A DNA stretch of 37,649 bases from Clostridia bacterium (GTDB taxonomy: Bacteria; Bacillota; Clostridia; Christensenellales; Aristaeellaceae). The stretch lies in the NCBI GenBank assembly GCA_017469265.1, contig JAFUGS010000077.1:1-37649 (forward strand), read 5' to 3'. This document shows positions 1 through 37,649 of the stretch, piece by piece. The position numbers and the translations under genes were made by a program. Each line of letters starts with the position of its first letter. Position 1 is the stretch's first letter. A model generated the notes under the pieces. It saw only the letters and a program-made list of their open reading frames with translations. It was not told the DNA's origin and did not search any database.

Positions 1-114
1 ATTATACCACGGAGGCATTGAAAACACTATGTTTTCAGCACCCAACAGGTGCATTTCTATTGTATTGGTTTATGAGCTTCCAGGCTAATAATTTCAACAT
101 GTGGAAGCACTTTT

Positions 115-273
115 TCAAGGTGCGAGTTTCACTGATTCAGGATTACTATAATTTACATGCAGGATGCCGCCTTCTGGATCGATCAGCTGAACCAAAATGC
201 TTAATGCTTCAAATACTACCAAAACGATCACTGCTGTTATTACCGCTGGTTTAAAAGCCTTTTTGTCTAACAT
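115..273 (-). CDS. 52-aa single-pass membrane peptide, unknown function
   Basis: I do not recognise a family. The frame is open further upstream, but an AGGAGG-type ribosome site lies about 7 nt before the ATG at 273, which sets this short start. The product has a lysine-containing N-terminus (MLDKKAFKPA), one strongly hydrophobic stretch at about residues 9-30 that should form a single membrane helix, and a short polar tail of about 20 residues ending in KLAP. Positive residues before the helix suggest N-in/C-out topology. It follows the repeat-protein gene on the same strand after a gap of about 150 bp. It could be a small membrane peptide or the remnant of a larger protein; the good ribosome site argues that it is translated. 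Confidence 0.5.
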   Translation of the reverse strand: MLDKKAFKPAVITAVIVLVVFEALSILVQLIDPEGGILHVNYSNPESVKLAP

Positions 274-342
274 AATCGTTTTCCTCCTATTAGCCAAATT
301 CTCATCTGCTCCATGCTCAACAATTTCAAAAAATATATTGCA

Positions 343-358
343 TGACGGTCTCCCGTCA
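343..358 (-). terminator. Small hairpin, possible terminator of the repeat-protein gene
   Basis: TGACGG and CCGTCA form a 6-bp perfect stem around a 4-nt loop. On the minus strand a T-rich tract (tgcaatatatttttt) follows after a few bases. The offset between stem and T-run makes it a weak intrinsic terminator. Confidence 0.3.
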
Positions 359-421
359 CGCCTTATAAATACGGCAACAGGCAGGTCTTTTCCTGCCCGC
401 TGATTGATGTGTGATATCCCT

Positions 422-733
422 TCACTTTTTGATTCGGGTCTTCTTTCCCAACAGAGAGTCCCAGGTATACCCGACCTTGTGACCATGGTTGTCGTAATGA
501 TTCTGATATCCCAGGATGCTCTCGTGTGAACGTCCTACCCGATGGCCAGATTCGTCATAGTGCACTGTGCCAAGCAGGCCTTCCCGGCTGTGGCCTACCT
601 TATGGCCATGCTCATCGTAGTGATTGGTATAACCCAGCAGCGTGGTGCGGCTGTATCCGATCTTGTGGCCGTGTTCATCATAATGATTGGTGCGATCCGG
701 CAGAATGCTCGGACGACTGAAGATCTTTTTCAT
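422..733 (-). CDS. HYDEHGHK tandem-repeat protein, unknown function
   Basis: A 103-aa protein built almost entirely from about four and a half repeats of 20-21 residues. Each unit reads roughly N-H-Y-D-E-H-G-H-K-V-G-Y-S-R-x-x-L-L-G-x-x. The four full units begin near residues 16, 37, 58 and 78, and the N-terminus (SRPSILPDRT) looks like the tail half of one more. The tail is basic (GKKTRIKK). There is no signal peptide or membrane helix, so it is probably cytoplasmic. I remember similar short repeat proteins as hypothetical proteins in Firmicutes but know no established function. The spaced His, Asp and Tyr residues could bind metal; that is only a suggestion. The ATG at 733 follows an AGGAAA-type site at long spacing. 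Confidence 0.65.
   Translation of the reverse strand: MKKIFSRPSILPDRTNHYDEHGHKIGYSRTTLLGYTNHYDEHGHKVGHSREGLLGTVHYDESGHRVGRSHESILGYQNHYDNHGHKVGYTWDSLLGKKTRIKK
477..690 (-). repeat. Tandem ~60-63-bp coding repeats
   Basis: The repeat protein's units are visible in the DNA as four copies of a segment encoding HYD(E/N)xGH(K/R)xG, near 480, 541, 600 and 663 (for example tggccatgctcatcgtagtg and tggccgtgttcatcataatg). The copies have diverged mainly at third codon positions, so this looks like old duplication under protein-level selection rather than recent slippage. Confidence 0.6.
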
Positions 734-764
734 GACGTTTCATTTCCTTTCCGTATAATCAAAA

Positions 765-790
765 GGCGGGGCAGGAACGGGTCCTGCCCC
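765..790 (-). terminator. Intrinsic terminator of the 156-aa secreted-protein gene
   Basis: GGGGCAGGA (768-776) pairs with TCCTGCCCC (782-790), a 9-bp perfect stem with a 5-nt loop. On the minus strand it is followed by GCCTTTTGAT. It lies about 30 nt after the stop of the upstream minus-strand gene. Confidence 0.55.
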
Positions 791-820
791 ATATGTGAAA
801 GCCTGTCCCCGTTTCTGTTA

Positions 821-1291
821 TTACGGGTGCGGATTCATAATAGAGGAAAGAATAGATGATCTCTCTGCAGAAGTATTTGGCATTTTGTAATCCAATGCCG
901 CAATCAGGGAGTACACCTTAACGAGCGAACTGTATTCTGTCTTATATGCATTCTGAGGATCTCCAAATTTTACGCTGATCTGTTTGACTTCATGGCGATC
1001 GTCCGTAACATTCACCCAAAAAGTAACCCCATCCAGCTGAAGGATTATGGTTCCATCATCCGCCGTTTTTGATTGCTTCTTGTTCGTATCAAAGCTGCCT
1101 TGCCACGACTTACAGTAGTATTGATAATCAGCAAGGAAATCATCGAACTCCAGATAGTCATTTGTATTATCGTCTTCCTTGTAATCTGGAAGGCTCATAA
1201 TGTCATCAAACGATGATGCATTCGCTACAGATCCAAGTAACAAAACAAATGCAAGGAAGATGAAAAACACTTTGATTCGTGAGCACCTCAA
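821..1291 (-). CDS. Secreted 156-aa protein, unknown function
   Basis: Not recognised. The N-terminus is a clear signal peptide: a basic start (MRCSRIK), a hydrophobic core at about residues 8-22 and a likely signal peptidase I site after AsnAla (SVANA|SS). The mature part is about 130 residues, acidic near its start (DDIMSLPDYKEDDNTND) and with one Cys. The best start is a TTG at 1291, because a GGAGGG site sits 6-7 nt upstream; the next in-frame candidate, a GTG seven codons on, would remove the basic signal-peptide start. The gene begins 14 bp after the end of the decayed DUF3800 reading frame, so it was once in an operon with whatever gene left that tail. Confidence 0.6.
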   Translation of the reverse strand: MRCSRIKVFFIFLAFVLLLGSVANASSFDDIMSLPDYKEDDNTNDYLEFDDFLADYQYYCKSWQGSFDTNKKQSKTADDGTIILQLDGVTFWVNVTDDRHEVKQISVKFGDPQNAYKTEYSSLVKVYSLIAALDYKMPNTSAERSSILSSIMNPHP

Positions 1292-1305
1292 TGAAAACCC
1301 TCCCT

Positions 1306-1840
1306 TCAGTTATCAGCGTTATCCGTCCACATTTCGCACTGCTCGATAACCGTCTTAACAGCATCTTCCATGCCCTCCGGCGGGTATTTATCGAACTCAA
1401 TTCTTTCTGTCCGCCGTCGTAGTAGACGATCACTTTGTCAAAGGAATCGATGAACTCCCGGTGGTCAGTCAGCATTTGGTTGATCGCTTTCCCGAGCTTT
1501 CCGGACAGTTGCACTCTGTCAGATGCTTCTTTCCTTTTGATGGCAATTGTGTAGTACTGAACCGGACATTCATCGCGAAGTTGAAGATGGTATAGATCAT
1601 TCTCCGGCGTTCATCCAGAGAATAGCTCTCAAAAATGTCCTCTTTACGAATGATCGGACCGGTATGAATGTACTCAATGTTATGCTTCAGCAGGCGCATG
1701 CTTTCTTCAAGCTTCTGGATCTCCGCAGAGATGTTCTTGCTTTAGTCATGAAAAACAAATGTGACGAGATAATAATCCCGCACATCCCGTGTTTCACCGA
1801 AATCGCCGCTTTCATCGATCAGCAGACTTAACTCTTTCAT
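1306..1840 (-). pseudogene. DUF3800-family gene, broken by a stop codon and frameshifts
   Basis: From the ATG at 1840 (GGAG site 7 nt upstream) the frame reads MKELSLLIDESGDFGET and continues to YYLVTFVFHD, then hits TAA. The same frame resumes as SKNISAEIQKLEESMRLLKH and IHTGPIIRKEDIFESY, to about residue 80. The continuation QLSGKLGKAINQML and FDKVIVYYDGGQ is in another frame. This order (IDESGD-FG, the HTGPIIR region, the FDKVIVYYD motif) is the DUF3800 pattern, a predicted RNase H-like family often seen near defence or mobile genes. The HD-stop position is Gln in relatives as I remember them, so CAA to TAA is likely. Right after YYDGGQ the frame changes again to IEFDKYPPEGMEDAVK and stops at 1306; that tail does not look like DUF3800. 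Confidence 0.7.
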
Positions 1841-1912
1841 GCCATACTCCAAAAAATGACGGGAAATTCTTCCCGCCTGCGGTGATCCAAGGAGCTCATC
1901 GCTCAGATCGCC

Positions 1913-1918
1913 ATTATA
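1913..1918 (-). promoter_or_regulatory. Possible -10 box for the DUF3800 remnant
   Basis: The minus strand reads TAATATAATGG here, giving a perfect TATAAT about 75 nt before the ATG at 1840. No convincing -35 box lies at 16-18 nt; the nearest TTGCGC is about 20 nt away. A GGGAA/TTCCC hairpin lies in the leader at 1861-1874. Confidence 0.3.
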
Positions 1919-2112
1919 TTACCATGATTCGCTGATGTGCGCAATAGCATATAGAAAATTTCCGAGGAGTGAGTCCGGTGAAATGTCGGGTAGGCACGCC
2001 CTTACGAAGTGGGATTTTTTTTGGTTTCTTCAGGAATCAGTTTTTCCCTTATCTGACAGGACGGATGATGAACTGAACCGATCTTCCACCTCCACTTGTG
2101 TACAAGTCAGAG

Positions 2113-3045
2113 TCATCCATGGGTCCGTTTCCGGCGCAGCGCCGGCGCCGTCTGGGCCAGGATCACCGCCAGAAACATCAGCGCGCAGCCCGCCAGCTCC
2201 CGGGCCGTCAGGCGTTCCCCCAGCAGCAGCGCCCCGGTCAGCACCGCGAACACGGATTCCATGCACATCAGCAGGGACGCCACTGTCGGATTCACATCCC
2301 GCTGGCCGATAATCTGCAGGGTGTATCCCACCGCGCTGGACATAATGCCTGTATACAGGATGGGAATCAGAGCCCCCCGGATGCCTTCCCAGGTAATGGG
2401 TTCCAGGAAAAGGGCCAGGATCATGGACAGCGCCCCCGTCATCAGAAACTCATCCCGGGCCAGGGCCGCGCCGTTTACCCGCGCGGCATAGCGGTCGACG
2501 CCGAGAATCTGCCCGGTAAAGCAGATCGCGCAGCCGATCAGCAGCAGGTCTCCCCCTTCCACCTCAAAGCCCCCCGCCGGAACGCAGAGCAGGAAAAGCG
2601 CCGCCACCGCCAGCCCCACGCCCAGCCAGACCGCCCGGCCCTGGTGGGTATGGAAAAACAGCATACCCGCCACGGGCACCAGCACCACATACAGCGCTGT
2701 AATGAATCCGGCCTTGCCCGCCGCGGTCTGCACCAGTCCCAGCTGCTGCAGGGACGTGGCGGCGAACAGGAGCAGCCCGCACAGGAGTCCCGCCTTCCGC
2801 TGCGTTCCCGGATCCGCTTTCTCCTGTCCCTGCCGCCGGCCGGTCCAGGCCGCCACGGGAATCATCACAAGGCCGCCCAGCAGCATCCGGATACCGGAGA
2901 ATGTAAAGGCCCCCAGATGATCCATCCCTGCCCGCTGCGCCACAAAAGCCGCGCCCCAGATCATGGCGCCAAGCAGAAGCAGCAGGCTTCCCCGGACCGC
3001 TTTCCGCTGATCCGCCCCGCCCGCCGCGCGCTGTGTTTCCTTCAT
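2113..3045 (-). CDS. EamA/DMT-family transporter
   Basis: A 310-aa polytopic membrane protein of the drug/metabolite transporter superfamily with the usual layout of two repeated EamA domains and about ten hydrophobic helices. Typical features are the early GAMIWGAAFVAQRAGMDHLG segment and, in the second half, the region of PILYTGIMSSAVGYTLQIIGQ and PTVASLLMCMESVFAVLTGALLLGE, the classic DMT end pattern. The substrate cannot be read from sequence; members export amino acids, nucleobases and other small metabolites. The start chosen is the ATG at 3045, whose ATGA overlaps the stop of the preceding ABC exporter gene, implying translational coupling. It is the last gene of the exporter operon. 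A longer start at 3087 would lie inside the upstream gene and is unlikely. Confidence 0.85.
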   Translation of the reverse strand: MKETQRAAGGADQRKAVRGSLLLLLGAMIWGAAFVAQRAGMDHLGAFTFSGIRMLLGGLVMIPVAAWTGRRQGQEKADPGTQRKAGLLCGLLLFAATSLQQLGLVQTAAGKAGFITALYVVLVPVAGMLFFHTHQGRAVWLGVGLAVAALFLLCVPAGGFEVEGGDLLLIGCAICFTGQILGVDRYAARVNGAALARDEFLMTGALSMILALFLEPITWEGIRGALIPILYTGIMSSAVGYTLQIIGQRDVNPTVASLLMCMESVFAVLTGALLLGERLTARELAGCALMFLAVILAQTAPALRRKRTHG

Positions 3046-4835
3046 GCGTTCTCCATCCCTTCCGCTTCCGCGGTCAACCCGTTCCAAAGGCGGTAATACA
3101 GTCCTTTTTTCGCCAGCAGCTGCTGGTGGGTGCCCTCTTCCTCAATGATGTTCTGCCCCAGCACCAGGATCCGGTCCGCGTTCTGGATCGTGGTCAGCCG
3201 GTGGGCAATGGTCAGGGTGGTCCGGCCCTTCGCCAGCCGCTCCAGGCTCCGGCCAATCAGCACCTCGCTTTCGTTGTCCAGAGCGGAGGTCGCCTCGTCC
3301 AGCAGCAGAATCCGCGGGTTCTTCAGGAAAACCCGGGCAATGGAAAGCCGCTGTTTCTGCCCGCCGGACAACTTCACGCCCCGTTCCCCGATATAGCTGT
3401 CGTAGCCCTGGGGCAGTTTGCGGATAAAGTCATCCGCCCCGGCCAGCCGGGCGGCTTCCTCGATCTCCGCGTCCGTGGCGCCAGGTTTTCCGTAGGCAAG
3501 GTTTTCCCGCACGGTTCCGCTGAAGAGGTATACATCCTGCTGCACCACCCCGATGGCGCCGCGCAGGCTTTCCAGCGTCACCCCGCGGATATCCTGCCCG
3601 TCGATCCGGATGCGCCCGTCCGTCACGTCATAAAACCGGGGAATCAGGTTGCAGATCGTGGTCTTTCCACCGCCGGACGGGCCCACCAGCGCCAGGTTCT
3701 CACCGGGGCGGATGGAAAGATTCAGATGCCGCAGCACCCGGTTGTGGTCGTCCGGATACTCGAAGGAAACATCCTCAAAATCGATGCCGCCCTTCCCCAC
3801 GGAAAGCGGCCGCGCGTCCGGCGCGTCCTGAATATCCACCGGCGCGTCCAGGATTTCGTAGAAGCGCTCAATGCCGGTCATGCCGCGCTGGAACTGCTCC
3901 GCGAATTCCACAATGCGGCGGATGGTGGCGATCAGGGTGGATACATACAGAATATAAGCCACCAGATCCCCCGGATTGATCCGTTCGGAAACAAGGAACA
4001 GCCCGCCGCCCACAATGACAACCAGATACATCAGCCCGTCAAACAGCCGGGTCGCGGTACCAAAGGTCGCCATGGCGTAGTACCATTTGGTCTTGATCCG
4101 GCGGAATTCCTGATTGCCCCGGTCAAATTTCTCCGCTTCCAGCTTCTCCCCGGTAAATGCCTTGACCACCTTCTGCCCCAGCAGGCTGTCCTCGATCATG
4201 GCGTTCAATTCGCCAATCTGCACCCGCTGCGCTTTCTGGGCCGAGCGGAGCCAGTAGTTCAGCCGGGTGCAGACCACCAGCATCACCGGCACGCAGGCGA
4301 AAACCAGCAGCGTCAGCGGCAGGGAGGTTCCGCACAGAATGACAAAGGAAGCCGCCAGCTTGATGCCCGCGATGAAGAATTCCTCCGGGCAATGGTGGGC
4401 AAACTCCGTTACGTCGAACAGATCATTGGTGATCCGCCCCATGATCTGGCCGATCTTCGTGTTGGCGTAATAGGTATCGCTCAGGCGCTGCAGGTGGTCA
4501 AAGGCCGCCGTCCGCATATCCGTTTCAATGTAGACACCCATGATATGTCCCTGGGACTGCATGTAAAAATTCGCGCCGGCGTCAATCAGCCGCAGCGCGC
4601 CGTACAGCGCCGCCATCCGCAGCACCGTGGAAGCGGTCAGCGAGGCCGTCGTTCCCAGCGCCGCGTTGGTCAGCTGGCGCATGATCATCGGGAGGACGAT
4701 ATCGCACAGCGTTGTCAGCGAAGCGAAAAACAGATCCAGCGCCAGCAGCTTCCAGTACTTTCTCAGATACGGCCAGAACCGTCTGATCAGCTCGGAGGAG
4801 GCGTAGGTTCTCTCCCCTTTTTGCTTCTCGCTCAT
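3042..4835 (-). CDS. ABC exporter, fused membrane and ATPase domains
   Basis: A 597-aa half-transporter of the type IV (MsbA/BmrA-like) exporter class. Residues about 20-315 hold six membrane helices; about 345-585 form the nucleotide-binding domain. The ATP site is complete: Walker A GPSGGGKTT, signature LSGGQKQR, Walker B ILLLDEATSALD with the catalytic Glu, and the switch His in IAHRLTTI. With all motifs canonical it probably works as a homodimer. It overlaps both neighbours by 4 bp (ATGA), after the ThrE-like gene and before the EamA gene. The substrate is unknown; lipids, peptides and drugs are all handled by this class. Confidence 0.93.
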   Translation of the reverse strand: MSEKQKGERTYASSELIRRFWPYLRKYWKLLALDLFFASLTTLCDIVLPMIMRQLTNAALGTTASLTASTVLRMAALYGALRLIDAGANFYMQSQGHIMGVYIETDMRTAAFDHLQRLSDTYYANTKIGQIMGRITNDLFDVTEFAHHCPEEFFIAGIKLAASFVILCGTSLPLTLLVFACVPVMLVVCTRLNYWLRSAQKAQRVQIGELNAMIEDSLLGQKVVKAFTGEKLEAEKFDRGNQEFRRIKTKWYYAMATFGTATRLFDGLMYLVVIVGGGLFLVSERINPGDLVAYILYVSTLIATIRRIVEFAEQFQRGMTGIERFYEILDAPVDIQDAPDARPLSVGKGGIDFEDVSFEYPDDHNRVLRHLNLSIRPGENLALVGPSGGGKTTICNLIPRFYDVTDGRIRIDGQDIRGVTLESLRGAIGVVQQDVYLFSGTVRENLAYGKPGATDAEIEEAARLAGADDFIRKLPQGYDSYIGERGVKLSGGQKQRLSIARVFLKNPRILLLDEATSALDNESEVLIGRSLERLAKGRTTLTIAHRLTTIQNADRILVLGQNIIEEEGTHQQLLAKKGLYYRLWNGLTAEAEGMENA

Positions 4836-5290
4836 GGCGTTCCTCCCTTTCCGTTTTTGTCATGAATCAGCCGGTCCAGAAAGCTGCCCATCACCAGTCC
4901 CAGCGCGGTCATGGCGATGATGATCATGGCCTGCACCCCCTGCGACGCCCCCTGCGACATCTGTCCCTGCCCGAGGGAAGCCATCATCCGGTACAGTCCC
5001 AGGCCGGGAACCACCGGCACGATGGCGGACATAAGATAAACCGTGTTGATGATCCGCATCCGCCTGGCGCAGAGGTGGCCGAGAATGGATCCCAGAAAGG
5101 ATCCGCAGAACACCGCCAGGTATTCGGAGATTCCCATCCATGGCAGCTGCCAGTACACCAGATACACCAGTGAGGCAATCACCCCGGACGCCAGCCACGC
5201 CCTTCTGGGCACCCGGGCCAGCATGGCAAAGCCCACCGTTCCGAAAAAGGAGCCGGCCAGGTAGCGCAGCGCTTCCGAAAACGCTTCCAT
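4832..5290 (-). CDS. Threonine/serine exporter, ThrE C-terminal half (DUF3815-like)
   Basis: A 152-aa integral membrane protein with about four or five helices, matching the small partner of split ThrE-type exporters. In Corynebacterium ThrE both halves are one protein; many Firmicutes encode them as two adjacent genes, as here. Family-like segments include GSFFGTVGFAMLARVPRR near the start, a Gly-rich FCGSFLGSILGHLCARRM, and SAIVPVVPGLGLYRMM, the VPG motif also found in the N-terminal partner. The ATG at 5290 overlaps the stop of the partner gene (TGATG) and the end overlaps the ABC exporter gene, so all three are probably translated in series. The predicted role is proton-driven export of threonine, serine or related amino acids. 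Confidence 0.85.
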   Translation of the reverse strand: MEAFSEALRYLAGSFFGTVGFAMLARVPRRAWLASGVIASLVYLVYWQLPWMGISEYLAVFCGSFLGSILGHLCARRMRIINTVYLMSAIVPVVPGLGLYRMMASLGQGQMSQGASQGVQAMIIIAMTALGLVMGSFLDRLIHDKNGKGGTP

Positions 5291-6135
5291 CACAGGCCAC
5301 CCCCGCTCATCAGCCGAAGCAGCGGCGGCGCCAGCAGCGCCCCGCCCGCGATGAGGCACGCCGTCAGCAGGGCCGACGCGCCATGTGAAAGCCCGGAAAC
5401 CATATCCCCCCGCAGGGTATCCTGAACCGCGTTGGTCATGGCCAGCCCCGGAACCAGGGGCATCAGGGCACCCGCCACCACCGCCTCGGTAAGCAGGCCG
5501 GGGATCCAGCCCGCCACAAGGCTGGACAGCATCGCCGTCAGCAGTCCGCCCAGGATGTTGGTCGCGATGCCCGGGTCCCCGATCATGGTCAGCAGAAGGC
5601 TCACGCCCTGCACCAGGGCCGCGATGGCCGCGCTCAGCAGCGCCTCCCGCCACCCGCCCTGAAACAGGAAGGCAAACCCGCCGGCGCACAGCGCGGCCGC
5701 CCCCATGGGCATGGGGCCCCGTCCCCGTTCCCGCAGCGCGGATACCCCCTGCAGCCGGGAAAGGGCTTTCTCCGGCCGCAGAGCGCCCGCGGCGGTCTCC
5801 CGGGAAATCTGGTTCACCGCGTCCACCGTCGTCAGGTTCGTGCTCCGGTGGTGAACGCGCTTAATGCTGGTTTCCAGCTTTCCTTCCGCTGTGCGGTAGC
5901 TGATGAAAAGCCCGCTGGGCACGGCGAAGCTCTCCACCTGCCGCAGGCCGAAACCCTGACCCATCCTGCGGACCGTTTCCTCCGCCCGGAAGGTCTCTCC
6001 GCCGTTTTCCATGATCATCTGCGCCGCCAGCTGCAGCGCTTCCATTTCGATTTCCGTCTCCTCCACCATGGGGCGCGTCCCCGGCACCGCGGGCTTCCCC
6101 GCCGGCGGAACCGTTTCCTTCCGTTCTCGCAGCAC
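5290..6135 (-). CDS. Threonine/serine exporter, ThrE N-terminal half (DUF1212-like)
   Basis: A 281-aa protein. Residues about 25-135 are a soluble, partly amphipathic domain (LAAQMIMENGGETFRAEETV, then FISYRTAEGKLETSIKRV), typical of the start of ThrE. About 140-278 hold five hydrophobic helices, including the VPGLAMTNAVQD motif of the family. The next gene supplies the small half. The start is uncertain: a GTG at 6135 has a weak AAGGAAC site just upstream and leaves a 37-bp gap to the MATE gene; an ATG at 6069 (MVEETEIEME) has no ribosome site but gives a length nearer to homologues. It sits second in the exporter operon. Confidence 0.87.
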   Translation of the reverse strand: MLRERKETVPPAGKPAVPGTRPMVEETEIEMEALQLAAQMIMENGGETFRAEETVRRMGQGFGLRQVESFAVPSGLFISYRTAEGKLETSIKRVHHRSTNLTTVDAVNQISRETAAGALRPEKALSRLQGVSALRERGRGPMPMGAAALCAGGFAFLFQGGWREALLSAAIAALVQGVSLLLTMIGDPGIATNILGGLLTAMLSSLVAGWIPGLLTEAVVAGALMPLVPGLAMTNAVQDTLRGDMVSGLSHGASALLTACLIAGGALLAPPLLRLMSGGGL

Positions 6136-6172
6136 GTTCCTTTTCCCTTCTCCCCGCTCAGAGGGGCCATCC

Positions 6173-7558
6173 TCAGATATCCGCCACCACGTTCTGCGCC
6201 CAGAAGTCGCTCCGAAGCATCGCCAGGCCGATGCCCAGCTTGATCAGGTCGATAAACTGGACGCAGAAATAAATCTGTACAATGCTCAGCGCCGTGAACC
6301 GGGTCAGCAGGAAAGCAAGCAGCACCGTCACCGCCCAGGTATACACCGCGTCAAACAGGAAGGTAATCAGCGTCTTGCCGCCGGAGCGGATCGTGAAATA
6401 ACACACATGCGCGAAGGAATGAATCGGCAGGGAAAGGCCCGCGATCACCAGCATCTGCCGGACCAGCTCCTGTACCTCCGTCCCCACGTTGTACAGCCTC
6501 GGAATGTACGGCGAAGCCAGGATCATGGCCGCGCCGATGACCACGTGGATGACCTCCGTCAGGAAGATCAGCTTTCTGTCCACATCCCGGGCCTCCCGCA
6601 GCTTGCCCGCGCCCAGCAGCTGGCCCACCATGATGGAAATCGCGCTGCCCATGGCGAACATGATCACGCAGAACAGGTTCCACGCCGTGCCGGTAATGTT
6701 CAGCGCGGCCACGGCGTTCAGGCCCCTGCTGGAATACAGCTGGTTGATAAAGGTCATGCCCAGGGACCAGAGAATCTCCTTGACCAGCAGCGGCGCCGCC
6801 GTGGGCAGCACCCGGCTGACCAGCGGCATCGGAATCCGCGCGCTGCGGTAGACACCCCTGACAAAGGGATACTTCGCCGTATTCATATGCGCGTAGATGA
6901 CCACGATGCCCAGCTCCACATACCGGGAGATGACCGTGGCGATGGCCGCTCCGCGAACCCCCAGCTCCGGCGCGCCCAGGTGCCCGAAGATCAGGACCCA
7001 GTTCAGGAAAAGATTGGTCGCGATGGCGCAGACGCCCGCCGCCATGGGCACCACCGTCTCCCCGCTTTCCCGGAGGGTACTGGCGTAGGCCTGCACAATG
7101 GCGAAGGGCGCGATGCCCCACAACATGATCCGAAGGTAGGCGCTGCCCTCCCGCAGCGTCAGGTCCAGATCTCCCCCGTTGCTCTCCCCCTGCAGAAAGC
7201 TGCGAATGAATTCTTCTCCGAAGGCCAGGTACACGCCGATGCCCAGCGCGCTCAGCAGCAGGCAGAAGAGGATCTTCAGCCGGAACGCGTGACGCATGCC
7301 GTCCATATCGCCCTTGCCGAAGAACTGCGCGCCATAGATGCTGATGCCGCTGAGCCCCCCGAAAATGGCCAGCATGAACACCATCAGCACGGAGTTGGCG
7401 ATGGACGCCGCGGAGATCGCCTCCGTGCCCAGCCGGCCCACCATGACATTGTCCAGCAGGGAAACGAAGTTGGAAATAAACTGCTGCACAATGATGGGAA
7501 TCAGCAGCGTCAGCACGGAACGGTAAAAGGCGCGGTCGCCCACAAAGCGTTTCAGCAC
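6173..7558 (-). CDS. MATE-family efflux transporter (first of two)
   Basis: A 461-aa protein with about twelve helices in the two-lobe MATE arrangement. The N-lobe has the typical FVSLLDNVMVGRLGTEAISA motif; similar motifs repeat in the C-lobe (LNITGTAWNLFCVIMFAMG, MVGQLLGAGK). MATE proteins export cationic drugs or metabolites using proton or sodium gradients; the substrate here is unknown. The start is a GTG at 7558 with an AGGAGG site 8 nt upstream. It begins the five-gene exporter operon and is preceded by a 139-bp GC-rich gap after the TPM gene. It is a different branch from the second MATE gene at 35281: the loops differ and this one has a longer C-terminus. Confidence 0.93.
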   Translation of the reverse strand: MLKRFVGDRAFYRSVLTLLIPIIVQQFISNFVSLLDNVMVGRLGTEAISAASIANSVLMVFMLAIFGGLSGISIYGAQFFGKGDMDGMRHAFRLKILFCLLLSALGIGVYLAFGEEFIRSFLQGESNGGDLDLTLREGSAYLRIMLWGIAPFAIVQAYASTLRESGETVVPMAAGVCAIATNLFLNWVLIFGHLGAPELGVRGAAIATVISRYVELGIVVIYAHMNTAKYPFVRGVYRSARIPMPLVSRVLPTAAPLLVKEILWSLGMTFINQLYSSRGLNAVAALNITGTAWNLFCVIMFAMGSAISIMVGQLLGAGKLREARDVDRKLIFLTEVIHVVIGAAMILASPYIPRLYNVGTEVQELVRQMLVIAGLSLPIHSFAHVCYFTIRSGGKTLITFLFDAVYTWAVTVLLAFLLTRFTALSIVQIYFCVQFIDLIKLGIGLAMLRSDFWAQNVVADI

Positions 7559-7643
7559 GAAAATGCCTCCTGATCGGGAATATCCCGCTTATTGCAATCG
7601 AAGTCATCCGGAACGCAGACGCGTATAAGCCGCCTGTTCCGGC

Positions 7644-7667
7644 GCGCCGGAGGCCGGCTTCCGGCGC
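7644..7667 (-). other. GC-rich stem-loop between the TPM and MATE genes
   Basis: GCGCCGGA and TCCGGCGC form an 8-bp perfect stem with an 8-nt loop. There is no T-tract on either strand, so it is not a classical terminator. It could still mark the 3' end or protect the upstream transcript. Confidence 0.35.
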
Positions 7668-7697
7668 TGCGTACGCGCCGCGTTCCCCGTCTCCGGA

Positions 7698-8495
7698 TCA
7701 GAAGCCGTGGCTTCCGCCGCCGCCGGAAGAATGGCCGCCGCCCCCGGAGAAGCCGCCGCCATGGCTGCCGCCGCCGGAGCCGGAGCCGGAAGAAATATTG
7801 GTCTTTTTCTGCTTGGTCATGCGGGCTGCGGTGTTCATCGTCCGGGCAGAGAACATCGCGGCCGCGGCCGCCGTTACGGGCAGGGCCGTCTTCACCGCGC
7901 CAATCTTGGGGCGTTTCTCATAGCGGTGGCTCAGGTACAGGTACAGGGCCAGCAGCGCCAGCGTCAGTGCGAGCAGCAGGTTACTGGTCAGCTGCATGGG
8001 CCGGGCGATCTCCTCCCCCCGCATCAGGTTCAGCATCTGGCCGAAAGCGCTGCTGGCGCAGTCGTAGTACTGTTCCCTGCCCGCCATCCGGTACACATTG
8101 TCCGTGATGGTCTGCGCCTCTCCACGGGTAATAACCCGGTACATGGCGCCATCGGAGAAAACCGTCAGCTGTCTGGCCCGCATATTGATCACAAAGAGCA
8201 CGCCGCTCTCCCCGTATCCCAGGCGCCTGTGATAGAAACGTTCCGCCAGGCTGGTATAATCTCCCGTCTCCACGGTGGTCCAGAACAGAGGCGTTCCGTA
8301 GTCGCAAAGGGGCAGCATATCCGCCCGCAGCGCTTCCTCCTCCGCCTCCGTCAGCAGATCCGCGTCATCCTGGATCACGGGTTCCGGCCGGACCGTCGTC
8401 TGTTCCGCCGCCCGGGCGGCGCCGAAGGGCCAGCCGCAGGCCGCGGCCAGCAGCACCGTCATCAGGCGGACCATCCATAAAAGTTTTCTGCTCAT
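7698..8495 (-). CDS. TPM-domain (YgcG-like) membrane protein with Gly/Ser/His tail
   Basis: A 265-aa exported protein. It has an N-terminal signal sequence (MVRLMTVLLAAACGWPFGAARA), a TPM domain at about residues 35-165 (VIQDDADLLTEAEEEALRADM, then SGVLFVINMRARQLTV), a membrane helix around 185-200 and probably a second near 215-235, then a low-complexity tail rich in Gly, Ser and His that ends GGGSHGF. This order is normal for YgcG/TPM proteins, which have been linked to photosystem repair in plants and to unknown envelope functions in bacteria. The ATG at 8495 overlaps the stop of the zinc-ribbon gene (ATGA), so the pair is probably translated together. The His-rich tail might bind metal. 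Confidence 0.85.
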   Translation of the reverse strand: MSRKLLWMVRLMTVLLAAACGWPFGAARAAEQTTVRPEPVIQDDADLLTEAEEEALRADMLPLCDYGTPLFWTTVETGDYTSLAERFYHRRLGYGESGVLFVINMRARQLTVFSDGAMYRVITRGEAQTITDNVYRMAGREQYYDCASSAFGQMLNLMRGEEIARPMQLTSNLLLALTLALLALYLYLSHRYEKRPKIGAVKTALPVTAAAAAMFSARTMNTAARMTKQKKTNISSGSGSGGGSHGGGFSGGGGHSSGGGGSHGF

Positions 8496-10117
8496 GCGGT
8501 CTCCTCCTTTCCACCGAAGAAGGGTACCGGCCGGGACGCGTATTCGTTGTGATCCCGGTCCATCTTCACCAGCTCCACAATCATTGCCAGCAGCATCACC
8601 GCGGCGCAGGCGTAGAAAATCAGATCCTCCACCTGGCCCGACAGCAGGCTGACCAGCCCGGCCGCGCAGGCCAGGCAGGACAGAATTCTGGGCCAGCTGG
8701 GGCCGCTTTCCGCCTTGCGCAGGCGGCGGGCCGTATGAATCACCATGGTCAGCGTAACCACGGCCAGAATCGCGCCGCAAAGCGTCCTGGCATTCGCGCT
8801 GCTTCCCAGGCGGCTGACCGCTTCGGCCGCGCCGGCCATCACCATGTATATCGAGATGCCCATCACCGCCACAAGAATGCTCTTCAGCCGGCTGAGCGTC
8901 TCCGTCCCCTTCGGCGCGGAAATGCCGTCCCCGTTCCGCTTCAGCAGGGACTGGGCCGGACCCGAAAATGTCTTTCCCGCTTCATCAAAGTCCGGCTCAA
9001 ACGCCCTGGTCCGCCGGTTGAACAGCCGCTTCTGCGCACCGCTGAACTGGTACTGGATCAGCAGGCTCAGCAGGGCACAGAAGGCCATCAGGATCTCCGG
9101 CTTCAGCGTCAGGAAGGTCTGCAGCAGCGCGAAAAGGGCCGCTGTCAGCACCGCGGCGGCGCCGGCGATTTTGCCGTTGCTCACCGGCACGTCGCATACC
9201 ACTTCGCCATTTTCCCCATTGATGGCCGTATATACGACCCGCTTCCCCTGCCGATGCGCCAGCAGCCATACCGGCATCATCACCAGCGATTCCCGGTACC
9301 GCGCGTTGGGCAGCCCAAAGTTCTCCGTGATCCGGCCCTTCATCTGGATGGAATCCATGGCGTTTTCTTCCCGGACCCGGTCCATGAAAATCCGCACGGC
9401 GGCAGCCGCGGCTTCCTGCCGGTAGGTTTCCGCGGGCACATCCGCCCCCTGGGCGTAAAAGCCGCTGAGGAAGGCCGGATGGAAAGGCCGCATCTCCCGG
9501 GTGGTATGCCGGAGCATGGCCGCTGTTTCATCCTCGAAGGCGGTGCTCGCGTCGTAGAGAATCCCCTTCTGGCGGATCTCCGCGTCCATGGTCAGGTCAT
9601 AAGTCTCGTCATAATGATAATTGCCTTTGGTATAGCTCCGCTTCCCTTCCAGCCGCACCGGACCTTCCGCCTCCACCTCATAGGACCAGAAGGGCACATA
9701 TACCGGCCGGAAATGGGAGATCGTCTCCGTCTTTTTCAGGCTGCCCGGCGTCAGGTGATAGCTTTTCAGATGATCCCGGTATGCCTTTTCGCACGCTTCC
9801 CTGGTGACGGTAAAAGGCACGATGGCCGCCGGACGGCGGGTTCGGGCCATTTTCCCCGTCAGCACCACGTCGCTGCCGCAGAAGCTGCAGAAGCTGGTGA
9901 CCTCCGTATCCGTCGAATAGACCGCCGCGCCGCACTGGGGGCAGTGGAATTCTGTCACCTCCAGGATTTCCTCCGCCGGTTCCGCCGGCAGTTCTTCCAT
10001 CCCCGTCAGCCCGCCGCAGCGGTCGCATTTCATCCCACGCGTGGCAATATCATATCGCAGTCCCCCGCCGCAGGAGGGGCATCCATACCGCCTGGAGGCG
10101 GCCTCTGAAGCGTTCAT
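8492..10117 (-). CDS. Membrane protein with two N-terminal zinc ribbons
   Basis: A 541-aa protein usually annotated as TFIIB-type zinc-ribbon protein. Two CxxC pairs make one ribbon (C13/C16 with C31/C34) and two more make a second (C59/C62 with C77/C80). A soluble middle region follows, containing IVPFTVTREACEKAYRDHLK and YVPFWSYEVE, then four or more hydrophobic helices in the C-terminal third. Family members are often found with TPM/LemA proteins and have no proven function; a membrane quality-control or secretion-related role is a guess. The ATG at 10117 has a GGAG site about 12 nt upstream; the longer open frame upstream would include the promoter. It is first in a two-gene operon with the TPM gene. 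Confidence 0.85.
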   Translation of the reverse strand: MNASEAASRRYGCPSCGGGLRYDIATRGMKCDRCGGLTGMEELPAEPAEEILEVTEFHCPQCGAAVYSTDTEVTSFCSFCGSDVVLTGKMARTRRPAAIVPFTVTREACEKAYRDHLKSYHLTPGSLKKTETISHFRPVYVPFWSYEVEAEGPVRLEGKRSYTKGNYHYDETYDLTMDAEIRQKGILYDASTAFEDETAAMLRHTTREMRPFHPAFLSGFYAQGADVPAETYRQEAAAAAVRIFMDRVREENAMDSIQMKGRITENFGLPNARYRESLVMMPVWLLAHRQGKRVVYTAINGENGEVVCDVPVSNGKIAGAAAVLTAALFALLQTFLTLKPEILMAFCALLSLLIQYQFSGAQKRLFNRRTRAFEPDFDEAGKTFSGPAQSLLKRNGDGISAPKGTETLSRLKSILVAVMGISIYMVMAGAAEAVSRLGSSANARTLCGAILAVVTLTMVIHTARRLRKAESGPSWPRILSCLACAAGLVSLLSGQVEDLIFYACAAVMLLAMIVELVKMDRDHNEYASRPVPFFGGKEETA

Positions 10118-10155
10118 GGTTCCGTTCGCTCCTTTCCCGATCCGTATGCCGGGAA

Positions 10156-10164
10156 AGTATACCA
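10156..10164 (-). promoter_or_regulatory. Extended -10 promoter for the zinc-ribbon/TPM operon
   Basis: On the minus strand the sequence TGGTATACT gives TATACT (5 of 6 matches) preceded by TG at the extended -10 position. The -35 region is poor, as expected for this promoter type. It lies about 40 nt before the ATG at 10117. Confidence 0.55.
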
Positions 10165-10202
10165 TATCTTCCCTTTTAATGAAAGAAAAAACGCTTCTGT
10201 AC

Positions 10203-10238
10203 ACGAAGAAAAGGGCAGAAGTCATCGCTTCTGCCCTT
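10203..10238 (-). terminator. Intrinsic terminator of the sugar-ABC/AraC operon
   Basis: AAGGGCAGAAG (10211-10221) and CTTCTGCCCTT (10228-10238) form an 11-bp perfect stem with a 6-nt loop. On the minus strand the stem runs into TTTTCTTCGT. It lies about 35 nt beyond the stop of the AraC-family gene. Confidence 0.85.
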
Positions 10239-10272
10239 GGCTTAGACGCAAGGTGGGAAACCGCGCCCTTTT

Positions 10273-11175
10273 TTAATAGCTGCCGTAGATGGCCCGGTAC
10301 TGGGTGGGGGTGCAGTTCTTGTACTCCCGGAAAACCCGGTTGAAGGTGGCCACGCTGCCAAATCCGCTGTCCTGAGCCACCTGGTTCATGGGCTTGTTGG
10401 TCCGGATCAGCAGCTCCATCGCCACCTGAATCCGGCGCTGGCTCAGGTAATCCCGGAAGGAATACCCGGTCTGCTGTTTGAAGGAGCGGGAGAAGTAGAA
10501 CCGGCTGAACCCGGTAAAGGATGCCACATCCTCCAGCGTTACGTTTTCCTGATAGTGGTTATCGATGTAGTTCATGGCGGAGCTGATGACTTCCCGGTCC
10601 ATGGCCGGGGCGTCCTTCTGCTTCTGCTGATACACACCCCCCAGGTATCTTTGGCCCAGGATCCCGTATACCTTCAGCAGATCGCTGAAGCACAGCGTAT
10701 TCCACATGATGTCCTGCTGCAGATAGCAGTCGTAAATCCGCATCAGCAGCTCCCGGATCCGCACATGGGCTTCCGACCCGTCCCGCAGGAAGTATATTTT
10801 CTCGAAATGATCCTTCAGCTTTTTGATGTCCCGCATCTCCAGCAGGGGTTCCGGCTCGAACAGGAAGAGCAGCCGCTTGCTGTCTTCCCCCATGCTCATG
10901 GCGTGCATCATTTCCGGCGGAACAATCAGCACCTCACCCTGCTCGATATGGTACACCTGGGTCTCCGTCTGATAATCCACCCGGCCTTCCAGGGTCAGCA
11001 CCACTTCCACGGCGGAATGCTGATGCGCTTCATACCGCCAGGGCGTGTCCGAAAACCAGACCCGCAGGGACGCGTCCTCCGGATAGGTCACGAACTCCCG
11101 TTTGCCCCGCATCACGCGGAACCCGTCCTCGTACTGGGATCGTCTTTCCCGCCGCTGCGCACTCGTTTCCGCCAT
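10273..11175 (-). CDS. AraC-family transcription regulator
   Basis: A 300-aa regulator. Residues about 30-120 form a cupin-like sensing domain (HQHSAVEVVLTLEGRVDY, IEQGEVLIVPPEMMHAM). The C-terminal 95 residues hold the double helix-turn-helix of the AraC/XylS class: NVTLEDVASFTGFSRFYFSR for the first helix pair and PMNQVAQDSGFGSVATFNRV for the second, ending in CTPTQYR. It lies 34 bp downstream of the second permease gene with its own GGAAGGAG site and is probably cotranscribed. The natural role is to sense the imported sugar and control this operon, perhaps through the repeats upstream of the binding-protein gene. Confidence 0.93.
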   Translation of the reverse strand: MAETSAQRRERRSQYEDGFRVMRGKREFVTYPEDASLRVWFSDTPWRYEAHQHSAVEVVLTLEGRVDYQTETQVYHIEQGEVLIVPPEMMHAMSMGEDSKRLLFLFEPEPLLEMRDIKKLKDHFEKIYFLRDGSEAHVRIRELLMRIYDCYLQQDIMWNTLCFSDLLKVYGILGQRYLGGVYQQKQKDAPAMDREVISSAMNYIDNHYQENVTLEDVASFTGFSRFYFSRSFKQQTGYSFRDYLSQRRIQVAMELLIRTNKPMNQVAQDSGFGSVATFNRVFREYKNCTPTQYRAIYGSY

Positions 11176-11209
11176 CGTTCTCTCTCCTTCCGGGATTCTC
11201 CCGCTTATT

Positions 11210-12127
11210 TTACCCCTTTACGGAGCCAAGCGCCATACCGGTGACAAAATATTTTTGCAGGAAGGGATAAACAACCAGAATCGGCACCGCGGAAACCACG
11301 GAAATGGCCGAACGGATCGTAATGGGAGCCACCTTGGAAGAGGAAGCCAGCGCGTCCGCCGTGGCGTTGGCCGCGTTGGAGCTGTTCTGCGTGGTAGCCA
11401 GCTTCATCCGCAGCAGGTACTGCAGGGTGTACAGGTCTTTCTTGCTCCCGTTGTACAGATAGGTGTCAAACCAGCTGTTCCAGCTGCCCACGGCGACGAA
11501 CAGCGCCACCGTCGCCATGACGGGCAGGCACAGGGGCAGAATAATCTGGAAGAAAGCCCTCAGATCCCCCGCGCCGTCGATATGCGCCGATTCTACCAGC
11601 GCGTCCGGCAGGCCGTTGATGTACGTGCGGATCACAATCATGTTGAAGCAGGAGAACATGGTGGGAACGATGTAAACCCAGTAGCTTCTGGAAAGCTTCA
11701 GCGTGGAGGAGATCAGCAGGTAATTGGGAATCAGGCCCGCGTTCACGTACATGGTCAGCACCATCACCGTGGTGATGAACTTGCGCAGCACGTATTCCTT
11801 CCGGCTCAGGGCAAAGGCCAGCATGGAGGTAAAGAAAAGGTTGGTCAGCGTCGTGATCACGGTCTTGGACAGGGAAATCCAGAACGCCTGATACACCGCC
11901 GAGTCCTGCAGCAGTTCCTTGTATGCGTCCGTGCTGAAAACCCGGGGCCAGATGCCGATATTGCCCTTCACCGCGTCCATGCCGTCGTTAAAGGAATAAG
12001 CCAGCGTGTTCAGCACCGGAAACAGCGTGATAAACATCAGCAGGCAGAGAATAATCGTGTTGACAATCGGGAAAGCGATATCCCGTCTTTTCTTTCTTTT
12101 CTTTGTGTTAACTGTCGCCGTTGTCAC
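11210..12127 (-). CDS. Sugar ABC transporter permease (LplC/MalG-like)
   Basis: A 305-aa inner-membrane permease of the carbohydrate uptake CUT1 class. It has about six helices after a lysine/arginine-rich start (KKRKKRRDIAF). The EAA-type coupling loop that docks the ATPase is VESAHIDGAGDLRAFFQIIL near residue 190. The length and the C-terminal motif (FVTGMALGSVKG) are typical of LplC relatives. No ATPase is encoded in the operon; CUT1 systems often share one MsmK-like ATPase encoded elsewhere. The start is a GTG at 12127 with GGAGGG about 8 nt before it. It follows the other permease gene after an 18-bp gap. Confidence 0.92.
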   Translation of the reverse strand: MTTATVNTKKRKKRRDIAFPIVNTIILCLLMFITLFPVLNTLAYSFNDGMDAVKGNIGIWPRVFSTDAYKELLQDSAVYQAFWISLSKTVITTLTNLFFTSMLAFALSRKEYVLRKFITTVMVLTMYVNAGLIPNYLLISSTLKLSRSYWVYIVPTMFSCFNMIVIRTYINGLPDALVESAHIDGAGDLRAFFQIILPLCLPVMATVALFVAVGSWNSWFDTYLYNGSKKDLYTLQYLLRMKLATTQNSSNAANATADALASSSKVAPITIRSAISVVSAVPILVVYPFLQKYFVTGMALGSVKG

Positions 12128-12145
12128 AGGATAGCCCTCCCTTCC

Positions 12146-13111
12146 TTAAATCAGCGTATCTTCGTCCAGCGCCTTCGCGATCTTGTTGGCGCCGAACAGC
12201 AGGATGATGCCGACCACGCTCTTGAACATGCCGGCCGCGGTGCCGTAAGCGTAGTGCGGCTTGCTGCTGCCGAAGCTGTAAATCAGCGCGAAGACATCGA
12301 TCGTGTCGGAGTACTTCATGGTCAGGCCGGACCGCAGCAGGTACTGGATTTCAAACCCTGCTTCCATCAGGTGTCCGATATTCATGATCAGCAGCACCAT
12401 GAAGGTGGATTTGATCCCCGGCAGCGTCACATGAAGGATCCGCTGGAAGCGCCCGGCGCCATCGATGGCAGCCGCCTCATACAGGCAGGGGTCGATGGAG
12501 GTCATGGCCGCGATGTAGATGATGGTATTCCATCCGACTTCTTTCCAGACATTGATCACGCCCACCAGCCACCAGAAGTATTCGCCCTTTCCCAGGAAGA
12601 ACACCGGCTCCTTCACCAGTCCCAGCGCCATCAGCACCGCGTTGACAGAGCCATTGCTGGCAAAAATGTTCTGCGCCATGCTGACAACGATAACCATGCT
12701 CAGGAAGTGCGGCAGGTAGGTAACCGTCTGGACGGTACGCTTGAAAGACCTGTTCCGCACCTCATTCAGCAGCACCGCCAGCAGCACCGCGGAAACCGTA
12801 CCGAAGACCAGGTTGATCACGCTCATGGCCAGGGTGTTCCGGATCGCCAGCAGGAAGTCCTCCCGGCCGAACAGAAATTTGAAATTATCCAGCCCTACCC
12901 ACGGGCTGCCGGCAAGACCTTTTTTCGGCTGATAGTCCTGGAACGCGGTCAGCCAGCCCCACAGGGGGCCGTAGTTGAACAGCAGCACGTAAAGCAGCAT
13001 GGGCACCGACATGATCATCAGCTGCCACTGCTTCCCCAGCGTAAACCAGAATCCTTTTTTCTTTCCCGGCGCCAGCGCGCTCCCCGGGTTTGTCTTCGCG
13101 ACGGTGCTCAT
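12146..13111 (-). CDS. Sugar ABC transporter permease (LplB-like)
   Basis: A CUT1-class permease of about 321 aa, partner of the next gene. Around six helices follow a 30-residue cytoplasmic start. The LplB hallmark NYGPLWGWLTAFQDYQPKKG is present near residue 50, and the EAA loop is YEAAAIDGAGRFQRILHVTL near 220. Such permeases sit with LplA-like binding proteins and import oligosaccharides or their derivatives. I chose the ATG at 13111; a TTG two codons earlier (13117) has better spacing to the GAGGAG site and is a real alternative. A strong stem-loop lies between this gene and the binding-protein gene. Confidence 0.92.
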   Translation of the reverse strand: MSTVAKTNPGSALAPGKKKGFWFTLGKQWQLMIMSVPMLLYVLLFNYGPLWGWLTAFQDYQPKKGLAGSPWVGLDNFKFLFGREDFLLAIRNTLAMSVINLVFGTVSAVLLAVLLNEVRNRSFKRTVQTVTYLPHFLSMVIVVSMAQNIFASNGSVNAVLMALGLVKEPVFFLGKGEYFWWLVGVINVWKEVGWNTIIYIAAMTSIDPCLYEAAAIDGAGRFQRILHVTLPGIKSTFMVLLIMNIGHLMEAGFEIQYLLRSGLTMKYSDTIDVFALIYSFGSSKPHYAYGTAAGMFKSVVGIILLFGANKIAKALDEDTLI

Positions 13112-13161
13112 GGCCAAGGCCGCTCCTCTCCCTTTCAGCTTTCGGTAACAAAACGGTACAA

Positions 13162-13194
13162 TTCAGGGGGAGAGATCATCTCTCTCCCCCTGAA
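13162..13194 (-). other. Intercistronic stem-loop after the binding-protein gene
   Basis: TTCAGGGGGAGAGA and TCTCTCCCCCTGAA make a 14-bp perfect stem with a 5-nt loop. On the minus-strand transcript it follows the binding-protein stop codon directly. It is followed by TTGTACCGTTTTG, a poor T-tract, so partial termination or 3'-end protection is more likely than full termination. Both would raise binding-protein level over permeases, as is common in such operons. Confidence 0.75.
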
Positions 13195-13207
13195 AACAGG
13201 TTTTCAG
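13190..13207 (-). other. Second hairpin overlapping the intercistronic stem-loop
   Basis: CTGAAAAC and GTTTTCAG (13190-13197 and 13200-13207) form an 8-bp perfect stem with a 2-nt turn. Its first five bases (13190-13194) also belong to the larger 14-bp stem, so the two structures exclude one another at that edge. Confidence 0.5.
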
Positions 13208-13208
13208 A

Positions 13209-14858
13209 TCAGTTGGTCGCCGCTTCGACGAGCTTCAGAACTTCCGCCTGCATGAAATCAGTGTAGACCTGGGCGCTGGGGGTGATTTCGGCCACGAAGG
13301 CATCCCAGTTGGCGTCCAGCTCGGCGGGATCGCAGGTGATAATGGTGGGCAGCCAGCGGTCCTGAATCGCCAGGAAGTCGTTGTAATCGATGTCGATGGG
13401 CGCCTTGTCAATCTGCCAGGCCTCTCCGTAGGGAGCCAGCTCGATCGGCGGGTTGAAGAACTCGGCGGGGGTCTTCTTGCCGGCCGCGCTCAGGAATTCC
13501 TTGTCATAGTCGCTCATCTGATCGAAGTAGATCTCCGGCTGGTTGGCGGGATCCCAGGCATTGCCGTTGTCCATGGTGCCCTGCTTCTTGGGCATGGATT
13601 CCCAGATCGCGGTGGCCATGTTGGCGCGCTTCCACTGGGCGTCAGACCGGTTCATGTACTGCTCACGGGTCTTCAGCATCCGGCCGTTCTCATCCACGGT
13701 GTAATCCTCACCCTCGATGCCCCACTGCAGGATGGTCTGCCATTCGTCGCTCAGCAGCGCTTCCATCAGCTGCACCAGGCGCTCCGGATCCTTGCAGGAG
13801 GTGGAGATGCCGAAGCCGCGGTCCTTATTCATGACGGAGCCGTTCAGATAGTGCTCTTCAATGGTCTTGCCGTCCACGTATTCCGGATCGTACACCAGCG
13901 GCAGCGCCAGGTAGGTGTTCGCGTACATGTTTGAGGTTTCCAGCGACTGGGTGGCGGTGCCAAAGTCCCAGGTCTGATCGAACATGCCCAGCACGGTGCC
14001 GTTGGACAGGGCCGCGATGTACTGGTCATAGTTCATGACGAAGGTGTCCTTGCTGATCAGGCCCTTGTGGAATTCCTCGTTCAGCTTGGCATAGTAGGCC
14101 TTGGCATAGGGCTTGTCGATGAAGGTCTCGGTCTTGTACTCGGGGGTGGTCACGTCGATCATCACTTCGCCGTCGTTGGGCCGGCCCATCAGATGCTGCA
14201 CGGGGTTGATCAGGCAGAAATGCCGCCAGCCTTCGCACAGGATCGCGAAGCCCTGATAGGGGGTGCCGTCCGCGGTGGTGGGATTCTCCGCCAGGAACCG
14301 CTCGATCAGGTCGAAGTACTCGTTCAGCGTGGTGGGAACCTGGTAGTTGTTCCACGCGATGACCTGCTTCTGAATGAAGAAGGCGGGGCCATTGCAGTAG
14401 TTCTGGATCTGATCGTTGTAGTTGATGCCGTAGTTCGGGATGATGAACAGCTCGCCGTCTTCGTTGGTCAGCTGCTTGATCCGGTCATCCGTGTAGATAT
14501 GCTTGTACAGGTTCGGGGTCTTCTCCTCGCTGATGTAGGGCAGCAGGTCGATCAGCACGCCCGCGTTCTCCAGCGTCTCGGCGCTGTTGCCGCCGTCGAA
14601 GAGATCCGGATACACTTCATCCGCGATCTTCAGGCCCAGGGTCTCGTCCAGGTTCCCGGCCAGGAACTCGAACTCGAACTTGATGCCGAACTGCTCCTCG
14701 ATCATCTTGTAGATCTTGTTGTCATCGGTGGGCTGATCGCCGGGATCGCCGCGGAAAACCGTCACCGTCCAGGGCTCGGGAGTTTCCTCCGCCACGGCGG
14801 CGGGGATCATGGCCAGCAGCATCATGGCCGCCAGCAGGATCGCCAAAAACTTCTTCAT
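13209..14858 (-). CDS. Extracellular sugar-binding protein (LplA-like)
   Basis: A 549-aa solute-binding protein of the carbohydrate class. It starts with a signal peptide (MKKFLAILLAAMMLLAMIPAAVA|EE). Unlike most Gram-positive binding proteins it has no lipobox Cys near the cleavage site; the five cysteines are all in the mature body. Family-like features are the VYPDLFDGGNSAET region, the GINYNDQIQNYCNGPAFFIQK segment, the GFGISTSCKDPERLVQLMEALLSDEWQ block and the long C-terminal lobe. It should capture an oligosaccharide outside the cell and deliver it to the two downstream permeases. The ATG at 14858 follows a GGAGGG site at 6 nt. It heads the operon. Confidence 0.92.
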   Translation of the reverse strand: MKKFLAILLAAMMLLAMIPAAVAEETPEPWTVTVFRGDPGDQPTDDNKIYKMIEEQFGIKFEFEFLAGNLDETLGLKIADEVYPDLFDGGNSAETLENAGVLIDLLPYISEEKTPNLYKHIYTDDRIKQLTNEDGELFIIPNYGINYNDQIQNYCNGPAFFIQKQVIAWNNYQVPTTLNEYFDLIERFLAENPTTADGTPYQGFAILCEGWRHFCLINPVQHLMGRPNDGEVMIDVTTPEYKTETFIDKPYAKAYYAKLNEEFHKGLISKDTFVMNYDQYIAALSNGTVLGMFDQTWDFGTATQSLETSNMYANTYLALPLVYDPEYVDGKTIEEHYLNGSVMNKDRGFGISTSCKDPERLVQLMEALLSDEWQTILQWGIEGEDYTVDENGRMLKTREQYMNRSDAQWKRANMATAIWESMPKKQGTMDNGNAWDPANQPEIYFDQMSDYDKEFLSAAGKKTPAEFFNPPIELAPYGEAWQIDKAPIDIDYNDFLAIQDRWLPTIITCDPAELDANWDAFVAEITPSAQVYTDFMQAEVLKLVEAATN

Positions 14859-14908
14859 GTTCTTCCCTCCATTTTTATTCGAACGCTTTCGCGTCCTTCG
14901 ATGGCAAC

Positions 14909-14937
14909 ATTATGAGGGGAAGCGGCACAAACCGCAA
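14909..14937 (-). promoter_or_regulatory. Possible promoter for the sugar-ABC operon
   Basis: On the minus strand a CATAAT -10 (complement of 14909-14914) lies 17 bp after TTGCGG (complement of 14932-14937). The -35 matches only 3 of 6 positions, so activation by the AraC-type protein would be plausible. The start site would be about 45 nt before the ATG. Confidence 0.4.
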
Positions 14938-14992
14938 TGTGCAATCGGGGAATATGCGGTCAATAATTGCGTTTATTCTTCTTATTTTTTGT

Positions 14993-15028
14993 CTTTCATC
15001 ATGAAAGCATTTACATCTTTTGCTTTCA
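14993..15028. promoter_or_regulatory. Clustered CTTTCA half-sites, candidate operator
   Basis: CTTTCAT-C-ATGAAAG (14993-15007) is a 7-bp palindrome. TGAAAGCA (15002-15009) is repeated in inverted form as TGCTTTCA (15021-15028). Three half-sites within 36 bp, about 80 bp upstream of the putative -35, is a sensible place for an activator. The segment at 15001-15015 also differs from the CcpA cre consensus at one key base. Confidence 0.4.
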
Positions 15029-15093
15029 CGGAAGCCGTTCAAGCATCGTGTTTCCTTCCGTTTTTCGTCGTTTTTATATTTTTTCTGGTCTTT

Positions 15094-15123
15094 AATCTTC
15101 CTGTTGTGACATTTAGGAAGATT
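15094..15123. repeat. 9-bp inverted repeat in the sugar-ABC upstream region
   Basis: AATCTTCCT and AGGAAGATT are perfect complements separated by 12 nt. On the plus strand T-rich sequence follows. It could be a protein-binding site or a weak terminator. Confidence 0.35.
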
Positions 15124-15174
15124 TTCTTTCTCGCAGCATCCGCAAATTCTGTTTCGGTTTTGCGAATGATGATC

Positions 15175-15201
15175 AAAAGCGCGCCCGCAAACCGCGAGCG
15201 C
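15175..15201 (-). terminator. Intrinsic terminator after the SH3/NlpC-like gene
   Basis: GCGCCCGC and GCGAGCGC form an 8-bp stem (one G-T pair) with a 5-nt loop. On the minus strand it is followed by GCTTTTGATC. It lies about 30 nt past the stop at 15232. Confidence 0.6.
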
Positions 15202-15231
15202 AATCATTGATCAATTCTGTTTCCATTTTTA

Positions 15232-16653
15232 TCAGGGTACCGTTTCCTCCCCCGCAGGGCGGAACACAAAATAATCTTTTACATTGTCAAAGCTCATGAT
15301 GGTTACGCACGCGCCTTCCACGTCAAAGCCGGAATAGGTGCGGCCGTGGCAGGTAACGGTGAAAGCAGCGTCCTCCCTGGGCACTCCCAGCACGCACAGG
15401 GAAACACCTCCGTCCGAGGGAAGCGCCTTGTTCAGCCTTCCGTCCTCCGACCGGGTCACCAGACAGTCAAACCGCTGATAGGCCAGCGGGTTTTCCCCGC
15501 TGTGAATCATCAGCGGATAATCCAGATAATCCGCCAGCCCGGGCAGCTGCTCCTCCGTATATCCGTAATCCCGCAGCGTGCCGATACAGATCATCGCGTG
15601 CCGGCCCGGATGATGCAGGGCCAGTACATCCCCTGCCCGCAGGGCGGCCGCCGCCTGGCGCCAGTCCGCCGGAAAGGGATTCTTCTCGCTGCAGAAAAGG
15701 TGATCCCCTGCCTGGCAGTGCGTTTTGCCGCCCAGGTCATTCAGGGATTCCGCCAGCGGCGTACCCGCCCGCTCCAGCGCGGTTTTGACAAAGCCCACGC
15801 AGTCCAGGCCGAAGACATAGACGCTGTCCTTCTCATAAAAATCGTGGGTGCCCTGCCACTGCTTCCGCGTCGTATAATCCGGCCAGCGCTCCAGCATGAT
15901 TTTCTGATCCTGCCCGCCCCAGAAATAGGGCACGCCCGCGGCAAAAAGCGGCGTCACCGGGTTTCCCGTGATTTTTCCGTACCGCGCGGCGATTGGATTT
16001 CCGGCTTCCAGCATGGAAAAGGCCTGCTCCAGCAAGGCGCTGGCGGATACGCTTCCCGTTTCCGTCCGCAGTCCGTCCCGCCACGCGTCCGCCTCCGCCC
16101 CGGTCAGCAGCCTGACGCAGCTTCGGGGGACATAGCCCAGCCGGCCCTCATCCCATACGGCGGCATAGTTTCCGTAAGCCGTAAACACATATACCCGCTG
16201 GCCGGGCCGCAGCTGCTCCTCCCGCTGCTCCTCCGGCAGGAACAGCAGGCCGTCCGTCTCCCCGATGACCGCCGCCGACATGACATTTTCCACCGGCAGG
16301 CGCGGCTTGCCGCTGGCTACATGAGGCAGCTTGAACATGGTGCCCGCCGTCAGATCCTTCGCGTTCAGAATGCGGACATACCCCTTGTTCACATAGCCCG
16401 TCCTGCCCGCTTCATCCGTCAGCAGATAGTACTGATCCACGTGCTGATCCGTCTGGTACAGCCGGTCCGTCTTCAAAGTCCAGACCACGTCCGCGTCCTC
16501 CGAGGGACTTTTCCGGGCGGGCGTCTCCTCCCCGGCGCAAAGCCAGGTGAGGAGAATCGTTTTAATCTGCGGCGCTTTCTTCGCGGCCAGCCCCGCTCCC
16601 GGCCAAAGCAGCGCCAGCGTCAAAACCAGCGCCAGGGTTTTCTTTCTTCCCAT
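15232..16653 (-). CDS. Secreted SH3 / NlpC-P60-like protein (paralogue 1)
   Basis: A 473-aa exported protein. A signal peptide (MGRKKTLALVLTLALLWPGAGLA) is followed by two SH3-like regions, at about residues 33-95 (ARKSPSEDADVVW, GYVNKGYVRIL) and 110-185 (RPGQRVYVFTAYGNYAAVW, GYVPRSCVRLL). From about 235 on is a papain-like core: GVPYFWGG, then FGLDCVGFV with the candidate nucleophile C285, HHPGRHAMICIG with H352, and LMIHSGENP with H384. That order fits NlpC/P60 cysteine peptidases or amidases acting on peptidoglycan. A second protein in the window (31869-33191) shares this core but not the SH3 domains. It is flanked by the ECF S-component gene, 114 bp upstream, and a terminator downstream. 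Confidence 0.75.
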   Translation of the reverse strand: MGRKKTLALVLTLALLWPGAGLAAKKAPQIKTILLTWLCAGEETPARKSPSEDADVVWTLKTDRLYQTDQHVDQYYLLTDEAGRTGYVNKGYVRILNAKDLTAGTMFKLPHVASGKPRLPVENVMSAAVIGETDGLLFLPEEQREEQLRPGQRVYVFTAYGNYAAVWDEGRLGYVPRSCVRLLTGAEADAWRDGLRTETGSVSASALLEQAFSMLEAGNPIAARYGKITGNPVTPLFAAGVPYFWGGQDQKIMLERWPDYTTRKQWQGTHDFYEKDSVYVFGLDCVGFVKTALERAGTPLAESLNDLGGKTHCQAGDHLFCSEKNPFPADWRQAAAALRAGDVLALHHPGRHAMICIGTLRDYGYTEEQLPGLADYLDYPLMIHSGENPLAYQRFDCLVTRSEDGRLNKALPSDGGVSLCVLGVPREDAAFTVTCHGRTYSGFDVEGACVTIMSFDNVKDYFVFRPAGEETVP

Positions 16654-16767
16654 GCTCCGCTCCCATCTGTTTTCTGTCCCTGTTCCGGTGGTTTCCGTCC
16701 GTCGGCATTCATTCTGAAAGGGCGCGCCTCCCGCGGCGCTGTCCGTCCTTCCGTCCCGCCGGATCCT

Positions 16768-17475
16768 CTATACGCCATATTTCAGCCGGATTCTCGCGAG
16801 CTTTTCCCCGAAGGGCCGGCCCAGCAGCAGCAGAAAAACCACGTTGCTGGCCGCGTAGCTGGCCATATATGGCAGCGCCGTGATCACTGCCGCCCGGTAC
16901 AGGGGCCAGTTGACGCCGCCGTTATACCAGAGCACCGTCCACACATCCATGAACAGGCTGTAGGCGACCCCGGCGAAAGCGCCGTACAGGATCAGCCACA
17001 CCCGGTTTTTCCGCAGGGGCCCGCTGAGAAAGCCCGCCATCAGGCCGATCATCCCCCAGGCAAACATCTGGAAAGGCGTCCAGGGCCCCTGGCCGGAAAA
17101 AAAGTTGGAGATCAGCGCGGAAAGGGAGCCTACGAGAAAGCCCGTTTCGCCGCCGATCCAGATGGCCGTAATCACCACAATGGCGGTGATAGGCTTAAAC
17201 CCGGGAATCGGCGCGAAAATCACGCGGCCCAGCACGCTCAGCGCCGTCATCACCGCCGCGATCACCATCCGGCGGGATCCGACGGTCCTTTTCTCAAAGC
17301 CGGTAAAGAACAGCACCTGGCTCAGCCCTACCATGCCCAGGATGCCCCAGGCGTAGAACCGTTCTCCCAGCCGCCAGCCGCCCAGCACCACCAGCAGCGG
17401 CATCAGCAGGAAGGGAATGCCGTACCGCAGCGCTGTTTTCCACCGGAAAGCGTTTTCCGTTCTTCGCGCTGTCAT
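16768..17475 (-). CDS. ECF transporter S component (substrate-binding subunit)
   Basis: A 235-aa membrane protein with about six helices. The segment GFLVGSLSALISNFFSGQGP, followed by WTPFQMFAWG, is typical of S components that work with EcfA/EcfT. S components bind the vitamin in the membrane and topple to release it inside the cell. The substrate is not certain from sequence. The neighbouring transcobalamin-like protein makes a corrinoid (CbrT-like role) the best guess. The ATG at 17475 has an AGGAGGGG site 6 nt upstream; a longer open frame upstream is out of line with this. It is the last gene of the operon HAD - transcobalamin-like - EcfT - EcfA - S, 62 bp after the ATPase gene. Confidence 0.87.
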   Translation of the reverse strand: MTARRTENAFRWKTALRYGIPFLLMPLLVVLGGWRLGERFYAWGILGMVGLSQVLFFTGFEKRTVGSRRMVIAAVMTALSVLGRVIFAPIPGFKPITAIVVITAIWIGGETGFLVGSLSALISNFFSGQGPWTPFQMFAWGMIGLMAGFLSGPLRKNRVWLILYGAFAGVAYSLFMDVWTVLWYNGGVNWPLYRAAVITALPYMASYAASNVVFLLLLGRPFGEKLARIRLKYGV

Positions 17476-17537
17476 GGCTTCCCCTCCTCTCTCAGCTCCC
17501 GCCGCTTTCCGGGGCATCCCGTGCCCCCGCGTCTGTC

Positions 17538-19226
17538 TTAATCCTGCCGCTTCAGCGCCGCCGTCATCTCCGCCACCGTGGCGCATCCGGGCAGCAGCCC
17601 TCTGGTCATCCGGCTTACGCTGGTTCCGTAATAACTTGCGCCGGCAAAGAAGGCTCCGGGCTCCTCCACCGCCTCCACCCGTCCCCGGAACAGCAGGCCG
17701 CACCGGTCCGCCGTTTCCGCCGCGAATTCCGCGTCATGGGTCACCAGCAGCAGCGTCATTCCCTGAGCCTGCAGCTGCTTCATCCAGGCCCGCGTCCGCT
17801 GCCGCCAGGCGGCGTCCAGCCCGCCGGTGGGTTCATCCATCAGCAGCAGCTTCGGCTTCGCGCTGAGCACCTTCGCCAGTCCCAGCAGCTGCTGCTCGCC
17901 CCCCGAAAGGTCATAGGGATGCCGGTCCAGAAGCCCGCTCAGGTCAAAAGGCAGCTCCTCCGGCCGAAGTCCGGCGTCCCGCAGTTCTTCCCGCACGCTG
18001 CCCCGCAGAAACAGCGTCTGCACATCCTGGGGCAGCAGGGCGATCCCCTCATGCCGTAGGGTTCCGTGGCGGTAATCCTTCAGTTTTTTGCCAAAGAAAA
18101 GGATTTCGCCGCTGTAAGGGGGAATCATTCCCGCCGCGGTTCGCAGCAGGGTCGTCTTTCCGCTGCCGTTTCCGCCCAGCAGAGCAAAGATCTCCCCCTG
18201 CCGCACCGTCAGATTCACGGAGCGCAGGACATCCTTTCCCTCCCGGGAAAAGCGGAACCATACCTCCCGGAGGCACAGGGCCGCGGAATCCTCCCGTTTC
18301 GGTTCCGCCCTTTGGGCCGCGCAGGACCGCGCCGGAAGCTTTCCCCGGTTCCGCGTCCCGGCGGCGGTTTGCCGCGTCTCCCCGTCCTCCGGCTTTGACG
18401 CGCCGGTCCGGGCAGCCAGCCACCGTCTGCCTTCTCCGGCGTTCAGCGGACAGCTTCCCTGTCCGCCCGTACCCTGCCAGACCCGTACCGCCGCGGGCAA
18501 AGCGCCGGCAAGGGCTCCCTGCCTGGGGATCCGGGCACACACCTCCCGGGGCGCGCCATTCAGCCGGATGGCACCGTTTTCCATGCAGATCAGCCGGTCC
18601 GCCCGGTCCAGCACATCCTCCAGCCGGTGCTCTGACATCAGAATCGTCATTCCCATCTCCCGGTGCAGCCGCTCCAGCATGGAGAGAAAGCTCCGGGCCG
18701 CGATGGGGTCCAGCCGGGCCGTGGGTTCATCCAGGATCAGCAGATCCGGTTCCATCACCATCACCGCCGCCAGGTTCAGCAGCTGTTTCTGCCCGCCGGA
18801 CAGCTGGTCCGGCCGGACATCCCAGTGCTCCTCCAGGCCGAAAAACTGGGCGGTTTCCGCCACACGGCGCCGCATCTCCTTTTCCGGCGTCCCCAGATTT
18901 TCCAGCCCGAAGGCCAGCTCATGCCACACCCGGTCCGTCACAATCTGCTGCTCCGGGCGCTGAAAAACAAACCCGATTTTTTCCGCCGCTTCCCGGTCCG
19001 ACAGGGACTCCGTCTCCCGGCCTCCCAGCAGAATGCTTCCCTGCCTGGCGCCCCGCGGCGCCAGCTCCCGCTTGATCAGCCGCAGCAGCGTGGTTTTCCC
19101 GCAGCCGGTTTCCCCGGTCAGCAGCGCGAATTCTCCCGCTTCCAGCCGCAGGCTGACCCCCCGCAGGGTCGGTTCCGCCGCGCCGGCGTACGTAAAGCTC
19201 AAATCCTTGACCGCAAGACTTTCCAT
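17538..19226 (-). CDS. Fused double EcfA ATPase of an ECF transporter
   Basis: A 562-aa protein with two ABC ATPase domains in tandem, so EcfA1 and EcfA2 are one chain. Domain 1: Walker A GETGCGKT (38-45), signature LSGGQ (142-146), Walker B LLILDE (162-167), switch H200. Domain 2: Walker A GGNGSGKT (351-358), signature LSGGE (440-444), Walker B LLLMDE (460-465), switch His in VTHD. The linker at about 245-315 is polar and low in structure. Both sites look active. The ATG at 19226 lies inside the end of the EcfT gene (28-bp overlap), which fits translational coupling; the much longer open frame upstream is the EcfT gene read in the wrong frame. Confidence 0.92.
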   Translation of the reverse strand: MESLAVKDLSFTYAGAAEPTLRGVSLRLEAGEFALLTGETGCGKTTLLRLIKRELAPRGARQGSILLGGRETESLSDREAAEKIGFVFQRPEQQIVTDRVWHELAFGLENLGTPEKEMRRRVAETAQFFGLEEHWDVRPDQLSGGQKQLLNLAAVMVMEPDLLILDEPTARLDPIAARSFLSMLERLHREMGMTILMSEHRLEDVLDRADRLICMENGAIRLNGAPREVCARIPRQGALAGALPAAVRVWQGTGGQGSCPLNAGEGRRWLAARTGASKPEDGETRQTAAGTRNRGKLPARSCAAQRAEPKREDSAALCLREVWFRFSREGKDVLRSVNLTVRQGEIFALLGGNGSGKTTLLRTAAGMIPPYSGEILFFGKKLKDYRHGTLRHEGIALLPQDVQTLFLRGSVREELRDAGLRPEELPFDLSGLLDRHPYDLSGGEQQLLGLAKVLSAKPKLLLMDEPTGGLDAAWRQRTRAWMKQLQAQGMTLLLVTHDAEFAAETADRCGLLFRGRVEAVEEPGAFFAGASYYGTSVSRMTRGLLPGCATVAEMTAALKRQD

Positions 19227-20077
19227 TTCCACCGATCCTTTATCTCCAGCGCCGCCGGCGTCAGGCAGAGCAGCCCGAAGGCGCCGTAGGCAGCGGCGCT
19301 TCCAAAGCCGGCCGCCGGCACGCGCAGCTCGGGATACCAGGTATAACCGATCTGCCCTGTCACCCGCGCCGCGGCGACAATCAGCATCAGCCCAAGGCTC
19401 AGCGCCGTCAGCGCCGTGTCTCCCCGCTCCCAGACATAAACCCGGTACCGGGTTCTGGACCCGCTGCCGTATCCCCGGGCCGTCATGCTGTCCGCCGTGG
19501 TGATCCCGTTCTCCAGGGCCCAGGTCACCATCCCGTCCATCACCCGCAGCCCGCCCCGCAGCCGGTCCAGTCCGTTCTCCTCCCGGATCAGGCCCAGACC
19601 GGCCTGCGCCTCCCGGACCTGAGCCGCCTGGCGCCGGAAGAGGGGCAGGTAACGCAGGCTCATGCTGAGAATCAGGGAGACCTTCGGGCTCAGCCGGCCG
19701 GTCACCGCCTGCAGCTTTTCCGTATCCATCACGTGGGAAAAGCACCTGGCCCATACCAGCGCCGCCGCGATCAGCATGCCCATCACCAGGCCGTACAGCA
19801 CCGCCTCCCGGGTCACGGGATTCCGGTTCAGAAAGAAGAGCACTGTCCGTCCGTTATGGTTGAACAGGGGGTTCAGCACCCCGCTGGCCAGCGCGACCGC
19901 CGGATACCAGCCAAGGCGCCGCCGGCCCCGCCCCTCCTCCAGGAGGAAGAGCAGCCCCATGCCGCTGACCAGGCCGATGCCCGCCGTCACCGGATTGACG
20001 CCGAAGATCACCGGCAGCAGCACGCAGGCGAACACCACGCACGCGCAGCCCGGATGCCGGTGCCGCAGGCTCATCAT
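19199..20077 (-). CDS. EcfT transmembrane subunit of an ECF transporter
   Basis: A 292-aa membrane protein with five or six helices. The key motif is the Ala-Arg-Gly coupling helix that sits in the ATPase groove, seen as SMTARGYGSG near residue 200. A first such motif is less clear. A long amphipathic region around residues 120-190 (SLRYLPLFRRQAAQVREAQA) is typical of EcfT. It joins the double ATPase to the S component. The gene starts 18 bp after the transcobalamin-like gene and overlaps the ATPase gene by 28 bp. The size and motifs fit the CbiQ/EcfT family; a dedicated rather than shared module is suggested by its own S gene. Confidence 0.88.
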   Translation of the reverse strand: MMSLRHRHPGCACVVFACVLLPVIFGVNPVTAGIGLVSGMGLLFLLEEGRGRRRLGWYPAVALASGVLNPLFNHNGRTVLFFLNRNPVTREAVLYGLVMGMLIAAALVWARCFSHVMDTEKLQAVTGRLSPKVSLILSMSLRYLPLFRRQAAQVREAQAGLGLIREENGLDRLRGGLRVMDGMVTWALENGITTADSMTARGYGSGSRTRYRVYVWERGDTALTALSLGLMLIVAAARVTGQIGYTWYPELRVPAAGFGSAAAYGAFGLLCLTPAALEIKDRWKWKVLRSRI

Positions 20078-20095
20078 GGGCTTTCCCTCCTTTGC

Positions 20096-21637
20096 TCAGG
20101 GTTCCTGGTCCTTGCCCAGGTTCCGGGTATAAATCCATTCCACCCGGTCTCCGGGCCGCAGGCGGTACTGGCTGCAGCCCACATCGGCGAATACGCCGTT
20201 CACCCGGTACATCCAGCCGGACAGGTTGCCGAACTGATACTCGTACAGATACCCGATCCCCCGGACGTACGCACCGGCGGTGGTCCCATCGTATTCCATC
20301 TGGATGCGGTGGGCCCGGGTCGCCTCCAGCAGCTGGTCAAAAGCCGTATCCCCCTCCGCCACGTACAGCGTCTCCTCCGCCAGCAGGATGCCATCCGCCG
20401 GCACATCCGCGTTTTCCCCGGCCACGGTGTCGCAGCGGATGGAAATGGTGGTTTCCACGTTCCGATCCCCGGAATCCTTTTCGTCGTTTCCGGCGTAATA
20501 TCCTTCCGGGCTCTGAATCTCCAGGACGGAAACCGCCGCCGCGGCCGCCAGGGCCAGCAGCAGCGGGAAGGCATAGCTTCGCCAGTTCCTCTTGCCCCGC
20601 CGCCAGGCCAGGATCCAGCTGGCCAGCAGCGCCAGTCCAATCCCCAGCCAGGCCCAGCCCCGGGCCGTCAACCCTTCCGGAAAGAAGCCCGCCCTCACGG
20701 GGGCTGCTTCCGGAAAGTCAAAAACGTAATAAGGTTCCCCGCCGTTCCGTGATCCCTGATACCCCACCAGCGCGTAAAAACACTGCACCGTGGCGGTTTC
20801 ATTCATTTTCCCGGTTTTCAGATCATGGGCGAAGCCTTCCCCCTCCAGGCGGAAGCGCATCATGGCGTCCATCACGCTGCCGCCGGGCCGGACAAAGGCC
20901 TCCTCCTTCGCGCCGTCCAGCCCCAGGTCGCTGAGGGCCAGCAGCACCTGGGCGCAGCTCTCCGCGCTTTCCATTCCCATGCCCAGGAATCCGCCGTTCT
21001 CCTGCTGGATGCCGGTCAAGGCCGTCATGCCCCGGTCGACCGCCGCCGCGACCGCGGCGGATTCCTCCCGAAGCGGGGCAAGCGCCTGCAGGGTCATGGC
21101 CGTGCAGTCCACATCGCAGTCCGTTCCGATCACGGCCCATCCGCCATCCGCCAGCTGCAGGTTCAGGATTTTCTCCGCCGTCTTCCGCCGGTTTTCCGGC
21201 TGTCCGGCCCCATTGTTCATCAGATGCAGTCCGAACACCAGAGGCATCAGGGTTTCCTCCTCCGCCCCCCGGTCCGCCACCGCATCAATGGCCGGGTTCC
21301 GGCTGCCCAGGGCCAGCAGCGTCAGGGCCATCCGCTCCCTTTTGGTAATGCCGGCGGTCTCCGCCGCCGCCAGCTTTTCCTCCAGGGCCCGCCGGGGCCT
21401 GGTATAATCCGCGGGAAGGCCCAGATGCCGCAGGGCGATCAGATACCATCCGCCCAGGCTGTCCGCCGTTTCCGTCAGGGCGCCGTCCACCCAGGCCTGC
21501 AGCGTTCCGCCCGCCTGCCGCTCCGCCAGCACCGCCTGGATGAGCGCTTCCGGGCTTTCCGCCCTGGCCGGCAGGCGGGCAGGCCACAGAAAAACGATTG
21601 CGAGCAGCGCAGCTGCCAGCCACCCGATTCTTTTCAT
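20096..21637 (-). CDS. Membrane-anchored transcobalamin-like protein (alpha/alpha toroid + DUF4430)
   Basis: A 513-aa exported protein with an unusual order. A signal sequence (residues 1-26) is followed by an alpha/alpha-toroid region of prenyltransferase/squalene-cyclase type (about 30-300) with repeat cores ADGGWAVIGTDCDVDCTAMT (162-181) and ENGGFLGMGMESAESCAQVL (213-232). Two membrane helices (about 327-345 and 356-374) enclose a short basic loop. The C-terminus (about 395-508) is a DUF4430/transcobalamin-C type domain with the telltale SGWMYRVNGVFADVGCSQY and PGDRVEWIY. In animal transcobalamin and intrinsic factor a toroid and a DUF4430-like lobe close around B12. By topology both lobes here should face outside. 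The ATG at 21637 uses an AGGAGA site. It lies 18 bp upstream of EcfT. Confidence 0.82.
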   Translation of the reverse strand: MKRIGWLAAALLAIVFLWPARLPARAESPEALIQAVLAERQAGGTLQAWVDGALTETADSLGGWYLIALRHLGLPADYTRPRRALEEKLAAAETAGITKRERMALTLLALGSRNPAIDAVADRGAEEETLMPLVFGLHLMNNGAGQPENRRKTAEKILNLQLADGGWAVIGTDCDVDCTAMTLQALAPLREESAAVAAAVDRGMTALTGIQQENGGFLGMGMESAESCAQVLLALSDLGLDGAKEEAFVRPGGSVMDAMMRFRLEGEGFAHDLKTGKMNETATVQCFYALVGYQGSRNGGEPYYVFDFPEAAPVRAGFFPEGLTARGWAWLGIGLALLASWILAWRRGKRNWRSYAFPLLLALAAAAAVSVLEIQSPEGYYAGNDEKDSGDRNVETTISIRCDTVAGENADVPADGILLAEETLYVAEGDTAFDQLLEATRAHRIQMEYDGTTAGAYVRGIGYLYEYQFGNLSGWMYRVNGVFADVGCSQYRLRPGDRVEWIYTRNLGKDQEP

Positions 21638-21670
21638 CCGTCTCCTCACCGCGTTTTCCCTCCGGCCGCC

Positions 21671-21704
21671 CGCTTCTTCCGCCGCGTTCCCGCCGGAAGA
21701 AGCG
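21671..21704 (-). other. 11-bp stem-loop between the HAD and transcobalamin-like genes
   Basis: CGCTTCTTCCG and CGGAAGAAGCG form a perfect 11-bp stem with a 12-nt loop. No T-tract follows on the minus strand, so it may be an intercistronic structure affecting stability or translation of the following gene rather than a terminator. Confidence 0.45.
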
Positions 21705-21739
21705 CCGCGCCGCCGTGGTCTTCCTTCACGCTTTCGCCC

Positions 21740-22516
21740 TTATGCCTCCAGCAGGCCCAGTGTCCGAAAGGCACAGGCCAGCCCGTCCGCGTCCACATCC
21801 GCCGTCACCAGATCCGCGGCCGCCTTCGCCGCCGGGGTGCCATTGCCCATGGCCACCCCCACGCCCGCGTATTCCAGCATTTCCACATCATTGTCCGCGT
21901 CGCCGAAGACAGCGGTTTCTTCCCGCCGCAGGTCAAAGCTGCGCAGCATTTCCTCGATCCCCCGGGCCTTGCCAACCTCCCGGCTGATAATGTCAAAGCC
22001 CGTCTCATACCAGGCAGACAGCCGGCATCCCGGCATCCCGGTCATGAGCTGTTCCGCCTCCGCCCGGGTGCTGTACAGCGCGGCGGCGTAGATTGGCTCG
22101 CCGTTATACGCCGCGGTCTGCGGCGGCGCGGAGGACACCGCGGCCATCATCCCGGCGGTCAGCGCGTCCACATAGTTGATGTATTCCTCATGCTCATGCA
22201 GCAGCAGCAGCGGATGCCTGCGCGCTTCAAAAGCCCTCACCAGCGCCGCCTGATCCGCCTCCGGAAGGGAAGAGCGGAAAACCGGCCGCCAGTCCCGATC
22301 ATAGCACAGGTGGCCCGTCAGCGTCACGTATCCGTCAAAAGGAAACGCGGGCAGGTTCAGCTTCTTCAGCGCCATCTGATGCCGCCCCGTGGCCAGAAAG
22401 ATCCGGATTCCCCCCTCCCGCAGCGCCTCCAGCGCCCGCAGCGCGGAAGGCGGAACCGCGTGCATCCCGTGAGAATACAGGGTGCCGTCCACATCCAGAA
22501 AAACTGCCTTGATCAT
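21740..22516 (-). CDS. Cof-type HAD-IIB phosphatase
   Basis: A 258-aa cytosolic hydrolase of the haloacid dehalogenase superfamily. Motif I is FLDVDGTLYSHG with the nucleophile D8 and acid/base D10. Motif II is in IFLATGR, and motifs III/IV are the Lys of REVGKARGIEEML and FGDADNDVEML. The large cap between residues 80 and 175 is the type IIB (Cof/YbjI) class. These enzymes dephosphorylate sugar phosphates, flavin or pyridoxal phosphates; the substrate cannot be read here. It is the first gene on the strand of the ECF operon, but a 103-bp gap with a stem-loop separates it from the transcobalamin-like gene, so cotranscription is probable rather than proven. Confidence 0.9.
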   Translation of the reverse strand: MIKAVFLDVDGTLYSHGMHAVPPSALRALEALREGGIRIFLATGRHQMALKKLNLPAFPFDGYVTLTGHLCYDRDWRPVFRSSLPEADQAALVRAFEARRHPLLLLHEHEEYINYVDALTAGMMAAVSSAPPQTAAYNGEPIYAAALYSTRAEAEQLMTGMPGCRLSAWYETGFDIISREVGKARGIEEMLRSFDLRREETAVFGDADNDVEMLEYAGVGVAMGNGTPAAKAAADLVTADVDADGLACAFRTLGLLEA

Positions 22517-22556
22517 GTTTCTTCCCTTTCCCCGCGAAAAAAGCTCTTTTTCCCTA

Positions 22557-22585
22557 TTGACAGTCCGTGTATGTCCTGCTATAAT
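22557..22585 (+). promoter_or_regulatory. Perfect consensus promoter for a small RNA
   Basis: TTGACA (22557-22562), a 17-bp spacer and TATAAT (22580-22585) match the housekeeping sigma consensus at all twelve positions. The start site should be near 22592. No protein gene follows on this strand. Confidence 0.85.
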
Positions 22586-22591
22586 GCAGCT

Positions 22592-22607
22592 GTTAGCCAG
22601 TGCTAAC
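22592..22607. promoter_or_regulatory. DtxR-like palindrome at the small-RNA start site
   Basis: GTTAGC-CAGT-GCTAAC is a 16-bp palindrome beginning 7 bp after the -10 box, where a bound repressor would block transcription. The TTAGC/GCTAA arms, followed by TAA, resemble sites of DtxR/IdeR-type metal repressors (consensus with TTAG...CTAA). The same sequence would make a 5' hairpin in the RNA, so the dyad may serve either role. Confidence 0.5.
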
Positions 22608-22712
22608 TAATTCGGCGGCAGGCCAGCTTCCTCACATATGTCCGCCGCCGGGCGTTCTCACAGGCCATACCCCTCCATTGGAACCAACCCCATTCTTCAA
22701 ACAAGGGAAACG

Positions 22713-22752
22713 CGCTCTCCCGGTCCGCATACCCGGGAGGGGCGTTTTTCTT
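22713..22752 (+). terminator. Intrinsic terminator of the small RNA
   Basis: GCTCTCCCGG (22714-22723) pairs with CCGGGAGGGGC (22733-22743) with one wobble and one bulge around a 9-nt loop. TTTTTCTT follows directly on the plus strand. Confidence 0.8.
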
Positions 22753-22760
22753 ATGACCTG

Positions 22761-22794
22761 AAAAAGCCCCGGAAGAAGCCTTCCGGGGTTTTTG
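22761..22794. terminator. Bidirectional terminator between the small RNA and the vor operon
   Basis: CCCCGGAA (22767-22774) and TTCCGGGG (22781-22788) form an 8-bp stem, with A5 before and T5 after. It can stop transcription from both sides: the minus-strand oxidoreductase operon, whose last stop is at 22796, and read-through from the small RNA. Confidence 0.85.
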
Positions 22795-22795
22795 T

Positions 22796-23332
22796 TCATT
22801 GTACCGCTTCCGCGCCTTTTTCCATGGCCTGGCGGTTGATGGGCAGCAGGTGTTCCTTCTTGGGCCCGAAGGTCGCCTTCAGCGCCTCCATGGCCGCGTC
22901 GATGGAAACAATGCCCGTCTTTTTCAGGATCGCCCCCAGCATCACCATGTTGGCGGTACGGCTGTTGCCCAGCTGCTCGGCAATCCCGTTGCAGTCCACG
23001 GGGATGGCCGTGATGTCCTCCCGGTCCGGGGTGATGTCGATCAGGGAGGAATTGTACAGCATGACGCCGCCCTTTTCCATGGCGGGGGTGAACTTCAGCA
23101 TGCTGGGCTTGTTCATGATCACCGCGAAGGGAATCTCCGTCACCAGAGGGGAGCCGATGGGCTCATCGGAAATAACGACGGCGCAGTTGGCTTCGCCGCC
23201 CCGCATCTCGGGGCCGTAAGAGGGCATCCAGGAAACATTCATGCCCTCGTGCATGGCGGCCTTGGCCAGCAGCTGGCCGATCAGCAGCACGCCCTGCCCG
23301 CCGAAACCGGCAATCAGGAATTGCGCTTCCAT
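22796..23332 (-). CDS. 2-oxoacid:ferredoxin oxidoreductase, gamma subunit
   Basis: A 178-aa subunit of the pyruvate/2-ketoisovalerate/2-oxoglutarate ferredoxin oxidoreductase family. The diagnostic start is LIAGFGGQGVLLIGQLLAKA, a Rossmann-like segment, followed by WMPSYGPEMRGGEANCAVVI, typical of the gamma domain. It assembles with the alpha, beta and ferredoxin-like delta subunits encoded just upstream. The complex oxidatively decarboxylates a branched or dicarboxylic 2-oxoacid to its acyl-CoA while reducing ferredoxin, or runs in reverse. The order delta-alpha-beta-gamma and the alpha-subunit sequence resemble proteins annotated VorDBAC. It starts 3 bp after the beta-subunit stop. Confidence 0.92.
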   Translation of the reverse strand: MEAQFLIAGFGGQGVLLIGQLLAKAAMHEGMNVSWMPSYGPEMRGGEANCAVVISDEPIGSPLVTEIPFAVIMNKPSMLKFTPAMEKGGVMLYNSSLIDITPDREDITAIPVDCNGIAEQLGNSRTANMVMLGAILKKTGIVSIDAAMEALKATFGPKKEHLLPINRQAMEKGAEAVQ

Positions 23333-23335
23333 GAA

Positions 23336-24073
<738 letters not shown>

Positions 24074-24076
24074 GCC

Positions 24077-25153
24077 TTACTCCCCCTCCTTTGCCAGGTT
24101 TTCCACCTGGGTCATGATCTCCCGTACGGTGGGCACAATGCCGCCGGTGCGGCCAAAGAAGTGAACCGGTTTCTTTCCTTCCACGGCCAGGCGCACGTCG
24201 TCCACCATCTGGCCCATGCTCATTTCCACCGTCAGGAAAGCCTTCGCGTGTTCCGCGGCCCGCGCGATGGGCTCGGCCGGGAACGGCCAGAGGGTAATCG
24301 GCCGGATCAGCCCCGCCCGGATGCCTTCCGCCCGCAGCTTCCGCATGGCGCTGCGCGCGATACGGGCCGTGGTGCCGTACGCCACGATGACATAGTCCGC
24401 GTCCTCGGTCATTTCCTCCTGCCAGCGGCACTCAGTCCGTTCCATCACGGCGTATTTCTCGTACAGATGGTTCACGTGCTTTTCCAGCACGGCGGGGTCA
24501 ATGTACAGGGAGTTGATGATCGCCCGCTCCCGGTCCGAGGAGGGCGTCCAGCCCGTCGCCGCCCAGGTTTTCTCCGGCAGGTCCGCCGGCTTCTGATAGT
24601 CCGGCATCTCCACCGGCTCCATCATCTGGCCGATGAGCCCGTCGCCCATGACCAGCACGGGGTTCCGGTACTTGTCCGCCAGGTCGAAAGCCAGCTGCGT
24701 TAGCTCCACCGCCTCCTGCACGGAGGACGGCGCCAGCACCAGCATGCGGTAGTCGCCATGGCCGCCGCCCCGGGTGGACTGATAATAGTCGCTCTGCGCC
24801 GGCTGAATGGAGCCCAGGCCGGGGCCGCCGCGAACCATGTTCACGATGACGCAGGGCAGCTCCGCGCCGACGATATAGCTGATCCCTTCCTGCTTCAGGG
24901 AAATGCCCGGAGAGGAGGACGAGGTCATGACCCGTCCGCCGGCGCCGGCCGCGCCGTAGACCATGTTAATGGCCGCGACTTCGCTCTCCGCCTGCAGGAA
25001 GCAGCCGCCTTCCACCTTTGGCAGCCGCTTGGACATGTATTCCGGAATCTGGTTCTGAGGGGTAATGGGGTAGCCAAAGAAGAACCGGCAGCCGGCCTGG
25101 ATGGCGGCCTCGGCGATGGCCTCATTCCCCTTCATGAGCATTTTCTGTCCCAT
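24077..25153 (-). CDS. vorB: 2-oxoacid:ferredoxin oxidoreductase, alpha subunit (VorB-like)
   Basis: A 358-aa alpha subunit. The opening KMLMKGNEAIAEAAIQAGCR, then FFGYPITPQNQIPEYMSKRL, and the later MVRGGPGLGSIQPAQSDYYQ match what I know as 3-methyl-2-oxobutanoate dehydrogenase subunit VorB in anaerobic Firmicutes. KorA of 2-oxoglutarate oxidoreductase is close, so the precise 2-oxoacid is not settled. The role is in amino-acid fermentation or in reductive synthesis of branched-chain 2-oxoacids, with ferredoxin as electron carrier in the cytosol. The gene lies 15 bp after the ferredoxin-like delta gene with a GGAGTG site and 3 bp before beta. Confidence 0.9.
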   Translation of the reverse strand: MGQKMLMKGNEAIAEAAIQAGCRFFFGYPITPQNQIPEYMSKRLPKVEGGCFLQAESEVAAINMVYGAAGAGGRVMTSSSSPGISLKQEGISYIVGAELPCVIVNMVRGGPGLGSIQPAQSDYYQSTRGGGHGDYRMLVLAPSSVQEAVELTQLAFDLADKYRNPVLVMGDGLIGQMMEPVEMPDYQKPADLPEKTWAATGWTPSSDRERAIINSLYIDPAVLEKHVNHLYEKYAVMERTECRWQEEMTEDADYVIVAYGTTARIARSAMRKLRAEGIRAGLIRPITLWPFPAEPIARAAEHAKAFLTVEMSMGQMVDDVRLAVEGKKPVHFFGRTGGIVPTVREIMTQVENLAKEGE

Positions 25154-25168
25154 GGTGAAACACTCCTT

Positions 25169-25372
25169 TTACTTTTCGACCTTGATCACGGCGTCCGGGC
25201 ACATCCGCGCGCAAAAGGCGCAGCCGATGCACTGGCTTTGATCGGTAACAGCGATGGGATGATAGCCCCGTGAATTGATCTCCTTGCTCAGCGCCAGGAT
25301 CTTCCTGGGACATACATCGGCGCAAAGCCCGCAGCCTTTGCAGGTCTCCCGGGCGATGGTCAGCAGAGCCAT
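25169..25372 (-). CDS. 2-oxoacid:ferredoxin oxidoreductase, ferredoxin-like delta subunit
   Basis: A 67-aa protein with two complete 4Fe-4S cluster motifs, CKGCGLCADVCP and CIGCAFCARMCP, the electron-transfer subunit of the complex. Start: the ATG at 25372 lies 8 nt after an AAGGAGG site; the upstream in-frame ATG at 25390 overlaps that site and would add MKEAEN, so it is less likely. It is first in the operon, about 30 nt downstream of a near-consensus promoter. With two clusters per polypeptide, the operon depends strongly on iron supply, which bears on the adjacent putative metal-regulated RNA. Confidence 0.93.
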   Translation of the reverse strand: MALLTIARETCKGCGLCADVCPRKILALSKEINSRGYHPIAVTDQSQCIGCAFCARMCPDAVIKVEK

Positions 25373-25404
25373 GTTTTCCGCCTCCTTCATTGGGTTTAAA
25401 ACAG

Positions 25405-25434
25405 ATTATACCGGGTATTCCGCGGACGCGTCAA
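25405..25434 (-). promoter_or_regulatory. Promoter of the vor operon
   Basis: On the minus strand TTGACG (complement of 25429-25434), an 18-bp spacer and TATAAT (complement of 25405-25410) precede the ferredoxin-like gene by about 30 nt. Confidence 0.75.
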
Positions 25435-25472
25435 CAAAAAACAGAAAAAAAGCACGGCGGGCTGTTTTTCCA

Positions 25473-25991
25473 TCACGCTTCCTTTCCCTGTCCCCGCAGC
25501 ATGTCCCGCAGTTCCCGCCAGTCCGCCTGCTCCCGGGCCAGGGATTCCAGCACGGCCGCGCATTCCGCGTCCCCGGCCAGCACTTCCCCCGCGGCCCGCA
25601 CCGCCTCCACAAAGGCGGGATCCAGCGCCTTCAGCCCCCTGCGGGACAGGGGGCACACCGCTCCGGCCCGCAGATCCATGACGCAGCGGATTCCTTCCTC
25701 CGTGATCTTCGGCAGCAGGGGGAACAGCCGGCAGGACAGGGGGCGTTCCGCCCGCGCGCAGGTGCCGGGACAGACCGCCAGCTTTCCCCGGGCGCCCTGC
25801 TTCACCTGCCAGCCCGGAAGGTCCTGATACTCGCGCTCCTCTCCGGGAAAAAGCAGCATCCCGGTTTCCTCTCCCTCCAGGGACCGGCAGCACCGGGCCC
25901 CGCAGAGCCGGCCGCAGTCCCGCTTCAGCGGCGTCACGTTTTCCAGGCGGCGCCTGGCCTCCATCACCGGATCCTTTTTCTCCAATTTCAT
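25473..25991 (-). CDS. YkgJ-type cysteine-cluster protein
   Basis: A 172-aa cytosolic protein with cysteines spaced as in the YkgJ (CxxCxxxCC) zinc- or iron-cluster family: DCGRLCGARCCRSL near residues 25-37, then CPGTCARAERPLSCRLFPLL around 74-93, where CRLFP is the usual end motif, and a last Cys in AVCPLSR. The function of the family is not established; a metal-cluster or redox role is assumed. It has its own promoter just upstream and stands alone between the vor operon and the divergent ABC exporter pair. The ATG at 25991 follows an AGAGGCG site. Confidence 0.8.
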   Translation of the reverse strand: MKLEKKDPVMEARRRLENVTPLKRDCGRLCGARCCRSLEGEETGMLLFPGEEREYQDLPGWQVKQGARGKLAVCPGTCARAERPLSCRLFPLLPKITEEGIRCVMDLRAGAVCPLSRRGLKALDPAFVEAVRAAGEVLAGDAECAAVLESLAREQADWRELRDMLRGQGKEA

Positions 25992-26028
25992 CCGCGCCTC
26001 TTTTCCATGGCAGCATTGTATGCTTCTA

Positions 26029-26056
26029 TTTATACGCCGATCCCGCCGGAAGTCAA
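26029..26056 (-). promoter_or_regulatory. Promoter of the cysteine-cluster gene
   Basis: On the minus strand TTGACT (complement of 26051-26056), a 16-bp spacer and TATAAA (complement of 26029-26034) lie about 40 nt before the ATG at 25991. Confidence 0.6.
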
Positions 26057-26092
26057 TCCCTTTTCCGCCCGCCGTGGCGCAAAAAAATCCGC

Positions 26093-26121
26093 TTGCGGGA
26101 AAGCCGGAAAAAAGATAAGAT
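26093..26121 (+). promoter_or_regulatory. Possible promoter of the ABC exporter pair
   Basis: TTGCGG, a 17-bp spacer and TAAGAT (26116-26121) precede the ATG at 26171 by about 50 nt. Both boxes are only fair matches. Confidence 0.45.
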
Positions 26122-26170
26122 GAACCCGCGGAACAGTGAAAACTGCCGCCAAAGGAGAGTTAAATCTGTT

Positions 26171-27937
26171 ATGAAGCTGATCTGGAAATATGTCCGCTCC
26201 TGGCGCTGGTACATCCTGGCCGTCATGCTCATCAAGCTGCTGGGCACGGGGACGGAGCTCCTCGTTCCCTATGTGCTGGAGCACCTGCTGGATCATGTGG
26301 TGCCCGCGGCCTCCGACGCCTGGCCGGTGGTGGCCTGGGGGCTGGTCATGCTGGCGCTGACGCTGGTGACCCGTTTCCTGAATGTGCGGGCCAACCGGAT
26401 GAGCGTCCGGGTCGCCCGGGAAAGCACCTTCGGTATCCGGCGGGACCTGTTTCACACCGCCCTGAACCTCTCCGGCCAGCAGATGGACCAGGTGGGGCTC
26501 CCCTCCCTGATCTCCCGGATGACCAGCGATACCTACAATGTGCAGAATTTTGTCCGCATGATCCAGACCATGGGCATCCGGGCGCCGATTATGCTGCTGG
26601 GCGGCATTGCCATCACCCTGACCATGGACAGCGGCCTGGCCATGATTCTCTGCGTCATGGCGCCGGTCATGATCGTGCTGGTCTCCTTTGTCTCCTGGAA
26701 GGGGATTCCGCTCTACGATGAGGTGCAGCGGCGGATGGATGTGCTGGTTCGGCTGATGCGGGAAAGCATCACCGGCATCCGGGTGGTGAAGGCCCTGAGC
26801 AAGGAGGACTACGAGCAGCGCCGCTACGGTGAAGCCAATACACGCATGGCCCGGCAGGAGGTACGGGCCAGCGTCATCATGAGCCTTCCCGGGCCCATCG
26901 TGACCCTCTTTCTGAACGTGGGGCTCACGCTGGTGGTCCTGGTGGGCGCCCGCCGGGTCAACGCCGGCCAGACCGCGCCGGGGGTGATTCTCGCCTTCCT
27001 GACCTACTTTAATATGATCCTCATGGGCGTCATGGGGCTGAACCGGATCTTTATGATGATGTCCAAGGCCAACGCCTCCGCCAACCGTATCGCCGAGGTG
27101 GTGGAGATGCCGGAGGAGCTGACGCCCCTGCCCGCGGCGGAAACAGCCCAGGCGCCCTCCGGGGACGCGCTGATCTTTGACCATGTCTCCTTCAATTACG
27201 ACGCGGATCCCTCCGTGGAGGCCCATGGCCAGTTTCTGGGGGAGGAACGCCAGCAGTGCCTGAAGGACATCTCCTTCCGGGTGAAGAAGGGCGGCAGCCT
27301 TGGCATCATCGGCGCCACCGGCAGCGGCAAGACCAGCATCGTCAACCTGCTGATGCGCTTTTACGACCCACAGCAGGGGCATGTCTTTGTGGATGGGCAG
27401 GATGTCCGGGCCTATGACCGGGATACCCTGCACCGGAAGTTCGGCGTCGTCTTCCAGAATGACGTGATCTTCGCCGACACCATCCGGGAAAACGTAACCT
27501 TCGGCCGGGAAGTCAGCGACCGCATGCTGCGCCGCGCCGCGAAGGACGCCATGGCTCAGGGCTTTATCGAGGGATATGAGGAAGCCTACGACCATGAAGC
27601 CGCCATTCACGGGGCCAACTTCTCCGGCGGCCAGAAGCAGCGTCTGCTCATTGCCCGGGCCCTGGCGGCGGATCCGGAAATCCTGATCCTGGATGACGCC
27701 TCCTCCGCCCTGGACTACCGGACGGACGCGGAGCTGCGCCGGGCCATCCGGGAGCATCACGGCGAGGCCACCACCGTGGTCATCGCCCAGCGGGTCTCCT
27801 CCATCCTGTCCATGGATGAAATTCTCGTCCTGCACGAGGGGGAAATGATCGGCCGGGGCACCCACGCCGAGCTGATGGCCTCCTGCCCCGTGTACCAGGA
27901 TATCTACCGGACACAGATGAGCGAGGAGGTGGCGTAA
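26171..27937 (+). CDS. Heterodimeric ABC exporter, subunit with degenerate ATP site
   Basis: A 588-aa fused membrane/ATPase half-transporter (six helices at about 15-310, nucleotide-binding domain at about 340-580). Walker A is GATGSGKTS and the signature FSGGQKQR is intact. The Walker B is followed by Asp instead of Glu (ILILDDASSALD), and the switch His is replaced by Gln (VIAQRVSS). These are the marks of the degenerate subunit in heterodimeric exporters such as BmrCD, LmrCD or TM287/288. A short insertion before the ATPase (DPSVEAHGQFLGEERQQ) is typical of this subunit. The ATG at 26171 follows an AAAGGAGAG site at 11 nt; the open frame starts earlier but lacks such a site. Substrates of the class are drugs, lipids or peptides. 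Confidence 0.92.
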   Translation: MKLIWKYVRSWRWYILAVMLIKLLGTGTELLVPYVLEHLLDHVVPAASDAWPVVAWGLVMLALTLVTRFLNVRANRMSVRVARESTFGIRRDLFHTALNLSGQQMDQVGLPSLISRMTSDTYNVQNFVRMIQTMGIRAPIMLLGGIAITLTMDSGLAMILCVMAPVMIVLVSFVSWKGIPLYDEVQRRMDVLVRLMRESITGIRVVKALSKEDYEQRRYGEANTRMARQEVRASVIMSLPGPIVTLFLNVGLTLVVLVGARRVNAGQTAPGVILAFLTYFNMILMGVMGLNRIFMMMSKANASANRIAEVVEMPEELTPLPAAETAQAPSGDALIFDHVSFNYDADPSVEAHGQFLGEERQQCLKDISFRVKKGGSLGIIGATGSGKTSIVNLLMRFYDPQQGHVFVDGQDVRAYDRDTLHRKFGVVFQNDVIFADTIRENVTFGREVSDRMLRRAAKDAMAQGFIEGYEEAYDHEAAIHGANFSGGQKQRLLIARALAADPEILILDDASSALDYRTDAELRRAIREHHGEATTVVIAQRVSSILSMDEILVLHEGEMIGRGTHAELMASCPVYQDIYRTQMSEEVA

Positions 27938-29707
27938 GTGGCGCGACGGGATACGGTCATGAAGAAGCCGAAGGACACCCGGGGCGCGCTGCGCCGCATG
28001 CTGAGCTATCTGGGGCCGTGGCGGTACGTGATCTTCGGCGTTCTCCTGCTGAGCCTTGTCAGCAATCTGCTGAATCTGTGGGGGCCCAGCCTGGCGGGCT
28101 CCGCCATCCGGGAGGCGGCCGCCGGCCCGGGGAAGGTCAATTTTGAAGCCGTGACCCATGACGCGGGGCTGATGCTCCTGTGCTATCTGGGTTCCGCCCT
28201 GCTGGGCTTCGGCATCAGCCTGATGATGACCATCGTCAGCCGGCGGGTAGCCCGCCAGATGCGGCAGGATGTGTTTGACAAGCTGATGCGTCTGCCCGTG
28301 AGCTATTTTGACCGGCATCAGGCCGGGGACATCATCAGCCGGGTCAGCTATGACATTGACGTGATCTCCACCAGTATGGCCACGGACATCGTCCAGATTC
28401 TCTCCAGCGTGATCACGGTGGTCGGTTCCCTGATCATGATGATCACCATCTCTCTGCCCCTCTCCGCCCTGACCCTGGTCACGGTGCCGGCGGCCATCTG
28501 CTATACCATGCATATGCGGAAAAAGACCCAGCCCCGCTACGCCCGCCGCTCCCGGAGCTACGGCGTCATGAACGGCTTCGTGGAGGAGATGCTCTCCGGC
28601 CAGAAGACCATTCTGGCCTATGCCTATGAGGACCGGGTGGATGAGCGTTTTCACCGGATCAACCAGGACGCGGCGGACGCCTTTTCCGACGCGGAGCATT
28701 ATGGCGTCACCATCGGCCCCACCATGTCCGCCATCAACAATCTGGGGCTGAGCCTCATCGGCCTGCTGGGCGGAGTGCTCTATCTGCGCGGCGCCATTGA
28801 CCTGGGACGGATTTCCTCCTTCGTGCTGTACAGCCGGAAGTTTGCCGGTCCCATCAACGCCATCGCGGAGATCTTCAACGAGCTGTTTTCCGCCCTGGCC
28901 GCCGCGGAGCGGGTCTTCACCCTGCTGGATGAGCAGGAGGAAACCGCCGATGTGCCGGATGCCCGGCTGCTGGAAAATGTCCGCGGCGATGTAAGCGCCG
29001 AGCATGTGACCTTCGGATATGTTCCGGGTGAAACCATCCTTCATGACCTGAACCTGGAAGCTCCCGCCGGCAAGCTGATCGCCATCGTCGGTCCCACCGG
29101 CGCCGGCAAAACCACCATCATCAACCTGCTGATGCGCTTCTATGACCCGGACAGCGGCGTCATCCGCATCGACGGGCAGGATATCCGCGCCGCCGCGCGC
29201 CGCACCGTGCGGGGAAGCTACGCCATGGTGCTGCAGGATACCTGGGTTTTCCAGGGCACCATCTTCGAGAACATCGCCTACGGCAGGGAAAACGCCACCA
29301 TGGAGGAGGTGGTCGCCGCGGCCAAAGCGGCCCGGATTCACCCCTTCATCATGAGCCTGCCCCAGGGGTATGACACGCTGATCAACGAGGACGGGGGCAA
29401 CATCTCCAAGGGGCAGAAACAGCTGCTGACCATTGCCCGGGCCATGCTGTACGACGCGCCCATGCTGATCCTGGATGAGGCCACCTCCAACGTGGATACC
29501 GCCACCGAGCGGGAGATCCAGAAAGCCATGCGGGAGCTGATGAAAAACCGGACCTGTTTTGTCATCGCCCACCGGCTGTCCACCATTGAAAACGCGGATC
29601 AGATTCTCGTCCTCCGGGACGGGGACGTAGTGGAGCAGGGCACCCACCGCCAGCTGATGGACCAAAAAGGCTTCTATCATCAGCTTTACGCCGCCCAGTT
29701 CGAATAA
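27938..29707 (+). CDS. Heterodimeric ABC exporter, catalytic partner subunit
   Basis: A 589-aa fused half-transporter, partner of the preceding gene. It has six helices (about 25-325) and an ATPase domain (about 350-585). Walker A is GPTGAGKTT, Walker B is complete with Glu (MLILDEATSNVD) and the switch His is present (VIAHRLST), but the signature is altered to ISKGQKQ. Combined with its partner, this leaves one proper ATP site and one degenerate site, as in known asymmetric exporters. The start is a GTG at 27938 directly after the partner's TAA, with a GAGGAGGTGG ribosome site inside the partner's last codons, so translation is coupled. Confidence 0.93.
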   Translation: MARRDTVMKKPKDTRGALRRMLSYLGPWRYVIFGVLLLSLVSNLLNLWGPSLAGSAIREAAAGPGKVNFEAVTHDAGLMLLCYLGSALLGFGISLMMTIVSRRVARQMRQDVFDKLMRLPVSYFDRHQAGDIISRVSYDIDVISTSMATDIVQILSSVITVVGSLIMMITISLPLSALTLVTVPAAICYTMHMRKKTQPRYARRSRSYGVMNGFVEEMLSGQKTILAYAYEDRVDERFHRINQDAADAFSDAEHYGVTIGPTMSAINNLGLSLIGLLGGVLYLRGAIDLGRISSFVLYSRKFAGPINAIAEIFNELFSALAAAERVFTLLDEQEETADVPDARLLENVRGDVSAEHVTFGYVPGETILHDLNLEAPAGKLIAIVGPTGAGKTTIINLLMRFYDPDSGVIRIDGQDIRAAARRTVRGSYAMVLQDTWVFQGTIFENIAYGRENATMEEVVAAAKAARIHPFIMSLPQGYDTLINEDGGNISKGQKQLLTIARAMLYDAPMLILDEATSNVDTATEREIQKAMRELMKNRTCFVIAHRLSTIENADQILVLRDGDVVEQGTHRQLMDQKGFYHQLYAAQFE

Positions 29708-29722
29708 GCTGTTTTCCGGTGT

Positions 29723-29764
29723 CAAAAGGACCGGCCCACGAATGCCGCAGGGCTGGTCCTTTTG
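29723..29764. terminator. Bidirectional terminator between convergent genes
   Basis: CAAAAGGACCGGCCC (29723-29737) pairs with GGGCTGGTCCTTTTG (29750-29764), a 15-bp stem with one G-T pair. The A and T runs at the ends of the stem allow it to serve both the plus-strand ABC exporter pair and the minus-strand CotH gene. Confidence 0.8.
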
Positions 29765-29794
29765 CATGCCAGTGATTCTTTTTGTTTCGTTCAC

Positions 29795-31843
29795 TCAGGG
29801 GCTGGCCCGGTTCGTTTCCTCCAGCAGCGCCAGCGCGTCGGCGAAATAGGTGTCCATTTCCTCCTTCGTCAGCTTCATGGCCGTCTTCAGCAGCCCGGGA
29901 ATCTTTTTGGGCCGGACCCGGGCATAGTATTTCGTGGCCCGGATGTTCTTCTGCCAGTTGCTGAGCTTCATGTTCTTCCATCGGGCGATATGCCGGGGCA
30001 GGATGGGCTCCAGCTGGGCTATCACCTCATCAAACCGCTGCTCCACCCGATCCCATCGGAACACCGTCGTCAGCAGCTCACTCACCCGCCGCAGGAACTT
30101 CTCCCGATAGGCCGGCACCTTCAGCAGCGCGTTCAGCGGCTCATGGCGGAAGCCCTGGATTTTCGCGCTCAAAGGCTTGATGTAGTACTCGATGGGCGTT
30201 TTATCCAGCCCCCGCCAGCAGGCTTCCACGTCAAACAGCAGGTACTTCCACTTTCCTCCGGGTACCCGGTAAATCCGCACATTCGTAAAGTCCACATTGC
30301 CCAGGATGATCTCGAACGCCGCGTGCGTAAACAGGCTGTCCACGTCCAGCCGGTCCGTCACGTATTCCAGGTTGTCCGGATCGTTCAGATCCTGCTTTTT
30401 GCAGAAATCGCACAGGGCCAGCCAGTCCGTGTTGTCCCCGTTCTGCAGGAACTGATCCGTGCCCGTCCTGGCCAGGAGATCAATCCGGTCGATGTCCGCC
30501 TGCTCCGTCACACCCTCGTACTGGGCCACAAAATACTTGTTGATCTTTTCCCGCAGGTTATAGTGCCCATAGTAGGCGCCGTTGATATACACCTGAATCA
30601 CCTGGTGATCCTGGTACAGAATGCCCTGCCCCTCCGCCAGGGAACTGGCCACAATGTCCCGCAGGCGGGTGGCGCTGTAATCGGAGTTAGCCGCCCGCAG
30701 CAGCAGGCTCTTATAACCGGTATAGTCCCGCGTCGGAAAAGGATTGAACGCGAATTCCCCGCCGCCCCAGGCTTTCCGGGCGTACAGGGCGATGCTCTTC
30801 TGGGCGTTGATCCGGGCGCTGTGCCCGGAGCAGGTGAAGGTGCCCATCTGGTTGATCTGTCCCAGGCCCTCCCGGGTGTAGTACTCGATGTTCACCGGAT
30901 ATTCCCAGCCCCTGGCGTAATTGGGGATGGACCCGGTCCCCTTGGTCAGGATGCCGGTCCTGGAGCTGAAAAGGTATTTGTCATCCGTGATCAGGGAAAC
31001 GATGGCCGTCTGCGGCGCGTCGTCAATCCAGTAGGTGGCGCTCACCGTTTCCGAGCTGACCTGTCCTTCCGCGAAAGCCCGCAGGCGCAGCGCCGTCGTC
31101 TTCCTCAGGGTCAGCCCCTCCGCGGGGAAGACCCTGCTCTTTGCCGTCGGGGTGTCCCCGTCCGTCGTGTAGCGCAGCACCGCGCCTTCCGGCGCGGTCG
31201 CGCGGACCGTCACCTCCCCCGTGTAAAACCCGCCCGGCGTTTCCATCTCTGGCGCCGCTGTCCGGGTTTCGTAAGCCCGGGCATCGTTTTTCCCGCCGCG
31301 GGTCGGGGTTTCAAAAAAGCCGTAAGCTCCGCCGTCCCGGGGCAGGCCGTAGCTGACACAGCCATACTGGGCGGGCAGCTTCAGCCGCTGCTGTTCCTCC
31401 CCCGCGCTGTTGGAAAGGATCAGCGTCTCCCCCTGCGCGGAAATGGCGAACGGCGCGTAAAAGGTGTCTCCCTTTCCGGCACTTTCATTTTCCTCCCCGG
31501 TGCAGAAAACGGTCAGGTAAGCGCCGGCCTTCAGCTTCGCGCCTTCCGGAAAAGCCCATTTGAAGGGATCTTTTTTGCTGTCGCTCAGGTACCAGCCGCT
31601 CAGGTTCACCGTGCTCTTCCCCGTGTTTCGCAGCTCCACCCAGTCCCAGGCATGCCCGTTCTCAAACCAGCCGTTGCTGGCCATGACTTCGCTGATGATC
31701 ACATCCGCCCGGGCCGCCCCGGCGGCCAGCAGCAGGAACAGCAGCGCCAGCAGCGCGCCTCCCCGGCGCGCGCTCCGCCGCGATTCCGCCCGCGGGGCAT
31801 TTGTCCCCCCGGCCCGCCGCCCCTGTGTGTTTTCCTTTCTCAT
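29795..31843 (-). CDS. Secreted CotH kinase-like protein with lamin-tail and CHB_HEX domains
   Basis: A 682-aa exported protein. A basic start and a hydrophobic core (about 29-44) form the signal sequence. A lamin-tail-like domain follows (about 46-150: VIISEVMASNGWF, WVELRNTGKSTVNLSGWYLS), then a chitobiase/beta-hexosaminidase C-terminal-type repeat (about 200-272: YTTDGDTPTAKS) and a CotH-type kinase fold (about 315-650). Within the last, ILGNVDFTNVRIYR and WKYLLFDVE (about 513-540) match the metal/ATP-binding Asp region of CotH, an atypical protein kinase in Bacillus spore coat. In Clostridia many CotH proteins are secreted and not spore-linked. The gene lies 25 bp after the second NlpC/P60-like gene and probably shares its transcript. 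Confidence 0.87.
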   Translation of the reverse strand: MRKENTQGRRAGGTNAPRAESRRSARRGGALLALLFLLLAAGAARADVIISEVMASNGWFENGHAWDWVELRNTGKSTVNLSGWYLSDSKKDPFKWAFPEGAKLKAGAYLTVFCTGEENESAGKGDTFYAPFAISAQGETLILSNSAGEEQQRLKLPAQYGCVSYGLPRDGGAYGFFETPTRGGKNDARAYETRTAAPEMETPGGFYTGEVTVRATAPEGAVLRYTTDGDTPTAKSRVFPAEGLTLRKTTALRLRAFAEGQVSSETVSATYWIDDAPQTAIVSLITDDKYLFSSRTGILTKGTGSIPNYARGWEYPVNIEYYTREGLGQINQMGTFTCSGHSARINAQKSIALYARKAWGGGEFAFNPFPTRDYTGYKSLLLRAANSDYSATRLRDIVASSLAEGQGILYQDHQVIQVYINGAYYGHYNLREKINKYFVAQYEGVTEQADIDRIDLLARTGTDQFLQNGDNTDWLALCDFCKKQDLNDPDNLEYVTDRLDVDSLFTHAAFEIILGNVDFTNVRIYRVPGGKWKYLLFDVEACWRGLDKTPIEYYIKPLSAKIQGFRHEPLNALLKVPAYREKFLRRVSELLTTVFRWDRVEQRFDEVIAQLEPILPRHIARWKNMKLSNWQKNIRATKYYARVRPKKIPGLLKTAMKLTKEEMDTYFADALALLEETNRASP

Positions 31844-31868
31844 GCGTATTCCTTTCCTGTATACCGTT

Positions 31869-33191
31869 TTACGGTTCTACCGGCCGCGTCCAGGCCAGCT
31901 CCGTGCAGTCCGCCAGGGGCAGCACCGTCAGGGGCTGCTCCCCCACCAGAAAATAGCCGTATTCCCTGCCCCATGGCGCCTGCCGCACATGCGGCGCGTC
32001 CGTGAGGCGGGGCACCAGCAGGGAAACGGTGACCCCTCCGTCCGGCGGGCTGGTGGTCATGCGGTAATCCTGCGCCGCGATGTATTCACTGAACCGGTCA
32101 TAGCAAAAGGGATCCTCGCCGCAGTGAATCAGCAGCGGCGCGTCCAGCCAGTCCGCCAGCTCCGGCGCGCTCTCCGCCGTCAGGCCGAACATGCGGGGCG
32201 TCCCCAGATACATGCCCACATGATAGCTGCCATGGTTCATGACGATCAGATCGCCGGGCACCAGCGCCTGATGCCAGACCCGCAGCGCCAGGCTGGCCAT
32301 GGGGAAAGCCTTCCCCCGCTGCTGAAGGATGTCGCTCAGATCCGGGTGCGGCAGGCATCCCGCCTGTTCCTCCACCCAGTGCAGATAGCTTCCGCAGTCA
32401 AAGCCGCACAGGTACAGGCGGTCCGACCGGTAGTAGCGGGATTCCTGCAGCGGAAAAAAGCGGTGCATCACCTTTTCCTCGCTGTGCCCGCCGAAGTAAT
32501 AGGGCACGCCGGTTTCCGGCCAGCGGGCCTGCAGCAGGGATCCGGTCTCCTCCCGGTACTGCCGCAGAGCCCAGTGGTCCGCCGGCAGCGCGGACAGCGC
32601 CGCGTCCAGCAGCCGGGAATCAGCGGCCCGGCTTTCCTCCAGGTCCGGCTGCGGCGAGGGAAAGGCCACGGTCACGTAGATCCGGCTTCCCTGAAAAACA
32701 AAGCTTCCCGTATCCTCGCCGTCCGCCGTCTGAACCCGCAGGGAAAACGCCTCTCCTTCCATCAGCGCCGCCCGCATGTAGTCCGTGATTTCCCACAGAT
32801 TCCATCCGGGAAAGGCGGTTCGAACCGTGGAGGCCATGCGTCCGCCCTCCGGCCACAACAGGAATCGGGCCCCTTTTGCCTCGATCTCCGTTCCCTCCAG
32901 CCGCCACCAGGCGCCGGTCACCGTCCCCTGCCGCTGCCGGATCAGCTCCGCCAGCGGCCAGGTGTTTCCCTCCGGGGATCGTCCCTCCAGGCCCAAGGAC
33001 AGCTGCGCGGTCTGCTGTTTTCCCTGGCGCCGGCCCAGAAAGACCAGGCCGTCCGCCCGCTCCCTGTCCACCCGCGTCACCTCCGGCCGGACACGGAACA
33101 CGCAGATCTGCTCCCCGCGCGCTACGGCGCATCCCAGCGCCCAGAGTATCAGAAGCAGCGCCGGCAGCGCCTTCCATCCCATCCCTTTCAT
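31869..33191 (-). CDS. Secreted NlpC/P60-like protein (paralogue 2)
   Basis: A 440-aa exported protein related to the one at 15232-16653. A signal sequence spans about 1-26 (WKALPALLLILWALGCAVARG); it contains a Cys but only an imperfect lipobox. Residues about 27-180 are a beta-rich region ending WNLWEITDYMRAALMEGEAF and GSRIYVTVAF, reminiscent of DNRLRE-type domains. The C-terminal half shares with paralogue 1 the order GVPYYFGG, CGFDCGSYL (C266), HGSYHVGMYLG (H324), LLIHCGEDP (H356) and SPPDGGVTVSLLVP. A cysteine peptidase or amidase acting on the cell wall or a surface glycan is the best guess. The ATG at 33191 with a GGAGGAGG site is preferred over the start nine codons upstream. Confidence 0.72.
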   Translation of the reverse strand: MKGMGWKALPALLLILWALGCAVARGEQICVFRVRPEVTRVDRERADGLVFLGRRQGKQQTAQLSLGLEGRSPEGNTWPLAELIRQRQGTVTGAWWRLEGTEIEAKGARFLLWPEGGRMASTVRTAFPGWNLWEITDYMRAALMEGEAFSLRVQTADGEDTGSFVFQGSRIYVTVAFPSPQPDLEESRAADSRLLDAALSALPADHWALRQYREETGSLLQARWPETGVPYYFGGHSEEKVMHRFFPLQESRYYRSDRLYLCGFDCGSYLHWVEEQAGCLPHPDLSDILQQRGKAFPMASLALRVWHQALVPGDLIVMNHGSYHVGMYLGTPRMFGLTAESAPELADWLDAPLLIHCGEDPFCYDRFSEYIAAQDYRMTTSPPDGGVTVSLLVPRLTDAPHVRQAPWGREYGYFLVGEQPLTVLPLADCTELAWTRPVEP

Positions 33192-33261
33192 GCGTGTTTT
33201 CCTCCTCCAACCTGCCATTGCCGTTTATTCTACCCCATCATTCCCTGAATCGCAAGGCACA

Positions 33262-33293
33262 CAAAAACCAGCCTTCTGAAAGAGAAGGCTGGT
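33262..33293 (-). terminator. Intrinsic terminator of the nifS-nifU operon
   Basis: ACCAGCCTTCT and AGAAGGCTGGT (33267-33277 and 33283-33293) form an 11-bp perfect stem with a 5-nt loop. On the minus strand TTTTTGTG follows. It lies about 110 nt after the nifU-like stop. Confidence 0.85.
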
Positions 33294-33402
33294 CTGGATG
33301 CATGGAAAACGCCAATGGATCCCTCCTGGCCGAAAGCCGCATCCCGTCCTTTGTGCGGAACCGGCTTCGCGCGGGCGGTTTACAGCCGAAGGGCGCCCGT
33401 TT

Positions 33403-33804
33403 TCAGGCGTTTCCGCCGTTTTCAATGCGCTTTCCCGTCCGCTGCTGATAGTCCTCCAGCGCGGACTGAATCGCTTCCTCCGCCAGCACGGAACAGTGCA
33501 TCTTATAATCCGGCAGGCCGTCCAGCGCTTCCGCCACCGCCTTGTTGGTCAGCTTCATGGCATCCGCCACCGGCTTCCCCTTGATCAGCTCCGTCGCCAT
33601 GGAGCTGGATGCGATGGCGCTGCCGCATCCGAAGGTCTCAAACTTCACGTCCTGAATCACGTCATCCTCAATTTTCAGGTACATCTTCATGATGTCGCCG
33701 CATTTGGCATTGCCCACCTCGCCAATGCCGTTGGCATCCTCGATCACGCCCACGTTCCGCGGATTGCGGAAGTGGTCCATCACTTTTTCGCTGTATAACG
33801 CCAT
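33403..33804 (-). CDS. nifU: Iron-sulfur scaffold protein, NifU/IscU type
   Basis: A 133-aa scaffold on which 2Fe-2S and 4Fe-4S clusters are built before transfer to apo-proteins in the cytosol. The three ligand cysteines are in place: C35 with the conserved D37 (NAKCGD), C60 (FGCGSA) and C104 (KMHCSVL). Length and motifs fit the N-terminal-only NifU/IscU type of Clostridia, without the long NifU C-terminus. It lies 71 bp after the cysteine desulfurase gene that supplies sulfur, with an AGGAGG site before the ATG at 33804. Users in this window include the vor ferredoxin-like subunit. A SufU assignment is less likely because the zinc-site spacing of SufU is not seen. Confidence 0.93.
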   Translation of the reverse strand: MALYSEKVMDHFRNPRNVGVIEDANGIGEVGNAKCGDIMKMYLKIEDDVIQDVKFETFGCGSAIASSSMATELIKGKPVADAMKLTNKAVAEALDGLPDYKMHCSVLAEEAIQSALEDYQQRTGKRIENGGNA

Positions 33805-33875
33805 TACCAGATAACCTCCTCTTCTTTCCGCCCGAGCGGGCCGGTTTTTCAGGCCCGGCGCGCCGGCGGCCCGGT

Positions 33876-35060
33876 TTACAGGATGAACTCCTTTTTTCCG
33901 CTCATCAGATCCCGCCAGATCGGCGAGAAGCCCCGCAGGTAGGTGACCACCTCCGTCACCGCTCCCACGATCGTTTTCACATCCTCCGCCGTGATCTCCG
34001 GGCCGATGCTCAGCCGCAGGGAACCGTGGGCTACGTCATGCACCCGGCCGATGGCCAGCAGCACATGGCTGGGATCCAGGTCCCCGGAGGTACACGCGCT
34101 GCCGGAGGAAGCCTGGATTCCCTTATCGTCCAGCAGCAGCAGCAGGGATTCGCCTTCGATGCCCTCAAAGCAGAAGTTCACGTTCCCCGGCAGCCTGCGG
34201 CGCGCGTCGCCGTTCAGATCCCCGTGCGGAATGCCCCGCAGCCCGGCGATCAGCAGATCCCGCATCTCCGTCAGATGCGCGGCGTTCTCCGCCATGTGGG
34301 CGTTTTCCTCCCGCAGGGCCGCCGCCATAGCCGCGATGCCCGCCACGTTCTCCGTGCCGGCCCGCTTTCCCCGCTCCTGGGCGCCGCCCTCGATCAGGCT
34401 GGTAAGCCGGATTCCCTTCCGGGCGTACAGAAAGCCAACGCCCTTGGGGCCGTGAAACTTGTGGGCGGAGGCGGACAGCATATCAATGTTCTCGGCTTTT
34501 ACGTCGATCGGCACATGCCCGACAGCCTGAACCGCGTCCGTATGAAAAAGCACCTTCTTCTCCCGGCAGATCTCCCCAATCTCCCGGATCGGCTGGATGG
34601 TGCCGATTTCATTGTTCGCGTACATGATCGTCACCAGGCAGGTGTCCTCCCGGATGGCGTCCCGCACCTCCTCCGGCCGGATCAGTCCGTCCGAATGCAC
34701 ATCCACCAGCGTCACCTGAAAGCCCTCGGCCTCCAGGCGCTTCAGGGTATGCAGCACCGCGTGATGCTCAAAGGCGGAGGACACAATATGCTTTTTCCCG
34801 CTCTTTTCCCCCAGCCGTGCGGCGGATAGAATCGCCTGATTATCCGCCTCGCTGCCGCCGGAGGTAAACAGAATCTCCCTGGGCTCCGCCCCGATGATGT
34901 CGGCAATGGTAGCTCTCGCCTCCTCCAGGACCTCTTTCGCCCGCTGGCCCACCCCGTACAGGCTGGAGGGGTTTCCCCAGGTTTCCTTCATCACGGCCGT
35001 CATCGTGGCCAGGGCCGTGTCGCTCATTTGGGTTGTCGCGGCGTTATCCGCGTAGATCAT
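33876..35060 (-). CDS. nifS: Cysteine desulfurase, NifS/IscS type
   Basis: A 394-aa pyridoxal-phosphate enzyme that takes sulfur from L-cysteine, giving alanine and a persulfide for the scaffold protein next door. Visible sites: the N-terminal YADNAATT, H99/H100 in SAFEHHAV, the cofactor Lys K201 in SAHKFHGPKG, and the active Cys C323 in SSGSACTSGD, the flexible-loop form of class I enzymes. The start is the ATG at 35060 after a GGAG site; the longer frame lacks one. It is preceded by a perfect consensus promoter and heads the nifS-nifU operon. Class I enzymes in Clostridia are usually annotated NifS; no IscR-like regulator gene is adjacent. Confidence 0.95.
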   Translation of the reverse strand: MIYADNAATTQMSDTALATMTAVMKETWGNPSSLYGVGQRAKEVLEEARATIADIIGAEPREILFTSGGSEADNQAILSAARLGEKSGKKHIVSSAFEHHAVLHTLKRLEAEGFQVTLVDVHSDGLIRPEEVRDAIREDTCLVTIMYANNEIGTIQPIREIGEICREKKVLFHTDAVQAVGHVPIDVKAENIDMLSASAHKFHGPKGVGFLYARKGIRLTSLIEGGAQERGKRAGTENVAGIAAMAAALREENAHMAENAAHLTEMRDLLIAGLRGIPHGDLNGDARRRLPGNVNFCFEGIEGESLLLLLDDKGIQASSGSACTSGDLDPSHVLLAIGRVHDVAHGSLRLSIGPEITAEDVKTIVGAVTEVVTYLRGFSPIWRDLMSGKKEFIL

Positions 35061-35095
35061 GCTTCTTCGCTCCTTTCCGGCTGATCTCAGCATGG

Positions 35096-35124
35096 ATTAT
35101 ATTCCTATTATCCTACTATGTCAA
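35096..35124 (-). promoter_or_regulatory. Perfect consensus promoter of nifS-nifU
   Basis: On the minus strand TTGACA (complement of 35119-35124), a 17-bp spacer and TATAAT (complement of 35096-35101) match all twelve consensus positions, about 35 nt before the ATG. The spacer contains two TAGGA-type direct repeats (TAGGATAA, TAGGAATA) that could be a regulator site. Confidence 0.85.
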
Positions 35125-35203
35125 TATGTTTTATTCAGATCCCCAGCAGATCATTTTCTGCCAGCGGAACATGCGGATTCCCTGCTTCTTTTCCGTTTTT
35201 TCC

Positions 35204-35231
35204 TTGACAGCGCAGGGTTTTCGCGTACCAT
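35204..35231 (+). promoter_or_regulatory. Possible promoter of the second MATE gene
   Basis: TTGACA (35204-35209) is perfect; TACCAT (35226-35231) at 16-bp spacing is a 4-of-6 match to the -10 box. An alternative TAGAAT at 35231-35236 would need 21-bp spacing. Confidence 0.5.
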
Positions 35232-35280
35232 AGAATTGCTTTGCCGCGAGGCGGCGCAGATTTTTGCGGAGAGGGACAGG

Positions 35281-36609
35281 ATGCGTACGGATTTTACGGA
35301 GGGGAAAATTGCCCCGGAGCTGCTGAAGTTTACGGTTCCCCTGGTGCTTGGAAACATCTTCCAGCTGCTTTACAACGCCGCCGACAGCATGGTCGTGGGC
35401 CGTTTCGTGGGCAAGGAGGCCCTGGCGGCCGTGGGGACCTCCAATCCCCTCATGACGCTAGTCATCCTGTTTCTGAACGGCATCACCCTTGGCGCCGGAA
35501 TCCTGATCGGTACCCATTACGGCGCCAGGGATTATGACACCCTGCGCCGGCAGGTCAGCACCACCATGCTGGGCGGTCTCGGCTTTACCGCCGCCATCTC
35601 CGTCCTGTTCATGCTGCTGGCCCGTCCGCTTTTCCTGCTGCTGCAGGTGGAGGAATCCGTCCTGCCCATGGCCGTCTCCTACATGCGGGTCATTTTCTGC
35701 GGACTGGTCTTTACCTTCGTGTACAACTGCCTGGCCGGCGTTCTTCGCGCGCTGGGGGACAGCACCGGCCCGCTGGTCTTCCTGGTCATCAGCGCGGTGC
35801 TGAACATCCTGGGGGATCTGCTCCTGGTGGCCAAATGGCGCATGGGTATCCAGGGCGCCGCCCTGTCCACGGTTCTCTGCGAAGCCATCAGCTGCGTTCT
35901 CTGCCTGCTCTATCTGCAGAAGCGGGAGCCCATGCTGCGGCTGGGAAAGGGCTGGCTCGTCTTTGACCGGGCCCTGTTCCGCCAGACCGTCGCCTATGGC
36001 TGGACCTCCGCCATGCAGCAGGCCACCGTCCAGCTGGGAAAGATCGGCATCCAGGCTATCGTGAACACCATGGGGGTCACCGCCATGGCCGCCTTCACCA
36101 TCGTGAACCGTATCGATGATTTCGCCTACATTCCCCAGCAGAACATCGGCCACGCCATGACCTCCTTCATGGCCATTAACCGGGGCGCCGGCAAGCGGGA
36201 CCGGGTGCGGGAAGGTTTCAGAAAGGGGATGCTTATCGAGATCTGCTACGGCCTCCTCATTTTTCTGGCCTGTCTGCTGCTGGCCTACCCCCTGGTCAGC
36301 CTTTCCACCACGGATCCCCAGGTCACGGCGCATGGCGTCCGTTACCTGCGGCTGATCTCCTTTATGTATCTGCTTCCCGCTCTGACCAATGGCATTCAGG
36401 GCTTTTTCCGGGGCATGGGCGACCTGCGGATCACGCTGATCAGTTCCATCACCAATATGGGCGTCCGCCTGGCCGCCGCGCTGCCGCTGGTCTTCCTGCT
36501 GCATATGGAGCTGGAAGCTCTGCCCTTCAGCTATCTGGCCGGCTGGATCGGCATGCTGCTGGTGGAAGTTCCCCTGCTGCGCAGAACCCTGACCACCTGG
36601 CAGTCCTGA
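35281..36609 (+). CDS. MATE-family efflux transporter (second of two)
   Basis: A 442-aa protein with twelve predicted helices in the two-lobe MATE fold. The N-lobe motif is FQLLYNAADSMVVGRFVGKEALAAVG and its C-lobe counterpart is AMAAFTIVNRIDDFAYIPQQ, the DinF/NorM-like pattern common in Firmicutes. It should export cationic compounds or metabolites in exchange for protons or sodium; the substrate is unknown. The ATG at 35281 has a GGAGAGGGAC site upstream and sits about 50 nt beyond a promoter-like sequence; longer open frames overlap that promoter. It diverges from nifS and is the last GC-rich gene before the AT-richer end. Confidence 0.93.
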   Translation: MRTDFTEGKIAPELLKFTVPLVLGNIFQLLYNAADSMVVGRFVGKEALAAVGTSNPLMTLVILFLNGITLGAGILIGTHYGARDYDTLRRQVSTTMLGGLGFTAAISVLFMLLARPLFLLLQVEESVLPMAVSYMRVIFCGLVFTFVYNCLAGVLRALGDSTGPLVFLVISAVLNILGDLLLVAKWRMGIQGAALSTVLCEAISCVLCLLYLQKREPMLRLGKGWLVFDRALFRQTVAYGWTSAMQQATVQLGKIGIQAIVNTMGVTAMAAFTIVNRIDDFAYIPQQNIGHAMTSFMAINRGAGKRDRVREGFRKGMLIEICYGLLIFLACLLLAYPLVSLSTTDPQVTAHGVRYLRLISFMYLLPALTNGIQGFFRGMGDLRITLISSITNMGVRLAAALPLVFLLHMELEALPFSYLAGWIGMLLVEVPLLRRTLTTWQS

Positions 36610-36622
36610 AACGGGATGGACG

Positions 36623-36660
36623 GAGCCCCGCCCTGCTCCTTAAGAAGAGTGGGAGGGCTC
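36623..36660 (+). other. Imperfect stem-loop after the MATE gene
   Basis: GAGCCC (36623-36628) pairs with GGGCTC (36655-36660), with further inner pairing of CCC/GGG and CTC/GAG. No T-tract follows on the plus strand, so termination is uncertain. Confidence 0.35.
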
Positions 36661-36700
36661 GCATGTCCTAAGACAATCTGGATTTGCGGAGGTAACCGGC

Positions 36701-36778
36701 ATGAAATACGCAATAGAATTGTTCTTCGATCAAAGCACAGAGCTGGAGCTCATTCGAACTTTTGAAATTGTCGGCTAA
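36701..36778 (+). pseudogene. Remnant of a 2'-5' RNA ligase-like gene
   Basis: A GGAGGT ribosome site precedes an ATG at 36701 and a 25-residue frame, MKYAIELFFDQSTELELIRT..., that ends at TAA. The start is close to that of the short 2'-5' RNA ligase-like (2H phosphoesterase) proteins of Firmicutes, which begin MKYAIELYFD and run to about 180 residues with two HxT/S motifs. Neither HxT motif is present here, and no continuation was found in other frames before the next gene. It is probably a 5' fragment left by a deletion, with the flavin-reductase gene now following 53 bp later. A genuine small peptide cannot be excluded. Confidence 0.5.
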
Positions 36779-36831
36779 AACAAACATGGAATTTATCGGG
36801 CTAACCCCAAAAGGTACGGAGGTGCAATCCG

Positions 36832-37398
36832 ATGGAAACAATCAGAAGAAGATCTGTAGATCCTGTATATTCGATGTGCGTTCAGCCTTCTTTCATCATC
36901 GGAACAAACAACGAAGACGGAACGGACAATTTCGCTCCGATCACGTGGATCAGCGTCACGCATGAGGAAGGTGACAGATACCTGCTGGTGATCAGTATAT
37001 CCGGAACGAAGATGACAAAGCGGAACGTACTGCGAACCGGCGTTTTCAGCGCCAACCTTGTCAGCACAGAGATGCTGCCCCTGATGGACTACTTTGGTTC
37101 GCATCATGCTGCGGATGGAAAAAAGAACGGAATGGAATACTCTGTGAGCCGTGGACAGGTGTTGGACGTTCCGGTGCTTGATCAGAGTCCGTGGGTGTAT
37201 GAGTGCGAAGTATCACAGAAACTGGACACCGGAGATTCCACTACATTTTTCTGTCCTATCCGGAACATCCAGATGGATGAACGGCTGATTTGCAAAGACT
37301 CTTTCGATGTCGATCTGACTGTTCTGGATCCGGTTATCTATTCCGGCAAATATCACAGTCTGGGGAAAGTACTCGGAAATATCGGTGACTATCTGTAA
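36832..37398 (+). CDS. Flavin reductase-like FMN-binding protein
   Basis: A 188-aa cytosolic protein of the flavin reductase-like split-barrel family. Typical parts are the N-terminal VQPSFIIGTNNEDGTDNFAP with a following ITWISVTHEEGDRYLLVISI, and TKRNVLRTGVFSANLVST, which in relatives form the FMN pocket. Members reduce flavin with NAD(P)H or simply bind FMN as electron carriers; this one cannot be narrowed further. The ATG at 36832 has a GGAGGT site 7 nt upstream. Base composition is lower in GC than the genes before 36.6 kb, and the next gene (TfoX-N type) follows after 43 bp, so the two may be one operon of accessory origin. Confidence 0.85.
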   Translation: METIRRRSVDPVYSMCVQPSFIIGTNNEDGTDNFAPITWISVTHEEGDRYLLVISISGTKMTKRNVLRTGVFSANLVSTEMLPLMDYFGSHHAADGKKNGMEYSVSRGQVLDVPVLDQSPWVYECEVSQKLDTGDSTTFFCPIRNIQMDERLICKDSFDVDLTVLDPVIYSGKYHSLGKVLGNIGDYL

Positions 37399-37441
37399 CC
37401 AATATCTTTGAGTTTTACAGGCAAGGGAGGAATACCGCGAT

Positions 37442-37649
37442 ATGGCGTCGAGCAGAGAGTATCTGGATTTTATTCTGGAGCAGCTTTCCGGCCTGGAAAG
37501 AATCGCGTATAGGGCTATGATGGGTGAATTCATCCTCTATTATCGCGGAAAGATTGTTGGTGGCATATATGATGACCGTTTTCTGGTCAAGCCCACAAAG
37601 TCTGCTTTGGAGAGGATGCCGGATGCAGACCGGGAGATTCCCTATGAAG
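37442..37649 (+). CDS. TfoX N-terminal-domain protein, cut by the window end
   Basis: The first 69 residues of a TfoX/Sxy N-terminal-domain protein. The opening MASSREYLDFILEQLSGLER and the following AYRAMMGEFILYYRGKIVGG, then IYDDRFLVKPTKSALERMP, is the typical TfoX-N pattern. In Firmicutes these are small stand-alone proteins of about 105-120 residues of unknown role; in gammaproteobacteria TfoX regulates competence, which should not be assumed here. A GGGAGG site lies about 10 nt before the ATG at 37442. The gene continues past the window edge. Confidence 0.87.
   Translation, partial: MASSREYLDFILEQLSGLERIAYRAMMGEFILYYRGKIVGGIYDDRFLVKPTKSALERMPDADREIPYE

What the first reader, a model, noticed from the sequence alone, without database searches (positions are those of the whole stretch)
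16768..21637. Bacterial transcobalamin-like anchored receptor encoded with its own ECF uptake system
One gene joins an alpha/alpha toroid (GGW and GGF repeat cores) to a DUF4430 domain, the two lobes that in animal transcobalamin and intrinsic factor clamp vitamin B12. A membrane hairpin lies between them, which would place both lobes on the outer face. EcfT, a fused EcfA1-EcfA2 and an S component follow with overlaps or short gaps. Inference: a surface-bound clamp that hands a corrinoid (or another vitamin) to an ECF importer. DUF4430/SLBB relation to transcobalamin is known from family work as I recall; the coupled cassette with a hairpin anchor is what seems under-described.
Basis: partly seen in the sequence, partly recalled or inferred. 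Interest (0 to 1): 0.78.

Follow-up and report, generated by a model that had tools for sequence, protein, structure and literature searches.

The report
Membrane-anchored bacterial vitamin B12 clamp
A Clostridia-type genome carries a surface protein built like the animal vitamin B12 carriers, but pinned to the membrane by a hairpin and encoded with its own importer; related sets occur in many gut-bacterial genomes and about half of those examined sit behind a B12-sensing RNA switch, so it is very probably a B12-scavenging system, the core idea of which was published in 2007.

Summary
On the minus strand lie a 513-aa protein (signal segment, alpha/alpha toroid, two-helix membrane hairpin, DUF4430 lobe), EcfT, fused EcfA1-A2 and an S component. 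The predicted structure of the 513-aa protein has intrinsic factor, transcobalamin and haptocorrin as its 15 best PDB matches. The S component's nearest solved relative is CbrT, the cobalamin S component. Of 80 related loci examined, 69 hold all three ECF parts and 43 have a cobalamin riboswitch match, nearly all just upstream. The window's own cassette has none; the one riboswitch found in its genome precedes a second, secreted DUF4430 protein. In 17 of 20 loci inspected from other families the lobes sit on separate genes beside the same ECF genes; the hairpin protein looks like their fusion. A corrinoid clamp serving an ECF importer is thus well supported. The core idea (toroid plus SLBB domain, operons with CbiO/CbiQ, B12 scavenging) is in Burroughs et al. 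2007. The hairpin anchor, the CbrT-like partner and riboswitch control did not turn up in my literature searches. Binding and hand-over remain inferred.

The parts
20096..21637 (-). Clamp protein, 513 aa: N-terminal hydrophobic signal segment (~1-25), alpha/alpha toroid (~30-310), membrane hairpin (~325-372, positive loop), DUF4430/SLBB beta-grasp lobe (~390-513)
20522..20665 (-). Membrane hairpin of the clamp (residues ~325-372)
   Evidence: hydropathy; helices 325-346 and 353-370 in the model
20126..20353 (-). DUF4430 (PF14478) match in the clamp
19199..20077 (-). EcfT, 292 aa (CbiQ family, weak)
   Evidence: PF02361 E 1.5e-5, 25.2 bits against cut-off 25; beside the clamp in related loci
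17538..19226 (-). Fused EcfA1-EcfA2 ATPase, 562 aa
   Evidence: two ABC_tran stretches; best NCBIfam models are ECF ATPase 1 and 2, both under their cut-offs (308.2 of 315, 302.7 of 330)
16768..17475 (-). S component, 235 aa; closest solved relative CbrT (6FNP chain A); about 60 extra N-terminal residues with two hydrophobic segments

Best explanation
This is a corrinoid (vitamin B12-type) scavenging system. The clamp protein is exported; its toroid and DUF4430 lobes both stand on the outer face because the two helices between them dip into the membrane and return. The two lobes close on a corrinoid as in transcobalamin and intrinsic factor. The captured corrinoid is passed to the neighbouring CbrT-like S component, which, with EcfT and the fused EcfA1-A2 ATPase, carries it into the cell. 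Shown by computation: gene order and its conservation, fold match, kinship of the S component, riboswitch matches at many relatives, hairpin with positive loop, split-gene forms elsewhere. Inferred: that the ligand is a corrinoid, which corrinoid it is, that both lobes bind it together, and that hand-over is direct. The stated confidence is for corrinoid scavenging by clamp and importer together; the first rival disputes only the hand-over step and overlaps with it.
For: Fold: AlphaFold2 model (18-row alignment, mean pLDDT 82.6, pTM 0.59); Foldseek ranks 1-15 of 828 matches are intrinsic factor, transcobalamin and haptocorrin, E 3.0e-9 to 6.1e-7; the isolated beta domain of human transcobalamin matches with TM 0.71 by target length. 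S component nearest to CbrT, which transports cobalamin and cobinamide (PMC5997447, abstract and passages). Context: 80 loci kept of 419 matching stretches in genome contigs; gene order partner-clamp-EcfT-EcfA-S in 56 of 80, all of T, A and S in 69 of 80, and 8 of the other 11 end at a contig edge. Cobalamin riboswitch: 9 of 19 family loci at Rfam's gathering score; 41 of 80 loci with a covariance model at E <= 1e-3 plus AdoCbl-II in 2, 42 of these 43 within 1.5 kb upstream of the first cassette gene; reversed-sequence control of the nhmmer profile gave 0 hits. Own genome: the one RF00174 match found lies 84 nt before a 150-aa DUF4430 protein with a signal-like start; the same pairing is seen in the same-genus genome G149. 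Corrin-ring marker CbiC not found in the own genome, nor in 10 of 20 carriers, own included. Lobe cooperation: in 17 of 20 inspected loci from other families a DUF4430 gene and a toroid gene stand beside the same ECF genes.
Against: No binding or transport data. No cobalamin riboswitch found at the window cassette, and 32 of the 70 loci with at least 1.5 kb upstream gave none at the expected place. Twelve of the 41 model matches are weak (E 1e-6 to 1e-3, and these E-values are rough): of the 7 of those that Rfam also scanned, 5 reached its cut-off and 2 (L080, L127) did not. The relative position of the lobes in the model is uncertain (pTM 0.59; whole-chain TM 0.36-0.54). Nine same-genus genomes without the clamp have B12-binding proteins, so the system is not needed for B12 use in that genus. 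Ten of 20 carriers have CbiC. By sequence profile the toroid is closest to squalene-cyclase-type toroids and transcobalamin does not appear. Ligand-contact residues of transcobalamin were not compared.
Confidence: 0.78

Rival explanations
1. The clamp binds corrinoids at the surface but does not hand them to the S component: it stores, protects or senses them, while CbrT-like uptake runs independently as in Lactobacillus.
For: CbrT of L. delbrueckii works in the ECF complex, and the passages seen mention no surface clamp (PMC5997447); three loci with room to spare, L074, L100 and L130, have a clamp without ECF genes near it.
Against: Tight linkage to EcfT-EcfA-S (69 of 80) and, in other families, the DUF4430 gene directly before EcfT in 16 of 20 inspected loci.
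Confidence: 0.2
2. The cassette takes up another large ligand (for example another tetrapyrrole) with a transcobalamin-like clamp.
For: Lobe folds alone do not fix the ligand; Burroughs et al. 2007 note that SLBB proteins of archaea may scavenge a distinct metabolite (passage); NCBIfam's best, far sub-cut-off S-family match is the folate family (22.2 bits, cut-off 60).
Against: Cobalamin or AdoCbl-II riboswitch matches in 43 of 80 loci and upstream of 12 of 20 inspected loci of other families; CbrT is the best solved relative of the S component.
Confidence: 0.08
3. It is a cobalt importer (CbiMNQO type) with an accessory protein, since EcfT resembles CbiQ.
For: EcfT's only Pfam match is CbiQ; cobalt importers are often under cobalamin riboswitches (recalled).
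Against: The S component matches ECF_trnsprt and riboflavin-type S families; no CbiM or CbiN is among the matches shown for the four proteins; a clamp of transcobalamin fold has no obvious use for a metal ion.
Confidence: 0.04
4. The toroid is an enzyme of the terpene-cyclase or prenyltransferase kind, and the DUF4430 link is incidental.
For: Sequence profiles of the toroid hit squalene-hopene cyclase and drimenyl diphosphate synthase best (E about 1e-11). A D-x-D-D-T string occurs somewhere in 3 of 98 clamps (L063, L069, L091).
Against: Fold search ranks 15 corrinoid carriers above every cyclase.
Confidence: 0.02

Closest known systems
Transcobalamin, intrinsic factor and haptocorrin of animals
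   Same: Alpha/alpha toroid followed by a DUF4430 beta-grasp lobe; best fold matches over both lobes
   Different: Bacterial; a two-helix membrane hairpin instead of a soluble linker; encoded with an ECF importer; profiles of the bacterial lobes do not find transcobalamin by sequence
[quoted passage not shown] 2007, PMC1796856)
   Same: Secreted bacterial toroid plus SLBB proteins in predicted operons with CbiO and CbiQ genes, often with a second SLBB protein; proposed to scavenge B12 (passages)
   Different: The passages seen name the Gram-positive cell-wall anchor motif, not a hairpin between the lobes, a CbrT-like S component or riboswitch control
ECF-CbrT of Lactobacillus delbrueckii (Santos et al. 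2018, PMC5997447)
   Same: S component is the nearest solved relative of the window's; ECF-driven cobalamin and cobinamide uptake
   Different: There CbrT shares one ECF module with other S components and lies in nrdJ-cbrS-cbrT-pduO (passages); here a module encoded with the S component, an extracellular clamp and two extra N-terminal hydrophobic segments on the S component
Split toroid / DUF4430 operons of other Bacillota (seen here)
   Same: Same two lobes next to EcfT-EcfA-S in 17 of 20 inspected loci; cobalamin riboswitch match upstream in 12 of 20
   Different: A DUF4430 gene apart from the toroid gene, each with its own tether: S-layer homology domains on 3 of 4 toroids scanned, an N-terminal hydrophobic segment on the DUF4430 proteins
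BtuG / BtuH surface proteins of Bacteroidetes
   Same: Extra B12-binding proteins beside B12 transport systems (BtuH seen in a search listing with the start of its abstract only; BtuG recalled)
   Different: Unrelated folds and outer-membrane TonB systems (recalled)

Membership tests
Transcobalamin-like clade of SLBB (DUF4430, PF14478) | DUF4430 match over the curated cut-off | tested here: met
   59.5 bits against 23.8
Transcobalamin / intrinsic factor fold | Toroid and beta-grasp lobe in one chain with that fold | tested here: met
   Foldseek ranks 1-15; whole-chain TM 0.36-0.43 by query and 0.44-0.54 by target, so lobe placement is not established
Transcobalamin / intrinsic factor fold | Binds cobalamin between the lobes | not testable with these tools
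   needs a binding assay or structure
Transcobalamin / intrinsic factor fold | Conservation of ligand-contact residues | not tested
   no residue-level alignment to a carrier was obtained
ECF transporter with its own module | T, A and S components encoded together | tested here: met
   69 of 80 related loci
CbrT-type S component | Closest to CbrT among S components | tested here: met
   among solved structures only: E 3.5e-13 against 0.0024 for the next; profile 8.6e-15 against 0.0023
CbrT-type S component | Transports cobalamin and cobinamide | not testable with these tools
   needs a transport assay
CbiMNQO cobalt importer | CbiM-type S component | tested here: not met
   S component matches PF12822 and PF07155; no CbiM among its matches to E 1
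Class II terpene cyclase | Asp-x-Asp-Asp catalytic motif (recalled) at the toroid site | tested here: not met
   0 of 84 clamps read by the pattern have the fourth Asp; 14 of 98 not read by it; the string D-x-D-D-T occurs somewhere in 3 of 98
Cobalamin-riboswitch regulon | Riboswitch upstream of the window cassette | tested here: not met
   none found in the window; the genome's one RF00174 match found precedes another DUF4430 gene

The most novel reading that the evidence does not exclude
An ECF importer that depends on an extracellular, membrane-pinned two-lobe capture protein: a transcobalamin whose lobes are joined through a membrane hairpin so that the closed clamp sits over the S component and passes it the corrinoid directly, fed in turn by a second surface protein with a transcobalamin-beta-like domain. 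ECF transporters are usually described as doing without an outer binding protein (recalled), so this would be a new working mode for them and would give the animal B12 carriers a working analogue in gut bacteria.
Probability: 0.5. Interest if true: 0.75.

Novelty: new variant of a known kind. Interest (0 to 1): 0.6.

Why it matters
B12 uptake in many gut bacteria is still unassigned: Rodionov et al. 2019 (PMC6593275, passages) find known B12 transporter families in nearly half of the auxotrophic variants and call the identification of the rest an open problem. A clamp plus CbrT-like ECF cassette, often behind a cobalamin riboswitch and with 419 matching stretches in a collection of 84,980 species' genomes, offers a marker and a testable mechanism. 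It also bears on the proposal that animals obtained their B12 carriers from such bacteria (Burroughs et al. 2007, passage), and on whether ECF importers can use outer capture proteins.

Tried and rejected
Riboswitch at the window cassette: none at Rfam gathering score, with the covariance model R1 or in a lax scan of 21600-22900 (seven matches, all far under their families' cut-offs, none cobalamin). R1 does not find the own genome's riboswitch on contig C17, which Rfam places over its cut-off (37.7 bits against 31.5), so that one is divergent and less certain; one search scored 150 of 275 candidates, so further copies are not excluded.

Transcobalamin by sequence: no transcobalamin among hits for the full clamp, the beta lobe or the toroid. 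Upstream partner against the clamp's beta lobe by profile: E 0.0038 but probability only 8.7%, inconclusive; no DUF4430 appears among the 25 Pfam families listed for the 24 partners scanned; its predicted structure (pLDDT 90.4) has transcobalamin's beta domain only at rank 24 (E 1.4e-3, TM 0.56 by target), behind phage capsid, Ig-type and other hits. I therefore call it only transcobalamin-beta-like.

Tree of the fused ATPase (58 rows: 39 from loci with hairpin clamps, the window and about half of the usable loci of the 80; 19 from loci with other arrangements): 37 of 39 hairpin rows lie on one side with one split row, but that split has weak support (71/77) and at least 3 label changes are forced, so a single origin is not shown.

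L092's match lies inside the over-long reading frame called for its partner gene and is the one of 43 not counted as upstream. In one search five of 80 loop charges were not positive: four because the two hydropathy windows overlapped, one because an earlier segment was picked. Second-look structural alignment (pdb_via) was not available.
Full report
What is there. The clamp protein has an N-terminal hydrophobic segment, a toroid, two hydrophobic segments at 328-344 and 356-372 and a DUF4430 domain. It is one of two DUF4430 matches found in its genome at E <= 0.001, a 2.57-Mb draft in 103 contigs, 91.75% complete.

Conservation. In the window's family, 20 of 200 genomes searched have a match, own included; 18 carry the full-length form, G020 has the lobes on two genes, and G170 has a 2,009-aa toroid protein with an inner DUF4430 plus a separate DUF4430 gene. 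The 18 full-length proteins share 47% mean column identity, with invariant residues in both lobes. A scan of genome contigs (84,980 species) found 419 matching stretches, of which the 80 best were kept; their titles name uncultured or metagenome-assembled Clostridia, Oscillospiraceae, Lachnospiraceae and the like, many from ruminant guts. All 80 have at least two hydrophobic segments between the lobes, and the loop between the first two is net positive in 75 of 80, which by the positive-inside rule (established knowledge) puts both lobes outside.

Structure. The model from the 18-row alignment has mean pLDDT 82.6 and pTM 0.59. Its 15 best PDB matches of 828 are intrinsic factor, transcobalamin and haptocorrin, aligned across both lobes (503-542 columns), ahead of glycoside hydrolases, squalene cyclases and prenyltransferases. 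Whole-chain TM of 0.36-0.54 and rmsd of 8.6 to 14 angstrom say that the lobes match better than their placement.

The importer. EcfT and the fused ATPase are ordinary ECF parts. The S component finds CbrT (6FNP) at E 3.5e-13, the next solved S component at 0.0024; with a 17-row profile 8.6e-15 and 0.0023. CbrT binds cobalamin and cobinamide at nanomolar affinity and transports both (Santos et al. 2018, PMC5997447, passages). The window's S component has about 60 more N-terminal residues with two hydrophobic segments, conserved in the 17 aligned.

Corrinoid link. Rfam finds a cobalamin riboswitch at gathering score in 9 of 19 family loci, within their 1.5-kb flanks, upstream and on the gene's strand. 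Among the 80 further loci a covariance model built from 17 riboswitches matches 41 at E <= 1e-3; Rfam adds AdoCbl-II riboswitches in L064 and L112, giving 43 of 80. Of the 43, 42 lie within 1.5 kb upstream of the first cassette gene, and 38 of the 70 loci with at least 1.5 kb upstream have one within 2.5 kb. Sixteen of the 41 are training loci or the same contigs as such (see Tried and rejected). Rfam itself was run on 32 of the 80 (10 + 10 + 12) and found RF00174 in 9 and RF01689 in 2; two weak model matches, L080 and L127, did not reach its cut-off. Whole-genome scans of 19 carriers show 1 to 6 RF00174 matches per genome in 18 and none in one, so the placement is not chance. In the own genome the one match found (C17:18510-18705) lies 84 nt before a 150-aa protein with a signal-like start and a DUF4430 domain (33.9 bits), and the same pair occurs in G149. 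All 20 carriers and none of 9 same-genus non-carriers have a DUF4430 match.

A fifth part. In 73 of 80 loci a gene for a protein with a signal-like start lies directly before the clamp gene, where a riboswitch is found usually between it and the clamp. Pfam does not name its first domain; carboxypeptidase-regulatory-like matches at E <= 0.1 cover 16 of 24 members scanned. Its confident model has transcobalamin's beta domain among its matches, weakly. Some copies end in a hydrophobic tail or show a lipobox by eye. The window's near relatives L053-L056 lack it at this place; the C17 DUF4430 protein may take its role (inference).

Where the hairpin comes from. Across the phylum, 61 of 398 genomes match at E <= 1e-15, own included. 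I inspected 20 loci, one each from 20 genomes of other families with strong matches: 17 have a DUF4430 gene and a toroid gene beside EcfT and ATPase genes, in 16 with the DUF4430 gene directly before EcfT; in three of the 17 (L178, L179, L181) the toroid protein also holds DUF4430-like domains. L164 and L169 show no ECF genes and L166 ends at a contig edge. By hydropathy none of the 20 has the window's hairpin fusion. A cobalamin-riboswitch match lies upstream of the cassette in 12 of these 20; one of the 12, L167, is weak, cut by the contig end and not over Rfam's cut-off. Rfam was run on 9 of the 20. Three of four split toroids scanned carry S-layer homology domains; the fourth ends in a hydrophobic segment. 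So the split lobes have their own tethers, and the window's form joins both lobes and replaces the tethers by one hairpin (inference). Lobes found apart beside one importer and fused elsewhere are a classical sign that they work together.

Need for B12. CbiC, a corrin-ring marker, was not found in the own genome; 10 of 20 carriers lack it and 10 have it. The own genome has a B12-binding domain in a frame cut by the end of the fetched stretch, probably the end of a methionine synthase, judging from frames of about 800 aa in its relatives (inference). A B12-binding match was found in 17 of 20 carriers and 9 of 9 same-genus non-carriers, so non-carriers presumably have other uptake routes; BtuFCD was not searched for.

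What is known. Burroughs et al. 2007 describe toroid-SLBB fusions, operons with CbiO and CbiQ and often a second SLBB protein, and propose B12 scavenging (PMC1796856, abstract and passages). The B12 ECF transporter CbrT and the label CbrUVT are in use (listings and passages). Nine searches of the open-access library (DUF4430 with and without ECF transporter; CbrT with cobalamin and ECF; transcobalamin-like with bacteria and transporter; CbrTUV and variants; transcobalamin with energy-coupling factor; SLBB with cobalamin and Clostridia; a six-term mix; S-component with cobalamin riboswitch) returned no paper that, from the listings and passages seen, describes the hairpin clamp or its riboswitch-linked cassette. 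Rodionov et al. 2009 is not held, and most subscription papers are outside the library, so this is no proof of absence.

Verdict. Observation confirmed, interpretation well supported, core idea in print since 2007, the fused and anchored form and its regulation apparently not. New variant of a known kind.

Noticed in passing
L082, L114, L122, L129 (second match at about 9.6-9.8 kb): A second cobalamin-riboswitch match lies between the clamp gene and EcfT, and in the ATPase tree the two of these loci that were included (L082, L129) group with split-lobe systems, as if a clamp unit had been joined to a different B12 ECF module.
   Followed up: partly
L042 (G170) and L178, L179, L181: Very large proteins (about 1,200-2,000 aa) that combine toroid and DUF4430 domains beside ECF genes.
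   Followed up: no
L043 (G020), L167, L168, L171 and others: The S component is fused to the C-terminus of EcfA1-A2 in one chain of about 800-940 aa.
   Followed up: no
L053-L132, gene next to the clamp: A partner family with a transcobalamin-beta-like first domain that Pfam does not name.
   Followed up: partly
L132:642-1409 and 1449-2246: Two tandem copies of the partner gene before the clamp.
   Followed up: no
window 21740-22516 (-): HAD-type hydrolase (PF08282) 102 bp upstream of the clamp; no sign that it belongs to the cassette, but its conservation was not examined closely.
   Followed up: no
window 22796-25153 (-): Three genes of a pyruvate/2-oxoacid:ferredoxin oxidoreductase type (POR, TPP_enzyme_C, POR_N) upstream; by eye, related frames also precede the clamp in the same-genus locus L025.
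   Followed up: no
window 15232-16653 (-): 473-aa protein with a signal-like start downstream of the S component, with only a sub-cut-off SH3 match; by eye it looks like an NlpC/P60-type wall protein.
   Followed up: no
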